In this document: piece after piece, positions 1 to 64,000 of the stretch
How the letters are laid out: the number at the start of each line of letters is the position of its first letter
Numbering within the stretch: position 1 is the stretch's first letter
Origin: Rhodospirillaceae bacterium
Lineage (GTDB): Bacteria > Pseudomonadota > Alphaproteobacteria > MPNO01 > UBA2964
Direction of reading: 5' to 3'
Assembly: GCA_002720855.1 (NCBI GenBank)
Contig: PBIN01000014.1
Location: forward strand, 841,619 to 905,618
Length of the DNA stretch: 64,000 nucleotides
Position numbers and translations under genes: made by a program
Notes under the pieces: generated by a model
Database searches by the model: none
What the model saw: only the letters and a program-made list of their open reading frames with translations
Told to the model about the DNA's origin: nothing

Positions 1-55
1 GTTTTTGCTTTTTGCAGCGCTTATCGCAGACAAAGCTGTCGGGTTTACAGCGTGA
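1..55 (+). CDS. ctaB: Heme O synthase (protoheme IX farnesyltransferase), C-terminal end only
   Basis: Only the last 17 codons are in the window, reading FLLFAALIADKAVGFTA and then TGA. The hydrophobic tail and its place directly before a small membrane protein and ctaG fit the end of CtaB, which farnesylates heme b to heme O for the aa3 oxidase. The assignment rests on position and the short tail, since all catalytic motifs lie outside the window. Confidence 0.6.
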   Translation, partial: FLLFAALIADKAVGFTA

Positions 56-58
56 TCA

Positions 59-196
59 ATGGAAATGATGGTGGACCAACAGGAAGAGCAACGCGCCAGA
101 CAGAAGCGGCGCAATCGTGCTTTGCTTGCTGTTCTCATCGGCATGGTCGCCTTGTTCTACGTGATTACCATTGTACGCATGGGGTTTAACGAATGA
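59..196 (+). CDS. Small single-span membrane protein of the cytochrome oxidase cluster (CoxF-like)
   Basis: A 45-codon ORF starts three bases after the ctaB stop and ends in an ATGA overlap with ctaG, so the three genes look translationally coupled. The N-terminal third is polar and strongly basic (QEEQRARQKRRNR). It is followed by one transmembrane segment at about residues 22-40 and a short tail. Small proteins of this layout commonly sit between ctaB and ctaG in alphaproteobacteria and are named CoxF or left hypothetical. A role in oxidase assembly is inferred from position. The topology would put the basic end in the cytoplasm. Confidence 0.65.
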   Translation: MEMMVDQQEEQRARQKRRNRALLAVLIGMVALFYVITIVRMGFNE

Positions 197-798
197 GCCG
201 GCACGGGAAAACAGTTACCTTGTTCGGCGTTCTGTGCATTCTCGCGGGAATGACAACGCTCGTGGCATATGCCGTTCCACTGTATGAGCTGTTTTGCAAA
301 GTGACTGGTTATGGAGGCACAACGCAGGTAGCCGATACCAACGCCAGCACAGTTCTTGATCGTAAAATTGTAATCCGGTTTAACGCCGATACGAATCCTG
401 AATTGCCGTGGAAGTTTGAGCCAGTTCAGAGAGCTATTTCCGTTAAGGTGGGGGAACCCGTTTTGGCATTTTATCAGGCTAAATCGTTGGTCCCCTATGA
501 TGTGACAGGCACCGCGACTTTTAACGTTGTTCCGAACAAAGCCGGAAAGTACTTCAACAAAATCGATTGCTTCTGTTTCACTGAACAGAAACTGGGTGCG
601 GGTGCATCAGTTGATTTACCCGTTCAGTTTCACATTGATCCTGCAATCGCAGAGGACAAGGGGTTAGATGATGTTGAAACCATTACCTTGTCATATACGT
701 TTTTTAAATCGGTAGAGACTAAAGATAAGAAAGCGGAAGGCTCCGCCTGGACTACGAAATCATCGCTGACGGGCAAGACCCCGAACGCGGTCAATTGA
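193..798 (+). CDS. ctaG: Cytochrome c oxidase assembly protein CtaG/Cox11
   Basis: The product is a 201-residue membrane-anchored copper chaperone that delivers copper to the CuB site of cytochrome oxidase subunit I. One N-terminal membrane span (about residues 8-28) precedes a periplasmic immunoglobulin-like domain. The copper motif CFCF is present with Cys126 and Cys128, as is the conserved Cys35 just after the membrane span. Length is normal for the family. The start overlaps the preceding small gene by ATGA. It lies directly upstream of ctaE, as in many alphaproteobacteria. The C-terminal 25 residues are lysine- and threonine-rich and look unstructured. Confidence 0.95.
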   Translation: MSRHGKTVTLFGVLCILAGMTTLVAYAVPLYELFCKVTGYGGTTQVADTNASTVLDRKIVIRFNADTNPELPWKFEPVQRAISVKVGEPVLAFYQAKSLVPYDVTGTATFNVVPNKAGKYFNKIDCFCFTEQKLGAGASVDLPVQFHIDPAIAEDKGLDDVETITLSYTFFKSVETKDKKAEGSAWTTKSSLTGKTPNAVN

Positions 799-830
799 TG
801 AAGCGATAACAAACCTCTGGAAATACGAAA

Positions 831-1697
831 ATGGTTGCACCCGCTGATAGCACTGCAGAAACACATGACGCAGAACACAAACACCCCTGGCATCTCGTCG
901 ACCCAAGTCCTTGGCCAGTTCTCGGCGCTCTTAGTGGGGGCGTTCTGGCGGTAGGTACTGTTTTGTACATGCATGATGGCGGATCATGGCTGCTGGCGCT
1001 TGGATTCCTTGGGGTGGCGGCGGTCATGGCTTTTTGGTTCCGCGACGTCACGAGAGAGGCGACGTTTCAAGGCCACCATTCCATTCCTGTACAGGTTGGG
1101 ATGCGATACGGCATGGCGCTATTTATCGCCTCAGAAGTTATGTTTTTTGTGGCGTGGTTCTGGGCATTTTTCAATGCCAGCTTGTTTCCGCCAGAACAAA
1201 TTAAAGGTACCTGGCCACCTCCGGGAATTATTCCGTTTGATCCCTGGAGCCTGCCATTTCTGAATACGCTTATTCTGCTTACCTCTGGCGTCACGTTGAC
1301 CTGGGCACATCACGCTTTGTTAGAGGGCAACAAAGAACATATGTTGCAGGGTCTCGGCCTGACCATTTTCCTTGGTCTGATTTTTACCGGCGTTCAAGGA
1401 TACGAATACAGCCACGCTGCGTTTAGCTTCGCGTTTGAAGAGGATGCGCCGGGTAAAGGCGGTATTTATCCAACCGTGTTTTATATGGCTACCGGCTTTC
1501 ACGGCTTCCATGTCATTGTTGGCACGACTTTCCTCATCGTGTGTTTTTATCGGGCTTACAAGGACCATTTCAAACAAGACCATCACTTTGGCTTTGAAGC
1601 TGCGGCCTGGTACTGGCATTTCGTCGATGTTGTCTGGTTGTTCCTCTTCTGCTGCATCTATTGGTGGGGCGCAGGAGACGCGCCGACCATTTCGTAA
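831..1697 (+). CDS. ctaE: Cytochrome c oxidase subunit III
   Basis: The product is a 288-residue polytopic protein with about seven membrane spans, matching heme-copper oxidase subunit III of the aa3 type. Conserved family stretches include ASEVMFFVAWFWAFF (around residue 100), TWAHHALLEGN, GFHGFHVIVGT and the C-terminal WYWHFVDVVWLFLF. Subunit III stabilises the oxidase and supports proton uptake. It starts 33 bases after ctaG. Subunits I and II are not in the window and presumably lie upstream of ctaB. Confidence 0.97.
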   Translation: MVAPADSTAETHDAEHKHPWHLVDPSPWPVLGALSGGVLAVGTVLYMHDGGSWLLALGFLGVAAVMAFWFRDVTREATFQGHHSIPVQVGMRYGMALFIASEVMFFVAWFWAFFNASLFPPEQIKGTWPPPGIIPFDPWSLPFLNTLILLTSGVTLTWAHHALLEGNKEHMLQGLGLTIFLGLIFTGVQGYEYSHAAFSFAFEEDAPGKGGIYPTVFYMATGFHGFHVIVGTTFLIVCFYRAYKDHFKQDHHFGFEAAAWYWHFVDVVWLFLFCCIYWWGAGDAPTIS

Positions 1698-1724
1698 GCG
1701 CCACTATCTTATATAATCGTTCTG

Positions 1725-1745
1725 GCCACAGCATGTCGCTGTGGC
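1725..1745. other. Perfect 8-bp hairpin between ctaE and the DUF983 gene
   Basis: GCCACAGC and GCTGTGGC form a perfect inverted repeat around a five-base loop, 27 bases after ctaE. No T-tract follows on either strand, so it does not look like a classical intrinsic terminator. It could protect the upstream transcript end or separate expression of ctaE from the DUF983-SURF1 pair. Confidence 0.45.
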
Positions 1746-1772
1746 GTGAAAGTGCGTGGAGAATAAATTAGA

Positions 1773-2150
1773 ATGTCCGGTCAATCGCCGGGACGCTATC
1801 CACGGTTGCGGCCTGGCGAAACGGGGTGGAAGTGTCGGTGTCCACGATGTGGAAAAGGTGCCCTGTACCGCGGTCTTTTGACCGTTGTTGATCATTGTTC
1901 GATGTGTGAGCTCGATCTGTCACCACATGATACCGGTGATGGTGCTTCCGTTTTCGTGATTTTTATTCTTGGTACCCTTGTTGTGCCAATGGCGTATTGG
2001 TTTGAAACAGTATTTTCGCCGCCGATCTGGGCACACCTTCTGGTTTGGCCGCCGATAATTATTTTGCTTGCTATTGCATTGTTACGGCCCGTGAAGGCAA
2101 CATTGATCGCATATCACTTCAAAAACCTGCGCCATAAATATGACGAATGA
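1773..2150 (+). CDS. DUF983 family membrane protein
   Basis: The product is 125 residues, with an N-terminal cysteine cluster (Cys21, Cys23, Cys26, Cys42, Cys45; CRCPRCGKG followed by CSMCELDL) that resembles a zinc ribbon. Two membrane spans follow at about residues 58-80 and 84-104. DUF983 proteins are regularly encoded between ctaE and SURF1 in alphaproteobacteria, and a role in oxidase biogenesis is presumed but not established. The stop overlaps the SURF1 start by 11 bases, so the two are probably co-translated. Confidence 0.9.
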   Translation: MSGQSPGRYPRLRPGETGWKCRCPRCGKGALYRGLLTVVDHCSMCELDLSPHDTGDGASVFVIFILGTLVVPMAYWFETVFSPPIWAHLLVWPPIIILLAIALLRPVKATLIAYHFKNLRHKYDE

Positions 2151-2862
2151 GGCCTCCACCAGTTCAGAATCAACGTCATCGCGCGTAATTTTAGCAGTGC
2201 TCGCTCTGGGGGTATTTTGCATACTTATCGGAATGGGGACCTGGCAACTGCAGCGATTAGCGTGGAAAGAAGACATAATTGCGCAACGGCTCGCCAAACT
2301 TTCTCTCCCCCCAGTCCAGATTTTAAAACCGAGCCATTCCAATCCGGAGTCCTATAGACGTGTCACCATTGATGGCCGGTTCATGTATGAGAAAGAATTG
2401 TTCGTCGGGCCAAAACCATTTCGCGGACGCCCTGGTTGGCATGTCGTGACACCGTTAAAGCATTCGTCGGGAGAACTCATTCTGGTCGATCGCGGCTGGG
2501 TACCGCAAGAATTGAAATCTGCTGCGAAAAGAAAGAAAGGTCATCAAACGGATTTTGTCTCTGTAGTCGGTGTTGCCAGTTGGCCGCGCAAGTCGGGATA
2601 TTTTGAGCATGAGAATGACCCGAGAAAGGGCCAGTGGTTTCGAGTGGACCCCAAAGCGATGGCCGCCCAAATGAGGATCGAAAAAGTGACGCCGTACTGG
2701 ATCATTTCAGAGTCACTCCCTAAAAACAAAGGTTATCCTATTGGTGGCGGTGGTATAAAAATGCCCGCAAACAATCATTTTCAGTATGCGCTCACTTGGT
2801 ATGGCATGGCGCTGGGTTTAGTGGTGCTTTCGATCGTCTATTGGCGGCAGAGGCGGCGATAG
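2140..2862 (+). CDS. SURF1 family protein, cytochrome oxidase assembly
   Basis: The product is a 240-residue SURF1/Shy1-type protein with the family topology: one membrane span near the N-terminus (about residues 16-36), a large periplasmic domain, and a second span at the C-terminus (about 215-235). Conserved family features include GTWQLQRLAWKE after the first span, VDRGWVPQE in the middle, and the NHFQYALTWYGMAL stretch leading into the last span. SURF1 assists heme a insertion into subunit I. It closes the oxidase cluster and overlaps the DUF983 gene. Confidence 0.93.
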   Translation: MTNEASTSSESTSSRVILAVLALGVFCILIGMGTWQLQRLAWKEDIIAQRLAKLSLPPVQILKPSHSNPESYRRVTIDGRFMYEKELFVGPKPFRGRPGWHVVTPLKHSSGELILVDRGWVPQELKSAAKRKKGHQTDFVSVVGVASWPRKSGYFEHENDPRKGQWFRVDPKAMAAQMRIEKVTPYWIISESLPKNKGYPIGGGGIKMPANNHFQYALTWYGMALGLVVLSIVYWRQRRR

Positions 2863-3776
2863 TGCTAACAGCAACGTTCTGGAAGCGGGCATCCGTCCGC
2901 GGTGCGCTCTGGATGTGTGGCGCGTCGCTCATGATTGCTTTTTCAGCGGCCTGTATTCGAGAGTTGTCGGATACCTATAACACGTTTCAGCTGGTGTTTT
3001 TTCGTAGCGCGGTTGGCTTGCTGCTCCTTTCGCCCTGGATGTTTCGGACAGCAGGCCTTGGCACGCTTTCTACCACCCGGCTGCCTCTCTACATGGTGAG
3101 AACCGCCTTCAGCTATACCGGTATGGTGTGCGTATTTTTCGGGCTTGCGAATATGCCTATCGGTGAGGTCTATGCACTCTTGTTCCTCGTTCCGATGATC
3201 ACCATCGTCATGGCGGTTTTCATTCTGAAAGAAAGAGCAGGTATTGAAGCCTGGCTTGCCTGCGGAGTGGCGTTTATAGGCGCTCTCGTTATTTTGCGGC
3301 CTGGAATTATTGCAATTACCCTTGCGGCGGCCGCGGTGCTAGTAACAGCCATAACCTATGCCGCCACCAATATCTGCATAAAATCTCTGTCACGAACGGA
3401 TTCGCCAGCGCAGATTACATTTTATGGGCAATTGCTCGCTTTGCCGCTTGCTTTGGTCCCCGCACTTTTTGTCTGGAAAACACCGTCTTGGTCTGATTTG
3501 CCGCTAATCTTTGCGCTTGGGACATTGCAACTCCTGGCGGGTTTGTTTCATGCCTATTCCGTCCGGGCAGCAGATGCGCGGGTGGTTCAGCCCTTTAATT
3601 TTGTACGATTGCCCGCAAGTGTTCTGATTGCCTTCATACTATTTTCCGAACTGCCATCACCCTGGACGTGGCTCGGAGCGACACTAATTTTCGCCAGCTC
3701 TTACTACGTTTTGTACAAAGAGGGTGCCAAAAAGGAGGCTGTTAGCGACGGAGAAGGAACTCACGGCCAAGCTTGA
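2862..3776 (+). CDS. DMT superfamily transporter, EamA family
   Basis: The product is about 304 residues with roughly ten hydrophobic spans arranged as two EamA repeats, typical of drug/metabolite exporters. I chose the GTG at 2862, which overlaps the last base of the SURF1 stop codon. An in-frame ATG at 2796 would add 22 residues inside the SURF1 gene that do not look like a natural leader. The C-terminus KEGAKKEAV is a usual cytoplasmic tail. The substrate cannot be read from sequence. It overlaps the convergent nicotinate phosphoribosyltransferase gene by 35 bases. Confidence 0.88.
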   Translation: MLTATFWKRASVRGALWMCGASLMIAFSAACIRELSDTYNTFQLVFFRSAVGLLLLSPWMFRTAGLGTLSTTRLPLYMVRTAFSYTGMVCVFFGLANMPIGEVYALLFLVPMITIVMAVFILKERAGIEAWLACGVAFIGALVILRPGIIAITLAAAAVLVTAITYAATNICIKSLSRTDSPAQITFYGQLLALPLALVPALFVWKTPSWSDLPLIFALGTLQLLAGLFHAYSVRAADARVVQPFNFVRLPASVLIAFILFSELPSPWTWLGATLIFASSYYVLYKEGAKKEAVSDGEGTHGQA

Positions 3777-4923
3777 CCCGTGCCGTCCCGTTATATTCGA
3801 TGATGTCTGCTGTGGCGTAGGTTTCGCTCCACGTCGTAGGGAGATAACTGCCGGTACCGATAACATCCACCGGCGCTTCGGCTTCTGCAAAAAGATGACA
3901 TTTCGCCGGACCAAAGCCACTTGAGGCGACGATTCTCGCGTTCTTATAGCCTTCGCTGTCGAGTACTTCTCTCATCCGCCAAATTGCTGCGGCGGAAACG
4001 CCCGCGCCTACGAGATATGAAAGCTCTGCCTTCGAACGATAGCCCCGGACGACCTCTGGCACGTGCCGTTCAAGGACGGCGTAGGAGGCGGCTGGATCCA
4101 GGCCCTCTATATAACGGCTCCCCGGCGTATCAAGACGGAACGAGAGTCCTCCCTGTTCAACAAGTTCGGGAAATTTCTTGCAGACGGCAAGTGTGTCGGA
4201 AACTTCCTGTCCAAAGTAATCGACCAGAACGGTCATCGGCATCTCAGGAAAGGCCTCCCGAAACATTTCAGCAGCTCTTAATGTGCTGCCCGCATAACCA
4301 ATAAAGGCGTGCGGCATCGTGCCCTTGCCGTCTTCTTCATCAAAGTAATGGGCGGTTGCGTCCGTCGCATTTCCAATGAATCCAATCGCGCCCACTTTCT
4401 TTTTCGCTTTGGCTGAGCCAACGGAGGCCGCGTACGCCATCATTTCTGCCATGCTCGTGCCAGCGCAGTGTCTTGCATCCATAGCCATAAAGGCGACCTT
4501 TGGAAGGTCTGAACACATCGTATAGGCATTGTAGGCTGCAATGCAGGCGGGGCCGAGCTTCTGTAACAGCAGCGTTTCCAAATCAACCAACTGAGAGAAC
4601 GAGCCAGTTACATAGGCAATAGGTTCACCAGCACCGACCCACTTCCCCTCCTTGTATTGCAGGTCGATGTCAAAATCTGTGCTGCGTTCGTCTGCTACGG
4701 CCTGAAGCCAATCGAGTGCAAGGCGAGGAGCAGATATAACAGGACGCCGCATGAACAAAGCGTAGGTTACCTGGGCATCACCAAACTTTGCTACTGCTTC
4801 CTTGCTTCGAGAAAAATACTTGTCCGTCCAATTTTCAATTTCCGTTTGCCGGGTTGGCCAGTTCGATTCACCAGCTTCTTTTGGTGTGGGAGATTTTCCC
4901 TTTGGGTTTACGGATGTTGCCAT
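3742..4923 (-). CDS. Nicotinate phosphoribosyltransferase
   Basis: The product is a 393-residue protein of the nicotinate/quinolinate phosphoribosyltransferase fold. It would convert nicotinate and PRPP to nicotinate mononucleotide in NAD salvage. Visible family features are the central DARHCAGTSMAEMMAYAA segment, GAIGFIGNATDATAHYF, and the late SSGFGPAKCHLF and DVIGTGSYLP stretches that line the phosphate-binding barrel. The N-terminal 30 residues are polar and proline-rich. The gene is monocistronic and convergent with the EamA gene. Confidence 0.85.
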   Translation of the reverse strand: MATSVNPKGKSPTPKEAGESNWPTRQTEIENWTDKYFSRSKEAVAKFGDAQVTYALFMRRPVISAPRLALDWLQAVADERSTDFDIDLQYKEGKWVGAGEPIAYVTGSFSQLVDLETLLLQKLGPACIAAYNAYTMCSDLPKVAFMAMDARHCAGTSMAEMMAYAASVGSAKAKKKVGAIGFIGNATDATAHYFDEEDGKGTMPHAFIGYAGSTLRAAEMFREAFPEMPMTVLVDYFGQEVSDTLAVCKKFPELVEQGGLSFRLDTPGSRYIEGLDPAASYAVLERHVPEVVRGYRSKAELSYLVGAGVSAAAIWRMREVLDSEGYKNARIVASSGFGPAKCHLFAEAEAPVDVIGTGSYLPTTWSETYATADIIEYNGTARVKLGREFLLRR

Positions 4924-5039
4924 GATATTGCTCGTGCGCCTTCGGCGAGTAATCTAGCGTATTCAACCACATAATAACTATGTTGCGGTAGTGCCATGTC
5001 AGTCACATACAATCAATACAGATTGAGATCGAATTAATA

Positions 5040-6527
5040 ATGTCTTCCTATACCGAACTGGAATCGCGTTTTCGGCGCATTGGGGCTCTCGAGGAAGCGG
5101 AAGGAATTCTGCACTGGGATATGTCGGTCATCATGCCGAACGGCGGCGCGGGTTCACGGGCCGAGCAGTTGGCCGCAATGAAACTCACAATTCACGAGTT
5201 GCTTACGGACCCATTGCTAGAGGATTTGCTCAATGACGCCGAGACGCAGTCACTTGATGACATCTGGCAGTTGGCAAATCTGCGCGAAATGCGGCGGCGC
5301 TGGCAACACGCCAATGCACTGGACGGTGAACTCGTAGAAGCTCTTAGTAAGTCGTCCAGTAAGTGTGAAATGATTTGGCGGGAGGCACGACCCAAGAACG
5401 ATTTTGCGGCAGTTTCAGATGCACTATCCGAAGTCTTGAACTTGGTAAGGCAAAAGGCAGAAACAAAAGCGTCTACTCTGGGTGTGTCGCCCTATGAGGC
5501 TTTACTGGATCAGTTTGAACCTGGTACGCGTATCGTCGATATCGACCGGCTATTTGATGATCTTGCCTCTTTTCTTCCAAACTTCCTCGATGACGCCTTA
5601 TCGCGGCAGGAGGCAGCTGGTGAACCCCTTAAACCGGTCGGACCATTTGATCTGACAGCACAACAGAAATTGGCGGCCAAACTTATGGAGCATGTTGGTT
5701 TCGATTTCGATCATGGCCGGCTCGATATTAGCCTGCATCCTTTCTGCGGCGGAGTTCCCGACGACGTTAGAATTACGACTCGATATGAGGAAGACGATTT
5801 TGCGCAAAGCCTAATGGGGGTATTGCACGAAACTGGTCACGCTATGTATGAACGTGGACTGCCCGTTGAGTGGCGTTTGCAACCAGTTGGCCAGGCAAGG
5901 GGCATGGCGCTCCATGAGAGCCAGTCCTTGTTGGTCGAAATGCAAATTTGCAGAGGTTCGGAGTTCTTGACCTTTGCTGCTCCGCTGATGAGAGATGCTT
6001 TTAACGGCTCCGGGGCAGCATGGGCGCCGGACAATATGCAGCGTTTGCAAGCGCGGGTGGAGCGCGGCTTTATTCGTGTTGATGCGGACGAGGTGACATA
6101 TCCTGCACATGTAATTTTGCGCTATCGTTTGGAGCGGGCTCTCATTTCCGGCGAGATGCAGATTTCAGATCTGCCGACAGCCTGGAATGACGGGATGAAA
6201 GAATTATTGGGTATCGTTCCTGAGACAGATCGGGAAGGATGTTTACAGGACATTCACTGGTTCGATGGCGCTTTCGGTTATTTCCCCACCTACACCATGG
6301 GTGCTCTGGCAGCAGCACAAATTTATCAGGCGGCGTCTGGCGCTGATCGCAATATCAAACCGGCTATTTCGGAGGGGGATTTCGGGCCGCTAATGACCTG
6401 GCTGCGGACCAATATTCATGGCAAAGGATCGGTTGGCACTACGGATGAAATATTGACCGAGGCAACAGGCTTACCGCTTGGGACCGAGGCGTTCAAATCA
6501 CATCTGAAGGCCCGATATCTTAATTGA
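5040..6527 (+). CDS. M32 family metallocarboxypeptidase (carboxypeptidase Taq type)
   Basis: The product is 495 residues, the usual length for M32 enzymes. The zinc motif HETGH is at residues 263-267 and the third ligand is probably Glu293 within ALHESQSLLVE. Other M32 signatures are HPF (233-235) and DVRITTRY just before the zinc site. The enzyme is cytoplasmic, lacking a signal peptide, and removes C-terminal residues from peptides. It stands alone, 99 bases before thrC and divergent from the nicotinate phosphoribosyltransferase gene. Confidence 0.95.
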   Translation: MSSYTELESRFRRIGALEEAEGILHWDMSVIMPNGGAGSRAEQLAAMKLTIHELLTDPLLEDLLNDAETQSLDDIWQLANLREMRRRWQHANALDGELVEALSKSSSKCEMIWREARPKNDFAAVSDALSEVLNLVRQKAETKASTLGVSPYEALLDQFEPGTRIVDIDRLFDDLASFLPNFLDDALSRQEAAGEPLKPVGPFDLTAQQKLAAKLMEHVGFDFDHGRLDISLHPFCGGVPDDVRITTRYEEDDFAQSLMGVLHETGHAMYERGLPVEWRLQPVGQARGMALHESQSLLVEMQICRGSEFLTFAAPLMRDAFNGSGAAWAPDNMQRLQARVERGFIRVDADEVTYPAHVILRYRLERALISGEMQISDLPTAWNDGMKELLGIVPETDREGCLQDIHWFDGAFGYFPTYTMGALAAAQIYQAASGADRNIKPAISEGDFGPLMTWLRTNIHGKGSVGTTDEILTEATGLPLGTEAFKSHLKARYLN

Positions 6528-6626
6528 CAATTCAGTTTAAATTTACGGTGCTGCTATGTTGCTCCGCCGAGGCATCGCCGATAGTCTGTGCCGCCGTTTT
6601 AGGCCGGATCGGCCAAGGAGATTAGA

Positions 6627-8024
6627 TTGCGTTATGTGAGCACACGGGGAACAGCGCCGGTTCTCGAGTTTGAAGAAGCGGTACTCGCTGGACTGGCCAG
6701 CGATGGCGGGCTCTATGTGCCTGAAGAATGGCCGCAGCTTTCCGCTGAACAGCTTCGATCGATGCGTGGTCTCTCCTATGCTGAAATTGCATTTCGGGTG
6801 ATACAGCCGTTTGTCGATGGGGCAATTGAGGACTCGGATCTTAAATCGATCATTGATGAGTCCTACGCCGATTTTACCCACGCCGCTGTTGCGCCGTTGC
6901 AGCAGCTCAACAGTAATTTATTCCTCCTGGAACTATTTCACGGCCCGACTTTGGCGTTTAAGGATTTTGCCCTTCAGGTGTTGGGTCGCCTGTTCGATCA
7001 TATTCTGGCCAAGCGCGGCGAGCGCATAACGATCGTCGGTGCGACGTCGGGCGATACTGGTTCAGCAGCAATCGAAGCCTGTCGCGGCCGCGAGGCGATC
7101 GAGATATTTATTCTCCATCCAAAGGGACGGGTTTCGGACATACAGCGGTGTCAAATGACCACTGTGTCCGAACCCAACGTCCATAATATTGCCATCGAAG
7201 GAACTTTTGACGATTGCCAGGACCTCGTCAAAGAGATGTTTAACGATGCAGCATTTCGTAACGAGCAAAACCTTTCAGCTGTGAATTCGATCAATTGGGC
7301 GCGGATCATGGCTCAGGTTGTATATTACGTATCCTCGGCACTCAGCTTGGGCGCGCCCGATCGATCAGTCGCTTATTCTGTTCCCACCGGAAATTTTGGC
7401 GACATTTTTGCAGGATATGTTGCCGCAAAAATTGGGCTTCCGGTCGAGCGTTTGATAATTGGAACTAACACAAATGATATTCTCGCGCGGTTCCTGGAAA
7501 CTGGCGAGATGGAGGCTCGCGATGTCGTCGCGACCCTCAGCCCGGCGATGGATATTCAGATATCCAGCAATTTTGAGAGATTGTTGTTCGACCTTTACGA
7601 ACGCGATGCTCGCATTGTTAGCCAGGCCATGACGGCATTTCGGCAAAGCGGTAGCATGACGGCGTCATCAGAGGTGCTGGAAAATGCGCGTAGTATGTTT
7701 TCGGCAGAACGCTTGGATGATGACGGTATCAAACGCCAGATCAAGGAGACTTATGAGGCCTGTGGCGTGATCATCGACCCCCATACGGCAACTGGATTGA
7801 ACGCCGCGAAACATTGCGGTGTTGATCAATCGGTACCCGTTGTCTCTCTGGCGACGGCACACCCGGCGAAATTTCCGGATGCTGTTGAAGCGGCAATCAA
7901 TGTGCGCCCACCCCTTCCTCTGGCTTTAGCTGATTTACTCGAACGGCCAGAGCGCCTGGAAACGTTACCGAACGACTTGAACAAAGTTCAAGCATATGTA
8001 CGGGAGCAAGCGTCGCAATCATGA
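6627..8024 (+). CDS. thrC: Threonine synthase
   Basis: The product is a 465-residue PLP enzyme that converts O-phosphohomoserine to threonine. The PLP lysine is Lys112 in HGPTLAFKDFALQ. The N-terminal MRYVSTRG, the VGATSGDTGSAA phosphate-binding loop and VPTGNFGDIFAGY are typical of the long, class 2 threonine synthases. The start is TTG: AAGGAG at 6615-6620 lies six bases upstream and the protein aligns from this residue. The stop overlaps the M16 peptidase start by ATGA. The partner thrB lies at about 15 kb on the other strand. Confidence 0.97.
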   Translation: MRYVSTRGTAPVLEFEEAVLAGLASDGGLYVPEEWPQLSAEQLRSMRGLSYAEIAFRVIQPFVDGAIEDSDLKSIIDESYADFTHAAVAPLQQLNSNLFLLELFHGPTLAFKDFALQVLGRLFDHILAKRGERITIVGATSGDTGSAAIEACRGREAIEIFILHPKGRVSDIQRCQMTTVSEPNVHNIAIEGTFDDCQDLVKEMFNDAAFRNEQNLSAVNSINWARIMAQVVYYVSSALSLGAPDRSVAYSVPTGNFGDIFAGYVAAKIGLPVERLIIGTNTNDILARFLETGEMEARDVVATLSPAMDIQISSNFERLLFDLYERDARIVSQAMTAFRQSGSMTASSEVLENARSMFSAERLDDDGIKRQIKETYEACGVIIDPHTATGLNAAKHCGVDQSVPVVSLATAHPAKFPDAVEAAINVRPPLPLALADLLERPERLETLPNDLNKVQAYVREQASQS

Positions 8025-9283
8025 CAGTTGATGTCACTAAACTCCCCAATGGATTAACGGTTGTAACTGATCGTCTTGAAACCGTGGAGACCGTTTCTCT
8101 TGGTGTCTGGGTGCAAGCCGGTGCCCGTTTCGAAACCGCGGCGAACAACGGTGTTTCGCACCTTTTGGAACATATGGCCTTTAAAGGAACCGCGAAGCGC
8201 TCAGCGCGCGATATTGCCGAAGAGATCGAAGCTGTCGGCGGTCATTTAAACGCATTTACGTCCCGTGAAATTACGGCGTTTCACGCAACTATTCTGAAGG
8301 ACAATATAGATATCGCGATCGATATCATTGGCGACATTTTGCAAAACTCTGTCTTTGACCAGGATGAACTGGAACGCGAACGCGCAGTAGTTCTGCAGGA
8401 AATAGGACAGTCGTTCGATACGCCTGACGATGTCGTGTTTGACCATTTCCAAAGCACGGCATTTCCTGATCAACCACTCGGTCGGCCAGTTCTCGGGCCG
8501 CCTGAAATTGTTGCCAGTATGACCCGTGACACGTTGATGGGGTATATGGGTACGCATTATACGCCGCAAAGAATGATCTTCTCGGCCGCCGGAAAACTTG
8601 ATCATGACGCGGTCGTTGCAATGGTTGAACGGCAGTTCGCAAGTTTGGAGAACAACGATCTGAAAGAACCCGCCGCAGCTCACTATCGAGGCGGCGATAT
8701 GCGGGAGGCGAGAGATCTGGAGCAGGCTCATTTGGTTCTTGGGTTTAAGTCGGCCGGGTTCCACGATCCGGATTATTACGCAGTTGCTGTAGCGGCTTCG
8801 GTTCTGGGCGGGGGAATGTCATCCCGTCTTTTTCAAGAAATTCGTGAGAAGCGAGGGCTGGTCTATTCGATCTATGGCTTTAACTCTGCTTACTCCGACA
8901 GTGGGATCTTCGGCGTATATGCGGGAACAGGAGAAAAAGGATTGCTCGAACTCGTTCCCTCGCTTTGTGATGAACTAAAGAGATCAACCTCATCTATACA
9001 AGAGAAGGAGTTGGCAAGGGCACGGGCACAAATGCGTACCGGCATCGTTATGTCATTGGAAAGTACAGCGGCCCGAGCCGAACAAATCGCGCGTCAAATC
9101 GCTGTGTTTGGACGTGTCCTGTCTATCGAAGAGCTGATCGAGAAAGTTGATGCTCTGCGGACTTCGGACATTGAGCAAGCTATTGCGAGGTTGCTCTCTA
9201 GTGATCCAACGATTGCTGCAATTGGGCCCGTCGGCCAGTTACCGTCTTATGAAGAAATTGCCGAACAATTAAAAGCAGCCTGA
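8021..9283 (+). CDS. M16 family zinc peptidase (mitochondrial processing peptidase-like)
   Basis: The product is a 420-residue pitrilysin-family protein. The inverted zinc motif HLLEH is at residues 47-51 and the downstream acidic ligand region (ERAVVLQEIGQ) is present, so it should be catalytically active. The glycine-rich GGGMSSRLFQEIREKRGLVYS segment is characteristic of processing-peptidase beta-like subunits. No signal peptide is evident. Coupling to thrC by ATGA overlap is a common alphaproteobacterial arrangement with no known functional reason. Confidence 0.94.
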   Translation: MTVDVTKLPNGLTVVTDRLETVETVSLGVWVQAGARFETAANNGVSHLLEHMAFKGTAKRSARDIAEEIEAVGGHLNAFTSREITAFHATILKDNIDIAIDIIGDILQNSVFDQDELERERAVVLQEIGQSFDTPDDVVFDHFQSTAFPDQPLGRPVLGPPEIVASMTRDTLMGYMGTHYTPQRMIFSAAGKLDHDAVVAMVERQFASLENNDLKEPAAAHYRGGDMREARDLEQAHLVLGFKSAGFHDPDYYAVAVAASVLGGGMSSRLFQEIREKRGLVYSIYGFNSAYSDSGIFGVYAGTGEKGLLELVPSLCDELKRSTSSIQEKELARARAQMRTGIVMSLESTAARAEQIARQIAVFGRVLSIEELIEKVDALRTSDIEQAIARLLSSDPTIAAIGPVGQLPSYEEIAEQLKAA

Positions 9284-9292
9284 TACCAAAAT

Positions 9293-9877
9293 TTACGCGT
9301 GGCCCGCATCGCCAGATAGCATATTAAAGTCGATGCCGATTTTGCCCATAGCCCGCTCCCATTTGGAATCTGGCGTCGTGCCAAACACGAGCTCGTTATC
9401 CGCTGGCACACTGAGCCAACCATTTGCCTGAATTTCCTGATCGAGTTGGCCGGGAGCCCACCCAGCGTAGCCAAGAGCTAGGATACTCCGATCGGGGCCT
9501 TCGCCATCGGCAATAGACTTCAAAATATCAACCGTAGCAGTCAGAGCGACTTCGTCATCAATAACAAGCGTAGCATCCTGTACATAGTCGGCCGAGTGGA
9601 GCACAAATCCACGCCCTGTTTCGACAGGTCCGCCAAAATGAACGCGAATTTCACGATTTGCATTGTCCGCGCTTATGTTGAGCTGGTCGAGAAGTTCCGG
9701 AAAGCTGACGCTCTCAACGATTTTATTAATCACCAGACCCATCGCACCGTCCGAGGTATGGGCGCAAACGTAAACAACTGACCGCATAAAACGGTCGTCC
9801 TGCATTTGGGGCATTGCGATAAGTAAATTGCCTGTCAGGTATGTTGAGTTATCTTCGGATTCCGGTTTGTCTGTCAT
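9293..9877 (-). CDS. YqgE/AlgH family protein (DUF179)
   Basis: The product is a 194-residue member of the UPF0301 family, recognisable from the N-terminal [42 protein letters not shown] and [15 protein letters not shown]. The biochemical role is unresolved; the family is broadly conserved and has been linked to regulation in pseudomonads. It is convergent with the M16 peptidase, with nine bases between the stops. Roughly 120 bases of AT-rich DNA separate it from the divergent dsbD-like gene and probably hold both promoters. Confidence 0.93.
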
Positions 9878-9997
9878 ATCAATTCCAGCGTTGACACTGC
9901 AGTGTAACGAATTTGATCAGGACACGCACATTTTACCAATATGTTATGTTCCCTTGCCTATATAATATCCTAACGATGATTCATTAACGAAAAAGCT

Positions 9998-12139
9998 TTG
10001 GCAAATTTAAGGCAAAAAACTCATTTTTCCCGGCTAATTGGCAAATTACTGGTTTTATTTACCTTTTTCGCCGGATCAAACGCGGCTTTTGGCGCCGCGA
10101 GCCCGTGGTGGACAACGGATCACGGGGCGGTTCGTCTTATCGCCGCTAGTAACTCGGCTGGTAAAGCTGAGAAATTGCAACTCGGGTTGCATTTTAAGAT
10201 GAAGCCCGGCTGGAAAATCTATTGGCGTTCGCCCGGCGATGCGGGATTCCCGCCCAGACCAAACTGGACCGGATCACGCAATCTCGCAGATGTTAAAATT
10301 GACTGGCCCGCACCAACGCGATTTAGCGTTACCGGGCTTGAGACACTGGGGTACAAAAAGGAAGTTGTGTTGCCTCTGACGCTCGCCCCAATTCAGCCGG
10401 GGCAGCCGATCAATGTGGCCGCCAAGGTGCCTTATCTCACCTGTGAAGAAATTTGTGTTCCTTACGAGGCAAAGCTGGCCCTCTCTCTTCCGGCAGGTCC
10501 TGAATCCTCATCTCCCGAGGGCTATTTAATCCAAAAATTCAAAGCACTCGTGCCGAAAATTGTCACGCCTCAAAACAGTCTCATCAGTAATGTGTCTGTT
10601 GTCGGGCCTGCAGGCAGCCAGACTTTGCGCGTTGCTGCTGCAATCTCCGGGAATCCCGACCTTCTTATAGAGGGGCCTCGCGGGTTTCGATTTGCAAAGG
10701 CCAAGGTGATTGACCGCGATTCTGAGGGCAAAACCGTACTCGCAGCGTTGGTATCACCCCCGATAAAATCCGTAAAAAGCGGCACTCCGACGGACCTTGT
10801 TGGCAAGGACGTTATTCTGACGCTCCTGGGGGATACAAAAGGCGCGATTGAACTGAAGACCAAACCCGGCGCGGAGTTGGTGATTACAGAGCCACCGCCA
10901 GTCTCTTTTACGACGTTGCTTGGAATTGTCGCTCTGGCTGTGCTTGGCGGGCTTATCCTCAATCTTATGCCGTGTGTGCTGCCCGTACTCTCGCTTAAAA
11001 TGTTGTCAGTGATCGGGCATGGTGGAGAAGAACCCCACATCGTGCGCAAAGGATTTCTTGCGTCAGCAGCCGGTATTCTTGTCTCGTTCTTGATACTGGG
11101 AACAGCCGCAGTAGTGCTTAAAGCTGCTGGCCAGGCGACAGGATGGGGAATTCAGTTTCAACAACCCGTCTTTTTAACAGCGATGGCTGTCGTAGTCGCT
11201 TTATTTGCGGCAAATCTTTGGGGCCTGTTTGAAATCCGTCTTCCTTCGTTCCTATCTGATCGTGCGGCAACCGCAGGCCAAGGACAAGGAATGGCTGGTC
11301 ACTTTGCGACCGGTGCTTTTGCCGCGCTCCTGGCAACGCCTTGTTCCGCGCCGTTTTTGGGTACGGCCGTGGGTTTCGCTCTGGCGCGCGGTGCATTTGA
11401 AATTTATCTCATTTTTACTGCGCTGGGATTGGGTCTGGCTCTACCGTATTTACTCGTTTCCGCCTTTCCGGCATTGGCAAACCGGTTCCCTAAGCCAGGT
11501 CCCTGGATGATTACCTTGCGAAAAATCCTGGCGTTCGCGCTGGCAGCAACTGCTGCTTGGCTTGTCACGGTTCTCGATACCCAGATCGGCCGGACCGCTG
11601 CACTCACCTCAGCCGGATTGCTTGTCGCGCTTGTGCTGGTCATTTCCTTTCACAACAAAGTGGCGGAAAACGCGCGCAAACTTATTGTTTCTGGGGCTGT
11701 TGTCGTCGCGTTGGTCACGGTTCTTGTTCCACCACAATTTGCCCAAACCAACGTACAATCGAATACGGATGCGCTTTGGCAAAAGTTCGATCCTGCAGCG
11801 ATATCCCGCCATGTTTCGGCCGGCAAGACAGTATTCGTTGATGTTACCGCAGATTGGTGCGTGACCTGCAAAGTCAATAAAGCGCTCGTATTGGACACTG
11901 GGGAAATCGTGAAACGACTCAAAAATAGCAATGTCGTCGCGATGAGAGCGGACTGGACTCGGCCCGATCCTGTAATAACGGCATTCCTGCAGCGGTTTAT
12001 GCGTTATGGCATTCCTTTTAATGTGGTTTTTGGACCCAAAGCGCCGCAGGGAATTGTCTTACCCGAATTGTTACGCAAAGATGTGGTGGCTGCTGCGCTC
12101 AATGGTGCGCGAGAAGGCAGAGCTTTAGCTAAACAATAG
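9998..12139 (+). CDS. DsbD/ScsB-type protein-disulfide reductase
   Basis: The product is a 713-residue inner-membrane thiol reductase that carries electrons from cytoplasmic thioredoxin to the periplasm. It has a signal peptide at about residues 1-33, a periplasmic N-terminal domain with the pair Cys149/Cys153 (LTCEEICVP), a membrane core from about 300 to 580 with the redox cysteines Cys326 (LMPCVLP) and Cys449 (ATPCSAPF), and a C-terminal thioredoxin domain with WCVTCK (Cys621 and Cys624). The N-domain type resembles ScsB more than classical DsbD. The start is TTG with a weak ribosome site. Confidence 0.93.
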   Translation: MANLRQKTHFSRLIGKLLVLFTFFAGSNAAFGAASPWWTTDHGAVRLIAASNSAGKAEKLQLGLHFKMKPGWKIYWRSPGDAGFPPRPNWTGSRNLADVKIDWPAPTRFSVTGLETLGYKKEVVLPLTLAPIQPGQPINVAAKVPYLTCEEICVPYEAKLALSLPAGPESSSPEGYLIQKFKALVPKIVTPQNSLISNVSVVGPAGSQTLRVAAAISGNPDLLIEGPRGFRFAKAKVIDRDSEGKTVLAALVSPPIKSVKSGTPTDLVGKDVILTLLGDTKGAIELKTKPGAELVITEPPPVSFTTLLGIVALAVLGGLILNLMPCVLPVLSLKMLSVIGHGGEEPHIVRKGFLASAAGILVSFLILGTAAVVLKAAGQATGWGIQFQQPVFLTAMAVVVALFAANLWGLFEIRLPSFLSDRAATAGQGQGMAGHFATGAFAALLATPCSAPFLGTAVGFALARGAFEIYLIFTALGLGLALPYLLVSAFPALANRFPKPGPWMITLRKILAFALAATAAWLVTVLDTQIGRTAALTSAGLLVALVLVISFHNKVAENARKLIVSGAVVVALVTVLVPPQFAQTNVQSNTDALWQKFDPAAISRHVSAGKTVFVDVTADWCVTCKVNKALVLDTGEIVKRLKNSNVVAMRADWTRPDPVITAFLQRFMRYGIPFNVVFGPKAPQGIVLPELLRKDVVAAALNGAREGRALAKQ

Positions 12140-12261
12140 CGACAATTCTGCCGGGCATCGGGGTGACATCGCTGCCAGCTTCCCCTATCTATTTGTATTG
12201 AAACCGATCCGGCAATTAATAAATGTCGCCGATCATTTAATTATTTCAGAGGAGTACGGAG

Positions 12262-12741
12262 ATGACCGTCCAAGAAGGTGAAAAAGTTCCAGCTGCAACC
12301 TTTAAAGTTATGGGTCCAGACGGGCCCGCAGATATGACGAGCGACGAATTATTCGCTGGCAAAACAGTTGCTCTGTTTTCGGTGCCCGGGGCGTTTACGC
12401 CCACCTGTTCCGCGAAACACCTTCCCGGATTTGTCGAAAAATCAGCTGAATTAAAGGCAAAGGGGGTCGACTCCATTGCCTGCACGGCTGCAAATGATGT
12501 CTTTGTCATGGATGCCTGGGGTAAAGATCAGGATGTTGGCGAAATCATGATGTTGGCCGACGGTAGTGCCGATTTTGCGAAAGCCTTAGGCCTTGAACTT
12601 GATCTTACTGGGCGCGGCATGGGTATGAGAGCGCAAAGATATTCGATGGTCGTCAAGGATGGTGTCATCGATAAATTAAACGTCGAAGAAGGCGGTGCCT
12701 TTGAAGTTTCGAGCGCTGAACACATGCTTGGACAGCTGTAA
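12262..12741 (+). CDS. Peroxiredoxin, Prx5 type
   Basis: The product is a 159-residue thiol peroxidase with the peroxidatic Cys49 in PGAFTPTCSAKHLPGF, the motif of the Prx5/AhpC-TSA redoxin group. Another cysteine is Cys74 (SIACTAAND), as in many atypical Prx5 enzymes. It would reduce hydrogen peroxide and organic peroxides in the cytoplasm. The start ATG has a good site (AGAGGAG). The DsbD-like reductase precedes it by 122 bases, probably as a separate unit. Confidence 0.96.
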   Translation: MTVQEGEKVPAATFKVMGPDGPADMTSDELFAGKTVALFSVPGAFTPTCSAKHLPGFVEKSAELKAKGVDSIACTAANDVFVMDAWGKDQDVGEIMMLADGSADFAKALGLELDLTGRGMGMRAQRYSMVVKDGVIDKLNVEEGGAFEVSSAEHMLGQL

Positions 12742-12763
12742 AACATCTACAAATATCGATCTT

Positions 12764-13024
12764 AAAAGGTGGTGCCTTAGTGGTGCTGCCTATTTCTTTT
12801 GGCACGCGCGGTCGCAGGTTGATGAAACCGGTACACTCGAAAAATTCAAACGGATGACGTCAAATTTAATCGAACCTACAGTTTCGCAAAACAACGGACG
12901 AATATTCAAGACAATGGAGGATAGGTTTCTGGCGGAATTTGCCAGTGCAATTGACGCTCTCAACGCTTCCGTCGAAATCCAAAATGCTCTTAGCGAAGAA
13001 AACGCAAAATTGCCTAGAGAGTAA
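12764..13024 (+). pseudogene. Remnant of a class III adenylate/guanylate cyclase domain
   Basis: Translated in one frame this stretch aligns with the first 85 or so residues of a class III cyclase domain. GAAYFFWHARSQ corresponds to the usual AADVVGYSRLM. It is followed by DETGTLEKFKR, LIEPTVSQNNGRIFKT, LAEFASAIDALNASVEIQ and ALSEENAKLP. The first metal-binding aspartate is replaced by tyrosine and the GDG turn reads EDR. The domain stops at a TAA before the GINLGD region. No start codon with a ribosome site leads into it; the frame opens inside the peroxiredoxin gene. I read it as a decayed fragment. Confidence 0.65.
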
Positions 13025-13091
13025 GCACCTGGAAAGGGGTCGTCGTTCATTGCGCGCTGTAGGGCTGCCGGAGTAAGCGCCACGGCCTTAA

Positions 13092-13562
13092 TCACTGGCT
13101 AATAAAATCGTGCATTCCAAGAATCATGTTTACATTTTGACCATCATCGCTGAGGGGTAGCAAAAGCGCTTTGTACATGATGTATTTTCGCGTTTCGTGA
13201 AGCCAATCGAGACTCGCTTCTCGATAAAACAAGTGGCCCTGGTCCCGAACGATACGATAGGGTACCAAGACATTTTCTGCTCTTTCTCCCATTACATCTG
13301 CGGGTGTGAGTCCTTTCATTGAACCGCGGCCGTAGCGTTCTTCGATCAGGCTGCCCACCAGCCGATAACGAAAATCGTCGTCAGAAACCTCAATGAGAAA
13401 AACAGTAGGCAGGAAACGTGGCACCGCCATGGGGTCAAAAGCATCGCGCGACGGAAATCGATCATCATCGCTGAGCGATTTCCAATATGAAAAAAATTCT
13501 TTTAGGGCTGCACTGCTGATTACAGCCTCAATTTCATCTGCGGTACCAGACTTATCAAACAA
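13092..13562 (-). CDS. PAS domain protein (PAS_5 family)
   Basis: The product is a 156-residue single-domain protein. The segment FDPMAVPRFLPTVFLIEV followed by DFRYRLVGSLIEERYGR is the signature of PAS_5, a family abundant in Rhodospirillales-type bacteria. No output domain is attached, so it may sense a ligand and act through a partner. The C-terminal part (YKALLLPLSDDGQNVNMILG) completes the PAS sheet. It is monocistronic, 46 bases downstream of the methyltransferase that ends the ispH operon. Confidence 0.82.
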   Translation of the reverse strand: MFDKSGTADEIEAVISSAALKEFFSYWKSLSDDDRFPSRDAFDPMAVPRFLPTVFLIEVSDDDFRYRLVGSLIEERYGRGSMKGLTPADVMGERAENVLVPYRIVRDQGHLFYREASLDWLHETRKYIMYKALLLPLSDDGQNVNMILGMHDFISQ

Positions 13563-13608
13563 GGCTGGCCTCCAATTTTTTTAGTATTTCTTCTGCTTAC
13601 ACCGCTGG

Positions 13609-14091
13609 TTACAGCCAACGCCTTATTCTTGCACGAAATTGTGTGTATTCATCACCAAATTTTTCTTCGAGGTAGTGTTCTTCTCTCTTTATGACACCGT
13701 AATGGAGAACAAACACGCAAGGTAAAAGACATGCGAGCGTCGCAACCTTTCCGAAGGCGATGGCAATACCTGCATACAGAAGGCTTGCGGCCAAATACAT
13801 AGGGTTTCGGGAGAAACGATAGGGACCGTCAGTCACGAGGGTTGTTGCGGGCTTTCTGACATCGACATGTGTTTTTGATTTAATAAATTGCGCAAGGGCC
13901 CAACACACGATGAAAGCGCCAACTGCTACCAAAACCCATCCCACTGGATGGCGGTAACCGTGGAAATCCAGTGAGTGACTCAATGCTCTATCGGTTATTA
14001 TGCCGATGATAAAAAACGTCCCATAGATGACTGGCGGAAAGGTAATCACATTAGGGGAATCAGCTTCAACCGGTTTCGTATCCTCGTTCAT
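13609..14091 (-). CDS. Isoprenylcysteine carboxyl methyltransferase/PEMT-like membrane methyltransferase
   Basis: The product is 160 residues with about four membrane spans. The conserved C-terminal methyltransferase motif reads [11 protein letters not shown], then [25 protein letters not shown]. Bacterial members methylate small lipophilic substrates; the true substrate here is unknown. The start overlaps the rnhA stop by ATGA, so it belongs to the ispH-thrB-rnhA transcription unit. Confidence 0.87.
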
Positions 14092-14564
14092 AGTTCGCCC
14101 CGCGCTTCGTCGGCGCCGCGACGGGCCAGCTCATCGGCTCGCTCATTGTCGGGATGACCGGCGTGGCCTTTTACCCACCGCCAATCTATTTCGTGCATTC
14201 CGACAGCAACGTCGAGCGCTTGCCACAAATCGACATTTTTTACAGGCTTCTTCGCTGCCGTTTTCCAATTTCGCGCTTTCCAGCCGGCGATCCAGCTTGT
14301 GATGCCTTCCTTGACATAGGTGCTGTCAGTATAGAGGACCGCTTTTACAGGCCGCTTTAAGGTCTCCAATGCCTTAATGGCCGCTGTAAGTTCCATGCGG
14401 TTGTTCGTCGTTTCCTCTTCGCCACCCCAAATTTCACGTTCTTCGCCGCGCCAACGTAAGATCGCACCCCAGCCACCAGGACCAGGGTTCCCGCTACAGG
14501 CACCATCGGTAAAAATTTCCACGGTGCCCGACGGAGTTTTCGAGGGAGCGTCCTGATCGGCCAT
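14088..14564 (-). CDS. rnhA: Ribonuclease HI
   Basis: The product is a 158-residue enzyme that degrades RNA in RNA/DNA hybrids. The active-site pattern is present: [17 protein letters not shown] (first aspartate about residue 20), the glutamate in [10 protein letters not shown], the aspartate in [11 protein letters not shown], and the late [15 protein letters not shown] loop with the histidine and final aspartate. It lies three bases after thrB and overlaps the next gene, the common alphaproteobacterial order thrB-rnhA. A second RNase H (rnhB) is at 27.3 kb. Confidence 0.97.
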
Positions 14565-14567
14565 TAC

Positions 14568-15539
14568 TCACATTTCTCCGGCCAGGCCATACGCACTTTG
14601 GTCGTCAGCTTGTTGGTGAAATCGCAATTTTTGAAGATATTCCAGCGGGTCCTTAGGATTAACCAGGGCGCCCGGAGGGTGGTTCAACAGGTCATAAAGG
14701 CGTGTCAGCAGAAACCGCAAAGCGCTGCCCCTGGCGAGGAGCGGTAAAGCGGTGATTTCCGCTTCTTCCAACATTCTTGCTGAATTGTATCCTTTGACCA
14801 AATTATGCGCCTTGGTGATGTTGAAACTGCCGTCATCTTCGAAGCACCAGGCATTGAGGCATATAGCGATTTCGTAGGCAAATGAACCGTTGCAGGCGAA
14901 GTAAAAATCAATGATGCCGCTAAGGTCATTGCCATGAAAAAAGACGTTGTCCGGGAACAGATCGGCGTGAATGATCCCGCCAGGCAAATCGGCGGGCCAA
15001 TTCTCGTCTAGGTATGTCAGTTCGGATTCAATTTTTGAGGCTAATCCAGTGTCTATTTCGTCAGCTCGATCTTTGGTTTGGTCAAATAGTTGCTGCCATG
15101 CTTTTCTATCCAGACCATTCTTCCGACTAAGGCCAAAGCCGTCCGCTGCAAGGTGCATCTTGGCGGCGGCGACGCCAACCTCTCGGCAATGATCGGAGTT
15201 TATACGTTTCGGCCACATACCTGATAGAAAACTGATCATGGCTGCCGGTTTACCGTTCAATTCGCGCAAAGCGACGCCATCGGGCGCATGTATTGGAGTA
15301 GGGCAGGGAAAATTGCGTTCGGCAAGATGTTCCATTAGACCCAGAAAGAAAGGTAAGTCCTCGGGCTGAACCCGTTTTTCATACAGGGTCAAAATAAAAT
15401 TGCCACGATCCGTTTGCAGCAAATAATTAGAATTTTCGACGCCTTCGGCGATACCTTTGCAGGATTGAATGTCACCGATGTCGTATTCCGCAACGAAGGA
15501 TACGAGATCCTCGTCGGATACTTCGGTGTAAACAGCCAT
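14568..15539 (-). CDS. thrB: Homoserine kinase (choline kinase-like family)
   Basis: The product is a 323-residue member of the aminoglycoside phosphotransferase-like ThrB family found in alphaproteobacteria and pseudomonads, unrelated to the GHMP kinase of E. coli. The N-terminal MAVYTEVSDEDL, the NYLLQT segment, the Brenner-type catalytic loop IIHADLFPDNVFF and SGIIDFYFACNG (metal-binding aspartate) are all visible. It phosphorylates homoserine for ThrC, which is encoded at 6.6 kb. It sits between ispH and rnhA in a tight operon. Confidence 0.96.
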   Translation of the reverse strand: MAVYTEVSDEDLVSFVAEYDIGDIQSCKGIAEGVENSNYLLQTDRGNFILTLYEKRVQPEDLPFFLGLMEHLAERNFPCPTPIHAPDGVALRELNGKPAAMISFLSGMWPKRINSDHCREVGVAAAKMHLAADGFGLSRKNGLDRKAWQQLFDQTKDRADEIDTGLASKIESELTYLDENWPADLPGGIIHADLFPDNVFFHGNDLSGIIDFYFACNGSFAYEIAICLNAWCFEDDGSFNITKAHNLVKGYNSARMLEEAEITALPLLARGSALRFLLTRLYDLLNHPPGALVNPKDPLEYLQKLRFHQQADDQSAYGLAGEM

Positions 15540-15587
15540 GTGACTATAAAATATCCATCATGGAAAACTTGAATGCTCAGGCATTTT

Positions 15588-16532
15588 TCATGCTGATAGG
15601 GAATTGGGAAGACTGAAATGTACGTTTTCGGATGTAACAGCGACTTCCTCGACACTTACATTGAAATTCTCTCTTAACAAAGAAATCAGTTCCTGTACGA
15701 GAAGTTCTGGCGCAGAAGCACCAGCAGTCACACCAACCGTTTTGACATTTTCGAGCCAGTCGACATCGAATTCATCGGCCCGCTCGATAAGAATCGATTT
15801 CGGGCAACCTGCCGCCTTTGCAACTTCTGCCAGCCGGGCGGAGTTTGAAGAATTGGGTGCGCCCAAAACAATAAACGCGTCGCAATCAGGCGTCAGGGCT
15901 TTTACAGCCGCCTGGCGATTCGTTGTGGCATAACAAATATCCTCTTTCCGGGGTGCCTCTATGCTTGGAAATCGTTCTTGAAGAGCCGCGATGATTTCCG
16001 AAGTATCGTCAACCGAAAGTGTCGTTTGGGTCACATAAGATAAATTTTCGGGGTGGGATACTTCTACCGTTTTGGCCTGTTCAACGGTCTCTACCAGACG
16101 AATTTCACCATCGGGCAGTTGCCCGAGCGTCCCGATGACTTCTGGGTGTCCAGCGTGTCCAATAAGCAGGACGCTGCGGCCCGCACCGCGGTGACGCTTG
16201 GCATCAACATGGACCTTGGTAACCAATGGGCACGTTGCATCGATGTGCACCATATTCCGGTTTTGAGCAGCTTCCGGTACCGATTTTGGAACGCCGTGGG
16301 CTGAAAAGATTACCGGCGCGTCGTCGGGCACCTCATCGAGCTCCTCAACGAAAATTGCGCCTTTATCTCGTAATTCATCAACGACAAACTTGTTGTGCAC
16401 AATCTCATGACGCACGTAAACCGGCGCGCCGAATTTCTCCAATGCCTTTTCAACGATCTCAATCGCCCTGTCGACGCCAGCGCAAAACCCGCGTGGCCCA
16501 GCGAGTTTTATGGTAAGCTCTTGTTTCGACAT
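15588..16532 (-). CDS. ispH: 4-hydroxy-3-methylbut-2-enyl diphosphate reductase
   Basis: The product is the last enzyme of the MEP isoprenoid pathway, an iron-sulfur reductase that makes IPP and DMAPP. The three cluster cysteines are in [24 protein letters not shown] and CYATTNRQ, and the [10 protein letters not shown] and SAHGVP motifs carry the substrate-binding histidines. I start at the ATG giving [15 protein letters not shown], which matches family members; a GTG five codons upstream (16547) is also possible. IspE of the same pathway is encoded at 40 kb. Confidence 0.96.
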
Positions 16533-16686
16533 CTTCTTGATTGGCACCTTTGCTCACATCTAGTCGTAATATGTTGCTTTACTTGAGAAAACTCAACACC
16601 TCCTCTAGAGTTTACCTTATAAAAGAAGAATACGTATGCATTGTTTTTTGTGCGGTAAAAAAGCGCGGCAACCGAAAGGAAAATTG

Positions 16687-16818
16687 ATGACCGAGTGCAC
16701 AACAGTCGAAAAAATTGCCTGTCGCATAGCCGCTGAAATGGGTAATGCATTTCGACATCGCGAGCGCGTGAAAGGTGCTTCGCAGTATTTTCGCAATATT
16801 ACTCAAGATTATCTTTAA
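16687..16818 (+). CDS. Possible small protein, 43 residues, function unknown
   Basis: A short ORF with a convincing ribosome site (AAAGGA at 16675-16680, six bases before ATG) encodes MTECTTVEKIACRIAAEMG followed by a basic stretch (RHRERVKG) and an aromatic tail. I recognise no family. It fills most of the otherwise empty 286-base gap between ispH and the lipoprotein gene and ends 15 bases before the latter, so it could be a leader or small protein co-transcribed with it. Chance cannot be excluded. Confidence 0.33.
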   Translation: MTECTTVEKIACRIAAEMGNAFRHRERVKGASQYFRNITQDYL

Positions 16819-16833
16819 GAACGGCCCTCTCGC

Positions 16834-17421
16834 GTGAACCAGATTTCTATCGGAGTTTTTCCTCGTCAAATCGTTTCATTATGGCGCCACTGGATGTTGG
16901 CGGCCCTAGTCGTTCCCCTCTTGGCAGGCTGCGGCGCCTTGGGGTCGAAAAAGCCACCTCCGCGTTGTCCAGAGATATTTTTACTCAAGAACGCGAATAG
17001 TGTTACTTACTTCAAACCCGGGCCTGGTCGCGATATTACAGATGTTTTGGCCACGATTAGGATTGTCGATTTCAGGGGAGAATGCCAGTACAACAGGAAG
17101 CGAACAAAAGCGCTTATCGCTTTGAATGTTGCTTTTGATGTTCGACGCGGCCCGGCTGATAGAAGCAAGACCACGGATTTTCGCTACTTTGTTGCTATCC
17201 CTAAATTTCATCCTTCACCTCAGGGAAAGAGCGTCTTTCCTCTAAGGGCGAAATTTGAGGGCAATCAAACACGTCTATCCATTCTTGATGAGGTACGGTT
17301 GGAAATCCCGATGCCTCCTTTTCCCAAGGTGGATGAATATTCCGTATATATGGGTATTCAACTTACGCCGCAGCAGCTCGAATATAACCGCTTGCAGGCT
17401 AACCGAAAGCGGCGCCGCTAG
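16834..17421 (+). CDS. Conserved lipoprotein of unknown function
   Basis: The product is 195 residues starting at GTG. A membrane-like signal segment ends in the lipobox LLAGCG (cysteine near residue 33), so the protein should be lipidated and tethered in the envelope. The mature part is about 160 residues with alternating beta-type hydrophobicity and a strongly basic C-terminus (NRLQANRKRRR). I do not recognise a functional domain. It is convergent with the ATP synthase b gene, 28 bases apart. Confidence 0.75.
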   Translation: MNQISIGVFPRQIVSLWRHWMLAALVVPLLAGCGALGSKKPPPRCPEIFLLKNANSVTYFKPGPGRDITDVLATIRIVDFRGECQYNRKRTKALIALNVAFDVRRGPADRSKTTDFRYFVAIPKFHPSPQGKSVFPLRAKFEGNQTRLSILDEVRLEIPMPPFPKVDEYSVYMGIQLTPQQLEYNRLQANRKRRR

Positions 17422-17449
17422 TCAGATTCAGTTCGAATATTGAGAGGCG

Positions 17450-17938
17450 TTAGTGCAGTTTGCCAGGGAGTTCGGCGATTGCATTGTCGATCAATTGCGC
17501 AGCCGCCGCGTCATCAAGTTTCTCATTAAGAATGCGCTGGGTTGCCGCGACCGCGACATCGATCGCTGTGTTGCGAACAGCCTGCATTGCATCTGCTTCC
17601 GCTTGAGAAATTTTGTCCATGGCAAGCTGTTCGCGGCGTTTCAGCGACTCTTCCAGAGCCTCTGCCGCCTCTTGGGCTGTGCGTTCTGCTTCAGCTTGCG
17701 CATTGGCCAGCATTTCGTCGACTTCGCGAGTGGCCTCGCGCTGTTTGCGCTGATAATCAGCCAACAAGTGCTGGACCTCTTCTCTGAGGCTTGCCGCTTC
17801 ATCAAGGCTCGCTTTGATTTTGTCTGCGCGGTCGTCCAGGCTGGTTGTAATTGCTTTCCAAGCTGGTTTGGCAAGGATCGCAATGAGCAACAGGAAGCCA
17901 GCGGCAACCCAAAACTCCGGCGTCTGTAACTGAGCCAT
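17450..17938 (-). CDS. atpF: ATP synthase Fo subunit b
   Basis: The product is a 162-residue stator subunit with a single N-terminal membrane span (about residues 8-25) followed by a long charged coiled coil rich in Ala, Glu, Lys and Arg. It is the last gene of the Fo operon and its start overlaps the preceding b' stop by one base (TGATG). Alphaproteobacteria use a b/b' heterodimer rather than a b homodimer. The order a-c-b'-b identifies this copy as b. Confidence 0.94.
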   Translation of the reverse strand: MAQLQTPEFWVAAGFLLLIAILAKPAWKAITTSLDDRADKIKASLDEAASLREEVQHLLADYQRKQREATREVDEMLANAQAEAERTAQEAAEALEESLKRREQLAMDKISQAEADAMQAVRNTAIDVAVAATQRILNEKLDDAAAAQLIDNAIAELPGKLH

Positions 17939-18432
17939 CAGCGTTGCTCCTCATCAAAGACAGCACCAACAGCGGCTTCCGCCTCGGAATCCGAAACTTC
18001 GCGTCCGATCAATCGTCCAGCCGCTGCCTGCGTTACTTCCGTTGCTACGGTACGGATATTTTTCAAAGCCTCTTCCTTTGCAGCAACGATACGTGCTTCT
18101 GCGTCAGAAGTTTGTGCAGCGAGCTTTTCCGTTAGAGCGGCATGCTGTTCCGCGGCATCCGCTGCTATCTTCTCGCCTGCCGCCCTGATCGTTTCCTGTG
18201 CTTTGCTTCGACCTTCGGCGACGGTTTGCTCATATGCTTCTTTGACAGCCTCGGCTTCCTTCCTTAGTTGCTCCGCCTTTTCGAGATCATCATCAATCCG
18301 CTCTTGCCGGTCCTGCAGGACTCCGCCGATTTTCGGCAGGATAATCTTCCACATAACCAGATAAAGCAGAACGAACGTTACCAGCAGCCAAAAAAGCTGC
18401 GGAGCAAATGTTGTTGGGTCCAATTGCGGCAT
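17938..18432 (-). CDS. ATP synthase Fo subunit b'
   Basis: The product is a 164-residue peripheral-stalk subunit with an N-terminal extension (MPQLDPTTFAPQLFWLLVTF) that enters one membrane span, then the PKIGGVLQDRQERIDDDLEKA segment typical of the first of two b-type subunits in phototrophic and alphaproteobacterial operons. The rest is coiled coil. It lies 35 bases after atpE and overlaps atpF by one base. It is commonly labelled atpG or atpF2. Confidence 0.93.
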   Translation of the reverse strand: MPQLDPTTFAPQLFWLLVTFVLLYLVMWKIILPKIGGVLQDRQERIDDDLEKAEQLRKEAEAVKEAYEQTVAEGRSKAQETIRAAGEKIAADAAEQHAALTEKLAAQTSDAEARIVAAKEEALKNIRTVATEVTQAAAGRLIGREVSDSEAEAAVGAVFDEEQR

Positions 18433-18467
18433 CTAACACCGTCTCTCAAAAGGGTTCCTGTTGAGAT

Positions 18468-18692
18468 CTAACCGAAGAGCAAAATAAGAGAAATCAGGAG
18501 TGCAAACAAAGCAACGGCTTCGACCAGCGCAAATCCCAGCAACGTAGTGCCAAAAAGTGGTTTTTGCATCGATGGATTACGGCCGACAGCATTAATATAT
18601 GCACCGAATATGGTGCCGATTCCGATACCGGAACCGATAACGCCGATTACTGCCAGTCCTGCGCCTAGGGCCTTTGCGGCATCAATTTCCAT
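18468..18692 (-). CDS. atpE: ATP synthase Fo subunit c
   Basis: The product is a 74-residue proteolipid hairpin forming the rotor ring. It has two hydrophobic helices joined by the polar loop GRNPSMQKP, and the proton-binding glutamate lies in GFALVEAVALFALL of the second helix (about residue 58). The glycine-rich first helix (GSGIGIG) is typical. No sodium-binding signature (extra Gln/Ser near the glutamate) stands out, so proton coupling is expected. Confidence 0.97.
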   Translation of the reverse strand: MEIDAAKALGAGLAVIGVIGSGIGIGTIFGAYINAVGRNPSMQKPLFGTTLLGFALVEAVALFALLISLILLFG

Positions 18693-18763
18693 AATAATAA
18701 TTCCTTTCTACTACCTAGTTGTTTGTCAAAATCCGAAGTGTGCGAATTGCTGTCCTTAGATCG

Positions 18764-19501
18764 TCAATGCATGTGAAGGGCGTCGTTGATATATAGACAG
18801 GTTAAAATCGTGAAAACATAGGCCTGAAGAAATGCAATCAGTATTTCTAGGCCCGATAAGGCGACAACAAAGGCGAGTGGGACCCATCCAAAATAAATAC
18901 CCAAGCTGATTATAAATCCGGCAAATACTTTTAGGAGGGTATGACCTGCAAGCATGTTTGCAAACAAACGAACAGATAGACTAACCGGCCGCGATAAATA
19001 GGAAATAATTTCAATCGGAATAAGTAAAGGCCATAGGGCGACAGAAACGCCTGGTGGAACAAAAAAACTGAAGAAGTGAAAACCATGTTTTACGAAACCC
19101 AACACTGTAACCCCAATAAAGACCACAGCTGCTAGTGCGAACGTTACAATGATATGGCTGGTAAAAGTGAAACTGTATGGGATCATGCCCAGCATGTTGC
19201 CGAACAAAATAAACATAAAAAGAGAAAACACGAAGGGGAAGTATTTGCGGCCATCATTGCCAACGTTGTCGCGCAACATATTTGCAACAAACTCGTAGGA
19301 TAATTCCGCCATTGATTGCCAGCGCCCTGGAACAAGGGCACGCTGTCGCATTCCCAAAACCAGAAAAAGCGTTACCAAAACCAGGGTAAGGGTCATAAAG
19401 AGCGCAGAATTTGTGAAAGAGACATCGATCTCGCCCATTTTTAGGGGAATCAGGGTCTTGATCTCAAACTGTGCTAGCGGGCTATGGCCTTCCGCTGCCA
19501 A
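18764..19501 (-). CDS. atpB: ATP synthase Fo subunit a
   Basis: The product is a 245-residue stator channel protein with five to six membrane helices. The essential arginine lies in [14 protein letters not shown]. Other family features are [20 protein letters not shown] and the C-terminal [16 protein letters not shown]. It is second in the operon, after atpI. F1 genes are not in the window, in line with the usual separation of Fo and F1 operons in alphaproteobacteria. Confidence 0.97.
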
Positions 19502-19546
19502 TGTAATTTCTCCTTTGGCTACGCCGAATTATCAGAACTATCGTTT

Positions 19547-19870
19547 TTATTCTCTCTCGTTATCGTCAAGATCCTGCATACCCATCGCAAGCCGATAAAC
19601 GTTCATAACCCCCGCAGCCGCGCCTAATACGAAGAACAGCAACATTAACCAGGGCTTAGTACCGAGCCAGTAATCGAGTAACAATCCTATGCCAACACCG
19701 ATTACCAACGCCGAAACAATCTCCACACCCAATCGCATGGCCAATGCCAGGCCGCTACGACTGGGACCTTTAGGACCGGATTTTGCAGCTGATTTTTCGG
19801 CTGCTTGGCGCGCCTGTTTTAACCGGGCATCAATATCCTGCGTTGAAGCGGATTTCTTTTGCTCGGTCAT
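19547..19870 (-). CDS. atpI: AtpI/AtpZ-type ATP synthase accessory protein
   Basis: The product is 107 residues with a charged N-terminal half (residues 1-38) followed by two membrane spans (about 43-65 and 72-92), with the LGTKPWLMLLFFVLGAAAG motif of the AtpI/AtpZ family. It is the first gene of the Fo operon. Proposed roles are assembly of the c-ring and magnesium supply; neither is visible from sequence. A GC-rich inverted repeat lies about 17 bases upstream of its start. Confidence 0.9.
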   Translation of the reverse strand: MTEQKKSASTQDIDARLKQARQAAEKSAAKSGPKGPSRSGLALAMRLGVEIVSALVIGVGIGLLLDYWLGTKPWLMLLFFVLGAAAGVMNVYRLAMGMQDLDDNERE

Positions 19871-19886
19871 GGCTGAATACGCCTTT

Positions 19887-19904
19887 CCCGCCCCTTAAGG
19901 CGGG
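19887..19904. other. GC-rich hairpin in the leader of the Fo operon
   Basis: CCCGCC and GGCGGG form a perfect 6-bp stem around CCTTAA, located just upstream of the atpI start in the 131-base gap before the smc gene, which is transcribed in the same direction. The lack of a T-tract argues against a simple terminator. It may sit in the 5' leader of the atp transcript. Confidence 0.35.
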
Positions 19905-20001
19905 GGCACCATAGGGGGCGGTTCTGACCCTGTCAAGGCTCAAAAAGAACAGGTTAAACTATTGAAAAATAACAATAAAAAATGACAAGATGATGAATCG
20001 A

Positions 20002-23000
20002 TCAGGCGCTTTCCCGAAGCTCTTCCGCTGCCTGCAAATCAACCGAAACGAGCTGCGAAACACCCCGCTCGCTCATCGTAACACCGAATAGTCTATCCAT
20101 ACGGGCCATCGTTAGCCGATGATGCGTAACAATCAGAAAACGAGTGCCAGTTTGCCGGGCAATTTCGCTAATGAGCTGACAAAATCTTTCGACATTGGCG
20201 TCATCCAATGGGGCATCGACCTCATCAAGCACACAAATAGGCGCCGGGTTGGTCAAAAAGACAGCAAACAGGAGAGCGATTGCCGTGAGAGCCTGTTCGC
20301 CGCCAGAAAGGAGTGAAAGAGTTTGCATTTTTTTGCCGGGAGGGCTCGCCATAATTTCGAGCCCCGCTTCCAGCGGGTCTTCCGCCTCTGTTAATGCAAG
20401 ATGCGCTTTGCCGCCACCGTAGAGCCGCGTAAAGAGCTTGCCAAAATGTGTGTTGACCTCTTCGAAAGCGGCTAGCAAACGCGTCCGGCCCTCGCGGTTT
20501 AAATTAGCAATACCTTGGCGAAGCCGTGCAATGGCTGAAATCAGATCTTCACGCTCTGACAGCATTACCTGAATACGTTCATCCAATTCTTCTGCTTCCG
20601 CTTCCGCTCGCAAATTGACAGCACCCATGTTTTCGCGTTCCCGTTTCAGTCGTTCAACGCGAACTTCGATTGCATCCCGGGTAGGCAGCTTGTCGTCATC
20701 GGCGACACCCACTTCTTCGAGCGCTTGGTCTGGCGTACATTTTACGCGTTCTGCGCAACGCTCAGCGATCACAGCCATGGATTGATCGACTTGCTCCTGA
20801 ATTGCTTCGCAACGCACCCGTTCCTCGCGAGCCTCAGCCAGCCTAGCTTCAATCTCGCGAAGCGCTTTGCCGGCAGCGGCTAATTTGGTTTCGCCTTCTG
20901 CAAGGGTATCAGCAGCTTCGTCACGCGACTTCTCGGCGAGCGAGATTTGTTCAAACAATTCCGTCCGCTGTATTGTGATTTCCTCGGGCCGTGCGGTGAC
21001 TTTTTGCAATGCTGTTTCAGCGATTTCCAGCCGCTGCAGCAGAGCTTCTATTTGCTCGGTTGCATTGTCAGCACGACGGCTCCACGACTCCCGCGCCTCA
21101 GCCATGTCCGACATACGTTGACGGCGTGAACCTGCTTCACCCACCAATCTGTCATATGCACTTTGACGTTCCGTCGCAGTAGTCCTGGCTTCGCTCAGTT
21201 CTGCCCGCAACTTGGTTGCTGCCTGCCGACGCTCTGGGATGTCGGTTAGGCCGGCTAGATCGCGCTGAGCCTGTTCGATGGCCGTTTCCATCTCGGCATC
21301 GTCTGCCCGAAGGACTTCAGCATTCTCAACTGCCGACGCAATTTTAGAACGGGCTTCGGAAAGGGTCCGATTCTGTGCGGCTTCACGGTCTCGAATATCC
21401 TGAAATGCCTGATCAGCATTTCGAACGGCCTCCCGTGCCGCTTGTTCGAGATTGGTAGCCCGTTCAGATTCTTTTTGCCGTTCTTCAAACTTTTCAGATG
21501 CGTCGGCGACAATTCGTGCTGCCCGGTCCACTTCGGCATGAAGATCTTTGAGCCGGTTCCTTTGGGTAAGTCTGGCCGCAGAGCCCTCGCTCGCCTCGCC
21601 GACAACTGTATAACCATCCCAGCGCCACAATCCGCCATCTCGGCTGACTAATCGTTGGCCTTGCGTAAGCTTGCCCGCGAGCGCGTTGCCCGTCGCTTCA
21701 GTATCAACAATACCAATCTGCGATAATCGACGTGCCAACTCGCGCGGTGCACTTACAACATTTGAAAGTGGTACAGCGCCGCTTGGCAGCGAATCTGGCG
21801 CGGAAAAAGGTGAAAGGGCACGCCAATGTATCGGTGCCGCCTCATCAGTCGGCGCATTTAGATCATCGCCTAACGCAATCGCTAGCGCCAGCTCGTATCC
21901 GGGCTCAACACTTAACGCATCGATCATCGGTGGCCAAAGATCAGGGTCGCCAACGGTCAAAAGCGCTTCAAGTGCTTCTTCTTCCGCCTTGAGGCGGGCT
22001 CGTTTTGTCTCGACTTCTTGCAAGGATACTCGGGCTTCATTCTCTTTCTTTAGCGCCGTGTGACGGTCTCTTTCAGTGTCTTCCAATGCCTTACGGGCAT
22101 CATCAAGGCCATTCCGTAGTTTCTCCATTTCCAAAGTGAACTCTGCGCCTGCGCCTTGTTCATCAATGGTCGCCTCTGCCGTTTCTCGTTCCGCCGAAAG
22201 TTCTTCCAGACGCTGCGCGATGCGTGACCTTCTGACTTCGGATTCGCTTATGCGCCGATTGAGCGCTTCCTGCCGAGTTTCGTCTGACGCGATACCTTGG
22301 GATAGGTCCGTCAAATTTTGTTCGAGCCGGCTGACTTCCGCATTGGCGGCGCTCAAGGCCTCATTCGCATCTGCGATATCCTGTTCCTGATTCTGCTCGG
22401 CGATTTCAAGAGCCTCAATTTCATTTTTTAAGCGTTCGAGCGCTGCTTCGGCATCTTCTTTCAGGCTAATCTCGCGATCTCTGTCGCCTTTGATCTGCGC
22501 AATTCGGTTGATCAACTCCAGCCGTTCGGCTTCGATCCGTTTTTCTTCTTGCTCCAACTCGTTGCGCGCGATAACGAGCCGCTGTAGTGAAGCTGCTTCT
22601 CGTGCTTCAGCATCCCGCAATGCAGGGACAGCGTTTGCAGCTTCGGTTTGAACAGTTGTCGCGCTTGCCACCTTCTGTGTCAAATCAGCAACCGCATCCT
22701 CGGCTTTGGACATACGCTCCATCGCAGCTGACTTTTCAGACGTTGCTTCAGTCCACTGGTGATGAATGGCAATTGCCTCGGCGCGGCGTATATGGTCGCT
22801 CAAATTGCGATAGCGCGTCGCCTGCCGCGCCTGTTTTTTCAGCGCTTTTAGCTGTTCTTCCAACGCACCAAGTACGTCGTCAAGCCGTTCAAGGTTCGTT
22901 TCCGCCGCCCGCAACCTTAACTCGGCTTCATGACGCCGAGAGTGCAGTCCGGTAATTCCGGCTGCTTCTTCAAGCAGATGCCGTCGATCCGTCGGTTTCG

Positions 23001-23463
23001 CTGCAATGAGGGCACCTATGCGTCCCTGGCTGACAAGGGCGGTCGAACGGGCACCGGACGCAGCATCGGCAAATAGCGTTTGGACATCGCGGGCCCGAAC
23101 GTCTGTGCCATTCACGCTGTAATTTGAGCCATCGCCCCGTTCAATTCGCCGGGTGATATCGAGTTCGTCACTGGTGTTGTACTGCGCGGGCGCGTCACGC
23201 TCTGCATTATCAATTTCCAGAGTGACTTCAGCAATGTTCCGTGCAGGCCTGCGATCAGTGCCGCCGAAAATGACATCCTCCATACCACCACCACGCATTT
23301 GTTTGGCGGAGGTTTCACCCATTACCCAGCGGATTGCTTCAACAAGATTAGATTTACCGCAGCCATTTGGGCCAACAACACCGGTCAAACCAGGTTCAAT
23401 CCATAGCTCCGTAGGATCGACAAAGGATTTGAAACCGGTGAGTTTTAGCTTGGTAAATTGCAC
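20002..23463 (-). CDS. smc: Chromosome segregation SMC ATPase
   Basis: The product is a 1153-residue SMC protein. The N-terminal head has the Walker A motif GPNGCGKSN (residues about 32-40) and the Q-loop region. Long coiled coils flank a central hinge at about 500-640. The C-terminal head has the signature LSGGEQALTAIALLFA, then Walker B CVLDEVDAPLDDAN, and the H-loop in FLIVTHHRLTMARM. It organises and compacts the chromosome as a dimer. The kleisin partners scpA and scpB are not here. It follows dsbA by 38 bases, a standard alphaproteobacterial pair. Confidence 0.97.
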   Translation of the reverse strand: MQFTKLKLTGFKSFVDPTELWIEPGLTGVVGPNGCGKSNLVEAIRWVMGETSAKQMRGGGMEDVIFGGTDRRPARNIAEVTLEIDNAERDAPAQYNTSDELDITRRIERGDGSNYSVNGTDVRARDVQTLFADAASGARSTALVSQGRIGALIAAKPTDRRHLLEEAAGITGLHSRRHEAELRLRAAETNLERLDDVLGALEEQLKALKKQARQATRYRNLSDHIRRAEAIAIHHQWTEATSEKSAAMERMSKAEDAVADLTQKVASATTVQTEAANAVPALRDAEAREAASLQRLVIARNELEQEEKRIEAERLELINRIAQIKGDRDREISLKEDAEAALERLKNEIEALEIAEQNQEQDIADANEALSAANAEVSRLEQNLTDLSQGIASDETRQEALNRRISESEVRRSRIAQRLEELSAERETAEATIDEQGAGAEFTLEMEKLRNGLDDARKALEDTERDRHTALKKENEARVSLQEVETKRARLKAEEEALEALLTVGDPDLWPPMIDALSVEPGYELALAIALGDDLNAPTDEAAPIHWRALSPFSAPDSLPSGAVPLSNVVSAPRELARRLSQIGIVDTEATGNALAGKLTQGQRLVSRDGGLWRWDGYTVVGEASEGSAARLTQRNRLKDLHAEVDRAARIVADASEKFEERQKESERATNLEQAAREAVRNADQAFQDIRDREAAQNRTLSEARSKIASAVENAEVLRADDAEMETAIEQAQRDLAGLTDIPERRQAATKLRAELSEARTTATERQSAYDRLVGEAGSRRQRMSDMAEARESWSRRADNATEQIEALLQRLEIAETALQKVTARPEEITIQRTELFEQISLAEKSRDEAADTLAEGETKLAAAGKALREIEARLAEAREERVRCEAIQEQVDQSMAVIAERCAERVKCTPDQALEEVGVADDDKLPTRDAIEVRVERLKRERENMGAVNLRAEAEAEELDERIQVMLSEREDLISAIARLRQGIANLNREGRTRLLAAFEEVNTHFGKLFTRLYGGGKAHLALTEAEDPLEAGLEIMASPPGKKMQTLSLLSGGEQALTAIALLFAVFLTNPAPICVLDEVDAPLDDANVERFCQLISEIARQTGTRFLIVTHHRLTMARMDRLFGVTMSERGVSQLVSVDLQAAEELRESA

Positions 23464-23501
23464 TTGTTACTGACTCCCAACATTACTAAGCGACTATGCT
23501 G

Positions 23502-24218
23502 TCACTTTTTGACCAGTGGATCGACGATGGCGCGAAACTGTTCGATTGTCAGTCCACCGCTATATCTTTTGCCATTGATGATGACAGTTGGTGTGGCATT
23601 GATGCCAAACGTCTTGTCGCCATCAAGGCGTTGTTTTACGACCGCATCGGCAATTTTTTCGTCTTTGATACAGGCGTCAAACTTTTCCTGGGACATGCCA
23701 CCAAGCCGGGCGATTCGTGACAAGGCCGCAAGGGGGTTTGTGTCGCGGGCCCAAATTGACTGTTGAGCAAACATTGCCTCAACGAATCCAAAATATCTTT
23801 CGCGCCCGGCACAACGCGCAATCATTGAGCCCCGGAGGGCCAACTGATCAAGTGGGAAATCCCGATAAATCAATCGAACTTTTCCGGATTCAATATATTC
23901 CTTCTTAACTGTTGGCAGCGTCGTTTGGTGAAAATTTGCGCAGGCGGGACATGTTAAAGACGCATATTCAACCATCGTTACAGGGGCTGAGTCGTTGCCG
24001 AGAATGTAATCGTCTTTGGTTATCTCAACATTGTCGAACGTCGCATCGGGGTTTGGAATTTCAATTTTCGCAGAAGCCGCATTCGCAGGCGCTGTTGCAG
24101 CGGGCGGGCGGTGTACCGTATTTCGTGACGCTTCGTTTCCGTCAATAATGCCTCTGATTGAAATTACGGCACCAATGGCGACAACTCCAGCTACTACATA
24201 TACCCATATATTCTGCAT
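23502..24218 (-). CDS. DsbA/DsbG-family periplasmic thioredoxin-fold protein
   Basis: The product is 238 residues. An N-terminal uncleaved or signal-like segment (about 4-22) precedes a thioredoxin fold with the redox motif CPAC in YASLTCPACANFH (near residue 95). The helical insertion and the late NATPTVIINGKRYSGG (cis-proline loop) are typical of the DsbA-like thioredoxin_4 group. It probably oxidises or isomerises periplasmic disulfides. The ribosome site is strong (AGGAGG). Its position between the DUF721 gene and smc is conserved in the class. Confidence 0.94.
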   Translation of the reverse strand: MQNIWVYVVAGVVAIGAVISIRGIIDGNEASRNTVHRPPAATAPANAASAKIEIPNPDATFDNVEITKDDYILGNDSAPVTMVEYASLTCPACANFHQTTLPTVKKEYIESGKVRLIYRDFPLDQLALRGSMIARCAGRERYFGFVEAMFAQQSIWARDTNPLAALSRIARLGGMSQEKFDACIKDEKIADAVVKQRLDGDKTFGINATPTVIINGKRYSGGLTIEQFRAIVDPLVKK

Positions 24219-24302
24219 TCATTCCTCCTAACCACAAGATATAGCGTAAATTCGGCTCTTTGGTCCAGCGTTGCTTAATGCCGATTGAGCTAACTTAAAC
24301 GC

Positions 24303-24854
24303 CTAAGATTTACCTGATTTTTCTGCAGCCTTGTCTAGCTCCACGGCTTTACCGAGTTTGTTAAGCGCATTGCGCAATTCCGGTTCGGCGATTGAATTTG
24401 TTTTCTCTTCAATATCCGAAATTTGTTGTGTCGTGAGTTCAGTATCGAGTTTCTTTTGATTATCCGGTTTCCGTGAATGAGATGACGTTTGAGTAATCGC
24501 CAGGCGATTGACGGCAGAATAACCAAAATACGTATTGATACGTTGCAGTATGGCCGGTTCCTGATGCTGGATCAGGAGAGCGACCGAGCCCGTAGCGGAC
24601 AAGTGCAATGTGCCACCCTGACGGGACCCTTTCGGAAAGCTGAGATGATCAGGGCAGCTTTCTGTTGCAAGTTCTTCGCCGGCGATTTCAGACCAGCGTG
24701 TAACTATTTCGGCGGCGGAAAACCCCCGTTTTCGCAAAGCAGGTTCAGCGATTTTTGGTAATACAGCGGCGAGTGAACGTGGCCCAGTCGGCGTTCTGCG
24801 CGTGCCGGTGCGCGTTTCTTTATCTCTATCGTTAGAAGTATTGTTTTTCGCCAT
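24303..24854 (-). CDS. DUF721 (DciA-like) protein
   Basis: The product is 183 residues. The N-terminal and middle parts carry the DUF721 pattern: ALRKRGFSAAEIVTRWSEIAGEELA, CPDHLSFP, then a strand-rich core LHLSATGSVALLIQHQEPAILQRIN and YFGYSAVNRLAI. The domain is related to DciA, the helicase loader common in bacteria lacking DnaC. The C-terminal 60 residues are charged and likely disordered. It is divergent from mutY and upstream of the dsbA-like gene. Confidence 0.88.
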   Translation of the reverse strand: MAKNNTSNDRDKETRTGTRRTPTGPRSLAAVLPKIAEPALRKRGFSAAEIVTRWSEIAGEELATESCPDHLSFPKGSRQGGTLHLSATGSVALLIQHQEPAILQRINTYFGYSAVNRLAITQTSSHSRKPDNQKKLDTELTTQQISDIEEKTNSIAEPELRNALNKLGKAVELDKAAEKSGKS

Positions 24855-24959
24855 CGCGTCCCAAAAGCGGCATGTTCGTTTTCTGCCGGTATTCCCGAGT
24901 CACCATTGAGCCCTTAAAGTAGGGTGCTACCCCGTCGGTAACAAGCAACGATGATGTGA

Positions 24960-26039
24960 ATGGCGTACAAAATTGTCTCATCACCAACTGCGATGCGACG
25001 CGAAATTCTTTTCTGGTACGACCGCCATCGCAGGGTAATGCCCTGGCGTGCAAAACCGGGGAAAACGCCTGACCCTTATCATGTCTGGCTCAGCGAGATC
25101 ATGTTGCAACAAACCACCGTCGCGACAGTCGGGCCTTATTTTTCGCGGTTTCTCGAGCGATGGCCGACTTTACCGGACCTCGCTTCCGCGGATCTCGATG
25201 AAATTTTGCATGGCTGGCAGGGTCTTGGCTATTACGCACGGGCAAGAAATATGCACCGATGCGCGAATGTCGTAGCGACAGAACACCAAGGTTGTTTCCC
25301 AAAAACCGAAGCGGAACTCCTTTCGCTACCCGGCATCGGCGCATATACAGCCGCTGCTATTTCTGCAATCGCATTTGGGAAACCGGCAAACGTTGTCGAC
25401 GGAAATGTAGAACGGGTAATGGCTCGATTTTTCGCGGTTGAGTCTCCCCTGCCTCACAGCAAGGAAACGCTACGAGCATTATCGGCCGACGTAGCACCGC
25501 AAACGGTGAGAGGCCGACCGGGTGATTTCGCACAGGCCGTTATGGATTTGGGCGCTACAGTTTGTACCCCGCGCAAACCAAAATGCGGATTCTGCCCCTG
25601 GCAACGGAGTTGCGCCGCACATGCGGCAGGCAATCAGGAAGAGTTGCCGAAAAAAATCAAAAAGGTACGGAAGCCTGTTCGCCAAGGTGTTGCGTTTTGG
25701 GTAATGCGCGAAGATGGCGCGCTTCTCCTTAGACGTCGCCCCGAAAAAGGTCTCCTTGGGGGTATGATCGAAATTCCTTCCACGGATTGGGTTGAGGGCG
25801 GCTGGAGCGATATTGAGGCCCAGAAAGCGGCACCATTTAAAGCCTGTTGGGTCCCGCTGACAGGAAGCGTTCGCCATACATTTACCCATTTTCACCTGGA
25901 GCTGTCGATCCTGGCAACACGCGTAAAATCGACGGTGACGTGTCCTGATGCGATTTGGGCAACCCCTGATCGACTCGGCGAACACGCCCTGCCGACTGTC
26001 ATGAAAAAAATCGTCAATTCAGCGTTAAAATCGGCGTAA
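24960..26039 (+). CDS. mutY: A/G-specific adenine DNA glycosylase
   Basis: The product is a 359-residue repair enzyme that removes adenine opposite 8-oxoguanine. The N-terminal domain has WLSEIMLQQTTVATV, the helix-hairpin-helix LPGIGAYTAAAI and the catalytic aspartate in VVDGNVERVMAR. The [4Fe-4S] loop follows as CTPRKPKCGFCPWQRSC. A C-terminal NUDIX-like domain (from about residue 230) recognises the oxidised base. It is divergent from the DUF721 gene, and its stop is close to the convergent ccrM stop. Confidence 0.97.
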   Translation: MAYKIVSSPTAMRREILFWYDRHRRVMPWRAKPGKTPDPYHVWLSEIMLQQTTVATVGPYFSRFLERWPTLPDLASADLDEILHGWQGLGYYARARNMHRCANVVATEHQGCFPKTEAELLSLPGIGAYTAAAISAIAFGKPANVVDGNVERVMARFFAVESPLPHSKETLRALSADVAPQTVRGRPGDFAQAVMDLGATVCTPRKPKCGFCPWQRSCAAHAAGNQEELPKKIKKVRKPVRQGVAFWVMREDGALLLRRRPEKGLLGGMIEIPSTDWVEGGWSDIEAQKAAPFKACWVPLTGSVRHTFTHFHLELSILATRVKSTVTCPDAIWATPDRLGEHALPTVMKKIVNSALKSA

Positions 26040-26044
26040 AGTTG

Positions 26045-27283
<1,239 letters not shown>

Positions 27284-27296
<13 letters not shown>

Positions 27297-27892
27297 AATA
27301 TCTTGATTATCGGCGCGAAGCTTTTTCGATGATGTGGCGTTACACCCAGCTCGTCGAGAGCCTTGCTGTGTTGCGCAGTTCCATATCCGGCATTTCGTTC
27401 CCAGCCATATCCCGGATAGGACAGGGAAAGTTTCTTCATGATGTTGTCTCGCCAGACCTTGGCAACAATTGAGGCTGCGGCGATCGACAATGAAATACTG
27501 TCGCCTTTGACGATAGTTTGGCAGGGGCAGGGTAAAGCCGGTTCGCGATTACCGTCGACTAATGCGAAATCAGGCCTAACCGGCAGATCGTTCAGGGCTC
27601 GTTCCATCGAGAGAAATGTCGCGCGAAGAATATTCAAATCATCAATTTCCTCTGGTGTTGCAGCTCCGATCCCAATTTGGGCACATTTTTTTAGCCGGGA
27701 CGCAATGTCTTCGCGTTTTGAAACACTCAGTTTTTTGGAGTCATCGATGATGGCACCCAGCTCGCTCGGCAAATTGCATTCATCAATAATCACGGCAGCG
27801 GACACGACCGGGCCCGCCCATGGGCCCCGCCCGACCTCGTCGATCCCAGCAACGACGCCGTCATACTGATTTTCAAACTTTAGATCAGCCAT
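27284..27892 (-). CDS. rnhB: Ribonuclease HII
   Basis: The product is a 202-residue enzyme removing ribonucleotides and RNA primers from DNA. The active-site signature GIDEVGRGPWAGPVV (acidic pair near residues 18-19) and the downstream DALVDGN-type motif (FALVDGNREP) with ASIVAKVWRD are present, as is the C-terminal YGWERNAGYGTAQHSKAL. The rnhB-ccrM neighbourhood is conserved in alphaproteobacteria. It overlaps the upstream antiporter gene by eight bases. Confidence 0.97.
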
Positions 27893-29324
27893 TGTTAGAC
27901 TTCTTTGTATTATCTGTGAGTTTGGGCTGAGGTGGCAATGATATAGCTTTTTTTTGCGCCCGTTTCTCAGCCGACTTTTCTTTCAGCATATGGGCTTGCG
28001 TCCAAAGACTTTCAGCCACACGTCGTGTCCAACGGGAACTGCGGCGCGCGAGCAGCCGTTCGCCGACGAAAGTTGCATCGAAAACAAGTTTGAGGGTGGG
28101 TAGCTGACGGGCGGCGATACGATGCAGCCGTCTCGCTGTGGTCAACCAGAACGGACTCAAAGCGAGGCTGAGGACAGTGACAGAAATTATCAGCTTCGAT
28201 TCTTGCGGGTTGATAGCCGCTACGGCCGTTGCGGATGCTGCGAGCAGGAAGGAAAACTCGCCGACTTGAGAGATCAAAACACCGGACATAAAGGCGCCCT
28301 GCCAGGATTCCCCCAAAACACGGAATATCAAGATATTCAGAGCACTTTTGAAAAGAGTAACGATTAAAAACAGCAGAAGGACTGTTCCCAAATTTTCCCA
28401 GACAAACTTTAAATCGAGGAGAAGCCCGATCGACAGAAAGAACACCATCAACATTACAGATTGAATAGGGCGCACCACGGCAAGCATCGGTTCACGTTCA
28501 GCGCTGTTTCCGATCGCCAGCCCGGCGAGAAAGGCACCGTAAGCGGGGGAAAGACCTATCGCTCCCATTAGCGCGCCGGCGCCGAAGCAATAGACGAGCC
28601 CGGCGAGAGGCGACAGATCAATGTGGCCGACGATAATTTTGTAGAAGGGAAGGTGCTGGCGACCTTGTTTCAGGAGCAGGCGCACTAGCACAAAAAGAAT
28701 GATTACCGAAATTGCGATCTGCGATGCGGCAGCCAAATCGAAGCCATCGGTACCCAGGTTTTCAACAACGAGCAGCATCGGCAGGAAGGCAAGGTCCTGG
28801 GCGATGAGAACAGCAACCGTTATGCGGCCAACCCGGGTGCGCAAGGACCCGATTTCCTCGAGCAGTTTCACGGCAACTGCGGTTGACGAAAGCGCAACAA
28901 CAAATCCGAGTAAAATTGCGGCGGAATTCGAGATGCCGAGCAATGATGAAGCGGCAAAAATCACCAGAAGGCTTGCTGCGGTCTGCATGATGACAGCAGG
29001 CAGGGCAAGCCTCCACGTGTATTTCAGCGTGCGAACGCTGAGCTCCATACCGACAATAAAGAGCAGCATAAGCACACCGATTTCGGCAAACCCGGCGATC
29101 ATGCCTTCGCTTTTGATGACTTGGAATCCGGTAGGGCCGAGAAGAACACCTGCAAGCAGATATCCGACAAGCGGCGGTTGTTTGAAGTGCGCAAATACCA
29201 TGCCGCAGGCCAGTGCGGTCAAAACGACATAGGCGAGTCCCGTGAGGTCCGTTGCGTGTTCCATCGAGGAAGGAAGTTTAACACAGCAAGCTGAGTCGCT
29301 CTCAACATTGCCGGTTTCGGCCAC
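27885..29324 (-). CDS. Cation:proton antiporter, KefB/CPA2 family
   Basis: The product is about 479 residues with some twelve membrane spans of the Na+/H+ exchanger fold. GLAYVVLTALACGMVFAHF, VGYLLAGVLLGPTGFQ and GFVVALSSTAVAVKLLEE are typical of KefB/YbaL-type CPA2 proteins. The C-terminus is only about 80 charged residues, without a TrkA-N domain, so regulation by NAD or glutathione adducts through that domain is not expected. The start is either the GTG immediately after the radical SAM stop or the ATG at 29264 (MEHATDLTG), which would remove a 20-residue polar leader. Confidence 0.9.
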   Translation of the reverse strand: MAETGNVESDSACCVKLPSSMEHATDLTGLAYVVLTALACGMVFAHFKQPPLVGYLLAGVLLGPTGFQVIKSEGMIAGFAEIGVLMLLFIVGMELSVRTLKYTWRLALPAVIMQTAASLLVIFAASSLLGISNSAAILLGFVVALSSTAVAVKLLEEIGSLRTRVGRITVAVLIAQDLAFLPMLLVVENLGTDGFDLAAASQIAISVIILFVLVRLLLKQGRQHLPFYKIIVGHIDLSPLAGLVYCFGAGALMGAIGLSPAYGAFLAGLAIGNSAEREPMLAVVRPIQSVMLMVFFLSIGLLLDLKFVWENLGTVLLLFLIVTLFKSALNILIFRVLGESWQGAFMSGVLISQVGEFSFLLAASATAVAAINPQESKLIISVTVLSLALSPFWLTTARRLHRIAARQLPTLKLVFDATFVGERLLARRSSRWTRRVAESLWTQAHMLKEKSAEKRAQKKAISLPPQPKLTDNTKKSNNG

Positions 29325-30458
29325 CTAAAACAGGGCGAGTTGTCCGTCTCTTTGCAGCGGAGGCTTAAATTGCGAGCCGTCGAGTTCGAACCGCCGGTCA
29401 TTGTAACCGAGCCTCTTGCTTATCAACTCGAAGCGCTTTTTCAGCAACGCCGCATACTCGCCGGTACCCTTCATTCGTTTGCCAAACTCGGCCTCATACA
29501 CCTTTCCACCACGTGTGCTGGCTAAAAGATTCATGACGTGCTTGGCCTTGTTCGGTTGATGGTTCTCAAGCCATTCCCGAAACAGATCTGCTATCTCAAG
29601 GGGAAGGCGAAGCAATATGTATGAAGCAAGCGTTGCACCAGCATCTCGACCGGCACTTAAAATGCTCTCCAATTCATGATCGTTGAGAGCCGGAATTACC
29701 GGCGCTGCCATGACACCGCAGGGGATACGGACATCCGCCAAGGCGCGGATAGCTGCCAACCGTTTCATGGGCGTGGTGGCGCGGGGTTCAAGTGTATTTG
29801 CCAGTCGGTGGTCCAGCGTGGTCACGGAGATACAGACCTGCGCCAATCCTTTTTCCGCCATCGGCGCAAGAATATCGAGGTCACGTAACACGAGAGCAGA
29901 TTTGGTTACGATGCCCACAGGGTGATTGAAAGCTGATAAAACTTCGAGGATACCACGTGTCAGCCGGAGTGTTTTTTCCACTGGCTGATATGGGTCAGTG
30001 TTTGTCCCCATCGCCATGGTACGGCACTGGTATTTCGGTTTTCTAAGTTCGCGTTCGAGCAATCTTGCGGCTTCCGGCTTGTAAAAAAGCTTGGTTTCAA
30101 AATCTAGCCCTGGCGACATACCCAGATAGGCGTGGGTTGGCCGCGCGAAACAATAAACACAGCCATGTTCGCAGCCGCGATAGGGGTTGATTGACCGGTC
30201 AAACGGTACGTCGGGAGAGGTGTTTCGCGCGATGATGGTCTTCGATGTGTCTTTTATAAGAGTGGTCTGAATTTTGGGTGTTGATTGCAGGTCTTCATCG
30301 CGGATCCAGCCGTCATGGACAGCTTCGCCAACATATTGCTCAAATCGTCCAGTACGGTTGGAAACAGCCCCGCGGCCCTTGGTGGCGCGAGGTGTTACCG
30401 GGTCGATCGCGGCCCGCTCTTGGCCCATTTTGCTGGTCGTTTGTGCGTTATTGATCAT
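29325..30458 (-). CDS. Radical SAM protein, PA0069/Rv2578c family
   Basis: The product is 377 residues. The radical SAM cysteines are in RGCEHGCVYCFARPTHAY, the CxxxCxxC pattern that binds the [4Fe-4S]-SAM cluster. The preceding RNTSPDVPFDRSINPY and the later MGTNTDPYQPVEKTLRLTRGIL are characteristic of this family, which is related to spore photoproduct lyase-like proteins and has no established substrate. The gene leads the block with the antiporter, rnhB and ccrM on the same strand. Its start shares a GANTC-containing leader with ccrM. Confidence 0.93.
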   Translation of the reverse strand: MINNAQTTSKMGQERAAIDPVTPRATKGRGAVSNRTGRFEQYVGEAVHDGWIRDEDLQSTPKIQTTLIKDTSKTIIARNTSPDVPFDRSINPYRGCEHGCVYCFARPTHAYLGMSPGLDFETKLFYKPEAARLLERELRKPKYQCRTMAMGTNTDPYQPVEKTLRLTRGILEVLSAFNHPVGIVTKSALVLRDLDILAPMAEKGLAQVCISVTTLDHRLANTLEPRATTPMKRLAAIRALADVRIPCGVMAAPVIPALNDHELESILSAGRDAGATLASYILLRLPLEIADLFREWLENHQPNKAKHVMNLLASTRGGKVYEAEFGKRMKGTGEYAALLKKRFELISKRLGYNDRRFELDGSQFKPPLQRDGQLALF

Positions 30459-30510
30459 AATTCATCATTGACTCAAAAAGAGAACAAATAAAGAACATTT
30501 TCCTAGAGTC
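30456..30510 (-). promoter_or_regulatory. GANTC-containing leader of the radical SAM gene
   Basis: Immediately upstream of the start codon the minus strand reads GAGTC-N2-TGATGAATT and then ATG, nearly the same as the ccrM leader GAGTC-N2-TGATGAATC and ATG. A second GANTC lies at 30506-30510. The spacing of GAGTC to the start codon is identical at both genes. A shared CcrM/GcrA-type control is inferred. Confidence 0.5.
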
Positions 30511-30548
30511 GGGTCAAACGATTTTCCATGCTATGAAACTTTTGACCA

Positions 30549-31235
30549 ATGGGAGACAGCAAGATTTCAAAAATCACGATCAGCGTTGTGATTCCGACTT
30601 TGGAAGCGGGAGACACCCTGAGGCCGACGTTGGATTCGGTGATTGCAAGCGTTGATGAAATTGTCGTTAGCGATGGTCAGTCATTGGATCATACGGTTGA
30701 TCAGGCGAAGCAATCAGGGGCAAAGGTTGTCGTTGGTGAGCGAGGCAGGGGGCAACAATTAAAACGTGGCGCCGAAGCGGCGACTGGTGACTGGCTGCTG
30801 TTTTTACACGCGGATACAGTGCTGGAGTCATGTTGGTTTGACGAAGCTCAGAAGTTTATTGCGGAAGAAGCGCGCGGGGCGGCTGTATTCAAATTTGCGC
30901 TAAATGAAAAACGCGCCATGGCACGGATGATTGAAAGGGTTGTGGCACTCAGGTGTTGCCTATTTGGTTTGCCTTACGGTGACCAGGGTCTCCTTATAAG
31001 CCGCAAATGTTATGATGAGCTGGGCGGCTATAAACCTATTCCTCTATTTGAAGACGTTGATATCGTTAGACGGATTGGCCGGCGTCGACTTACCTTTCTA
31101 CGGAGCCACGCTGTTACGTCTGCTATTCGGTATCAAGGAGGTGGTTTTATTCGACGACCTCTAAAGAACTTGATGTTGCTTCTATTATATTATCTCGGTG
31201 TTTCACCCGGTACGCTTGTGCATCTGTACAAATAG
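30549..31235 (+). CDS. Family 2 glycosyltransferase, TIGR04283 type (rSAM/selenodomain-associated transferase 2)
   Basis: The product is 228 residues with a GT-A fold. ISVVIPTLEAGDTLRPTL, EIVVSDGQSLDHT, the GRGQQLKRGAEAATGDWLLFLHADT motif and LFEDVDIVRRI define the TIGR04283 group. There is no membrane anchor apart from a weak C-terminal hydrophobic stretch. The sugar donor and acceptor are unknown. It is followed immediately by its usual partner, a TIGR04282 protein. The radical SAM/selenodomain protein that gives the pair its name is not in the window. Confidence 0.9.
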   Translation: MGDSKISKITISVVIPTLEAGDTLRPTLDSVIASVDEIVVSDGQSLDHTVDQAKQSGAKVVVGERGRGQQLKRGAEAATGDWLLFLHADTVLESCWFDEAQKFIAEEARGAAVFKFALNEKRAMARMIERVVALRCCLFGLPYGDQGLLISRKCYDELGGYKPIPLFEDVDIVRRIGRRRLTFLRSHAVTSAIRYQGGGFIRRPLKNLMLLLLYYLGVSPGTLVHLYK

Positions 31236-31242
31236 CCAATCA

Positions 31243-31842
31243 ATGAAACGTTCACCTGTCCTGATTATGTTTGCCCGCGCGCCCTATTTGGGGACAGTGA
31301 AAAAGCGCCTTGCAGCGGGCATCGGACCAATCGCCGCCAGAAAGTTTTACGTCGAGACGGCCACGGCCGTAATGCGGGCCGTTTCGAAGAATGCCTATTG
31401 GCGGACCGTTATATCCATAACACCAGATATGGCGGTCGGTCGTGGCCGATACTGGTGCCCCGGTATTGAGCAAATACCGCAGGGATTTGGCGATCTTGGA
31501 GATCGTATGGAACGTGCCTTGCTACAGTTTAGCGATAGGCCGGTGGCAATTATCGGTAGCGATATTCCGGAGATCGAAAATCAGCATATTAGAAGTGCTT
31601 TCAGGGCGTTGGGCCAATCGGACCTGGTCTTCGGACCGTCACCCGACGGTGGCTATTGGCTGGTAGGCGCGCGTAAAGGTAGGCTTGCGCGCGGATTATT
31701 TAAAAACGTCCGTTGGTCGTCGGAACATACTTTGTCCGACACTCTACGTAATGCTGGAAATCGACGGGCCAGGCAAATCGCGGAATTGGGAGATATCGAC
31801 GACGTAAATGATCTGACGCGGTGGCAAGCTCAGCGTTCTTGA
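31243..31842 (+). CDS. GT-A-fold transferase, TIGR04282/DUF2064 family
   Basis: The product is about 199 residues from the ATG at 31243 ([24 protein letters not shown]). A longer frame opens at 31198 inside the previous gene but adds an unconvincing leader. Family motifs include FARAP-x-GxxKxRLA, then [20 protein letters not shown] and [16 protein letters not shown], resembling CofC-like nucleotidyltransferases. It pairs with the preceding TIGR04283 glycosyltransferase. Its 3' end overlaps the convergent moaB by 13 bases. Confidence 0.88.
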
Positions 31843-32360
31843 AGCCGTGGCAGGAGCTCTGCGAAATTACAAGGCTTGTGACGGATATCGAGCTGCGAAA
31901 GCAGGATGCCATCCCAGGCGTCGCGACAGGCGCCCGTAGAGCCCGGGAGCGCAAATAAATACGTGCCGCCCGCAACACCTGCTGTGGCACGAGATTGTAT
32001 GGTTGACGTGCTGATCAGCTCGTAGCTCAGCATCCTGAATAATTCACCAAATCCCGGAATCTCTTTTTCATAGACTTCAAAGAAAGCCTCCGGCGTCACA
32101 TCGCGGCCCGTGACACCTGTACCACCTGTAGCCAAAACAACCTCTATTGCGGAATCAGCGATCCATTCCCGGAGCTTCGCAACAATAGAATCTTGCTGAT
32201 CGCGGACGATTGCTTTTGCTGCGAGAGTATGTCCGGCATTCGTTAGTTTTTCGACCAGCAAGGCGCCTGATTTATCGGTTTCCTCGGTCCTCGTATCAGA
32301 AACAGTTAAAACGGCAATGTTCACAGGCGCGAAGGGGATCGATTCGTCGATTCCGGACAT
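31830..32360 (-). CDS. moaB: Molybdenum cofactor biosynthesis protein B
   Basis: The product is about 176 residues from [10 protein letters not shown]; a GGAA site precedes this ATG, whereas the longer frame from 32420 adds an odd leader. The MoaB/Mog fold is shown by [38 protein letters not shown] and the late [20 protein letters not shown]. It adenylylates or otherwise handles molybdopterin during cofactor synthesis. It follows the lytic transglycosylase gene by 19 bases on the same strand, with no obvious functional tie. Confidence 0.93.
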
Positions 32361-32379
32361 ATCGTTTCCGTTCCAATAA

Positions 32380-34137
32380 TTAGTCGACCGATTTGTAAAC
32401 CGGAGTTTCGCCGGCTGCAATGGCGTCCAGCGTTGGGGTTTTCTGGCCGAACCGGTCGCGATAAATCCAGAAATTGGACAATACCCTTTCGACGAAATCG
32501 CGCGTTTCGCGGGATGGCATGCTTTCGATAAACATCAGTGTATCGTCGGTCTTTTTTAAGATACGTTTTTGCCATTTCGACAAGTTGCCCGGACCACCAT
32601 TATATGCCGCGGCCATCATCAAAATGTTCCCATCTACTGTTTCATGTTCCAGCAAATAGCCAAGGTATTTTTGGCCTAGTTGCAGATTCAATCCCGGTTC
32701 GTAAAGCTGGTTGCGGCGCCGGCCCCGATACCTCTTCCGTGCCATATAGCTAGCGGTGCCAGGCATCAATTGCATTAGGCCCCTCGCACCAGCGTGACTC
32801 TTTGCCCTAATGTTGAAGGCTGACTCTTGGCGCATGACTGCATAGACCAGCGCTCGATCAATTTTGAAACCGTCTTTGGGAGCCCAACGGGGCACTGGAT
32901 ACAACCCCCGATCTATTCTTGTTTGGTTTTGGCGCATGAGTGCAATCGCGGTTCGAAGCGCCAATGAAGGGAGTCCGAGTCGATCGGCGATATTAAGCAG
33001 TGCAAGACGCGTTGCGGAATCGCTGTTAATGCCGAGATAGCGCAGTTCACGTTCCGCTCGCGAATGATTTTCTGCCTGCAGCAAGGCCAACGCCCTTTGG
33101 GCGCGAGGCGTCCGCAATGCGATGGCGATGGCCTCCCGTTCAGCCTTTGGTGCTTTCCATTTGAGGGGAGAGTCGAGCCCCAACATGCGTCTTGCCAACA
33201 CGCCATAGAACGTCCGTGGGTGACTCGCCGCGAGTCCTAACCAACGGCTAACACGATCGGGGCGGCGTGCGACGAGGTTGGCGCGCGCTGCCCAAAAAGC
33301 GGCGGCCGATTGTGCCCAACGCGACAATCCACCGATGGCGGCCATTGCCTGAAAATGATCCGCAGCATTGATGTATCTTCCTGACCGATATGAAGCGAGT
33401 CCCGCATACCAGTGGCCGAGCGGAAAGTATTTTCCAGATCGATGCGCTGCGCGGCTTGCGATATTAAATGCTCTTCTGTCCTCGCCGTAATAAAACCAAC
33501 CACTGCCTATTCGCATTTTGGCTATATCAACATGTGCTTCTCCAAGGCGGCGGAATCTTTTCTGGCGAATCATCCGCTCCGCAGCGGACAGTCTTTTGAG
33601 TCTAACCAACCTTCTAATCTGTGAATGGAGTCGGCGGGCGGAACGCGTATATCGGAGGCCCCGTCGTCCCGTGCGTTCAACACCACCATTTCCACTTTCG
33701 GAGAAGATAATCCGGCGCGGCAACTTCGGCCGAACTGGTGCCTTGTATCGCCGCGGTTTTCTGCGTAAGGCAAGCTTGTAAATACGTCGCGCATCGGGGT
33801 GGTCGGCATATTCTTTAAGCCATTTCGATAGTTCAAGATACCGAGAGCGGTAGCGTGTCGGATGCAAGTAACGCTGCGCCTGCACATGGCCTAGCAAAAT
33901 CCTGTTCGAGAGTTTCTTGATCAGACGATTAGCGCGGCGCCAATCGCCTTTTCGCTGCACTGAAAATATTTGCCGATAAAGTTTAGCGTCTTCTTCGGAA
34001 AGTGGCTGAGGAAGACCCTGCACCGCCTCGCTTTTGACCGTTTCAGATTTGCTGTTCGCAGTAAGGATCGCAGGTTGAAAACATATCGCGAATGCGAGCA
34101 GTCCACATTTCAGATAGTAGTTATTCAACCTTCGCAA
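32380..34137 (-). CDS. Soluble lytic murein transglycosylase (Slt family)
   Basis: The product is about 585 residues. I start at the TTG at 34137, which has an AGGAG site (34148-34152) and gives [20 protein letters not shown], a good signal peptide; a TTG at 34218 would place 27 unrelated residues before it. A helical superhelix region (about 60-420) is followed by the SLT domain with the catalytic glutamate in [21 protein letters not shown] and the motifs LMQLMPGTA and [10 protein letters not shown]. It cleaves peptidoglycan to anhydromuropeptides in the periplasm. Confidence 0.92.
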
Positions 34138-34392
34138 ACTATTAGTTCTCCTGTGAAAGGTGCTTAGCCTATTGAGCCAGAGCGTCAAATGGTTAACGGC
34201 TCTCTGATCTATTGGCAAGATTAGGCCCGTTGAATGACAATAATCTTGCCGAAAACACTAGCCGGAAAATATTATCCACAAGGCTGGAAAAATTTTGGCT
34301 TTTCAGTGTCACAAAAAAGGTCTTCGACTCAAATTCCCGATTGCGTCAAAACCGCTGACAGGTATGATCAACGCAATAACAGGGCGGATGAA

Positions 34393-34827
34393 ATGTTCTT
34401 CAGGGATGAGAGGAACGGCGCCACGTCGGGAAAGCGTAAAAACAAGATTTTCGCGCCGACGATCATTAGCGCCGATATGACAGTAACTGGATCAATTTCC
34501 AGCGACGGTAAAATGCTTATCGACGGCGCAGTCGATGGTGACGTGGCGAGTGGCCGTGTCGACATTGGGCAGGCTGGCAAAGTAGCTGGGGTCTTAAGTG
34601 CAGAGACTACCATGGTCCATGGACGGGTTGAGGGTGTAATACGCGCATCGGACGTGACTCTTACCGCAACAGCACATGTGTCCGGAGATATTTATCATGA
34701 GACCCTTATGGTTGAGCCTGGAGCTCAGGTGGATGGGCAGTGCCGACCTTTGAGCACACTCGTTGATGAAGAATCGCCCGATATTAGCTTAGCGACCTCA
34801 GACGGTGTTGCGGCAAAGTCTTCTTGA
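34393..34827 (+). CDS. Bactofilin
   Basis: The product is about 144 residues starting at MFFRDERNGA, which matches the short disordered lead-in of alphaproteobacterial bactofilins; a frame from 34234 would add 53 residues. The core is a right-handed beta-helix with repeated hydrophobic rungs: APTIISADMTVTG, GKMLIDGAVDGDV, GVLSAETTMVHGRV, GVIRASDVTLT, HVSGDIYHETLMVEPGA. Bactofilins polymerise without nucleotides and act as scaffolds for cell-wall enzymes and polar structures. It is divergent from the transglycosylase gene and convergent with an M23 gene. Confidence 0.92.
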   Translation: MFFRDERNGATSGKRKNKIFAPTIISADMTVTGSISSDGKMLIDGAVDGDVASGRVDIGQAGKVAGVLSAETTMVHGRVEGVIRASDVTLTATAHVSGDIYHETLMVEPGAQVDGQCRPLSTLVDEESPDISLATSDGVAAKSS

Positions 34828-34836
34828 GGGGGTCAA

Positions 34837-35526
34837 TTACTGAAACCTCGTTGGCTCGCAGTGAATATCTTTGACTTTAAAGATATAGAATTTCCGACTC
34901 CGGCATCCTTTCTTTGTCACGACACCAACTCTCGTAAAAACCATCGGTAAGCCTCGGGATGTGAAATCCAGCGGCTCTTTGCTCGATTGCATATGAATGT
35001 GCAAATGCGAAGCGCTTGCCCGCCCGGAATTTCCACACTCTGCCAATGGATCTCCCGCCTTAATGCCTTGTCCCAAACGTACCTGAAAAGTATGTGGAGA
35101 AAGATGAGCCAAAATAACGAATTCATTTGCGCGCCGATGAATAACGATATGATTTCCAGCGGGGTGGGTGTTCGCGGCGGTCCTTTTACCTTTCGCCTTG
35201 TTTGGGAAGTGATCGACCGCCGCAACGACGGTGCCATTTGTCGGTGACTTAACTATCTCGCCCAAGCAACTTGTCGGCTGGCCTTTCTTGTCCAACTTTA
35301 TAAAGTCATACGCGAATTTCTGACTGTTGATTTTGCAGTGATGGTTATTAGCGGATGGGCAGGGCGGTCCGAGCAGCGTGTACCAATGACCCGAAACAGG
35401 CGAAACCAGTCTTTCATATTTTGAGCTGGTTGTTCGTGAACTTTGAGCTGCGGAAAATTCCACCACGCTTGTTGCGCAGAGACTTGCAATAAGAGTGTAG
35501 ACAGGTAGTCGCAGCAAAACCTTCAT
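34837..35526 (-). CDS. M23 family metallopeptidase-like secreted protein
   Basis: The product is about 229 residues from MKVLLRLPVYTLIASLCATS, a signal peptide; the frame extends upstream to 35781 but that part lies in the uracil-DNA glycosylase gene. The mature domain has the LytM/M23 fold: KINSQKFAYDFIKLD, GTVVAAVDHFPN, HPAGNHIVIHRRANEFVILAHL and a late SHLHIHMQ. Adjacent bactofilin and transglycosylase genes support a cell-wall role. The first zinc ligand position (usually HxGxD) is less clear, with YDF present, so catalytic competence is uncertain. Confidence 0.85.
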   Translation of the reverse strand: MKVLLRLPVYTLIASLCATSVVEFSAAQSSRTTSSKYERLVSPVSGHWYTLLGPPCPSANNHHCKINSQKFAYDFIKLDKKGQPTSCLGEIVKSPTNGTVVAAVDHFPNKAKGKRTAANTHPAGNHIVIHRRANEFVILAHLSPHTFQVRLGQGIKAGDPLAECGNSGRASASHLHIHMQSSKEPLDFTSRGLPMVFTRVGVVTKKGCRSRKFYIFKVKDIHCEPTRFQ

Positions 35527-35560
35527 TGGTGCGGCCAGAGGCTTCGTGATCCATATCCAA

Positions 35561-36403
35561 CTATCTGTCTGCGCATTGCTCCAGCTTTTGCCGAATTTCC
35601 AGCAAATCCATCCAAGTTTCCCGCTTTTGGGCTGGCGACCGCAATAAATAAGCAGGATGCAATATTGCGCGGGCGGGTATGGATAAAGACATGCTCTCAC
35701 GATTATATTCCAGCCATTTCCCCCGTGTCCGCATGATGCCCTGTGTCGTACCAAGGAGCGTCTTTGCTGATGTCCCGCCAACTAAAACCAAGATTTGTGG
35801 CGTGACGAGTTCAATGTGCCTTTCGATAAACGGTATACAGGCAGCGATTTCCGAATCAGTGGGTGTTCGGTTGCCCGGAGGCCGCCAAGGCAAAATATTG
35901 GTTATATAGACGTCGCTTCGTTGAAGCGAAATTGCCGCCAACATACGGTCCAGCAACTGTCCGGCAGGTCCGACGAAAGGCAATCCTTGTCGATCTTCCT
36001 GCGCTCCGGGGGCTTCGCCGATAAACATAAGCTGGGCGCTTCCCGAGCCGTCACCAAAAACCAGACTCTTCGCAGTCTGTTTAAGGGGACAGCCGTCAAA
36101 TGCCGCGAGGGCGGTGCGTAACTCCTCCAACGTATTTGCCGCGTTTGCCAATGACCTGGCTGTTTTTGTCGCTTCATCCAACGAAATGAGCTCCGTAGCG
36201 GTCCGCGGCGATATTGCAGGTGGCGTATCGAACGCTGATGGTGATACAGATTCTTCTACACCTGTAGCAGTTGAAGGGCGCGCCTGATTACTTGGTTTTT
36301 CGGTGGTTTTGAAACGGTCGACGGGACTTTCTTCGAGCGCCTCATCGACGCCGCTCTCGACGTACCATTTGAGAAGTTCCGTTGCGCTATTTTCCTCAAC
36401 CAT
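35561..36403 (-). CDS. Uracil-DNA glycosylase, family 4 type
   Basis: The product is 280 residues. An 80- to 90-residue variable N-terminal region precedes the catalytic domain with [49 protein letters not shown] and the late [18 protein letters not shown]. These are the motifs of the iron-sulfur type IV enzymes that remove uracil from DNA. The cluster cysteines appear to be spread (the [16 protein letters not shown] region and others). It is divergent from the ETF-QO gene. Confidence 0.93.
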
Positions 36404-36462
36404 AAGAAAACGGTATCATGTCCGAGCCTGGTTAAACAGCACGACGAGAAACTGAAGAGGAA

Positions 36463-38097
36463 ATGATGGAACGCGAGGCGATGGATGTTGATGTCGTAAT
36501 TGTGGGGGCTGGTCCGTCAGGCTTGTCGGCTGCAATCCGTCTCGCGCAGTTGGCAATGGAAAACGATGCTGAACTAACCATCTGTCTACTGGAGAAAGGG
36601 TCTGAGGTAGGCGCCCATATTCTATCCGGTGCGGTTCTTGAGACTCGCGCGCTGGATGAGCTACTTCCTGATTGGCGCGAAGGGGAGCATCCCCTGAAAA
36701 CCGAAGCAGTTGATGATCAGTTTCTGTTTTTGACAAAGTCAGGTTCGTTTCGCATGCCGACGCCGCCACAAATGCACAACAAAGGCAATTTCATTGTTAG
36801 CCTGGGTAACGTATGCCGCTGGTTAAAAGAGCAGGCGGAGGAATTAGGCGTCCAGGTATTCGAAGGATTCGCGGCAGCAGAAATTCTCTATGATGAAGAG
36901 GGAACCGTCGTCGGTGTGGCAACGGGTGATATGGGTATCGGTGAAGATGGTGAACCCAAGGACAGCTTCACGCCCGGTTATGAGCTACGCGCCAAATACA
37001 CACTTTTTGCCGAAGGCTGCCGAGGATCATTGACGAAAGGTCTCTTTGAAAAATTCGATATGCGGAACAGCGCTGATCCGCAATCATACGCCATTGGCAT
37101 CAAAGAGCTTTGGGAAATCGATCCCGAAAATCATCAACCAGGGCGTATTGTGCATACAATAGGCTGGCCTCTCGATACCAGAACCTATGGCGGGTCATTC
37201 CTATATCACCTGGAAGATAATCAGGTTGCCGTTGGATTCGTTACGGGTCTTGATTATCAAAATCCTCACCTATCGCCTTTTGACGAGTTTCAAAGATTTA
37301 AAACCCATCCCGCAATCCGTCCTACTTTTGAAGGTGGGCGCCGGGTCGCTTACGGCGCGAGAGCACTCAATGAAGGCGGTTTTCAGTCGATACCCGAACT
37401 AACGTGTCCGGGCGGTGCCATCATCGGGTGTGCAGCCGGATTTCTGAATGTTCCGAAAATCAAAGGCAGTCACAACGCTATGAAGACTGGCATGATCGCA
37501 GCCGAAGCGGCCTTCGCAGCCTTGAATGGCAGTGGCGAGAAGATTCTCGCCGAATACCCTGCCGCTTTGAAAAAAAGTTGGGTGTGGGATGAACTTTATC
37601 GGGTTAGAAATATTCGACCAAGTTTCCGGTGGGGGCTTTGGGCCGGTCTCGTTTATTCCGCGATCGACACTTTCTTGTTCCGTGGTAAGGCGCCCTGGAC
37701 CTTCAAACAACATGCAGATCACACCAATCTGCGTCCTGCCGACGAAATGCCCAAGATTGAATATCCGAAGCCTGATGGGGAAGTGTCATTCGATCGATTG
37801 TCGTCGGTATACATTTCCAATACCAACCATGAAGAAGACCAGCCTGTGCATCTTACGTTAAAAGATTCTGAGGTGCCTATCTCGATAAATCTCGACATGT
37901 ACGACGCGCCGGAGCAGCGATATTGCCCTGCTGGTGTTTACGAGATCGTGGAAGACGACGCTGATAGCGGTCCAAGGCTCCAGATAAATGCGCAAAACTG
38001 CGTTCATTGTAAGACCTGCGATATAAAGGACCCAACGCAGAACATAAATTGGGTAGTACCTGAGGGTGGCGGCGGGCCAAATTATCCCAATATGTAA
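36463..38097 (+). CDS. Electron transfer flavoprotein-ubiquinone oxidoreductase
   Basis: The product is a 544-residue membrane-associated flavoprotein passing electrons from ETF, and so from acyl-CoA and amino-acid dehydrogenases, to ubiquinone. The FAD-binding VDVVIVGAGPSGLSAA is at residues 9-24. The C-terminal [4Fe-4S] domain has CPAGVYE and then CVHCKTCDIKDPTQNINWV. Length and order are as in human ETFDH and bacterial orthologues. The ribosome site is AAGAGGAA directly before two ATG codons. A single-gene unit; etfAB are elsewhere. Confidence 0.97.
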   Translation: MMEREAMDVDVVIVGAGPSGLSAAIRLAQLAMENDAELTICLLEKGSEVGAHILSGAVLETRALDELLPDWREGEHPLKTEAVDDQFLFLTKSGSFRMPTPPQMHNKGNFIVSLGNVCRWLKEQAEELGVQVFEGFAAAEILYDEEGTVVGVATGDMGIGEDGEPKDSFTPGYELRAKYTLFAEGCRGSLTKGLFEKFDMRNSADPQSYAIGIKELWEIDPENHQPGRIVHTIGWPLDTRTYGGSFLYHLEDNQVAVGFVTGLDYQNPHLSPFDEFQRFKTHPAIRPTFEGGRRVAYGARALNEGGFQSIPELTCPGGAIIGCAAGFLNVPKIKGSHNAMKTGMIAAEAAFAALNGSGEKILAEYPAALKKSWVWDELYRVRNIRPSFRWGLWAGLVYSAIDTFLFRGKAPWTFKQHADHTNLRPADEMPKIEYPKPDGEVSFDRLSSVYISNTNHEEDQPVHLTLKDSEVPISINLDMYDAPEQRYCPAGVYEIVEDDADSGPRLQINAQNCVHCKTCDIKDPTQNINWVVPEGGGGPNYPNM

Positions 38098-38207
38098 TAA
38101 AACCGATAAAAGCCGCCAAAGCGGTCAAAAGTCCTTGTTACTCGCTTTTTAACGCCTTCAGGCATATGATCGGTTCATAGTTGAGGATATCGACCTAGAC
38201 TTAGGCA

Positions 38208-40001
38208 ATGGGATCTGCAGCAAGTTATAAATCAGATTGGCAATCGATTTTTGCGATTTGCGCCGGGGTAAAACACCTCTTGGTGCCCGCGGTCGCCTCT
38301 GCGGTTTTTGTTTCGGGCTGCGTGGAAGGCTCTGATACCAATCAATTCGCAACCGTCGATGTCGGTAAACAGGCCAACCAAATGGTTGACGGCCTTGAGG
38401 TTGCGTCAGCGTCGGGCAAATACCTTGCGGGACGTTACGCTCGAAGAAGCCGCGATTTTGGAACTGCTGCGGATTATTTGTCCGATGCATTGTCGATAGA
38501 TGCGAGCAATAAAAAAATTCGCCGTCAAACCTTCTTTGCTTTGGTCTCCGGCGGACGAATGACGGAAGCAGCGGTGCTTGCCAAGCAAATCGTCGCTGCC
38601 GATAAGGGCGCTGCGATTGCCAACCTTAGCTTAATTGTAGAGGACGTTGTTGCTGGCAAATACGATGCAGCGGCGAATAGGCTTGAAACAATGCCGCGTC
38701 GCGGAATGAGTACCTTCGCAGCACCACTCCTTCTTTCATGGGTAAAGTCGGCACAGGGAGATATACCTGGAGCAGTCAAATCCTTGGATGCACTTAAAAA
38801 GATTGCTTCGTTCGCTGCATTAAGAAACATGCATGTCGGCTTGATTTATGAACAGGCTGGGAAGGTTGAGTTAGCCGGTCAGGCTCTCAAAAAAGCTACC
38901 GAAGGAACCGGATCGGTCAGAGTTGTAATGGGGTATGGTTATTTTCTCGAGCGGCAGGGACGTATTGCCGAAGCCGAGGCAATTTATAAACAATATATTG
39001 CGAAGAATAACAGTGACGCCCTGGAAGGAACTTTGGAGAGGGTCGCCGCGATAAGACCGCCACCTTCATTCGTTGCCACCGCTCGGGACGGATTGGCAGA
39101 GGTATTTTTCAATCTGGCGGGTACACTTGCCCAAGGGCGCTCATCCGATCTGGCGTTGATATATGGTCAGATGGCGTTGCGGCTCCGCCCAGACTTTCCG
39201 TTAGCGCAACTTTTGCTTGGCGGGTTGATGGAATCGCTATCTCGAAATGCTGAGGCCATCGCGCTTTATGGCAAAGTAGACCCTAAGTCGCCCATGTCGT
39301 GGTCTGCACGATTGCGGCGTGCGTCATCTCTTGATGAGATTGGCAAAACCACGCAAGCGATAGCGATTCTGGAACAAATGGCGGCAGAGCGCAAGGATCG
39401 GTTCGAACCATTGATCCGCATTGGGGATCTCTACCGTTCAAAAAAGAAATTTGAGGAAGCAATAGGTGCCTACGACCGGGCTATCAAGCGAGTTGGTACG
39501 CTAGAGAAAAATCACTGGTCGCTCCTCTATTCGCGAGGCATTGCCTTTGAACGTGCAAAGCGGTGGCAGAACGCGGAGAAAGATTTCCTACAGGCTCTCG
39601 AATTAAGCCCGGAGCAACCATTCGTTCTGAATTATCTCGGCTATTCCTGGGTTGATCAGGGCGTGAAGCTTGAACGAGCAAAAAAGATGATCAGGCGAGC
39701 CGTCGAGCTTCGTCCCAATGACGGATACATTGTCGATAGTCTGGGCTGGGTTCTATATCGTCTCGGAGATTACACAGGCGCGGCCAAGAATTTGGAACGT
39801 GCAGTTGTTTTGAGACCCGAAGATCCGACTATAAATGATCACCTCGGCGATGCTTATTGGCGTGTGGGACGTAAGTTTGAAGCGCGCTTCCAATGGAAAC
39901 GCGCCCTATCGCTGGAGCCTGAAAAAGACCAAATTCCGCTCATCCAGGAAAAGCTCCGTGAGGGCTTAAAAGACAAAAAAGACGGGGACAACCGGAGTTG
40001 A
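38208..40001 (+). CDS. TPR-repeat lipoprotein
   Basis: The product is 597 residues. An N-terminal signal segment ends in the lipobox FVSGC (cysteine near residue 43), so it is probably lipidated. The rest is an array of tetratricopeptide repeats. The clearest are in the C-terminal half: WQNAEKDFLQALELSPEQPFVLNYLGYSW, the next unit with AVELRPNDGYIVDSLGWVL, and AVVLRPEDPTINDHLGDAYWR. Such proteins scaffold envelope complexes, and this type is often next to ispE in alphaproteobacteria. Its stop overlaps the ispE TTG start. Confidence 0.88.
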   Translation: MGSAASYKSDWQSIFAICAGVKHLLVPAVASAVFVSGCVEGSDTNQFATVDVGKQANQMVDGLEVASASGKYLAGRYARRSRDFGTAADYLSDALSIDASNKKIRRQTFFALVSGGRMTEAAVLAKQIVAADKGAAIANLSLIVEDVVAGKYDAAANRLETMPRRGMSTFAAPLLLSWVKSAQGDIPGAVKSLDALKKIASFAALRNMHVGLIYEQAGKVELAGQALKKATEGTGSVRVVMGYGYFLERQGRIAEAEAIYKQYIAKNNSDALEGTLERVAAIRPPPSFVATARDGLAEVFFNLAGTLAQGRSSDLALIYGQMALRLRPDFPLAQLLLGGLMESLSRNAEAIALYGKVDPKSPMSWSARLRRASSLDEIGKTTQAIAILEQMAAERKDRFEPLIRIGDLYRSKKKFEEAIGAYDRAIKRVGTLEKNHWSLLYSRGIAFERAKRWQNAEKDFLQALELSPEQPFVLNYLGYSWVDQGVKLERAKKMIRRAVELRPNDGYIVDSLGWVLYRLGDYTGAAKNLERAVVLRPEDPTINDHLGDAYWRVGRKFEARFQWKRALSLEPEKDQIPLIQEKLREGLKDKKDGDNRS

Positions 40002-40888
40002 CGGAGACACCTGTCGATCCTAGTCCCGAAACGGTATCAATTCACGCGCACGCAAAGATAAATCTATATCTCCATGTTATTGGCCAACGTGATGATGGAT
40101 ATCACGAGCTCGATAGTCTTGTTGGATTTACCGAATTTAGCGATCTTCTAACGGTAGCGAAGAATGCTAACCTAGCACTCGATATAGAAGGGCCATTCGC
40201 TGGTTCTCTCTCCCAAAACGGCGACAACCTTGTACTAACAGCCGCAAAAATGCTTGCCAATGAAGCCGGTATTCAGCCGGAGGCAAAAATTATACTCCAT
40301 AAAAACCTTCCTGTTGCGTCGGGTATCGGCGGTGGTTCCGCTGATGCGGCTGCGGCATTAAAAGCTTTAAATTCTTTTTGGCAGATAGGCCTTTCCGAAG
40401 AAGCTTTGGCAAAGATTGGACTTGAGATTGGTGCCGATGTTCCAGCCTGTCTCAGGAGCAAAACCGCTCGCATGGCCGGAATTGGTGAACAAATTTCCGA
40501 AATTGAAGCAAATCTCGATGTTGGTGTTCTTCTAGTAAATCCTGGAGTGCCTATATCGACTCCAGAGGTTTTCAGAGCCCGGCGAGGCGCATTCTCAGAA
40601 GCAGTCACTGGATTGAATTGGGACGATAAATTTGGCTTGTATGACTTGCTTCTCGGTCTAAAAAACGATTTGCAATCTCCTGCTGTTCAACTGGTGCCTG
40701 AGATCAAATCGGTTCTGGAGGTTTTGCAATCTCTGAAAGATTGTCGTGTTGCAAAATTGTCGGGGAGTGGCGCTACATGCTTCGGACTATTTGACGACAG
40801 CGGTGCGGCGAAGATAGCCGAACAGAAAATCCGAAAATCAAATCCGAGTTGGTGGGTGCAGGCGACGTACTTCGTTTGCGAAAAATAG
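39998..40888 (+). CDS. ispE: 4-diphosphocytidyl-2-C-methyl-D-erythritol kinase
   Basis: The product is a 296-residue GHMP kinase of the MEP isoprenoid pathway. The substrate motif AHAKINLYLHVIGQRDDGYHEL, the ATP-binding LPVASGIGGGSADAAAAL and the late KLSGSGATCFGLF are all intact. The start is TTG within the TPR gene stop (TTGA overlap), preceded by GGAG at very short spacing, suggesting coupling rather than independent initiation. IspH of the same pathway is at 15.6 kb. Confidence 0.96.
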   Translation: MTETPVDPSPETVSIHAHAKINLYLHVIGQRDDGYHELDSLVGFTEFSDLLTVAKNANLALDIEGPFAGSLSQNGDNLVLTAAKMLANEAGIQPEAKIILHKNLPVASGIGGGSADAAAALKALNSFWQIGLSEEALAKIGLEIGADVPACLRSKTARMAGIGEQISEIEANLDVGVLLVNPGVPISTPEVFRARRGAFSEAVTGLNWDDKFGLYDLLLGLKNDLQSPAVQLVPEIKSVLEVLQSLKDCRVAKLSGSGATCFGLFDDSGAAKIAEQKIRKSNPSWWVQATYFVCEK

Positions 40889-40892
40889 AATT

Positions 40893-42451
40893 TTAATTGG
40901 TTGCGGGCGCATTCGCCGGGACTGGCGCCATGGCTCCAACCACTTGCCGCAAATCATTGAGCAATGATGCCGTTGCTTTTCCGGTGACATTTAAACCGGC
41001 AAACCTCTGATACATCTTAATCGCCTCGACCGTATTCTTTCCCATGACGCCATCCGGTTTGCCTGGTGCCAAATCCAGTCGGGCGAGAAGTGACTGGATT
41101 TCCGCCACACCTGCCTTGTTTAGATCGCTGGTCCGATTATTTACAGCCGCCATTCCAGCGGCGGGCGTTGTCGAAGACGCTTTGGCAATCTCTGATTTAG
41201 TTGGTTGGTCCGACGCTACAATTTTTGCACGCTCCAGTTTTTTAGCAGCTTCAGCACTTCCGGCTGCAAGCGCCTTATTAAAATAGGCCGTAGCGGTTTT
41301 GTTGTCCTTTTTGACCCCAAGACCGTGCTCGTGCATTAGCCCCAAACTGTACATTGAATCCGCAAGGCCCTGCGCACTGCTTTTTTTGAACCAGTGAGCC
41401 GCTTGTTTGTAGTTTTTGGGTGTTCCTCTGCCCTGCGCATACAGCGTTCCCAAATTGTGTTGAGCTTTTACATGACCTTTTTGAGCCGCTTTTTGATACA
41501 ACGCGATTGCTTTGCCAGGGTCTTTTGATACGCCTCGGCCCAGCTCGTAAAGTAACGCAAGATTGTACTGTGCCGGGGCAATGCCGCCCTCCGCTGCCTT
41601 TTCCAACCAGACGACGGCATTTTACGGACTCTTTGCAAAACCTTTACCAGCGAGGTGTCGATTTGCCAGTTCGAATTGCGCCGCATTGTTGCCGCGGTTA
41701 GCGAGCTCGGTGAGTTCTTTTGCGCTCAAATTCTCAAGGGATTTGATAACTTTGACATCATCCTCAGTAACCTTTGTCGTCTTTACAGCTGCACTTGAAA
41801 CTGCACCTGAATCTTTTCCGGTTGGCAGGGCTGCTTGTTGTTGCGTCTCGCCAGACGGTTTTGTTGCAGGCGCTATTTTCTTGGCGACCTCGCGTTTGGC
41901 GTCCGTGTCTTTGTTTACGGTATCGAAATTCTGTTTTGAAGCGGCCTGTTGTTGGGACGACGGCGAGACTGCGCGTTGATTTTTATCATATATCCATAAG
42001 CCACCGGCGAGTGCGGCAACAATAGCGCACCCCAACAATCCCATTTGTGCGAAGACAGGTTTTTTGCGTTTTGCAGAAGCGGCAACAACAGTTTCAACGC
42101 TAGAGGTTTGTGGTCTGCCACCCATAGCTTCGTCTGCATCTTGAGGACCGTCTTTTTTCGACCCTTTATCGCGGGCGGATTGCAAAGCCTGTTCGACTTC
42201 GGCGCTAGCCGTACTGGCCGCACGCTCAGATTTTTTTCGTGGTTCGATTTCGTTGTTGAGGAAACCGATTCGGAATCATTCGAATTGTCTGCAGCTCCCG
42301 GACTTAAATCCGACTGTCTTTCTGCACGATTTTTGATTGCACGATCTACCCAGGCACCGATCGTCATTCCATGACGTTTGGCAGCTTCCTTTGCTATCTG
42401 CCGTGCGTCTGGGTCTACTCCCTTTACACTCCAGGGACTCGACTTTGCCAT
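40893..42451 (-). pseudogene. PodJ-like protein with Sel1 repeats and peptidoglycan-binding domain, broken by frameshift and stop
   Basis: Joined across two lesions this would be about 519 residues. The N-terminus (SPWSVKGVDPDARQIAKEAA) is the PodJ-type motif. Then come a polar linker, a membrane span (about MGLLGCAIVAALAGGLWIYD), four or so Sel1 repeats and a C-terminal peptidoglycan-binding domain (SLLARLDLAPGKPDGVMGKNTVEAIKMYQRFAG). The frame changes near an A7 run (T7 at 42231-42237 on the plus strand); one extra A would restore it. A TAA at 41622-41624 interrupts the first Sel1 repeat in frame. Decay or sequence error are both possible. Confidence 0.82.
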
Positions 42452-42641
42452 TTTCCGAACTCCTCCCGCAGAAGACTATACCGGGGTCCCATCACCGTTG
42501 TTAAGAGCAAAATCGGATAGTTATGGTTAACAAATTGTAAATATATCGGAGAGCAACGATTGCGCTAATTCGTGCCTACAAATGAGTGTCACCTAGCAAA
42601 TCAAATGAATATTTTGGGTGGGTGTTTGTCGAAATTGCGTG

Positions 42642-43370
42642 CTAGTCGCGGTTGCGTCGCCACCAACCACCTTGAGACTTTGGCCTTCTATTTGAACCGC
42701 GCCCTTCTTCCATCTTATCGAGACGTTCGGTGATGCGCATTACGGCGCGTTCAACAGGTGCAGTCGAAACACCCTTTTGCGATTTGACCTCTTCCACCTG
42801 AGCGGACAGTTCACTGACCTGTTCAGCGAGCGGTGCAACGGCGGCCGTGGTCTTCCTTTCGGCCTGTTCCACGCGATTGCTCAGTGTCTGAATACTTTCA
42901 AACAAAGCCTGAATGGTTGGTGCCGGTAATGGTGCCTGCCCAGAACCGTAGTTTGTTGCAGGTTGTTCACCAAATCCTCCAGCTTGTTGGGGCGGCTGCT
43001 GCATGCCTGGGTCGTATCCGCTATGACCGCCATTGTTTGGTCCTTGATTGTATTGTTGACCCGGCGCGTATTGTTGTCCCGAATTATAACCTTGTGAGGG
43101 GTTGTATTGTTGTCCCTGATTATATTGTTGACCGGGGTTATATTGTTGACCCGTATTATACTGCTGAGAGGGAGCTTCCTGTTCGCCATTTTGTTTGGCT
43201 GCAGGATTATCCTGCTTTGAACCACTCAATTGCTCTGTAGCGGCAGCACGAATAGTTTGGGTTAGCCAGGAGCCAACAGTAAGTCCCGCGCGACGGGCAG
43301 CAATCTTGGCAGCCTCGCGTGCTTCAGGGTCTACACCCTTAACACTCCAGGGGGATCGATTAACTGCCAT
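42642..43370 (-). CDS. PodJ-motif protein with QQYNxG repeats and coiled coil
   Basis: The product is 242 residues. Residues 7-40 (PWSVKGVDPEAREAAKIAA onward) match the N-termini of the two neighbouring genes and of PodJ. Residues 69-110 are seven tandem hexapeptides QQYNxG, followed by more Gly, Gln, Asn and Pro to about 150. A short coiled coil follows (about 155-205) and the protein ends in a basic tryptophan tail (GGWWRRNRD). No membrane span is seen. I infer a cytoplasmic scaffold or polar protein; no function is proven. Confidence 0.8.
   Translation of the reverse strand: MAVNRSPWSVKGVDPEAREAAKIAARRAGLTVGSWLTQTIRAAATEQLSGSKQDNPAAKQNGEQEAPSQQYNTGQQYNPGQQYNQGQQYNPSQGYNSGQQYAPGQQYNQGPNNGGHSGYDPGMQQPPQQAGGFGEQPATNYGSGQAPLPAPTIQALFESIQTLSNRVEQAERKTTAAVAPLAEQVSELSAQVEEVKSQKGVSTAPVERAVMRITERLDKMEEGRGSNRRPKSQGGWWRRNRD
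43041..43166 (-). repeat. Seven tandem 18-bp units encoding QQYNxG
   Basis: The units encode QQYNTG, QQYNPG, QQYNQG, QQYNPS, QGYNSG, QQYAPG and QQYNQG in that order. The DNA copies are imperfect (TATTGTTGACC-type core on the plus strand) but remain in phase, so selection has kept the reading frame. It is a minisatellite inside a coding region and could vary in copy number. Confidence 0.85.
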
Positions 43371-43513
43371 GAAAAAAAGTCACACTCTTTTGGTACATCA
43401 AACGTGGTATTTCGGGGCGTACTTTCAGCCCTACCTTCGTTTAATAAAGTATAACTTATGGCATAAAGTTAAGAAATTGCAAGCATTTGCGGTATCACCA
43501 AGAAATGAACCAA

Positions 43514-43560
43514 GGTAATATATGGTCATATTACCAAGCGTCAGGTGATATTCGCTGACG
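43514..43560. other. Two adjacent hairpins between the PodJ-motif genes
   Basis: GGTAATAT and ATATTACC (43514-43521 and 43528-43535) form a perfect 8-bp stem. CGTCAG and CTGACG (43539-43544 and 43555-43560) form a 6-bp stem. They lie in a 260-base AT-rich gap that otherwise holds no gene. They may end transcription of the small gene to the right or lie in the leader of the QQYNxG gene, both read leftward. Confidence 0.4.
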
Positions 43561-43630
43561 ACTTTATACCTGCTAAACTCCCGCAATCTGCAATCGAATG
43601 CGGCTTTAGTACTGCATTTGCAGAATGTGG

Positions 43631-43879
43631 CTAGGCGTTACCTGCTGCAGCCCGCATCATCGCTCTTTCTATTGAACTCATGCGGTTGGCAGACACAACA
43701 GAGTCAGACTTTGTTTCTGCTGAATTATCGGCAATTGATTGTTCAAAGCTGTTTAGTTCCCGGATGGCCTCCGAAAGCCATTCGCCGATCAAAATACCTT
43801 CATCGGCCGCACAAGCCTTTGCTGAGGCCCGAGCTTCCGAAGATACGCCTCGTAGACTCCAGATAGGTTTTTCAGACAT
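43631..43879 (-). CDS. Small PodJ-motif protein
   Basis: The product is about 82 residues from MSEKPIWSLRGVSSEARASA; a frame from 43924 adds 15 residues but starts in AT-rich DNA. The N-terminal half repeats the motif W-S-x-[KR]-G-V-x-x-E-A-R-x-x-A-K seen in the next two genes, ending in IGEWLSEAI. The C-terminal half has SSIERAMMRAAAG, similar to the end of the PodJ-motif helix region in the 242-residue neighbour (VERAVMRITERL). There is no other domain. It is the first of three same-strand paralogues. Confidence 0.65.
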   Translation of the reverse strand: MSEKPIWSLRGVSSEARASAKACAADEGILIGEWLSEAIRELNSFEQSIADNSAETKSDSVVSANRMSSIERAMMRAAAGNA

Positions 43880-44049
43880 AGCCAACCGCTGTAACCAACA
43901 AATACCAAGCTCCACTATACACATAACACCCCAAATACTTAACAGTACGTTAATATTTCTTTGCGACGGTCTTTTTTGCCTATTTGAGAACGAATTCGAT
44001 CAGAATCTATTGCGGTAAATTGCAAACACACCTATTTTCCGCATCCCAA

Positions 44050-44123
44050 TGGGGCATAGCCAAGCGGTAAGGCAACGGGTTTTGATCCCGTGATCCCTGG
44101 TTCGAATCCAGGTGCCCCAGCCA
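44050..44123 (+). tRNA. tRNA-Gln (anticodon TTG)
   Basis: A complete cloverleaf is readable: acceptor TGGGGCA pairing with TGCCCCA, D-arm with AGCGGTAAGGC, anticodon stem ACGGG/CCCGT around the loop TTTTGAT with anticodon TTG, T-arm CCTGG-TTCGAAT-CCAGG, discriminator G and an encoded CCA. It is followed by a short spacer before the TusA-like gene. Confidence 0.97.
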
Positions 44124-44232
44124 TCTATTGTAGGTTAATTGCTACCGGCATATTACCAGTAGCTAATGGCGTAAAAAGTGAGTGTTAAACGGCTTGCCAG
44201 CCTCCAAAATCATGATGATGAAGGCGACTACA

Positions 44233-44469
44233 ATGGAAAATACCCCGAATGGTCTGCTCGACGCTCAAGGCCTAAAATGCCCACTGCCGGTCTTGCGAGC
44301 TCGCAAATCAATAAGATCGATCGAAATTGGCGCAATGCTGACTGTTTTGGCGACCGACCCTGCCGCGCCCGATGATTTCAAGGCCTTCTGTGACCAGGCA
44401 GGTCATGAACTGATCTCGAGTAAAGATGTAGATGGGGTGATAACGATTACGCTTCGTCGCGGGCGGTGA
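44233..44469 (+). CDS. TusA-family sulfurtransferase
   Basis: The product is about 78 residues from MENTPNGLLDAQGLKCPLPV, with GAAGG about nine bases upstream; longer frames start at 44182 and 44212. The sulfur-carrying cysteine is in the CPLP motif, and VLATDPAAPDDFKAFCDQAGH is the typical second half of the fold. TusA-like proteins shuttle sulfur for tRNA thiolation or other sulfur pathways. The gene overlaps the convergent ABC transporter gene by 23 bases. Confidence 0.93.
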   Translation: MENTPNGLLDAQGLKCPLPVLRARKSIRSIEIGAMLTVLATDPAAPDDFKAFCDQAGHELISSKDVDGVITITLRRGR

Positions 44470-45943
44470 TATTGAGTCGCCGTTCGGCTAACTCAAACGA
44501 GAATTGAACGGCAAGCGCCATTACGGCTGCCGGTATGGCGCCTTCGAGAATAAGACCTATGTTATCCAGTCGAATACCCGTCAGAATGGGCTGTCCGTAA
44601 CCGCCGGCGCCAATCAATGCACCGAGTGTCGCTGTTCCAATATTTATGACCGCTGAAGTCTTTATCCCCGCCATAATCGAAGGACTTGCCAGCGGAAGCT
44701 CTATACGCCGCAATCGGGCTGGTGCCGGCAGTCCAATCGCGATAGCGGATTTGACTAATGTTGGGTCAATCCCATTCAATCCGGCATGGGTATTTCGAAC
44801 GATCGGAAGCAGACTGAACAGAAAGAGCGCTGCGATAGCCGGTTCACTGCCTATTCCGAAGAGCGGTATCATGAAAACGAGTAGAGCAAGGCCCGGAATT
44901 GTCTGAATAATGCCGGTGAAAGCCAGTACGACCTGTCCGGCCCTACTATGTCGTGCCGCATATATGCCCAGAGGTATGGCTACTAATATTGCAGAAAACA
45001 GTGATATCCCGACCAATACAAGATGTTCAAAGGTTCGTTGGAGAACGCGTGCAATAATACCCTGGTTTTCCACGAAGGTTTTCAATTGATACGTTTCTGT
45101 CAGGAATTCCGCGGCGACGACGCCTTCATTCCGCCCCTTAATTTTGACGGCTGCGTTCATTCGGGACATTCTAGAGCCGTCCAACTTACCTGGTAGTGTT
45201 AAAAAAGCCGATACAACGTCGGGCGCAGTCTGTTTTAGGGTAGACCTATAAAGTATGACCGCGTCATACCGCGGAAAATGAGCCCGATCATCGCTCAAAA
45301 TCTGCAAATTATAATATGCAATCTCGGCATCAGTCGTATAAACGTCGATTACATCGATATCGCCGGACTGCAGGGCGCGATATGCCAGATCATGGTTTAA
45401 ACCCCGAACATCGGTTTGCGGCAGCTGATAGCGCTTTCTTAACGCCGGCCAACCATCGCCACGATCCATAAACTCATTGCTGAACCCGAATTTAAGCGGC
45501 GCAAAGCGCTGCAAGTCGGAAATGCCACTCAAACCGAATTTTTTTGCAGCTTTCTTGGTTGTCGCGAGCGCATACGTATTGTTGAAGCCTAACGGTGCGC
45601 TTATGGCCAATCCTCTTTTATTTAGTGCTCGTTTTAGCGCCTGCCCGGACGAGATTTCTTCGTTGGCGAGAATTTCACGGATTATGGTGCCGGTATATTC
45701 GGGATAGGCGTCTATTTCTCCGCGCAATAACGCCTGCCAGAGGATTCTGGTGCCGCCCAGCTGTTTTCGATGGTTTACTGCCCGTCCCGTACTTTTTGCC
45801 AGCCCGCCCAAAATTTCACCCAATATGACGGATTCCGTGAAGCTCTTGGAGCCGATGGTGATGCTGTCAGTTTTAGCAAATGCAGTCGTGAAACCGAGTA
45901 AAGACAGCAAACACAAAGCAATATTTAAGGATCGTAATATCAT
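44447..45943 (-). CDS. Betaine/choline-type ABC transporter, substrate-binding protein fused to permease
   Basis: The product is 498 residues. A signal peptide (about 1-23) precedes an OpuAC-type binding domain (about 25-290): SITIGSKSFTESVILGEIL, GTRILWQALLRGEIDAYPEYTGT and the later GDIDVIDVYTTDAEI. A permease domain follows from about 305 with about five spans and the EAA-type loop SAIAIGLPAPARLRRIELPLASPSIMAGI. Osmoprotectants are the family's usual cargo, but ergothioneine and other quaternary amines are also carried. It is coupled to its ATPase by ATGA overlap. Confidence 0.9.
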   Translation of the reverse strand: MILRSLNIALCLLSLLGFTTAFAKTDSITIGSKSFTESVILGEILGGLAKSTGRAVNHRKQLGGTRILWQALLRGEIDAYPEYTGTIIREILANEEISSGQALKRALNKRGLAISAPLGFNNTYALATTKKAAKKFGLSGISDLQRFAPLKFGFSNEFMDRGDGWPALRKRYQLPQTDVRGLNHDLAYRALQSGDIDVIDVYTTDAEIAYYNLQILSDDRAHFPRYDAVILYRSTLKQTAPDVVSAFLTLPGKLDGSRMSRMNAAVKIKGRNEGVVAAEFLTETYQLKTFVENQGIIARVLQRTFEHLVLVGISLFSAILVAIPLGIYAARHSRAGQVVLAFTGIIQTIPGLALLVFMIPLFGIGSEPAIAALFLFSLLPIVRNTHAGLNGIDPTLVKSAIAIGLPAPARLRRIELPLASPSIMAGIKTSAVINIGTATLGALIGAGGYGQPILTGIRLDNIGLILEGAIPAAVMALAVQFSFELAERRLNITARDEA

Positions 45944-46707
45944 CGAAATGACCCGGCATCGTTTTGCTCTGAGGACAGGCCGGGAACGATGCGTTGAGCG
46001 CTTACAAACTGTTCGACAAAATTGTCGATTGGGTTTTCAACCAGGTCCTCGATTGTGCCCGATTGGACGATTTCGCCCTGCCGCAACAGGATAATTCTAT
46101 CCCCGAAATATGCCGCCTCGCCGATATCGTGAGTTACCATGATTACGGTTTTGCCCAGGGCCTGGAAGATGTCTTTGAGCTCCGACTGCAGATCAAAACG
46201 AATAAGCGGATCAAGCGCGCCGAGCGGTTCATCCAGGAGCAAAACGTCTGGGTCGAGCATGAGTGCACGCATGAGGGCGACGCGTTGGCGCTGTCCTCCG
46301 GACAATGTCGTCGGGGACCGGTCAAGTGCTTCCGTTGTAAAGTGAGTTAGTGCACATAAATATTTGAGCCGTTCAGCATTAGCAGTTGGATCGAGATCCA
46401 AATGCTTCGCCATGAGGGTAATATTCTGGCGCGCCGATAAATGCGGAAAAAGACCACCCTCCTGAATCACATATCCCATTCGCTGACGCATCTTTTCCAA
46501 ATTGTCTGATGCGAGCGGCGTCGAATCGAAGATAATGTCTCCAGCATCAGGCTGAACCAGCCCGATGAGCATATTCAGAATTGTCGATTTCCCGCAGCCA
46601 CTCGGGCCAATCAAGACAGTTGTCTCTTTGGCGGCAAATACAAGATCTGTACGTGCGACCGCTAACGTCTTGTCGAAATGTTTTGTAACATTGCGAAGCT
46701 CAAACAT
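45940..46707 (-). CDS. ABC transporter ATP-binding protein (OpuCA-like)
   Basis: The product is about 255 residues from MFELRNVTKHFD; the open frame continues to 46860 but the additional 51 residues are not typical. Walker A is GPSGCGKST, the signature is LSGGQRQRVALMRAL, Walker B is LLLDEPLGALD, and the H-loop is TVIMVTHDIGEAA. There is no C-terminal CBS domain, unlike OpuCA. It powers the fused binding protein-permease downstream, which it overlaps by four bases. Confidence 0.93.
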   Translation of the reverse strand: MFELRNVTKHFDKTLAVARTDLVFAAKETTVLIGPSGCGKSTILNMLIGLVQPDAGDIIFDSTPLASDNLEKMRQRMGYVIQEGGLFPHLSARQNITLMAKHLDLDPTANAERLKYLCALTHFTTEALDRSPTTLSGGQRQRVALMRALMLDPDVLLLDEPLGALDPLIRFDLQSELKDIFQALGKTVIMVTHDIGEAAYFGDRIILLRQGEIVQSGTIEDLVENPIDNFVEQFVSAQRIVPGLSSEQNDAGSFR

Positions 46708-46946
46708 GACGCCATCACACAGGAACGAATGCGCAACCACAAGACCGTTTATACGCAGTTCTATTTCAAATATTACGGTGCCTGCTAACGCTGGATGGCG
46801 GGTTAATCTGGCATCGATCTTGAACGTTTTCTGGTTCGTAGCGGCTGAGTTGGTCCACATGGAACGGAAATCAAATCTTGCATTTGTCGATTCGATGAAG
46901 ACTGCAGTAATTAAATACGTTCATTTGCTGTTGGGAGCGCGTCTCG

Positions 46947-47858
46947 GTGGATACCTACTTTATGAATAATGTTGATATTCCCTGGCGTCGTGCCGTTGTT
47001 TCAGTAGACCAGTTTTCAAGATCCGACATCGATGAGATTTTCGCCTTAGCGGCCCGCCTTTCTGTAGGGCGGACAATGCCGTTAACAGGGAAATCTATCG
47101 TCAATTTGTTTTACGAACCTTCGACCAGAACGTCGTCGAGTTTCTACGCGGCGATGACCAAGCTCGGCGGCAGCGTTATACCGATCAACGAGGTCAACTA
47201 TTCATCGGTGACAAAAGGCGAGTCGCTGGAGGATACGATCCGGACGCTTGAATGTTATGCCGATGCTCTCGTCCTGAGACATTATGACGAAGACGCCACT
47301 GAACGCGCGGTGTCGGTCGCATCGGTTCCGATCATAAACGCCGGCAACGGCGCTGGTGAGCATCCTACTCAGGCATTACTGGATCTTTACACAATATCGA
47401 AAGAGCGGGGTCATATCGACGGCCTCACAGTCACGTTGATGGGCGATCTGAAACATGGCCGCACCGTCCACAGTCTTGTGAAACTGCTTCGGATGTATGA
47501 TGTAAAAGTTCAATTCGTGTCACCCCCCGAACTGAGTTTGCCGCGGCCTTATCTCGTCAAGGAAGATACTGAGTACACCGATCTGGAAGCCGTAATTGAC
47601 GATACAGACATACTCTACGTCACCCGGGTTCAAAAGGAACGTCTGTCAGATTCGGTGGCCATCGATTTTTCCTATGCTGTGACGCAGTCAGATATGGATC
47701 GCGCAAAAGACGAGATGGTGCTTATGCATCCGTTGCCACGAGTGGGTGAAATACCCTCAGAACTCGATAGCGATCCAAGAGCGGCCTATTTCCGTCAGAT
47801 GAAATACGGCTTGCATGTCAGAATGGCACTGCTGGTCTCGATGATCGGCCGGGACTAA
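46947..47858 (+). CDS. pyrB: Aspartate carbamoyltransferase, E. coli-like class
   Basis: The product is 303 residues. The carbamoyl phosphate motif FYEPSTRTSSSF, the 80s-loop lysine in SSVTKGESLEDTI, and GAGEHPTQALLDLYTI are intact, with MGDLKHGRTVHSLVKLL, ILYVTRVQKERL and HPLPRVGEIPSELD resembling the E. coli catalytic chain. It would condense carbamoyl phosphate with aspartate. No pyrI or pyrC is beside it. The start is GTG with GGGAG ten bases upstream; an ATG at 46962 is an alternative. The hydrolase gene follows by 15 bases. Confidence 0.88.
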   Translation: MDTYFMNNVDIPWRRAVVSVDQFSRSDIDEIFALAARLSVGRTMPLTGKSIVNLFYEPSTRTSSSFYAAMTKLGGSVIPINEVNYSSVTKGESLEDTIRTLECYADALVLRHYDEDATERAVSVASVPIINAGNGAGEHPTQALLDLYTISKERGHIDGLTVTLMGDLKHGRTVHSLVKLLRMYDVKVQFVSPPELSLPRPYLVKEDTEYTDLEAVIDDTDILYVTRVQKERLSDSVAIDFSYAVTQSDMDRAKDEMVLMHPLPRVGEIPSELDSDPRAAYFRQMKYGLHVRMALLVSMIGRD

Positions 47859-47873
47859 ACTCCCCCGGAAACA

Positions 47874-48659
47874 ATGAAACTCAACTTTAACAACTTTGAA
47901 GGGCCAGAATCCGGCCCTTCATTAATCGTTTTGCACGGGCTGTTCGGTTCCGGACGCAATTGGGCAAGCTTCGCGAAAGATATTTCCGCGATGTACCGTG
48001 TCCTTTCGGTCGATCTTCGTAACCATGGCGCCTCGCCTTGGGATGATGAAATGACCTATCCGGCGATGGCGGCAGATATTCTCGAATTGATTGAAAGTGA
48101 AGAGATAGAAAATCCAGTTCTTATTGGTCATTCCATGGGTGGAAAGGCGGCGATGACGGCAGCGCTTCAGAAGCCGGATGTTATCGATGGTTTGATTCTT
48201 GCCGACATAGCGCCGGTGCAATACACCCACAGCCACGTTCATCTCGTCGATCTTATGCTGTCGCTTGATATAGCGGGCTACACAAGGCGATCTGATGCCG
48301 ATCATCACCTTGCTGCCTCAATTGACGATCCGACACTGCGGGGATTTTTACTTCATAATCTTTTGTTTGAAGATGATGGTCCCCGATGGCAGGTCAATTT
48401 AGAAGTCATTTCGCCGAACATGCCCATCTTGATGAAGTTTCCCTATGAAGCTGGGACTCAGAGGTTTGAGGGTCCCGTTATGGTAATCTCGGGGGCGAAA
48501 TCAAACTTCGTGCTCCCGGAGTATCACGATACGATCCGGTCATTTTTTCCGGAAGTCGACATTCGAAGCATCCAAGATGCGGGTCATTGGGTCCATGCGC
48601 AAAAGCCCAAGGAGTTTGGGGCGCATGTTTTAGAGTTTATGGATGCGTTAACGCCATAG
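47874..48659 (+). CDS. Alpha/beta hydrolase (YbfF-like esterase)
   Basis: The product is 261 residues with the alpha/beta hydrolase fold. The HGLFGSGRNWASFAK oxyanion region, VDLRNHGASPW and the nucleophile elbow GHSMGGKAAM (serine near residue 86) match the YbfF/ABHD11 group, with the late histidine in QDAGHWVHAQKPKEF. It cleaves small esters; the natural substrate is unknown. It is downstream of pyrB, probably in the same transcript. Confidence 0.92.
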   Translation: MKLNFNNFEGPESGPSLIVLHGLFGSGRNWASFAKDISAMYRVLSVDLRNHGASPWDDEMTYPAMAADILELIESEEIENPVLIGHSMGGKAAMTAALQKPDVIDGLILADIAPVQYTHSHVHLVDLMLSLDIAGYTRRSDADHHLAASIDDPTLRGFLLHNLLFEDDGPRWQVNLEVISPNMPILMKFPYEAGTQRFEGPVMVISGAKSNFVLPEYHDTIRSFFPEVDIRSIQDAGHWVHAQKPKEFGAHVLEFMDALTP

Positions 48660-48686
48660 AAAAAAGGCCGCCCCGATGGGGCGGCC
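48660..48686 (-). terminator. Intrinsic terminator of the TctC-type gene
   Basis: A perfect 9-bp stem (GGCCGCCCC at 48666-48674 with GGGGCGGCC at 48678-48686) has a three-base loop. Read on the minus strand it is followed by six T residues, the layout of a Rho-independent terminator, 24 bases after the binding-protein stop codon. On the plus strand no T-tract follows the stem, so hydrolase transcripts would be stopped less well. Confidence 0.88.
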
Positions 48687-48710
48687 CATTCTCAAACTCT
48701 TCGGTAACGC

Positions 48711-49751
48711 TTAAGAACTGCTGCCGAAGATGATTTTACGAACCTTGGAAACAACTTCTGGTGATGTTTCCTTCAGCACCTTGTTGACGATACCCTGGAT
48801 CGTTTTGCCATCGCTGGCAATCAGGCGCAGGCGCTTTTTCTTGAGCTCCGCGGCAAATGCCTTGTCGCGGTTCATTCCGCTATATGCCTTGCGCATGGTG
48901 TTGATCACGTCTTTCTTGACGCCAGGTGGCATGGCAAGACCGCGACCGAGCGGACCGGCAGATGCCAGAAAGCCAACCAAAGGCTTCTGATCTTTGGAAA
49001 CCATGTCAGAAAGCATCGGGACGTCAGGTAGTGCGGGATCTTTGAAGACACCAATCTGCACGACTGCTTTGGCAAAAGGATTTTTGCCTTCGAACCAATG
49101 TGGGACTTTCGAATCCCAGGCAAGCCAGTTAAAGGCAGCCATCTGCGCTTCGCCCTGCTCGATGGCAAGAGTCGACCGCGAGGAACCTTTGTAACCGGTT
49201 ACCATACGACCTTTAAGGCCCAGCAGACCCATAACCAGTTTTGGGCTCAGGTAACCACTTGAGAACTTACCGCTGGTGGCACCAATTACACTGATATTTT
49301 TCATATCGGAGAGCTTGGTAACGCCGGTGTCGGTACGGACAACCATGATAATATTTGTCTGGTTGCTCGAACCAAGATAGTTAAATTCGTTGGCCTTATA
49401 CTTCATCTTTTTCGGACGAAGCAGCTGGTTAACAACAATGTTGTCGAGCGGCACAACCATGTTAAGGCCGTTCTTAGCCATAACATTGTAGGTGTAGTTC
49501 ATGGCTTTTGCGCCACCGGCACCCGGCATATGCTGCAGGATAACGGTCGGCTTACCAGGAATATGGTTGCCAATATAACGAGAGAAGGTGTGACCATACT
49601 TATCGTAGGTTCCACCTGGTCCGTAAGGGATGACGATTTTCATCGTCTTGCCTTTAAAATGTGACGCGTCCGCAGCAATTGCGGGGGTAGCGCCGAGGCC
49701 CAGAGCCGCAATCGCGGCGACGGGAAGGGCCTTTTTCATCACTGAATACAT
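48711..49751 (-). CDS. Tripartite tricarboxylate transporter-type substrate-binding protein (TctC-like)
   Basis: The product is about 346 residues from MYSVMKKALPVAAIAALGLG, a signal peptide; this ATG has a textbook GGGAGGA site three bases upstream, so the ATG at 49763 is unlikely. The mature protein has the Bug/TctC fold: GKTMKIVIPYGPGGTYDKYG, MPGAGGAKAMNY and later FVGF-like and GLAMPPGVKKDVINTM stretches. No TctA or TctB membrane partner is in the window. A strong terminator follows. It probably captures a carboxylic acid. Confidence 0.9.
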   Translation of the reverse strand: MYSVMKKALPVAAIAALGLGATPAIAADASHFKGKTMKIVIPYGPGGTYDKYGHTFSRYIGNHIPGKPTVILQHMPGAGGAKAMNYTYNVMAKNGLNMVVPLDNIVVNQLLRPKKMKYKANEFNYLGSSNQTNIIMVVRTDTGVTKLSDMKNISVIGATSGKFSSGYLSPKLVMGLLGLKGRMVTGYKGSSRSTLAIEQGEAQMAAFNWLAWDSKVPHWFEGKNPFAKAVVQIGVFKDPALPDVPMLSDMVSKDQKPLVGFLASAGPLGRGLAMPPGVKKDVINTMRKAYSGMNRDKAFAAELKKKRLRLIASDGKTIQGIVNKVLKETSPEVVSKVRKIIFGSSS

Positions 49752-49881
49752 TATTCCTCCCATGCGTAATCAATAAAGAGCAATTAAACCTAGCCACCCA
49801 AATTCGGCTAAATTCAGGCGCGCACAATAATTATGGTGGCCAGCGAGAGCAAGCAAAGAAATGTCACGAAAAGTTTAGGGT

Positions 49882-50271
49882 CTAAGCTATTACAGCCACG
49901 GCATTTATTTCGACCAACAGCTCGGGTCGATTCAAGGCGGCCGCGGTAATTAGGGTCGATGCAGGGTAGTTTGGATCCTCAAAAAACTCCTTACGCAATT
50001 CGACAAACCGTGTGTTGTTTGAAACATTCGTCAGGAAAATTGTCATTGTTACGATATCGGCCAGATCGCCACCTGCTTCATTGAGAGTTGCATCGAGCTT
50101 TCGAAACACGCAGCGGACCTGACCGTCGAAATCGTTCGCGAGTGAATTCCCCGCCTCATCTTCCCAGGCCAGGTGTCCCGCAAGCCAGACAGTCTTGCCG
50201 CCTTCGGTTATCACGGCGGGTGAATAAGAGCGCGACCGTTGATAGGTGGACGATATGTTCGTGCGTTTCAT
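49882..50271 (-). CDS. RidA/YjgF-family protein
   Basis: The product is 129 residues of the Rid fold that typically hydrolyses reactive enamines or imines from PLP and dehydrogenase reactions. GQVRCVFRKLDATLNEAGGDLADIVTMTIF and the C-terminal PELLVEINAVAVI are typical, but the canonical arginine-containing CTR-type motif (here LVEINAVAV, preceded by TLITAAALNRPEL) is divergent, so it may be a Rid subfamily without imine deaminase activity. It follows the VOC gene by nine bases. Confidence 0.85.
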   Translation of the reverse strand: MKRTNISSTYQRSRSYSPAVITEGGKTVWLAGHLAWEDEAGNSLANDFDGQVRCVFRKLDATLNEAGGDLADIVTMTIFLTNVSNNTRFVELRKEFFEDPNYPASTLITAAALNRPELLVEINAVAVIA

Positions 50272-50280
50272 AACCTATGT

Positions 50281-50667
50281 TCAGCGCTTGGCCCCATCCC
50301 AGCCATGGGTGGATATATCAAAAACAATACCGTTAGGATCGCGGAATTTGACCTCAGCGTTCTTTGTGTCTTCGGGGCCTGGATGATATTCGCCACCATG
50401 GTCCTGAATTTCAGCGATAGAAATATCGGCATCGTCCACCCAAAAGCCAAAGTGATGCACCCCAACAAAATTTTTCCCCCGTTCGTCACCAGCATCTTCC
50501 TGGGTCTGAAACTGCAATAGCGTCAAATTCACGACGCCATCCGAAAGACGTGTTGCCACACGGGATTCCGACATGCGCTCGAGGCCAAATGTCTCTTCAT
50601 AAAACTTGGCTGCCGCTTCTTTGTCGGGAACGGATATCGCGATATGTCTGAGTTGTCCTTTTGCCAT
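50281..50667 (-). CDS. VOC-family (glyoxalase/dioxygenase-like) protein
   Basis: The product is 128 residues with two beta-alpha-beta-beta-beta modules: LRHIAISVPDKEAAAKFYEETFG, and GVHHFGFWVDDADISIAEIQ. Candidate metal ligands are the histidines in these segments and a late glutamate or aspartate near EVKFRDPNGIVFDI. Members include glyoxalases, extradiol dioxygenases and isomerases, so the reaction cannot be assigned. It lies between a beta-hydroxyacid dehydrogenase and RidA in one operon. Confidence 0.87.
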   Translation of the reverse strand: MAKGQLRHIAISVPDKEAAAKFYEETFGLERMSESRVATRLSDGVVNLTLLQFQTQEDAGDERGKNFVGVHHFGFWVDDADISIAEIQDHGGEYHPGPEDTKNAEVKFRDPNGIVFDISTHGWDGAKR

Positions 50668-50691
50668 ATCTGCCTCCTTGGCGGTATCGCC

Positions 50692-51615
50692 TTAGCTGTC
50701 GTTTGCTGGTTTACGAATTTCAGATCCAACGAAATGCTCATACCAGCGGACCCATTCAATACTTTGTTTGCCGCTTGTATCACCGATCCAGGTGTTGGCG
50801 GCTTCGTATAGTTGAAAGCCCAGAGAACTGAACGGTACAGGTGTCTCGGTGACTCGAGCAAGTTCCATTGCGATCTTGTAATCCTTAAATTTCAGATCCC
50901 AGGCGAAACCTCCACCAAATTTGCGCGAGATGACCTGTTCTTTCATGTTGCGTTTGGTCGAAGAATTCATTCCAGTCGACTCATTGATAACATTGCACAT
51001 TACTTCGGGGTCCAGACCAAAACGCGTACCGATCATCAATGCTTCGGCAGCCGCGACTGTATTAAGACCGCTCAACAGGTTGTTGAGGGTTTTAAGGGCG
51101 TGACCCGATCCAACATCGCCAGTACGGAAAATATGCGCTGCCATGGGCTCCAAAACTGCACGGCAGCGTTCCACATGTTCGTCCTTGCCACCAATCATCA
51201 GCGTTAGCGTGCCAGCCTCGGCACCGCGGGCGCCACCAGAGACCGGGGCGTCAATCATATCGATACCTTTTGCGGCAAGTGCGCCAGCCAGTTCGACAGT
51301 CATCCAGGGCTGGGAGGAACTCATATCTATCAGCATATTTCCCTCCGAGAAGCCATCGACCAGGCCGTTCTCTCCAAGGGCGCAAAAATTGACGTCCGGT
51401 CCCGCAGGAAGCATCGTGATGACAGCGTCTACCGCCTTGGCGACAGCAGCGGCAGAATTTTCCACAACGATATTATTGTGCGACCTCGCAAGAGCCTTCG
51501 AAGCGTCTTCATTGAGATCGAATACGTGGATGGGAATTCCGGTCGCTGCAATATGGGGTACCATTCGAGAGCCCATTTTGCCGATCCCAATAAAGCCAAG
51601 TGTTTTAATTGTCAT
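50692..51615 (-). CDS. NAD(P)-dependent beta-hydroxyacid dehydrogenase (3-hydroxyisobutyrate dehydrogenase family)
   Basis: The product is 307 residues. The nucleotide-binding GFIGIGKMGSRMVPHIA is at the N-terminus. The family's substrate motif is DAPVSGGARGAEAGTLTLMIGG, and the catalytic lysine lies in ALKTLNNLLSGLN. It oxidises a beta-hydroxyacid or reduces a semialdehyde. It is the first gene of a three-gene operon with VOC and RidA proteins (24 and 9 bases apart), suggesting catabolism of a small acid. It is divergent from the MFS pair across a structured gap. Confidence 0.92.
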   Translation of the reverse strand: MTIKTLGFIGIGKMGSRMVPHIAATGIPIHVFDLNEDASKALARSHNNIVVENSAAAVAKAVDAVITMLPAGPDVNFCALGENGLVDGFSEGNMLIDMSSSQPWMTVELAGALAAKGIDMIDAPVSGGARGAEAGTLTLMIGGKDEHVERCRAVLEPMAAHIFRTGDVGSGHALKTLNNLLSGLNTVAAAEALMIGTRFGLDPEVMCNVINESTGMNSSTKRNMKEQVISRKFGGGFAWDLKFKDYKIAMELARVTETPVPFSSLGFQLYEAANTWIGDTSGKQSIEWVRWYEHFVGSEIRKPANDS

Positions 51616-51701
51616 GGTTTTGATCCCGAAATTTAGCCATGCGTTGTAACCCGAAGGTCGCCGCCGAAGCGATCATGTTTGGTCCACTTTATAAGCTTAC
51701 C

Positions 51702-51953
51702 GGCTGACACCAATCATGGATAGGCAAGTGACGGGGTGAAAATTGTGATCAATATAGATGTCGGTTTTTGTTGACTCTGGTTCTGGATAGGCGCAGCATT
51801 TTTACGTGGCAAATGACTTTGTCATGACGCCACATTGGCACACTCAAGAGGGAGGGTACGGTTCGTATGGAGCCACCTGGCATAATGTCGGGCCCCGCCT
51901 TGAAGCGGGGCCAAGAGTAGTTGGTTCAACGCTGATAAAATTTGGTGTCAGCC
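51702..51953. repeat. 252-bp segment bounded by 12-bp inverted repeats
   Basis: GGCTGACACCAA at 51702-51713 and TTGGTGTCAGCC at 51942-51953 are perfect inverted copies. Between them are two further hairpins: GTGGC/GCCAC with an inner ATGAC/GTCAT stem (51806-51833), and GGCCCCGC/GCGGGGCC (51891-51912). No ORF of note and no clear target-site duplication are seen. It could be a miniature inverted-repeat element or a structured RNA closed by a long helix. It occupies part of the 615-base gap 51616-52230. Confidence 0.5.
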
Positions 51954-52011
51954 AATTAACTCCTAAAAATCAAAAACTTAGATAACGGATGTAATTGTTC
52001 GTTACGATAAA

Positions 52012-52137
52012 ACCGGTAATATTTCCGGTCGCCCTCTGACTGCAGAGTGGCAAACAAAGGTTGTCGGCATCGACCTAAAACAATGCCGCAGAAACCCTCG
52101 TGAAGAGCCCCCCTTGTGTGGTCAGCGCGAGGGTTTC
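52012..52137. other. Run of four hairpins upstream of the MFS pair
   Basis: In 126 bases four stems follow one another: ACCGG/CCGGT (52012-52029), CTCTG/CAGAG (52034-52047), CGGCAT/ATGCCG (52065-52088) and GAAACCCTCG/CGAGGGTTTC (52091-52100 and 52128-52137). The run ends 93 bases before the first MFS start. A leader RNA element or small RNA is possible. I match it to no known riboswitch, and the strand is not determined. Confidence 0.45.
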
Positions 52138-52230
52138 CCGTTGTCACATATCCTTTCGAGTTCTAACCTAACGGCCAAAAGTTTTATCGATTATTCCGCC
52201 ATCGATTTCCAGGCAGACCGGGGGTTTTGA

Positions 52231-53436
52231 ATGGAGGCTGTTGCAGGCTTTCCAAGACGAGAAGTGCAAGCGATCAGCCTGATCGGTTTCGCCCATATGC
52301 TGAGTCACCTCTATATGTTGGCTCTGGCGCCAATGGCGCCATCGGCGATTTTGGAGCTGGGCATATCCGCTATCCAATGGGGGGGAGCTCTAGCGCTTTT
52401 TGCGGTCACCACTGGTATTTGCCAAACCCCAATGGGTGTTTTGGTTGAGCGTATTGGGGGGCGGCGCGTTCTTATTGGAGGCCTCTTGCTCAATGCAATG
52501 GCATTTTTTGCAATTGGCGCCTATGTGACGTCTTACCTCGAACTGATGGTTCTGATGGCAATCGCAGGCATTGGTAATTCAGTATTTCACCCGGCTGACT
52601 ATTCGCTGCTCAATTCTACAGTAGGGGAGAAGAGGATTGGCCGTGCCTTTTCAATCCATAACTTTTCGGGACAGGTTGGATTTATCGCTGGGCCCCTCGT
52701 AACGGTCGCGCTTGAACCCTTTATAGGATGGCGTGGTGCCATCATGACGATTGGCGGTGTCGGGATGGTGATGACGGTTTTGCTGATTCTGTTCAGCGCC
52801 ACCATCAACGAGGGTAATAAGATCAAGAAAAAATCGCCTATAAAAGACCGTCTGCGCGATCTTATGACATCGAAGCCGGTGATGCTGTTTTTTGTCTTCT
52901 ACATGTGCTCTTCGCTGGGCAACTTCGGTATTACACAGTTTTCGGTTCTGGCATTCCAGCCAATGTATGGATTGGAAAAGGTAGCCGTCGTTATTGCTCT
53001 GACGGCATACCAGATTGGCACGCTGGTCCTCATTCTACCCGGCGGCATTATGGCCGATAAGGTTCAACGTTATGACTTTGTCATGTTTTTTGGCTTCGGT
53101 TTTGCTGCCGTGGCAATGTTTTTGGTTGGCACGGGTGTGCTGCCATTCTGGTTGGTGATCGGTACACTTTGTGTCGCCGGCGCGATGCGCGGCGGCGTGA
53201 ATGCAACGCGGGATGTTGCCGTCAGACATGTCATCAGGCATTTGCCAATTGGAACGGTGTTCGCATTTGTGACAACGGGTTTCACGGCAGGGCAGGCTTT
53301 TGGCGGCGTGATCTATGGTTATTTGTTCGACAATTATCCGCCAAGCTACATCTTTTACGGTTGCGCATTCTTTACGGTTATCGGTGCGTTAACTGTGTTG
53401 TTCAACCGCGGGACAAGGCAGGGGGACGTTTCTTGA
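52231..53436 (+). CDS. MFS transporter (first of a tandem pair)
   Basis: The product is 401 residues with twelve predicted spans. The loop between helices 2 and 3 reads GVLVERIGGRRVLIGG, the major facilitator signature, and GIGNSVFHPADYSLLN resembles the Fsr-type (fosmidomycin resistance-like) subgroup. Direction of transport is not evident. GGGGG lies about nine bases before the ATG. The stop overlaps the TTG start of the second, related transporter. Confidence 0.9.
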   Translation: MEAVAGFPRREVQAISLIGFAHMLSHLYMLALAPMAPSAILELGISAIQWGGALALFAVTTGICQTPMGVLVERIGGRRVLIGGLLLNAMAFFAIGAYVTSYLELMVLMAIAGIGNSVFHPADYSLLNSTVGEKRIGRAFSIHNFSGQVGFIAGPLVTVALEPFIGWRGAIMTIGGVGMVMTVLLILFSATINEGNKIKKKSPIKDRLRDLMTSKPVMLFFVFYMCSSLGNFGITQFSVLAFQPMYGLEKVAVVIALTAYQIGTLVLILPGGIMADKVQRYDFVMFFGFGFAAVAMFLVGTGVLPFWLVIGTLCVAGAMRGGVNATRDVAVRHVIRHLPIGTVFAFVTTGFTAGQAFGGVIYGYLFDNYPPSYIFYGCAFFTVIGALTVLFNRGTRQGDVS

Positions 53437-54656
53437 CCAGTGCTGTTTCAACATCATTGGAACCGCGTGAACACACGGCCATCTGGCTAATTGGTTCAGG
53501 CCATTTGGTCAGCCATTTTTATCACATGGTTCTTCCAATGATGTTTCCTTTCGTTGTGAAAGACCTTGGTGTGAGTGTGACCGAGATCGCTTTCTCTATG
53601 ACATTGTACTTTGTTTCCACGGCAATTGTACAAGTGCCGATTGGTCTTCTGGTGGACAGAGTTGGGGCAAGATTGGTTCTGGTCTCCGGAATGGCGCTAA
53701 TGGGGCTGGCAATGCTCGTCGCGGGATTAATCCCCGATTACTACGTTATTTTGGCGGCGGCATTTGTTGCCGGTATCGGGAATGCCGTTTTTCACCCTGC
53801 TGATTTCTCAATTCTTTCCGCCAGTGTTCGAGAGAGCCACCATGGAAGAGCGTTTGCTTCACATACTTTTGGTGGTTCGATCGGATACGCAGCCGCACCG
53901 GCAGTACTGGTGCCATTAGGGGCGTTAGTTGGCTGGCAAACTGCGGTAATTCTTTCGGGGCTTCTTGGAATTGCTATGGCGATTGTAATTGCTCTGTTCG
54001 GAAAATCACTGCGCGACGAAAATGTTGCGACAGGAGGAGGGAAAGACGAAGCGAAAGACCCTGCAAAAGAGGGGAACTGGCGCATCATGCTCACGCGCCC
54101 ACTTATCCTTTTCTTTTTGTTTTATGTTGCGACTTCTGCTTCAGGTACGGGGATGACGTCATTCGCCATTCTCGCGCTACCTCTTGTTTATGACGTGACG
54201 CCCGAAATCGCTGGCGTGTTTGTGACCTGCTTTTTGACAGCAGCTATTGTTGGCTCTTTGCCGGGAGGCTGGCTCGCGGACTGGGCTCGTCTTGAATATT
54301 TGGTCGTTGTCGCCTGCTTCCTGGTTCTGGCGGGGTGTTTGGTACTCCTCGGTACCGGGGCGTTCTCAATATGGTTGGTGTTCGCAGCAGGTCTTGTCGG
54401 TGGATGTATGAGGGGGCTGTACAATGCCTCCAGAGACATTTTGGTTCGGAGATCATCCCCGCCCGGCAGTGTCGGCACAGCCTTCGGTTTCGTTACTCTG
54501 GGCTATACTTTGGGGCAGGGGGGGACGCCGTTATTATATGGCTGGCTAATGGATAGCGGTCTCGGCCAAGAGGTTTTCTACGCTTCGGCCCTATTTGCTT
54601 TTATTGCGATGCTGATTGTCCTAATCCCTGGGCAGGGGCAAAAGGCCAAGACCTAA
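53433..54656 (+). CDS. MFS transporter (second of a tandem pair)
   Basis: The product is about 407 residues from TTG at 53433, which overlaps the previous stop (TTGA) and has a GGGGGA site; the frame is open from 53169 but that part is an overlap artefact. It is a paralogue of the preceding protein: GLLVDRVGARLVLVSG and GIGNAVFHPADFSILSA correspond to the same motifs. Twelve spans are likely. The stop overlaps the convergent fusion gene by four bases, so uptake of that enzyme's substrate is a plausible job. Confidence 0.9.
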   Translation: MTSAVSTSLEPREHTAIWLIGSGHLVSHFYHMVLPMMFPFVVKDLGVSVTEIAFSMTLYFVSTAIVQVPIGLLVDRVGARLVLVSGMALMGLAMLVAGLIPDYYVILAAAFVAGIGNAVFHPADFSILSASVRESHHGRAFASHTFGGSIGYAAAPAVLVPLGALVGWQTAVILSGLLGIAMAIVIALFGKSLRDENVATGGGKDEAKDPAKEGNWRIMLTRPLILFFLFYVATSASGTGMTSFAILALPLVYDVTPEIAGVFVTCFLTAAIVGSLPGGWLADWARLEYLVVVACFLVLAGCLVLLGTGAFSIWLVFAAGLVGGCMRGLYNASRDILVRRSSPPGSVGTAFGFVTLGYTLGQGGTPLLYGWLMDSGLGQEVFYASALFAFIAMLIVLIPGQGQKAKT

Positions 54657-57600
54657 GATCCATCTGGTGAAGCGTTTGTACAGAGTTCCCTAACAAGGTG
54701 GACCTGAATTTTTCCTGCCGGTGTTCTTGGAATGTGATCGACGAGCACGATCTGTCGAACGCGTTTATATCGAGCAACGTTATTGGCTGTGAATTCCAGA
54801 ATGTTTTCAATATCAGGATCGTTATTCTTGGAAACAATTGCCGCGATGGGCAATTCGCCCCATGTATCGTCTTCGATTCCGATAACAGCACAGTCTGTGA
54901 CGTCGGGGTGGGACTGCAACACTTCTTCCAATTCTCCAGGATAAATATTCATCCCACCGGACAAAATTATGTGTTTGGATCGCCCAACAAGCGAAAAATA
55001 ACCCTCGTGCTTTTCCGCAAGGTCACCCGTCCAGCCCCAATCTCCGGCAGTGGTCCCTGTTCTGAAGAACTCGGCCTCGGCGTCGGGGTCCTCAAGATAG
55101 CCAGTCATGAGTTGCGGGCCACGCATTGCGACTTCGCCGATCTCTCCGTTTGTTGCGGGAATTCCCGGTTCTTTGAAAATTTCAATTTCCAACCGTCCGC
55201 CCGGCTGGTTATAGCCGTCATAAACATCGACGCGATTTTCTTTGTTCTGTGCCGCCATATGGCCGGTCTCTGTAGAGCCATAGGCCCGCTCGCAGCTGAC
55301 CCATGGCATTGCAGCTTCGATCCGTTCAATGAGCGCTTTCGATAATGGCGCGCCGCCAAATACAATTCTCCGTAACGTGCGAAGCCGATCTGGCTCAAAA
55401 ATCGGATTATCCAATAGGGTCGCGAGTTGTGCGGGGAAAGCAAATATCGTCGTGATCTTGTGCTGTTCAGTAAGGGCCATAAAGAGTTCTGCATCCCATT
55501 TCGGGATGATGACCCCCGTACAGCCGGATAGAACAGCAGGCTGGAACCACGATGTAAGTCCGGCCGCATGGGAAAACGGAACGGAAAATCCACCGACTTC
55601 GTCTGGGGAAATTCTAAAATCCTCCAGCGCCGCCATTGCAGAAATCGCTCGCGCGCGTTGCGAGGAGAGAACAGCCTTTGGTTTGCCAGTTGTGCCACCG
55701 GTAAAAATCACCGTACCCGGATCTTCCGGATTTATTTCCATCTCGGGCGCATTGTCAGGGTAATTCGCAAAAGCTCCCCAGAACCCGGAAACATTTTTTG
55801 GTTCTTCGTCATCGATAAATACTTGTATCGGCGGTTCTTCAAAATCACTCTGAGCCGATTCGACCAGCTCCCGACATACCGCATCGATGATCATCATCGC
55901 TGGCATGGTCAGGTTGACAGCCAGAGCCAGATCCTTGGGAGTACAGCGTGTATGCAGATTTACCGAATGGCGGCCGGTACGCGCAGTCCCAAAATGAGCT
56001 ATGGCATATTCAGCGGAATTTTTCCCCATAATGCCAACCGGTCCTTCACGGTCAGCGAGCCTATCGACAACAAAATGTGCAAATCTGTTGGCTGCTTTAT
56101 CAAGTTCGGCAAAAGTCCATTGTCGATCGCCACAAATTAATCCTGTCTTGTCCGGATGCGCCTGAGCCGCGTAATCGAGAATTTCGCCAGTTGTCGAGAT
56201 ATTCTGCCCCGTTTCAAGTTGGCGATGGTTTGGATGCGAGAAGCTCAATTTTTTTTCGCCGGATTCATAACTTGGGATGTACGTCGCCGGTTTCTCTCCA
56301 CCGTTAGCCCTGCGGATGAGTGCTTCTTCGACAGTCTCGGCCTCCGCTGCATGCTTTAAACCCTGCTTGCGATCAAGGGGGAACGCTGCCATTAGATCTG
56401 GTGGCGGTAAGGTAGATGCCGGGTAATAGGCCATCTTTTGTTCCTTCGGAATTTTCTTCTTCGGGTCGATCATTGGCCGATTGGCTTCTTTTGCGGCTAC
56501 CGTGAAGTTTTTGGGATCATACTTGAACGATTTATCGCCCATTACCTCAAGGTCGAGCCACCACTTTTTGGCATCAATTGGATTGCCATAACCGAGAAAG
56601 TCGTCGAGCCAGATAGCAATGGGCTGCAGGACCGGTTTGAGCCACATAGCGTGAACGCCAAGCCAACTACCCAGCTGGTGCAGGATGGGCCCATCCAATG
56701 TCGTATCTTTGGTCAACGGGCAAATATGAATGCAGCGGCCGCATGAGGACCCCTTTAGGTTCGTGGCGCGGTAACTCGTGCAACGTTCCGTGTCGGGTTT
56801 CCAGGTCTCGTATCCGTTAAACATCACTTTGTCGCCATAGGGGATTGCCTGGCTAGGACATTCGCGGGCGCATTTCAGGCAACTGCCACAAAATTGCTGC
56901 AAACCGAAATCAATGGGCCTGTCGGGGACCAAGGGAATATCGGTTGTAAGCACAGCAGTCTTAAAGCGCATGCCGAGGAATGGGTTTAGCGCGCTTTCAC
57001 CAATCCGGCTTTGCTCGCCGAGGCCCGAAAGGAGCACCAGCGGTACATGAAGGACATGACTGTCGAGACTGGAATGCGCGCGGGCCGGATGTCCCATTTC
57101 GCGCAGCATCGCCGCAACGACGCCCACGATTTCGGCTCCCCTCAAATAGGATCGCATCGACTGCGCTCCAGAAATCCAGTCATTTCCTGAAGCGCCGAGA
57201 ACTGTTTCATGCCCCTGGTCAATTAAAACTGTAAGGGCATATTTATGATAGGGATCGATAGGCTGACCGCGCTTGTCATGCGAATACCAACAGTAATCGG
57301 GGATCTCACAAATTCCGGTAATAGCTGCTCCCATATAGTGGCAAAGCGCTTTTAGAGCCTTTGTATTCTCTTCTGCATCAGTGCTGTCAGCCGCCATTTG
57401 GCTTGCTGTTTGGCCTTCCTGCAATGTTTTGACGCCCCACATTGGGCGGACGATACCTTGGGCCACGGGCTGCTTTTGAGACCAGCGATTTGCTTGACCT
57501 TGGGCTTTCTTGCTGAGGTCGCCCAACGCGGTGCGAACGTAAAAGTTTGCCCGGCTTGGGACCCGCGGTACTTCGTCGTCGATAATCAGCGTTGTCGGAC

Positions 57601-58423
57601 GATCAATCCTTTTGAGGTCCTCAACAGGGTAGGGACCAAGATGGGAAGGCCTCCGCTTGCGCCGCCAACGTTCCAGGCCTGATACCGCGCCGCTCAGTCC
57701 AATTTGATAGCTGAGGTCGCGTCCGTCTCGGGTATCTGGGTGCAGTGGCTTGTCGCATTCGACGATATAATCTGTTGTTATGACGGCAACCGAAAATCGG
57801 CCATCAAGATATGGATTGACCAGCGCATCATCTTCCCGAATTGCCAGCCCGGCAAGAACAGTCAATTTGTCGAGATCGATATCCGTGGCGCCGGTCCAAT
57901 GGCATTTGGACTTGAAACCCATGCTGGAAATTTGACCGCTAATGCAGGTGGCGATTTCAGCGGCACGCAATGTCGACAACAGATGGGCATTGCCATCGAC
58001 CCAGCCCGCCGCCTTATTGTCAGAGTCTATTGGATCTGAATATTCCACCAATATGACAATGGCATGCGTTACTTCGCGGCCAGTACTGCCTAACCATGCC
58101 GAAGTCGGTATTTTAAAAATTCCCACTTGCGACGCATCGAGAAAATACCCGGCTCCTTTTATATCAGCGCTGCGTCTGGGTAGTTGGTCCGGTACAGGTG
58201 CCTTTTTAGAGAAAGGTTCCGGTTCCCGGAGTTCGTTATAGGCTTCGAGGTGTGCGCGTACGGCGGAGACCAAATATTTGCTACCACCTGTTGTTATCTC
58301 TTTCGGAGTGCGCGCGCGCCGATTGGCTTCTTCTTCAATGATCGATGGATCGCGACGTAACCCCTCAAGCGGGTACGGACCGAAATCAACGGGCCGGTTT
58401 TGCCGTTTTCTTCTGCTCAGCAT
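54653..58423 (-). CDS. Tandem reductive-dehalogenase-like protein fused to an AMP-forming acyl-CoA ligase
   Basis: The product is 1256 residues in one uninterrupted frame. Module 1 (about 1-245) and module 2 (about 258-640) are homologous, each opening with a GPYPxExL motif. Module 2 has the reductive-dehalogenase pattern GLGEQSRIGESALNPFLGMR, VLTTDIPLV, then two ferredoxin clusters: Cys512, 515, 518, 522, and Cys561, 564, 568 with probable Cys548. Module 1 lacks the cysteines. Residues 742-1250 are an acyl-CoA ligase with FTGGTTGKPK (from about 907), GWTGDLAEKHEGYF, and TPAGKIQ. There is no Tat signal. A cytoplasmic cobamide reductase linked to CoA activation is inferred. Confidence 0.85.
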   Translation of the reverse strand: MLSRRKRQNRPVDFGPYPLEGLRRDPSIIEEEANRRARTPKEITTGGSKYLVSAVRAHLEAYNELREPEPFSKKAPVPDQLPRRSADIKGAGYFLDASQVGIFKIPTSAWLGSTGREVTHAIVILVEYSDPIDSDNKAAGWVDGNAHLLSTLRAAEIATCISGQISSMGFKSKCHWTGATDIDLDKLTVLAGLAIREDDALVNPYLDGRFSVAVITTDYIVECDKPLHPDTRDGRDLSYQIGLSGAVSGLERWRRKRRPSHLGPYPVEDLKRIDRPTTLIIDDEVPRVPSRANFYVRTALGDLSKKAQGQANRWSQKQPVAQGIVRPMWGVKTLQEGQTASQMAADSTDAEENTKALKALCHYMGAAITGICEIPDYCWYSHDKRGQPIDPYHKYALTVLIDQGHETVLGASGNDWISGAQSMRSYLRGAEIVGVVAAMLREMGHPARAHSSLDSHVLHVPLVLLSGLGEQSRIGESALNPFLGMRFKTAVLTTDIPLVPDRPIDFGLQQFCGSCLKCARECPSQAIPYGDKVMFNGYETWKPDTERCTSYRATNLKGSSCGRCIHICPLTKDTTLDGPILHQLGSWLGVHAMWLKPVLQPIAIWLDDFLGYGNPIDAKKWWLDLEVMGDKSFKYDPKNFTVAAKEANRPMIDPKKKIPKEQKMAYYPASTLPPPDLMAAFPLDRKQGLKHAAEAETVEEALIRRANGGEKPATYIPSYESGEKKLSFSHPNHRQLETGQNISTTGEILDYAAQAHPDKTGLICGDRQWTFAELDKAANRFAHFVVDRLADREGPVGIMGKNSAEYAIAHFGTARTGRHSVNLHTRCTPKDLALAVNLTMPAMMIIDAVCRELVESAQSDFEEPPIQVFIDDEEPKNVSGFWGAFANYPDNAPEMEINPEDPGTVIFTGGTTGKPKAVLSSQRARAISAMAALEDFRISPDEVGGFSVPFSHAAGLTSWFQPAVLSGCTGVIIPKWDAELFMALTEQHKITTIFAFPAQLATLLDNPIFEPDRLRTLRRIVFGGAPLSKALIERIEAAMPWVSCERAYGSTETGHMAAQNKENRVDVYDGYNQPGGRLEIEIFKEPGIPATNGEIGEVAMRGPQLMTGYLEDPDAEAEFFRTGTTAGDWGWTGDLAEKHEGYFSLVGRSKHIILSGGMNIYPGELEEVLQSHPDVTDCAVIGIEDDTWGELPIAAIVSKNNDPDIENILEFTANNVARYKRVRQIVLVDHIPRTPAGKIQVHLVRELCTNASPDGS

Positions 58424-58482
58424 GGCTTGACCTTATGACAGTATTCCGCCTGCCTTATTTCAATATAAACACCTCACGTAAT

Positions 58483-58490
58483 TGATATCA
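58483..58490. promoter_or_regulatory. Possible operator palindrome upstream of the fusion gene
   Basis: TGATATCA is a perfect 8-bp palindrome in the AT-rich 100-base gap between the fusion gene and the glycosyltransferase. It lies about 60 bases upstream of the fusion start on the minus strand. It partly resembles half of an FNR/CRP-type box but the spacing is wrong, so it is only a candidate. Confidence 0.2.
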
Positions 58491-58524
58491 TATGTTACTA
58501 AAATGTCAACACGTCAAAGGCGTG

Positions 58525-59217
58525 TTACTTCCTCTTTCCGTAATAGAAACGGGCGAGCGTTTCCGGCTTAACGCCGAGATACCAAAGTGCATGAATGAAC
58601 AGCCATCCACATACAATAGAGACAGGGTGGCGGCCCTTAAACTTTCGAGATGATGTCAAAAGCGGTGGTTCCTGGATACAAATTGTCTGGCCGTATCTTT
58701 CCAACCGGCGTGTGAACTCAAAATCCTCCATCAATGGGATTGGTCGAATTGGGCCTATTTCTTCATAAATTGAGCGACGAACAAATACACCGGAATCGCC
58801 GTAATAAAGGCCCTGAGACCGTATCCATTTGTAGAAACCGATAAGCCATCGATCAAATCTGGTGTCACCGTCAAATAAAAGACGAAAGTTGCCGCCACAT
58901 ATCTCAGGACGGGACTTCAACTCAGTGCAAATGGCGGCTAACGCTCCGGCAGGAAGGTTGGTATCGGCATGTAGAAAAAACAGTATTTCACCGGTTGCCG
59001 CAGCTGCTCCATGGAACAGCTGATTTCCACGTCCCGTTGGGCATTCGATAAGTGTGACACCAAAATTTTGTACGGTCTCTACGGTGCCGTCTGTGCTGCC
59101 GCCATCCGCGATTATGACCTCTGTCGAGGTGCTATTGTCTATGACGGCGGCCAGAACATCACCGATCCGTTCTGCCTCATTTAATGTTGGAATGATTACA
59201 GATATTTGCGCTGGCAA
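58525..59217 (-). CDS. Family 2 glycosyltransferase, TIGR04283 type (second copy)
   Basis: The product is 230 residues and related to the protein at 30.5 kb: ISVIIPTLNEAERIGDVL, EVIIADGGSTDGT, ECPTGRGNQLFHGAAAATGEILFFLHADT and LMEDFEFTRRLERYG. The C-terminal part (CGWLFIHALWYLGVKPETLARFYYGKRK) is also like the first copy. Donor and acceptor are unknown. Here it lies downstream of a TerB-like gene, with no TIGR04282 partner, and upstream of the fusion gene on the same strand. Confidence 0.9.
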   Translation of the reverse strand: MPAQISVIIPTLNEAERIGDVLAAVIDNSTSTEVIIADGGSTDGTVETVQNFGVTLIECPTGRGNQLFHGAAAATGEILFFLHADTNLPAGALAAICTELKSRPEICGGNFRLLFDGDTRFDRWLIGFYKWIRSQGLYYGDSGVFVRRSIYEEIGPIRPIPLMEDFEFTRRLERYGQTICIQEPPLLTSSRKFKGRHPVSIVCGWLFIHALWYLGVKPETLARFYYGKRK

Positions 59218-59233
59218 GACAGTTCAACGCCTC

Positions 59234-59671
59234 TCATAGACCCGTTTCCGCGACGTCCAAGCCCACATTGACGCAAAGCTGCTCGACAGCGGTTTTTTCG
59301 CTTGCCGAGAAATCATCGTCGGATTTGCCGATTGCAACGCAAACCTTGATGAGCAAACGGGCGGCATGTTGATCATCTGCAATCTTACGTACGAGCCGGA
59401 GAATTTTTTCGCGAGCCGCGCCAGGGTCAGCGGTCAATGCTTCAGCGTGTTCTCTATAAAGATCAATCGCATCGTGCGGGTCATAGATATTTAGTTCATT
59501 AATAGCGGCCAGGGCCTGATCAAGCATATCCAGCTCAGCGATATTGATCTCGCCGTCGGCAGAGGCAACGAGTGCGCTCGCCGCCATCGTTGCCTCAAGA
59601 AATGAACGATTCCGAAATTTTTCAAGTTCTTTGGATAGCGCCGTGCGCGCCTGTTGAAAAAAACCAGTCAT
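59234..59671 (-). CDS. TerB-like (tellurite resistance TerB family) protein
   Basis: The product is 145 residues, all-helical. The TerB pattern is ATMAASALVASADGEINIAELDMLDQALAA, the acidic loop that may bind metal, with a second acidic motif in IGKSDDDFSASEKTAVEQL. TerB-fold proteins are found in stress and metal-resistance systems and as stand-alone regulators. No other ter gene is near, so tellurite resistance should not be assumed. It is divergent from the DUF454 gene. Confidence 0.85.
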   Translation of the reverse strand: MTGFFQQARTALSKELEKFRNRSFLEATMAASALVASADGEINIAELDMLDQALAAINELNIYDPHDAIDLYREHAEALTADPGAAREKILRLVRKIADDQHAARLLIKVCVAIGKSDDDFSASEKTAVEQLCVNVGLDVAETGL

Positions 59672-59722
59672 AAAATTTGCCCTCCCCTGAGAGGAAGTTT
59701 AGCACAATAGGAAGACTCGATA

Positions 59723-60172
59723 TTGTCAATCCAAGCTCACAGGGAATATGGTCGCTTTCACATGCCTGACCAGAGAAATGCCGAAGAATTTACTGGAAGC
59801 AGCCGTTTAGCCCGGCCCTGGCTTTTGTTGCTTGGGTGGGTTTGTGTTGGGCTGGGATTCGTTGGAATTTTTGTGCCAGGGTTGCCAACAACACCGTTCT
59901 TGCTAGTGGCATTGTGGGCGTTTTCAAAAACTTCGAAGCGTTTTCACGACTGGCTTTATAATCACCCGCGCCTGGGCCCTCCATTACGTAACTGGCGCGA
60001 ACACGGCGTTATCCCGGTCCGGGGAAAGGTCTTCGCCATTGCAACAATGGCCGTCAGTTTGTTCGTGATCATAGTTTTTATTGCATCTGATTGGGTGCTG
60101 CCCGCTATTGTCGGCGCCTGCCTTTTGCCTCCTGCTATTTTTATTCTGACCCGACCGAGCGAACCTCGGTAA
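59723..60172 (+). CDS. DUF454 (YbaN-like) inner-membrane protein
   Basis: The product is 149 residues from a TTG with AGGAAGA upstream, or 135 from the ATG at 59765. The family core is visible: LLLGWVCVGLGFVGIFVPGLPTTPFLLVALWAFSKTSKRFHDWL, and later NHPRLGPPLRNWREHGVIP, then two more membrane spans. The function is unknown, although these proteins are often near respiratory and heme genes. It precedes the GMC oxidoreductase by 52 bases on the same strand. Confidence 0.9.
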   Translation: MSIQAHREYGRFHMPDQRNAEEFTGSSRLARPWLLLLGWVCVGLGFVGIFVPGLPTTPFLLVALWAFSKTSKRFHDWLYNHPRLGPPLRNWREHGVIPVRGKVFAIATMAVSLFVIIVFIASDWVLPAIVGACLLPPAIFILTRPSEPR

Positions 60173-60224
60173 AGCTGCTCCTCCCTTTGCAAGATCGGTC
60201 TGGTTCTGGCATCTTCGCCACACT

Positions 60225-61925
60225 ATGAAATATGACTTTATAGTTGCTGGCGGCGGGTCAGCGGGTTGTGTTCTGGCGAGCCGGCTCTCCGAAATTTCGA
60301 CTAACAATGTGCTGTTGATCGAAGCTGGCAAGGACTTCAAGCCGGGGGCGGAACCGGCTGATATCAGGTCTTCCTACCCGATGGCAGCGTCCTTCAATCC
60401 AGCCTATCACTGGTCCAATTTAAAAGTTCGGCAGGCCGAAAACCGTTCTAACCAGCCTGGCGGTGAAACACCGTTGCGGTTTTTGGAACAGGCTCGTGTC
60501 GTTGGTGGTGGCTCTAGCATAAATGCACAAATGGCGAACCGTGGATCACCTGAAGATTACAATGAATGGGTGGATCTCGGCGCTGAAGGCTGGGGTTGGG
60601 ATGACGTGTTGCCATTTTTTAAAAAGCTTGAGTCCGATCAGGATTTTGATGGTGAACTCCACGGAAAAGATGGACCCATTACAATACGCCGCGTCAAAGA
60701 GCACCAATGGTGCGGGTTTTCACACATTGTAACCAAAGTTCTAGAAAACGCGGGTTTCCAGCGGCAGGATGACCAAAATGGTCCGTTCGTCGATGGTTAC
60801 TTTCCCACTTCGATTTCCAATCACCCGGATGACCACCGGCAATCGGCGGCGATGGGATACCTCAATCCCGATGTTCGCAAGCGCCCAAATTTGTATATCC
60901 GGTCGGAAACGCATGTCGAATCAATCGTGTTTGAGGGTGCCAAGGCCATCGGTGTCAGGGTCAACCAAAACGGTAAATCTGAGACAGTTTTTGCCAATGA
61001 AGTCATCATTTCATTAGGCGCTCTCCATACGCCGGCTGCATTGATGCGGTCGGGTATTGGCAGAGCTGCGCATCTGCGTGAATTAGGCGTTGAAGTGGTG
61101 GCAGACCGGGCCGGTGTCGGTATGAATTTAAATGAACATCCGACGATAGCGGTTTCGTCATATTTGCATTCTGGGGCTCGGCTCATGGAACTAAACAGAG
61201 GACATGCCCAGATTGCCTTCCGGTATAGTTCTGGCATCGAAGGATGCGGCGCTCAGGATATGTATGTTTCCGTTAGCGCAAAATCGGGTTGGCATGCTGT
61301 GGGCCAACGGCTTGGCTCTTTCCTGTTGTGGTGCAACAAGCCGTATTCGCGTGGCTCTGTCGCGCTAACATCTTCTGACCCGTTTGCCGAACCCGAAGTC
61401 GCTTTTGAAATGTTGTCTGATCGCCGGGATATGGAAAGGCTCAAAGATGCCATCAGGCGTCTGGCAGCATTGTTCGATGATCCGGAAATGAAAAATATCG
61501 CCACTGATCCCTTTCCATCAAACTATTCGGAAAGGGTACGCCGTATCGGTGCCGTCACGACGAAGAATAAGATACTGACGAATATCCTTGGTTTCCTGAT
61601 GGACGGGCCGAGGCCGCTCAGACGCGCCGCGATTCACGGATTTATCACTCAGGGAATAACGCTAAAGGGTCTGCTCGCCGACGAAGCAGCGATGGAGGAA
61701 TGGATTCGCGACGGTGTAACGGGTTGCTGGCATCCATCGGGAACCTGCCGAATGGGCCTGTCTGATGACCCGATGGCGGTGACCGACAATCAGGGCCGGG
61801 TCCTTGGTGTCCAGGGGTTGCGGGTGTGCGACGCGTCTATTTTCCCCTGTGTGCCACGGGCGAATACCAATATCCCGACGATCATGTGTGCGGAAAAAGT
61901 TTCGGACGCGATCAAGGCGGCATAG
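60225..61925 (+). CDS. GMC-family FAD-dependent oxidoreductase
   Basis: The product is 566 residues. The FAD-binding motif VAGGGSAGCVLASRLSE is at the N-terminus. The family segment LEQARVVGGGSSINAQMANRG comes next, and the C-terminal catalytic histidine lies in CWHPSGTCRMG with the partner asparagine in RANTNIPTIM. It oxidises an alcohol, perhaps an aromatic or aliphatic one, with a quinone or oxygen as acceptor. There is no signal peptide, so it is cytoplasmic. The UbiD-like gene follows 86 bases later. Confidence 0.94.
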   Translation: MKYDFIVAGGGSAGCVLASRLSEISTNNVLLIEAGKDFKPGAEPADIRSSYPMAASFNPAYHWSNLKVRQAENRSNQPGGETPLRFLEQARVVGGGSSINAQMANRGSPEDYNEWVDLGAEGWGWDDVLPFFKKLESDQDFDGELHGKDGPITIRRVKEHQWCGFSHIVTKVLENAGFQRQDDQNGPFVDGYFPTSISNHPDDHRQSAAMGYLNPDVRKRPNLYIRSETHVESIVFEGAKAIGVRVNQNGKSETVFANEVIISLGALHTPAALMRSGIGRAAHLRELGVEVVADRAGVGMNLNEHPTIAVSSYLHSGARLMELNRGHAQIAFRYSSGIEGCGAQDMYVSVSAKSGWHAVGQRLGSFLLWCNKPYSRGSVALTSSDPFAEPEVAFEMLSDRRDMERLKDAIRRLAALFDDPEMKNIATDPFPSNYSERVRRIGAVTTKNKILTNILGFLMDGPRPLRRAAIHGFITQGITLKGLLADEAAMEEWIRDGVTGCWHPSGTCRMGLSDDPMAVTDNQGRVLGVQGLRVCDASIFPCVPRANTNIPTIMCAEKVSDAIKAA

Positions 61926-62011
61926 CCTGCAGTTAACTGTCGCATGGTTGTTCGGCTTGAAGGCTGGTGCTACGTTCCCGCGCTATTACTTACCCAGACC
62001 GGAAGAGAAAA

Positions 62012-63610
62012 ATGTCCACCAGCTTTAGGCAGTTTGTCGAGGACCTCCGTACAGAAGGCCAGATTCGGGAAATCACAAAACCAACAGATATCCGACACAT
62101 TGCAGCACTAGTCGATCAATCGGAAACGGCGCTGATTTTTAGCAACGTCATTGGATATGACATGCCCGTTGTTTCCGGTTTGACAAACAGCCGTGACAGA
62201 CTGGCGATTGCTATGGGCTGTGATTTTGATGAAATCGAAGGTCGATTGCGCGAAGGCATAGATCGTCCTATCCCGCCGCGCATGGTTAACTCCGGTCCAG
62301 CACGGGAGATCGTTTTCGAGGGAGACGACGTAGATCTGTACAATTTACCCGTACCGTTGTTCTCGGTACGTGACGGCGGTCCGATGATGACCGCGGGAAT
62401 TACCCTTGCGGAGGATCCTGAACTTGGACTCAATGCCGGTATCTATCGGCTCTTGGTCAAAGATCGAAACACCACAGGGATTGATGTCGTAACGCCGAAC
62501 AATCTCCGAAAGCTTGCGGAAAAAGCCTTTGCCAAGGGTGAGCCCCTGCCGATCTCTGTCAATATCGGAACCCATCCGTCGGCATTGATTACTGGCTGTT
62601 TCAAAGCGGCAGCTGGTGTTGATGAAATTGCTATGGCAGGTGGCATGTTGGGTGAAGCGGTTGAATTAACACCATGTAAGACGGTCAGTACTCCTTGCAT
62701 CGCGGATGCCGAAATTGTTCTTGAAGCTGAACTTTTGCCGACTGGCTGGACCAAACCTGAAGGCCGGTTTGGAGAGTTTACCCGCCTGATGGGTGGGCTT
62801 CACTGGAACCCGCATGTACGCATCAAGGCGATTTCGATGCGTAAAAACCCCATGTATTACGCACTTCATATGCCATGGGAAAATATTTGGCCTAGTGGAC
62901 CTATCTATGAGGCCGCAGTTCGTCGCGCATTGCACGAAGCCGGTGTGTCGGTGACGGCAGTCAATATCACGCCGGGCGGCTGTTGCCATTGGCACGCCGT
63001 AATCGCCGTGAAGCCACTGCCCGGGGATGGTAAGAATGCAATTCTTGCAGCGCTGTCAGTAGCTGACATGAAACATGTTGTCGTTGTCGATGAGGATATC
63101 GACGTGTTCGACGGTATGGACGTCGAGTGGGCAATTGCCACACGTGTACAGGCCGACAAAGACGTTACCACCATTTCTGGAGCACGATCCAAGCCACTTG
63201 ACCCCAGCCTGACGATTGTCCCGGGCAAGATTCCGACGACAGCCAAGATGGGTATAGATGCGACCATCAGCGACGATTTGCCCCGTGAGCGTTTTGAGCG
63301 GATTACCTATGCTTACGCTGATGAGGTGGATTTGGACGACATGCTTGGTGACGGCCCGCCAAAAGAAGCAGCCCCTGAGATTTCAAACGAAGATGTTGCG
63401 GTACTGGCAGACAAGATTCGCGAAGCAATCACAAAAGAACCACTTTATTTTGCCCAGCTTGCGGAGCGTTTTTCGAGCGAAGGATTCCAGACGGTTGCGC
63501 GTGCTCTCGGAACAATCCATGAAGCAGAAGAGTTATGGCAGGATAAAGTCGGCAAATTCTGTCTTGCGGGGTCGGAGTTTGCCGCCGAGCCGCCGCAAAA
63601 GCGCGGCTAA
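62012..63610 (+). CDS. UbiD-family prenylated-FMN decarboxylase
   Basis: The product is about 532 residues from MSTSFRQFVEDLRTEGQIRE, with GGAAGAG upstream; an open frame from 61967 adds 15 residues. UbiD features include LYNLPVPLFSVRDGGPMMTAGITL, NAGIYRLLVKDRNTTGID and HWNPHVRIKA, with the EIVLEAELLPTGW segment holding active-site acidic residues. It decarboxylates or carboxylates aromatic or unsaturated acids with prenylated FMN, which requires UbiX; no ubiX is here. The C-terminal 80 residues extend beyond the core. Confidence 0.92.
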   Translation: MSTSFRQFVEDLRTEGQIREITKPTDIRHIAALVDQSETALIFSNVIGYDMPVVSGLTNSRDRLAIAMGCDFDEIEGRLREGIDRPIPPRMVNSGPAREIVFEGDDVDLYNLPVPLFSVRDGGPMMTAGITLAEDPELGLNAGIYRLLVKDRNTTGIDVVTPNNLRKLAEKAFAKGEPLPISVNIGTHPSALITGCFKAAAGVDEIAMAGGMLGEAVELTPCKTVSTPCIADAEIVLEAELLPTGWTKPEGRFGEFTRLMGGLHWNPHVRIKAISMRKNPMYYALHMPWENIWPSGPIYEAAVRRALHEAGVSVTAVNITPGGCCHWHAVIAVKPLPGDGKNAILAALSVADMKHVVVVDEDIDVFDGMDVEWAIATRVQADKDVTTISGARSKPLDPSLTIVPGKIPTTAKMGIDATISDDLPRERFERITYAYADEVDLDDMLGDGPPKEAAPEISNEDVAVLADKIREAITKEPLYFAQLAERFSSEGFQTVARALGTIHEAEELWQDKVGKFCLAGSEFAAEPPQKRG

Positions 63611-64000
63611 CGGACAAGACGCTCAGCCGGCAGCTTTACAGTAACCTTCGTGCCTTTTTCGGGGCCCTTGGTCATGCTAGAGAGTGTGAGTTGCCCGCCA
63701 TGAAGTTCAACAAGCGCTTTCGTCAGGGATAGACCCAGGCCAGTGCCTTCAAATTTTCTGTCTAACCCTGAATGTGCCTGTTTGAAGGGTTCCAGCACAT
63801 CCTGAATCTCATCTTCAGGAATGCCGATTCCAGTGTCTGTCACGGAAAGCAGAATGCCTCCGTCTTCCGCCCATTGCACGTCGGTTGTTACGGTCCCACC
63901 GGGATCTGAAAACTTCACAGCATTGCTCAGCAAATTGATAATGACCTGACGGATTTTTCTGGAGTCTGCAGATAGGACAACCGGCTCTACAGGTAGGTTG
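63607..64000 (-). CDS. Sensor histidine kinase, C-terminal ATPase domain (5' end outside window)
   Basis: The last 130 or so residues of a histidine kinase are present and the frame runs off the right edge. The HATPase_c boxes are complete: N box IRQVIINLLSNAVKFS, G1 SVTDTGIGIPEDEI, F box EPFKQAHSGLDRKFEG and G2 GTGLGLSLTKALVELHGG. The sensory and phosphoacceptor parts are not visible. It is convergent with the UbiD-type gene, with a four-base overlap. Confidence 0.94.
   Translation of the reverse strand, partial: NLPVEPVVLSADSRKIRQVIINLLSNAVKFSDPGGTVTTDVQWAEDGGILLSVTDTGIGIPEDEIQDVLEPFKQAHSGLDRKFEGTGLGLSLTKALVELHGGQLTLSSMTKGPEKGTKVTVKLPAERLVR

Follow-up and report, generated by a model that had tools for sequence, protein, structure and literature searches.

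PodJ is a textbook polarity factor. In the portions of two reports that were available, the protein has one membrane span, followed by a periplasmic repeat domain and a peptidoglycan-binding domain (PMC9684454, PMC8980812). In the available part of a third, deletion of podJ in A. tumefaciens causes origins to leave the old pole, and the PodJ ChIP signal at origins is barely over background, which speaks against direct contact between PodJ and the centromere in this organism (PMC9239152). The conserved first 40 residues considered here are not singled out in the accessible sections of these papers or of PMC4287350. Furthermore, neither the domain formed by these residues nor the gene cassette that carries it was found described in the titles and abstract openings searched. 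The one paper retrieved that contains both PodJ and the term ribbon-helix-helix (RHH) concerns MatP, and PMC6414705 names PodJ solely in its list of references.

Three genes within a 64,000-nucleotide stretch of a Rhodospirillaceae bacterium contig (the window), g1, g2, and g3, lie on the minus strand and share a 37-residue N-terminal domain, located at residues 5-41 of g1 (42329..42439), residues 6-42 of g2 (43245..43355), and residues 5-41 of g3 (43757..43867). The three N-termini are as a preliminary description of this DNA had quoted and placed them. Any two of the domains suffice to build a profile that recovers the third from the 927 ORFs of the window, with E-values of 1.5e-15 for g1, 1.9e-16 for g2, and 4.6e-09 for g3, the last with the g1+g2 profile. 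True domains score 32-56 bits in these leave-one-out searches, as compared to 6.9-10.1 bits for the runner-up ORF of the window and 11.8-15.0 bits for the top match among 46,350 shuffled ORFs. Searched against the whole genome, the g1 motif matches g1, g2, g3, and a single extra sequence at E=1. The likeness of the three domains is not due to chance. Comparison of the domain with NCBIfam gave no informative match, and a profile search of PDB sequences returned nothing credible, the best E-value, 0.00037, coming from a designed repeat protein matched weakly and several times over.

The shortest of the three genes, g3 (the S gene; 43631..43879), encodes an 82-aa product for which the ORF and an AF2 model indicate an RHH-like domain, a long helix, and a C-terminal SSIERAMMRAA helix. 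Comparison with the S genes of family relatives defined the SSIERAMMR motif (43652..43678), and the S proteins of G002, G003, G007, G009, G010, and G011 end with S-I-E-R-A-M. The 242-aa product of g2 (the M gene; 42642..43370) consists of the domain, Q/Y/N/G-rich repeats, a coiled-coil-like region, an ERA helix, and a basic aromatic tail. The QQYNxG tandem repeats (43068..43160; DNA periods of 18 and 36) are also found in G002, G003, and G007. The C-terminal helix, APVERAVMRITERLDKMEE (42705..42761), was delimited by comparing relatives and is followed by the tail GGWWRRNRD (42645..42671), in place of which most other M proteins have a GLF.RLFGR-like tail; the ERA motif is present in 26 of the 30 loci with an M gene. 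Because an [IV]ERA[MV] helix lies near the C-terminus of g2 and g3 alike, the earlier statement that the bodies of the three proteins differ completely does not hold for this pair.

The third gene, g1 (the PodJ-like L gene; 40893..42451), is disrupted in this assembly. Frame comparison with relatives places a frameshift within 42218..42302, with the A7 run 42237-42231 as its probable site. In addition, an in-frame TAA (41622..41624) lies at the first Sel1 repeat, where G002, G003, and G007 encode K. The L gene of G003 is likewise frameshifted, and intact counterparts encode 497 aa in G002, 523 aa in G007, and 473 aa in G009. A membrane span read from the sequence, MGLLGCAIVAALAGGLWIY (41988..42044), lies 3' of the frameshift and coincides with the hydropathy peak of the intact G007 copy, L083. 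Both lesions precede three matched stretches of Sel1 repeats (41240..41579, end approximate; Pfam PF08238, E 5.5e-33) and a PG_binding_1 domain (40956..41114; PF01471, E 2.4e-14). The Sel1 and peptidoglycan-binding parts first attributed to g1 are thus borne out by Pfam, but they are not joined to its domain in one open frame. Since g1 looks broken here, the full complex proposed below may no longer form in this genome.

The resemblance to PodJ noted earlier extends beyond the N-terminal motif, as the succession of domain, membrane span, Sel1 repeats, and PG_binding_1 in g1 is the whole PodJ-like plan. The domain begins ORFs of PodJ architecture in named Caulobacter loci and relatives; the Caulobacter copy L161 matches Sel1 and PG_binding_1 by Pfam, as L genes do, and in the intact L083 these parts follow a single span. 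L and the PodJ of Caulobacter, Agrobacterium, and Hyphomonas therefore have in common the N-terminal domain, one span, Sel1/TPR repeats, and a terminal peptidoglycan-binding domain, in keeping with the plan given in the accessible parts of PMC9684454 and PMC8980812. The two differ in length, the L proteins of the window's family having 473-523 aa as compared to about 1000 for PodJ, a shortfall that would probably leave out most of the long cytoplasmic coiled-coil part. In intact relatives of this family, about 100 residues separate the domain from the span, a region occupied in PodJ by CC1-6 and a disordered region. A second difference is that the L gene lies beside ispE together with the genes of two other proteins that bear the domain. 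The genome also has a PopZ-family gene (PF10691, E 3.7e-24).

Within the class, the domain is found in 97 of 387 genomes and in at least two copies in 37, in each of which all matches listed fall within a span of about 3.4 kb on a single contig (counted by hand). The domain genes share one strand in all 39 multi-gene loci compared, and a convergent ispE closes 33 of 42 such loci, ten duplicate loci having been dropped before this count. In the window, g1-g3 are flanked by ispE (39998..40888, plus strand), the convergent neighbor that marks the conserved locus, and on the other side by tRNA-Gln and a tusA-like gene; the conserved neighborhood also includes a TPR protein gene (38208..40001, plus strand). 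Beside ispE, the succession S (or ParB), M, L is largely fixed, and many alphaproteobacteria conserve the trio, which is an old gene set. The proposal of a shared module with swapped effectors is therefore supported with respect to the different bodies, and extends to a cassette conserved in the class and to ParB, but free shuffling of effectors does not agree with so constant an order.

In eight genomes, the first gene of the cassette encodes a ParB-like protein that bears the domain, with HTH_ParB inside the cassette gene in all eight. As in chromosomal ParB, Pfam detects ParB_N, HTH_ParB, and ParB_C in L143, all over cut-off, and in L053, where ParB_C (22.1 bits) falls just under the cut-off of 23.8; L126 has ParB_N and HTH_ParB without a ParB_C match. 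The five remaining cassette ParBs were examined for HTH_ParB alone, and that of G092 is barely over cut-off (24.8 bits). Unlike chromosomal ParB, the cassette proteins carry a PodJ-type head. Furthermore, a second, canonical ParB is present in seven of the eight genomes, and in a tree built without the canonical ParB of G033 the cassette ParBs branch apart from 12 canonical ParBs, with 99/96 support and long branches.

Upstream of g3 is the sole TTAA-N7-TTAA box in the window (43939..43953), a CtrA-site pattern that occupies the same position in G002, G003, and G007, and that parallels the CtrA-type box mapped for podJ P1 in the available portion of PMC4287350. Across 130 loci, 15 of 17 boxes precede the first domain gene by at most 250 bp; the Fisher value for this placement, 1e-23, ignores kinship among close relatives that share boxes, and the count omits ten duplicate loci and loci with <100 bases upstream. 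No clear CtrA was found in G000, G002, and G003 (the best match in this genome is 37% identical, versus 99% in the Caulobacter control), nor was ChpT found in G000, which weakens the attribution of the box to CtrA alone; the box is therefore assigned to no particular protein.

The fold of the domain is predicted to be RHH-like. In the AF2 monomer models, g2 residues 1-58 form an extended strand segment followed by helices at 15-28 and 32-50, and g3 (mean pLDDT 83.4) has helices at 14-27, 31-65, and 69-79; the layout of both is that of an RHH protein, with the strand segment extended and unpaired. Foldseek ranks 1-14 for the g2 domain against the PDB are all RHH proteins, at E-values of 0.6 or worse, and the upper rows of VIA-align comparisons with the AF2 models are almost all RHH, with Z up to 6.5 and 6.7, values under 8 that may reflect a mere common arrangement. 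The domain thus resembles the RHH superfamily (Arc, CopG, MetJ, VapB, MazE, TacA, the MatP C-terminal domain, ParG, and NikA) in its strand-helix-turn-helix order and its best structural matches, with the G-x-x-x-G-x-W-L-x-x-x-I pattern corresponding to the turn and second helix. It differs in having two constant Trp residues and in sequence matches that are all under curated cut-offs: no Pfam RHH family scored above threshold in searches of 5 window pieces, 20 domains, and 46 domains, and the g1 domain matches PF07704 at E 0.0031, likewise under cut-off. A further difference is the setting of the head, on membrane-wall scaffolds and ParB rather than a repressor. If the fold is RHH-like, then DNA binding or simple dimerization are live alternatives to the docking role first proposed for the motif.

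We give an even chance to the reading that g1-g3 form one conserved alphaproteobacterial cassette around a PodJ-type scaffold, in which the shared RHH-type head co-assembles a wall-anchored polar scaffold that is probably centromere-linked. RHH folds are normally intertwined dimers, and on this basis we infer that the domain may act as a common dimerization and assembly head. S and M would associate with the head of L or regulate it; M would act as a bridge through its coiled coil and its basic aromatic tail; and L would span the inner membrane and grip peptidoglycan through its Sel1 and PG_binding parts, which would fix the complex to the envelope, presumably at the pole. The ParB-like protein that takes the S position in some families, with the same head, suggests that the docked cargo would be the centromere complex or nucleoid. 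The departure of origins from the old pole upon podJ deletion in A. tumefaciens speaks for this reading. Against it speak the sub-threshold sequence and structure scores, the loss of the ribbon part in four of seven module ParBs, the genomes that do without the partners, the lesions of the L gene here and in G003, and the faint PodJ ChIP signal at the A. tumefaciens origins.

The head may instead be a working DNA-binding RHH, such that PodJ-type proteins hold DNA at the envelope, or S represses its own operon through a TTAAC-N5-GTTAA-like palindrome, much as RHH antitoxins repress their own operons through palindromes; we regard this as possible though unlikely. Beyond the fold models, it would account for the near-palindromic box (TTAACGTACTGTTAA) kept in four genus members, three of them without a clear CtrA, and for a residue census by class (37 unclassed domains unused) in which the strand positions taken to face outward are K in 43 and S in 43 of 44 unique solitary PodJ sequences, an orientation deduced by RHH analogy rather than from a dimer structure. 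The loci with a solitary PodJ, however, were mostly retrieved by the PWSVKG pattern, which biases the K count; the contig scan relied on a tighter alignment, which skews its 80 loci toward PWSVKG-like domains. Moreover, 13 of the 33 unique S domains lack the basic residue, and the ribbon part is absent in four of seven module ParBs, a figure that rests on the tree analysis because the 'ParB' class of the census, with 5 unique sequences, is incomplete. The near-background ChIP signal of PodJ at origins, in the part of PMC9239152 available, also argues against this alternative.

A rather improbable alternative is that duplication of the podJ 5' end gave rise to S and M as ordinary small paralogues, each with a minor role of its own, and that the genes adjoin one another by ancestry rather than through joint function. 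Many genomes have a solitary PodJ only and some an M gene only, so the cassette partners are dispensable; S sequences are short and variable, and the G007 g2 has an in-frame stop within its repeats, all as expected of such leftovers. Order and strand are nevertheless kept across many families, M retains a C-terminal helix and tail of its own in 26 of 30 loci, and the ParB that replaces S is a specific partner rather than a random one. That the domain is a toxin-antitoxin-type antitoxin head and g3 a stray antitoxin, as sub-threshold Pfam matches mostly to antitoxin RHH families (PSK_trans_fac, FitA-like_RHH, HicB, and TacA1) might suggest, is very improbable and was dropped, as no toxin gene adjoins the cassette (the neighbors being ispE, tRNA-Gln, and the tusA-like gene) and the genes conserved as its partners resemble podJ and parB.

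A bolder reading, which we put forward tentatively and consider doubtful, is that PodJ and its partners carry an unrecognized RHH head by which they hold on to DNA or the ParB complex, so that L would directly tether peptidoglycan to the chromosome. In that case, S/ParB-M-L would be the ancestral system that anchored the centromere at the pole in Alphaproteobacteria, with solitary PodJ simplified from it and S genes as remnants of a ParB-bearing first gene. The RHH-like head offers a structural hypothesis for PodJ assembly and for the effect of PodJ on origin position, and the ParB-fused versions point to a concrete partner. The compact S-M-L cassette, in turn, is a smaller system in which to probe the linkage of chromosome and cell wall by a scaffold.

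Three genes on the minus strand, g3 (43879-43631, 82 aa), g2 (43370-42642, 242 aa) and g1 (42451-40893, disrupted), each begin in the raw window sequence with the motif that the preliminary description had likened to the N-terminus of PodJ, and the trio encodes a predicted variant of the PodJ-type polar scaffold with a probable ribbon-helix-helix (RHH) head, the head being one not previously described as far as we searched. When head models built from two of the genes were searched against the 927 ORFs of the window, the third gene was recovered at 52.6, 55.6 or 32.0 bits, as against a top score of 15.0 bits for the same models among 46,350 shuffled ORFs. A genome-wide search with the g1 motif matched g1, g2 and g3, with one further match at E=1. 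The likeness to PodJ is also borne out by L161, a 984-aa ORF of Caulobacter sp. 602-1 that opens with the head and contains Sel1 and PG_binding_1 domains (Pfam), a plan the same as that of PodJ as described in PMC9684454 and PMC8980812.

The original observation is right, and it is broader than a description of the window could have known. In a profile scan of genome contigs by two peptide patterns, for which the best 80 loci of 478 confirmed relatives were kept, the head starts long membrane-span ORFs in Caulobacter, Brevundimonas, Parvibaculum, Bosea, Chelatococcus and others among the matches listed. It was matched in 97 of 387 genomes of a class-wide sample, in which close relatives of the window's genome are represented, with at least two matches in 37 of the 97 and exactly three in 21 (multi-match figures counted by hand), and in each of the 37 multi-match genomes the matches listed share a single contig and span no more than about 3.4 kb. 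A phylum sample gave matches in 54 of 397 genomes, 12 of the 54 lying outside the class, and the five proteins fetched from these 12 (L217, L218, L219, L220 and L221) are short stand-alone proteins that carry the head, without a cassette.

RHH is the best-supported fold of the head on predicted models. Single head sequences gave sub-threshold Pfam matches only, most to RHH families: PSK_trans_fac (E 0.0031 on g1), FitA-like_RHH, HicB, NikA-like, MatP_C and TacA1, as well as DUF6290, which we take to be an RHH family, with RuvA_C, YqfD and PALP likewise among the matches. AlphaFold2 modelled residues 1-58 of g2 (46-row alignment) as an extended segment followed by helices at 15-28 and 32-50, with a mean pLDDT of 78.7 that is highest in the core. 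Ranks 1-14 of a Foldseek search of the PDB with this model were TacA2, Rv0298 antitoxin, MazE, Arc, VapB, NikA and PutA chains, all RHH proteins, yet the lowest E was only 0.61; VIA-align gave Z up to 6.5, the upper rows being almost entirely RHH chains. The g3 model resembles the g2 head; its second helix is long, SSIERAMMR falls in a third, and its upper VIA-align rows were again almost all RHH (Z up to 6.7). A literature search found no description of an RHH-type head on a PodJ-type scaffold.

The small (S), middle (M) and PodJ-like (L) genes, represented in the window by g3, g2 and g1, lie on the same strand in all 39 loci that have two or more head genes, most commonly in the order S, M, L. 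Because a convergent ispE gene directly follows L in 33 of 42 multi-gene loci, the cassette locus is, judged by its gene neighbourhood, orthologous between genomes; in the remainder the contig ends (5 loci) or ispE is absent despite room (L167, L177, L183 and L192, all ordered L then M). TPR and ETF-QO genes lie beyond ispE in most loci of sufficient length. M proteins have an ERA helix in 26 of the 30 loci with an M gene, the exceptions being G007, L174, L192 and L193, and most have a basic aromatic tail at the C-terminal end. The QQYNxG repeats at 43068-43160 enrich the g2 linker in Q, Y, N and G, as is seen in phase-separating proteins; among the M proteins read, only those of the window's genus have the repeats. 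An L-type protein of G033 (L053, 2466-4646) has two tandem head copies at its N-terminus, the second weak. At L197 (6951-9167) and L198 (8084-9394) a Sel1-type ORF with no detectable head follows the M gene, looking in sequence as if it were L minus its head.

HTH_ParB is matched at 24.8 to 114 bits by the first cassette gene of eight genomes (G042, G211, G124, G348, G033, G384, G077 and G092). Pfam confirmed ParB_N and HTH_ParB in all three cassette ParBs examined (L143, L053 and L126). ParB_C exceeds its cut-off in L143 and falls slightly short of it in L053, and L126 gave no ParB_C match. The seven used for a tree have an N-terminal head (15.6 to 40.4 bits), that of G077 differing in position: one head copy spans residues 89-127 (17.4 bits) and a second 340-373 (25.7 bits), in an ORF with an uncertain start. 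The W-containing strand is missing in four of the seven; those of G384, G033 and G077 retain the W, with acidic residues close by. None of 12 canonical ParBs has the head, with scores below 0 bits among the matches listed, and a single branch (99/96) splits the seven from the 12 in a tree for which the program flags long branches. Seven of the eight genomes encode a second ParB elsewhere that scores higher than the cassette copy, and in G042 the cassette ParB is the only one found. At L175 (G143) and L170 (G118), the cassette shares a contig with the canonical ParB gene, which is no more than about 20 kb away.

At the level of sequence, the results are a common head that is modelled as RHH-like, a cassette that is fixed, wall-binding parts in the L protein, and fusions of the head to ParB. 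The heads would dimerise among themselves, and through such pairing S (or ParB in its place) and M would be attached to L at a pole. The chief rival, that the head binds DNA, gains from solitary PodJ proteins, whose predicted outward strand residues are nearly constant (K and S each in 43 of 44 unique sequences), but 13 of the 33 unique S domains have no basic residue at that strand position. In A. tumefaciens, according to PMC9239152, PodJ contributes to the positioning of origins at the old pole, yet PodJ ChIP at origins hardly exceeded background; its authors propose that the effect is indirect.

In this assembly the g1 head lies in one frame (41915-42451), and the membrane span, Sel1 repeats and peptidoglycan-binding domain in another, which is interrupted by an in-frame TAA (41624-41622) at a position occupied by K in G002, G003 and G007, of the same genus. 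The g1 counterpart is intact in G002 (497 aa), G007 (523 aa) and G009 (473 aa) and is frameshifted too in G003; in G007 the g2 counterpart has a stop inside its repeats. Since the sequence past the g1 lesions is still ~54% identical to G002, they appear to be recent decay or else assembly errors.

A TTAA-N7-TTAA box, a CtrA-site pattern, occurs once in the window, where chance alone would give 0.88 in 64 kb. It spans 43939-43953 and precedes the start of g3 by 59 bases. Across 130 loci, 15 of 17 boxes fall at most 250 bases upstream of the first head gene: four from the window's genus, seven from loci with mostly Caulobacter-type titles (L139, L150, L152, L153, L155, L156 and L158) and four others. 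The position of the window's box matches that of the CtrA full motif (given as TTAA-N6-TTAA) reported at -49 of C. crescentus podJ P1, itself 120 bp upstream of podJ (PMC4287350). A CtrA query found no clear orthologue in the window's genome (best 37%), G002 (35%) or G003 (35%). The same query reached 99% in the Caulobacter control and 74% in G009, and the genus member G007 gave a partial match at 66%. ChpT was looked for in the window's genome and not found. The box in the window's species may therefore be a relic, or a site for some protein other than CtrA. Within this genus, the CtrA pathway may be undergoing erosion along with the PodJ-like gene.

Follow-up and report, generated by a model that had tools for sequence, protein, structure and literature searches.

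A single gene in the 64,000-nucleotide stretch of Rhodospirillaceae DNA analysed here (the window) joins a reductive dehalogenase homologue (RdhA) in frame to an AMP-forming acyl-CoA ligase. The domain architecture is built from two known enzyme families, and in this assembly it is genuine and so far unique. The original prediction of one open frame, which gave no strand, is borne out on the minus strand: 1256 codons run without interruption from 58423 to 54653, while the plus strand is interrupted by many stop codons. The features of the gene and of its convergent neighbours are as follows; L009, L010 and L022 are loci of three genomes of the same genus.

54653..58423, minus strand: fused rdhA-CoA ligase gene, 1256 aa
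57674..58405, minus strand: N-terminal RdhA module, residues 7-250, duplicated and non-catalytic (known from NpRdhA)
56309..57664, minus strand: catalytic RdhA module, residues 254-705
57146-57148, 56960-56962 and 56768-56770, minus strand: active-site codons Y426, K488 and R552, respectively
56699..56902, minus strand: two [4Fe-4S] motifs, Cys 512/515/518/522 and 548/561/564/568
56201..56308, minus strand: junction or linker, residues 706-741
56249..56256, minus strand: A8 run joining the two frames
56246..56248, minus strand: TTG codon, counterpart of the separate ligase's start codon in L010 and L022
54680..56200, minus strand: AMP-forming acyl-CoA ligase, residues 742-1248, with all core motifs
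52231..53436, plus strand: MFS transporter 1, convergent, conserved in L009, L010 and L022
53430..54656, plus strand: MFS transporter 2, convergent, conserved in the relatives, with a 4-nt overlap with the 3' end of the fusion

The N-terminal half resembles NpRdhA

In a sequence search of solved structures, residues 7-704 match NpRdhA (4RAS/6ZXU) over its full length with 41% identity (E about 1e-162), a span that includes residues 258-640, the region originally likened to reductive dehalogenases. Other structures match far more weakly (PceA, 9e-25; the epoxyqueuosine reductase QueG, 0.0015). The domain search that the original prediction had suggested thus recovers the RdhA half by its match to the NpRdhA structures and the AMP-binding half by Pfam; no Pfam dehalogenase model matched the fused protein in the Pfam scan, which placed a dicluster ferredoxin at residues 512-569. 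Together, the presence of a dehalogenase and a complete ligase in one protein is far beyond chance. These matches support the assignment of the first half as a putative catabolic dehalogenase homologue of the NpRdhA/BhbA type. A maximum-likelihood tree joins the window sequence to L009-L011 (100/100) and places this group on the side of NpRdhA; the RdhA-PDOR fusions fall elsewhere in the tree.

The two homologous modules that had been predicted are real, since residues 4-227 and 252-504 form an internal repeat (E 2e-19, 24.5% identity). As a novelty, the tandem had to be discarded: a duplicated N-terminal module is already known in NpRdhA and JtRdhA (PMC10463259), and is therefore inherited from that family. 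The second module does hold two ferredoxin-type clusters, as expected, with all eight Cys in place. Relatives of the same family also encode RdhA paralogues of ~440-480 aa that lack the N-terminal module, occur as tandem pairs and are ~49% identical to the catalytic module (G011:C1:2322130-2324771; G007:C20:94438-97052; G003:C63:4794-7402).

In a 20-row alignment, S422, M423, Y426, K488, R552 and all eight Fe-S cysteines are conserved with respect to NpRdhA. In that enzyme, K488, R552 and S422 hold the phenolic OH of the substrate and the proton comes from Y426 (PMC7565698). The retention of the phenolic-OH-binding residues thus points to an ortho-halogenated phenol as the substrate. The same alignment reveals four pocket differences from NpRdhA (F310W, P311S, A419G and N452S), mostly common to the window's own subclade.

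The N-terminus, MLSRRKRQNRPVDFG, aligns to the start of NpRdhA, and inspection found no export signal in the form of a twin-arginine leader with a hydrophobic stretch. Nor is the locus of the respiratory type: besides the missing leader, there is no rdhB next door, the neighbours being MFS, GT2 and other genes. Pfam found no fused NAD(P)H/FMN/2Fe-2S reductase domain, the C-terminal partner being AMP-binding instead; hence, a separate ferredoxin or flavodoxin system would have to supply the electrons. An AlphaFold2 model of residues 255-1256, built on an 18-row alignment, has a mean pLDDT of 58 and a pTM of 0.43, values too low for conclusions on contacts between the domains.

The C-terminal half is a complete AMP-forming ligase

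Pfam matches AMP-binding at residues 750-1110 (8.7e-63) and AMP-binding_C at residues 1164-1238 (1.2e-17). The P-loop (FTGGTTGKPK, 907-916), the TGD motif (GWTGDLAEK, 1130-1138) and the catalytic Lys motif (RTPAGKIQ, 1233-1240) are all present, so that the ligase is complete, as had been claimed. Its domains and motifs are those of a predicted class I acyl-CoA ligase of the ANL superfamily. Among the listed NCBIfam models, none for a substrate-specific ligase class reached its cut-off.

The fusion looks recent and is probably real

Surveys of the family (13 genomes), order (27), class (385) and phylum (398), which partly overlap, revealed no RdhA-ligase fusion besides that in the window; neither did the other RdhA genes of 57 loci in a GTDB-species scan, eight plasmid records or the literature searched. 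These surveys are samples, and some of their loci are incomplete. Within that scope, the earlier statement that no dehalogenase fused to a CoA ligase is known holds.

The neighbourhood, which includes UbiD, GMC oxidoreductase, DUF454, GT2, two MFS genes, VOC and RidA among others, is syntenic in L009, L010 and L022. A gross misassembly of two genes, which had been named as a possible refutation, is ruled out by this four-genome synteny. In L010 and L022, the rdhA stop codon TGA is followed by a ~38-nt spacer with a Shine-Dalgarno-like AGGT and then by a ligase gene starting at TTG. In the window, this spacer is gone, the ligase's Shine-Dalgarno-like site is lost with it, and GAAAAAAAATTG joins the two frames. 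Given that the closest relatives have rdhA and ligase as separate neighbours, the gene appears to have arisen recently, by natural fusion of such a neighbouring pair. Compared with L010, pN/pS is 0.14 for RdhA and 0.23 for the ligase, and by module it is ~0.24 for the N-terminal module, the least constrained part, and ~0.09 for the catalytic one; all of these are rough values, synonymous sites being saturated. At that resolution, the comparison with L010 shows purifying selection on both halves.

L009 shares the rdhA gene and its flanks but lacks the ligase, which is thus dispensable there; genes for a methyl-accepting chemotaxis protein and PAS/histidine kinases, named by inspection, stand in the ligase's place (L009:10209-13910). 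In the genome that holds L022 (G011, OX638326; also L130-L149), many genes are split, including rdhA and the ligase, often at short perfect tandem duplications. This suggests that duplications are still creating pseudogenes there or that the assembly is faulty.

The fused reading hinges on one homopolymer, the A8 run at the junction. With seven A's, RdhA would end at residue 725, the length of the L009 protein, its stop overlapping the ancestral ligase start as TTGA; a run of nine would move the stop to residue 736, and one of ten to residue 726. Two translationally coupled proteins would then be made, and no fusion would exist in the living cell, if the genome truly holds A7 or if slippage gives mostly A7 mRNA. 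The length of the resulting RdhA, a ligase start at the same TTG as in the relatives and the lack of the fusion in every other genome surveyed fit such an arrangement, while the loss of the ligase's Shine-Dalgarno-like site does not.

The assembly itself also speaks against it. Over 203 kb compared with relatives, 37 homopolymers of 7-8 nucleotides (33 of them A or T) lie inside continuous gene alignments with no frameshift. The only homopolymer frameshift, at an A7 at about 42.2 kb of the window, falls in a SEL1/TPR-like gene (40893-42454, minus strand) that also carries an in-frame stop relative to its G007 homologue; owing to this additional stop, the gene is probably a genuine pseudogene. 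Since homopolymers are read through correctly elsewhere in the assembly, a real fusion is favoured and a one-base error at the junction is unlikely. RNA folding of the junction gave no structure beyond that of shuffled sequences (z = +1), and thus no stimulator for programmed frameshifting, although transcriptional slippage at A8 could make some separate RdhA. Overall, we consider it improbable that the cell makes two proteins in place of the fusion, and are fairly confident that the DNA encodes the fusion.

rdhA and CoA ligase genes are repeatedly paired

A CoA ligase lies within 1 kb of rdhA at 7 of 55 loci, all in one RdhA subclade with at least 66% identity to the window sequence. Three arrangements are found: (I) rdhA then ligase (fused in the window, separate in L010 and L022); (II) ligase, MarR and rdhA in this order (L018, where MarR was identified by Pfam, and likewise L017); (III) ligase and rdhA divergent, with an unrelated ligase that is ~27% identical to that of the window (L015, L016 and L021). 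We counted three arrangements and not seven events because related loci are not independent. Ligases are also far denser in the near zones (7 in ~100 kb) than in the remaining ~581 kb of flanking DNA (7). Given that the pairing recurs in three arrangements, one of them with an unrelated ligase, functional coupling of the two enzymes is likely on the strength of these gene neighbourhoods. The neighbourhood of L018 further includes an acyl-CoA dehydrogenase, an enoyl-CoA hydratase and a benzoate-CoA-ligase-family gene.

Ligases of the 3-(methylthio)propionyl-CoA ligase family near L013, L020 and L051 were left out of this support (L020 was placed by clustering; L013 and L051 were scanned). In L051 (7965-12913, Lentibacter algarum), a protein of RdhA-PDOR length is directly followed by such a gene. 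A related gene stands divergent next to rdhA in L012, L013, L014, L017, L018 and L020, and belongs to the MarR family by Pfam in L013 and L018; such a divergent MarR-family regulator might sense the substrate or its CoA ester.

A candidate bifunctional enzyme for halogenated hydroxyaryl acids

We propose a bifunctional catabolic enzyme that would combine removal of an ortho-halogen, probably bromine, from a 4-hydroxyaryl acid with CoA activation of that acid, a proposal that we judge evenly poised between right and wrong. The RdhA half, with cobalamin and two [4Fe-4S] clusters, would take the halogen off an aryl carboxylic acid at the position ortho to its phenolic OH, using electrons that, by comparison with NpRdhA, probably come from a separate donor of the ferredoxin or flavodoxin type. 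The ligase half would then link CoA to the carboxylate as a thioester, splitting ATP to AMP and PPi, and thereby commit the compound to catabolism. The fusion would thus tie dehalogenation to the next step of breakdown. The halogenated hydroxyaryl acid as substrate, the loss of the halogen from the free acid before CoA is attached and the handover between the halves are what we infer from the relatives and motifs described above. JtRdhA, for its part, debrominates and deiodinates free 4-hydroxybenzoates and 4-hydroxyphenylacetate, with no dechlorination. As the characterised relatives act on free phenolic acids, dehalogenation first is favoured here and is at least as likely as CoA activation first.

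The genome encodes CobS and four LigB-type extradiol dioxygenases, which speak for the proposal. In a genome search, boxB and paaA were absent and all pobA matches fell below the cut-off. Counted against the proposal are the absence of boxB and paaA, the lack of a pobA match above the cut-off, the lack of a match to a substrate-specific ligase family, and L009, which has no ligase.

The reverse order, in which the ligase makes a halogenated aryl-CoA and the RdhA half acts as a cobamide-dependent aryl-CoA reductive dehalogenase on the thioester, is the main rival, though an unlikely one. RdhA is both joined to a CoA ligase and repeatedly its neighbour, the four clade-specific substitutions show an altered pocket, and 3-chlorobenzoate breakdown in Rhodopseudomonas palustris RCB100 offers a physiological precedent (PMC8050959). 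What weighs against it is that the characterised relatives take free acids and phenols as substrates, and that the NpRdhA pocket has been described as closely shape-complementary to its substrate (PMC7565698).

A purely incidental fusion, in which both halves work on unrelated substrates and the pairing reflects operon adjacency only, we regard as unlikely. The genome holds ~18 further CoA-ligase matches, L009 does without the ligase, and so do most rdhA loci in their vicinity; yet all seven close ligases lie beside rdhA of one subclade, in the three arrangements above including that with an unrelated ligase, and their density falls steeply away from rdhA. Very improbable, finally, is another corrinoid reductase activity of the RdhA half, such as a QueG-like reaction or the reduction of a ring. 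Homology does not by itself determine the chemistry, and there is a weak match to epoxyqueuosine reductase, but the match to NpRdhA is overwhelmingly stronger and every dehalogenase active-site residue is kept. The original suggestion of acid activation followed by dehalogenation or ring reduction stands in part: the in-frame union of RdhA and acyl-CoA ligase is borne out and thioester formation ahead of dehalogenation is possible, whereas ring reduction is without support.

Comparison with known systems

The proposed bifunctional dehalogenase-ligase shares with NpRdhA its length and domain order over 700 residues, the duplicated N-module, the two 4Fe-4S motifs and identical key residues. It differs in that identity is 41%, NpRdhA has no ligase, and the four pocket positions are changed. 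BhbA (Comamonas sp. 7D-2) and JtRdhA (Jhaorihella thermophila) are likewise cytoplasmic catabolic RdhAs with an in-frame C-terminal partner domain, although theirs is an electron-feeding NAD(P)H/FMN/2Fe-2S reductase in place of a CoA ligase, and the RdhA-PDOR proteins form a separate clade. The pairs in L010, L022, L018 and L017 comprise an orthologous RdhA (68-88%) and an orthologous ligase (about 61-72%), but as separate genes, with the ligase first and the MarR gene between in L017 and L018.

The RCB100 3-chlorobenzoate pathway also combines a CoA ligase step with reductive dehalogenation; in contrast to the window, the functions are not in one protein, the genes are not fully identified and the substrate has no hydroxyl (PMC8050959). 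The RCB100 genome paper states that aliA does not by itself account for the 3-chlorobenzoate phenotype and that additional SNPs or genes must contribute (PMC8050959). As far as the literature was searched, aryl-CoA reductive dehalogenation has not been assigned to any RdhA.

Where known catabolic dehalogenases have a fusion partner, it is their electron donor, so that a CoA-ligase partner sets this protein apart. Together with the recurrent rdhA-ligase pairs, it points to a group of RdhAs that may be tied to the CoA-dependent breakdown of halogenated acids. It is also a concrete, expressible candidate for dehalogenation of CoA thioesters by a cobamide enzyme: if CoA activation did come first, the protein would be a one-protein module for aryl-CoA reductive dehalogenation, a reaction known from physiology. 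The A8 junction, in turn, provides a natural test of gene fusion versus slippage-controlled splitting.

It should also be noted that a GMC oxidoreductase and a UbiD-family decarboxylase lie near the fusion (60225-63610, plus strand) and are 84-94% identical in the relatives. They are possibly part of an aromatic-acid pathway.
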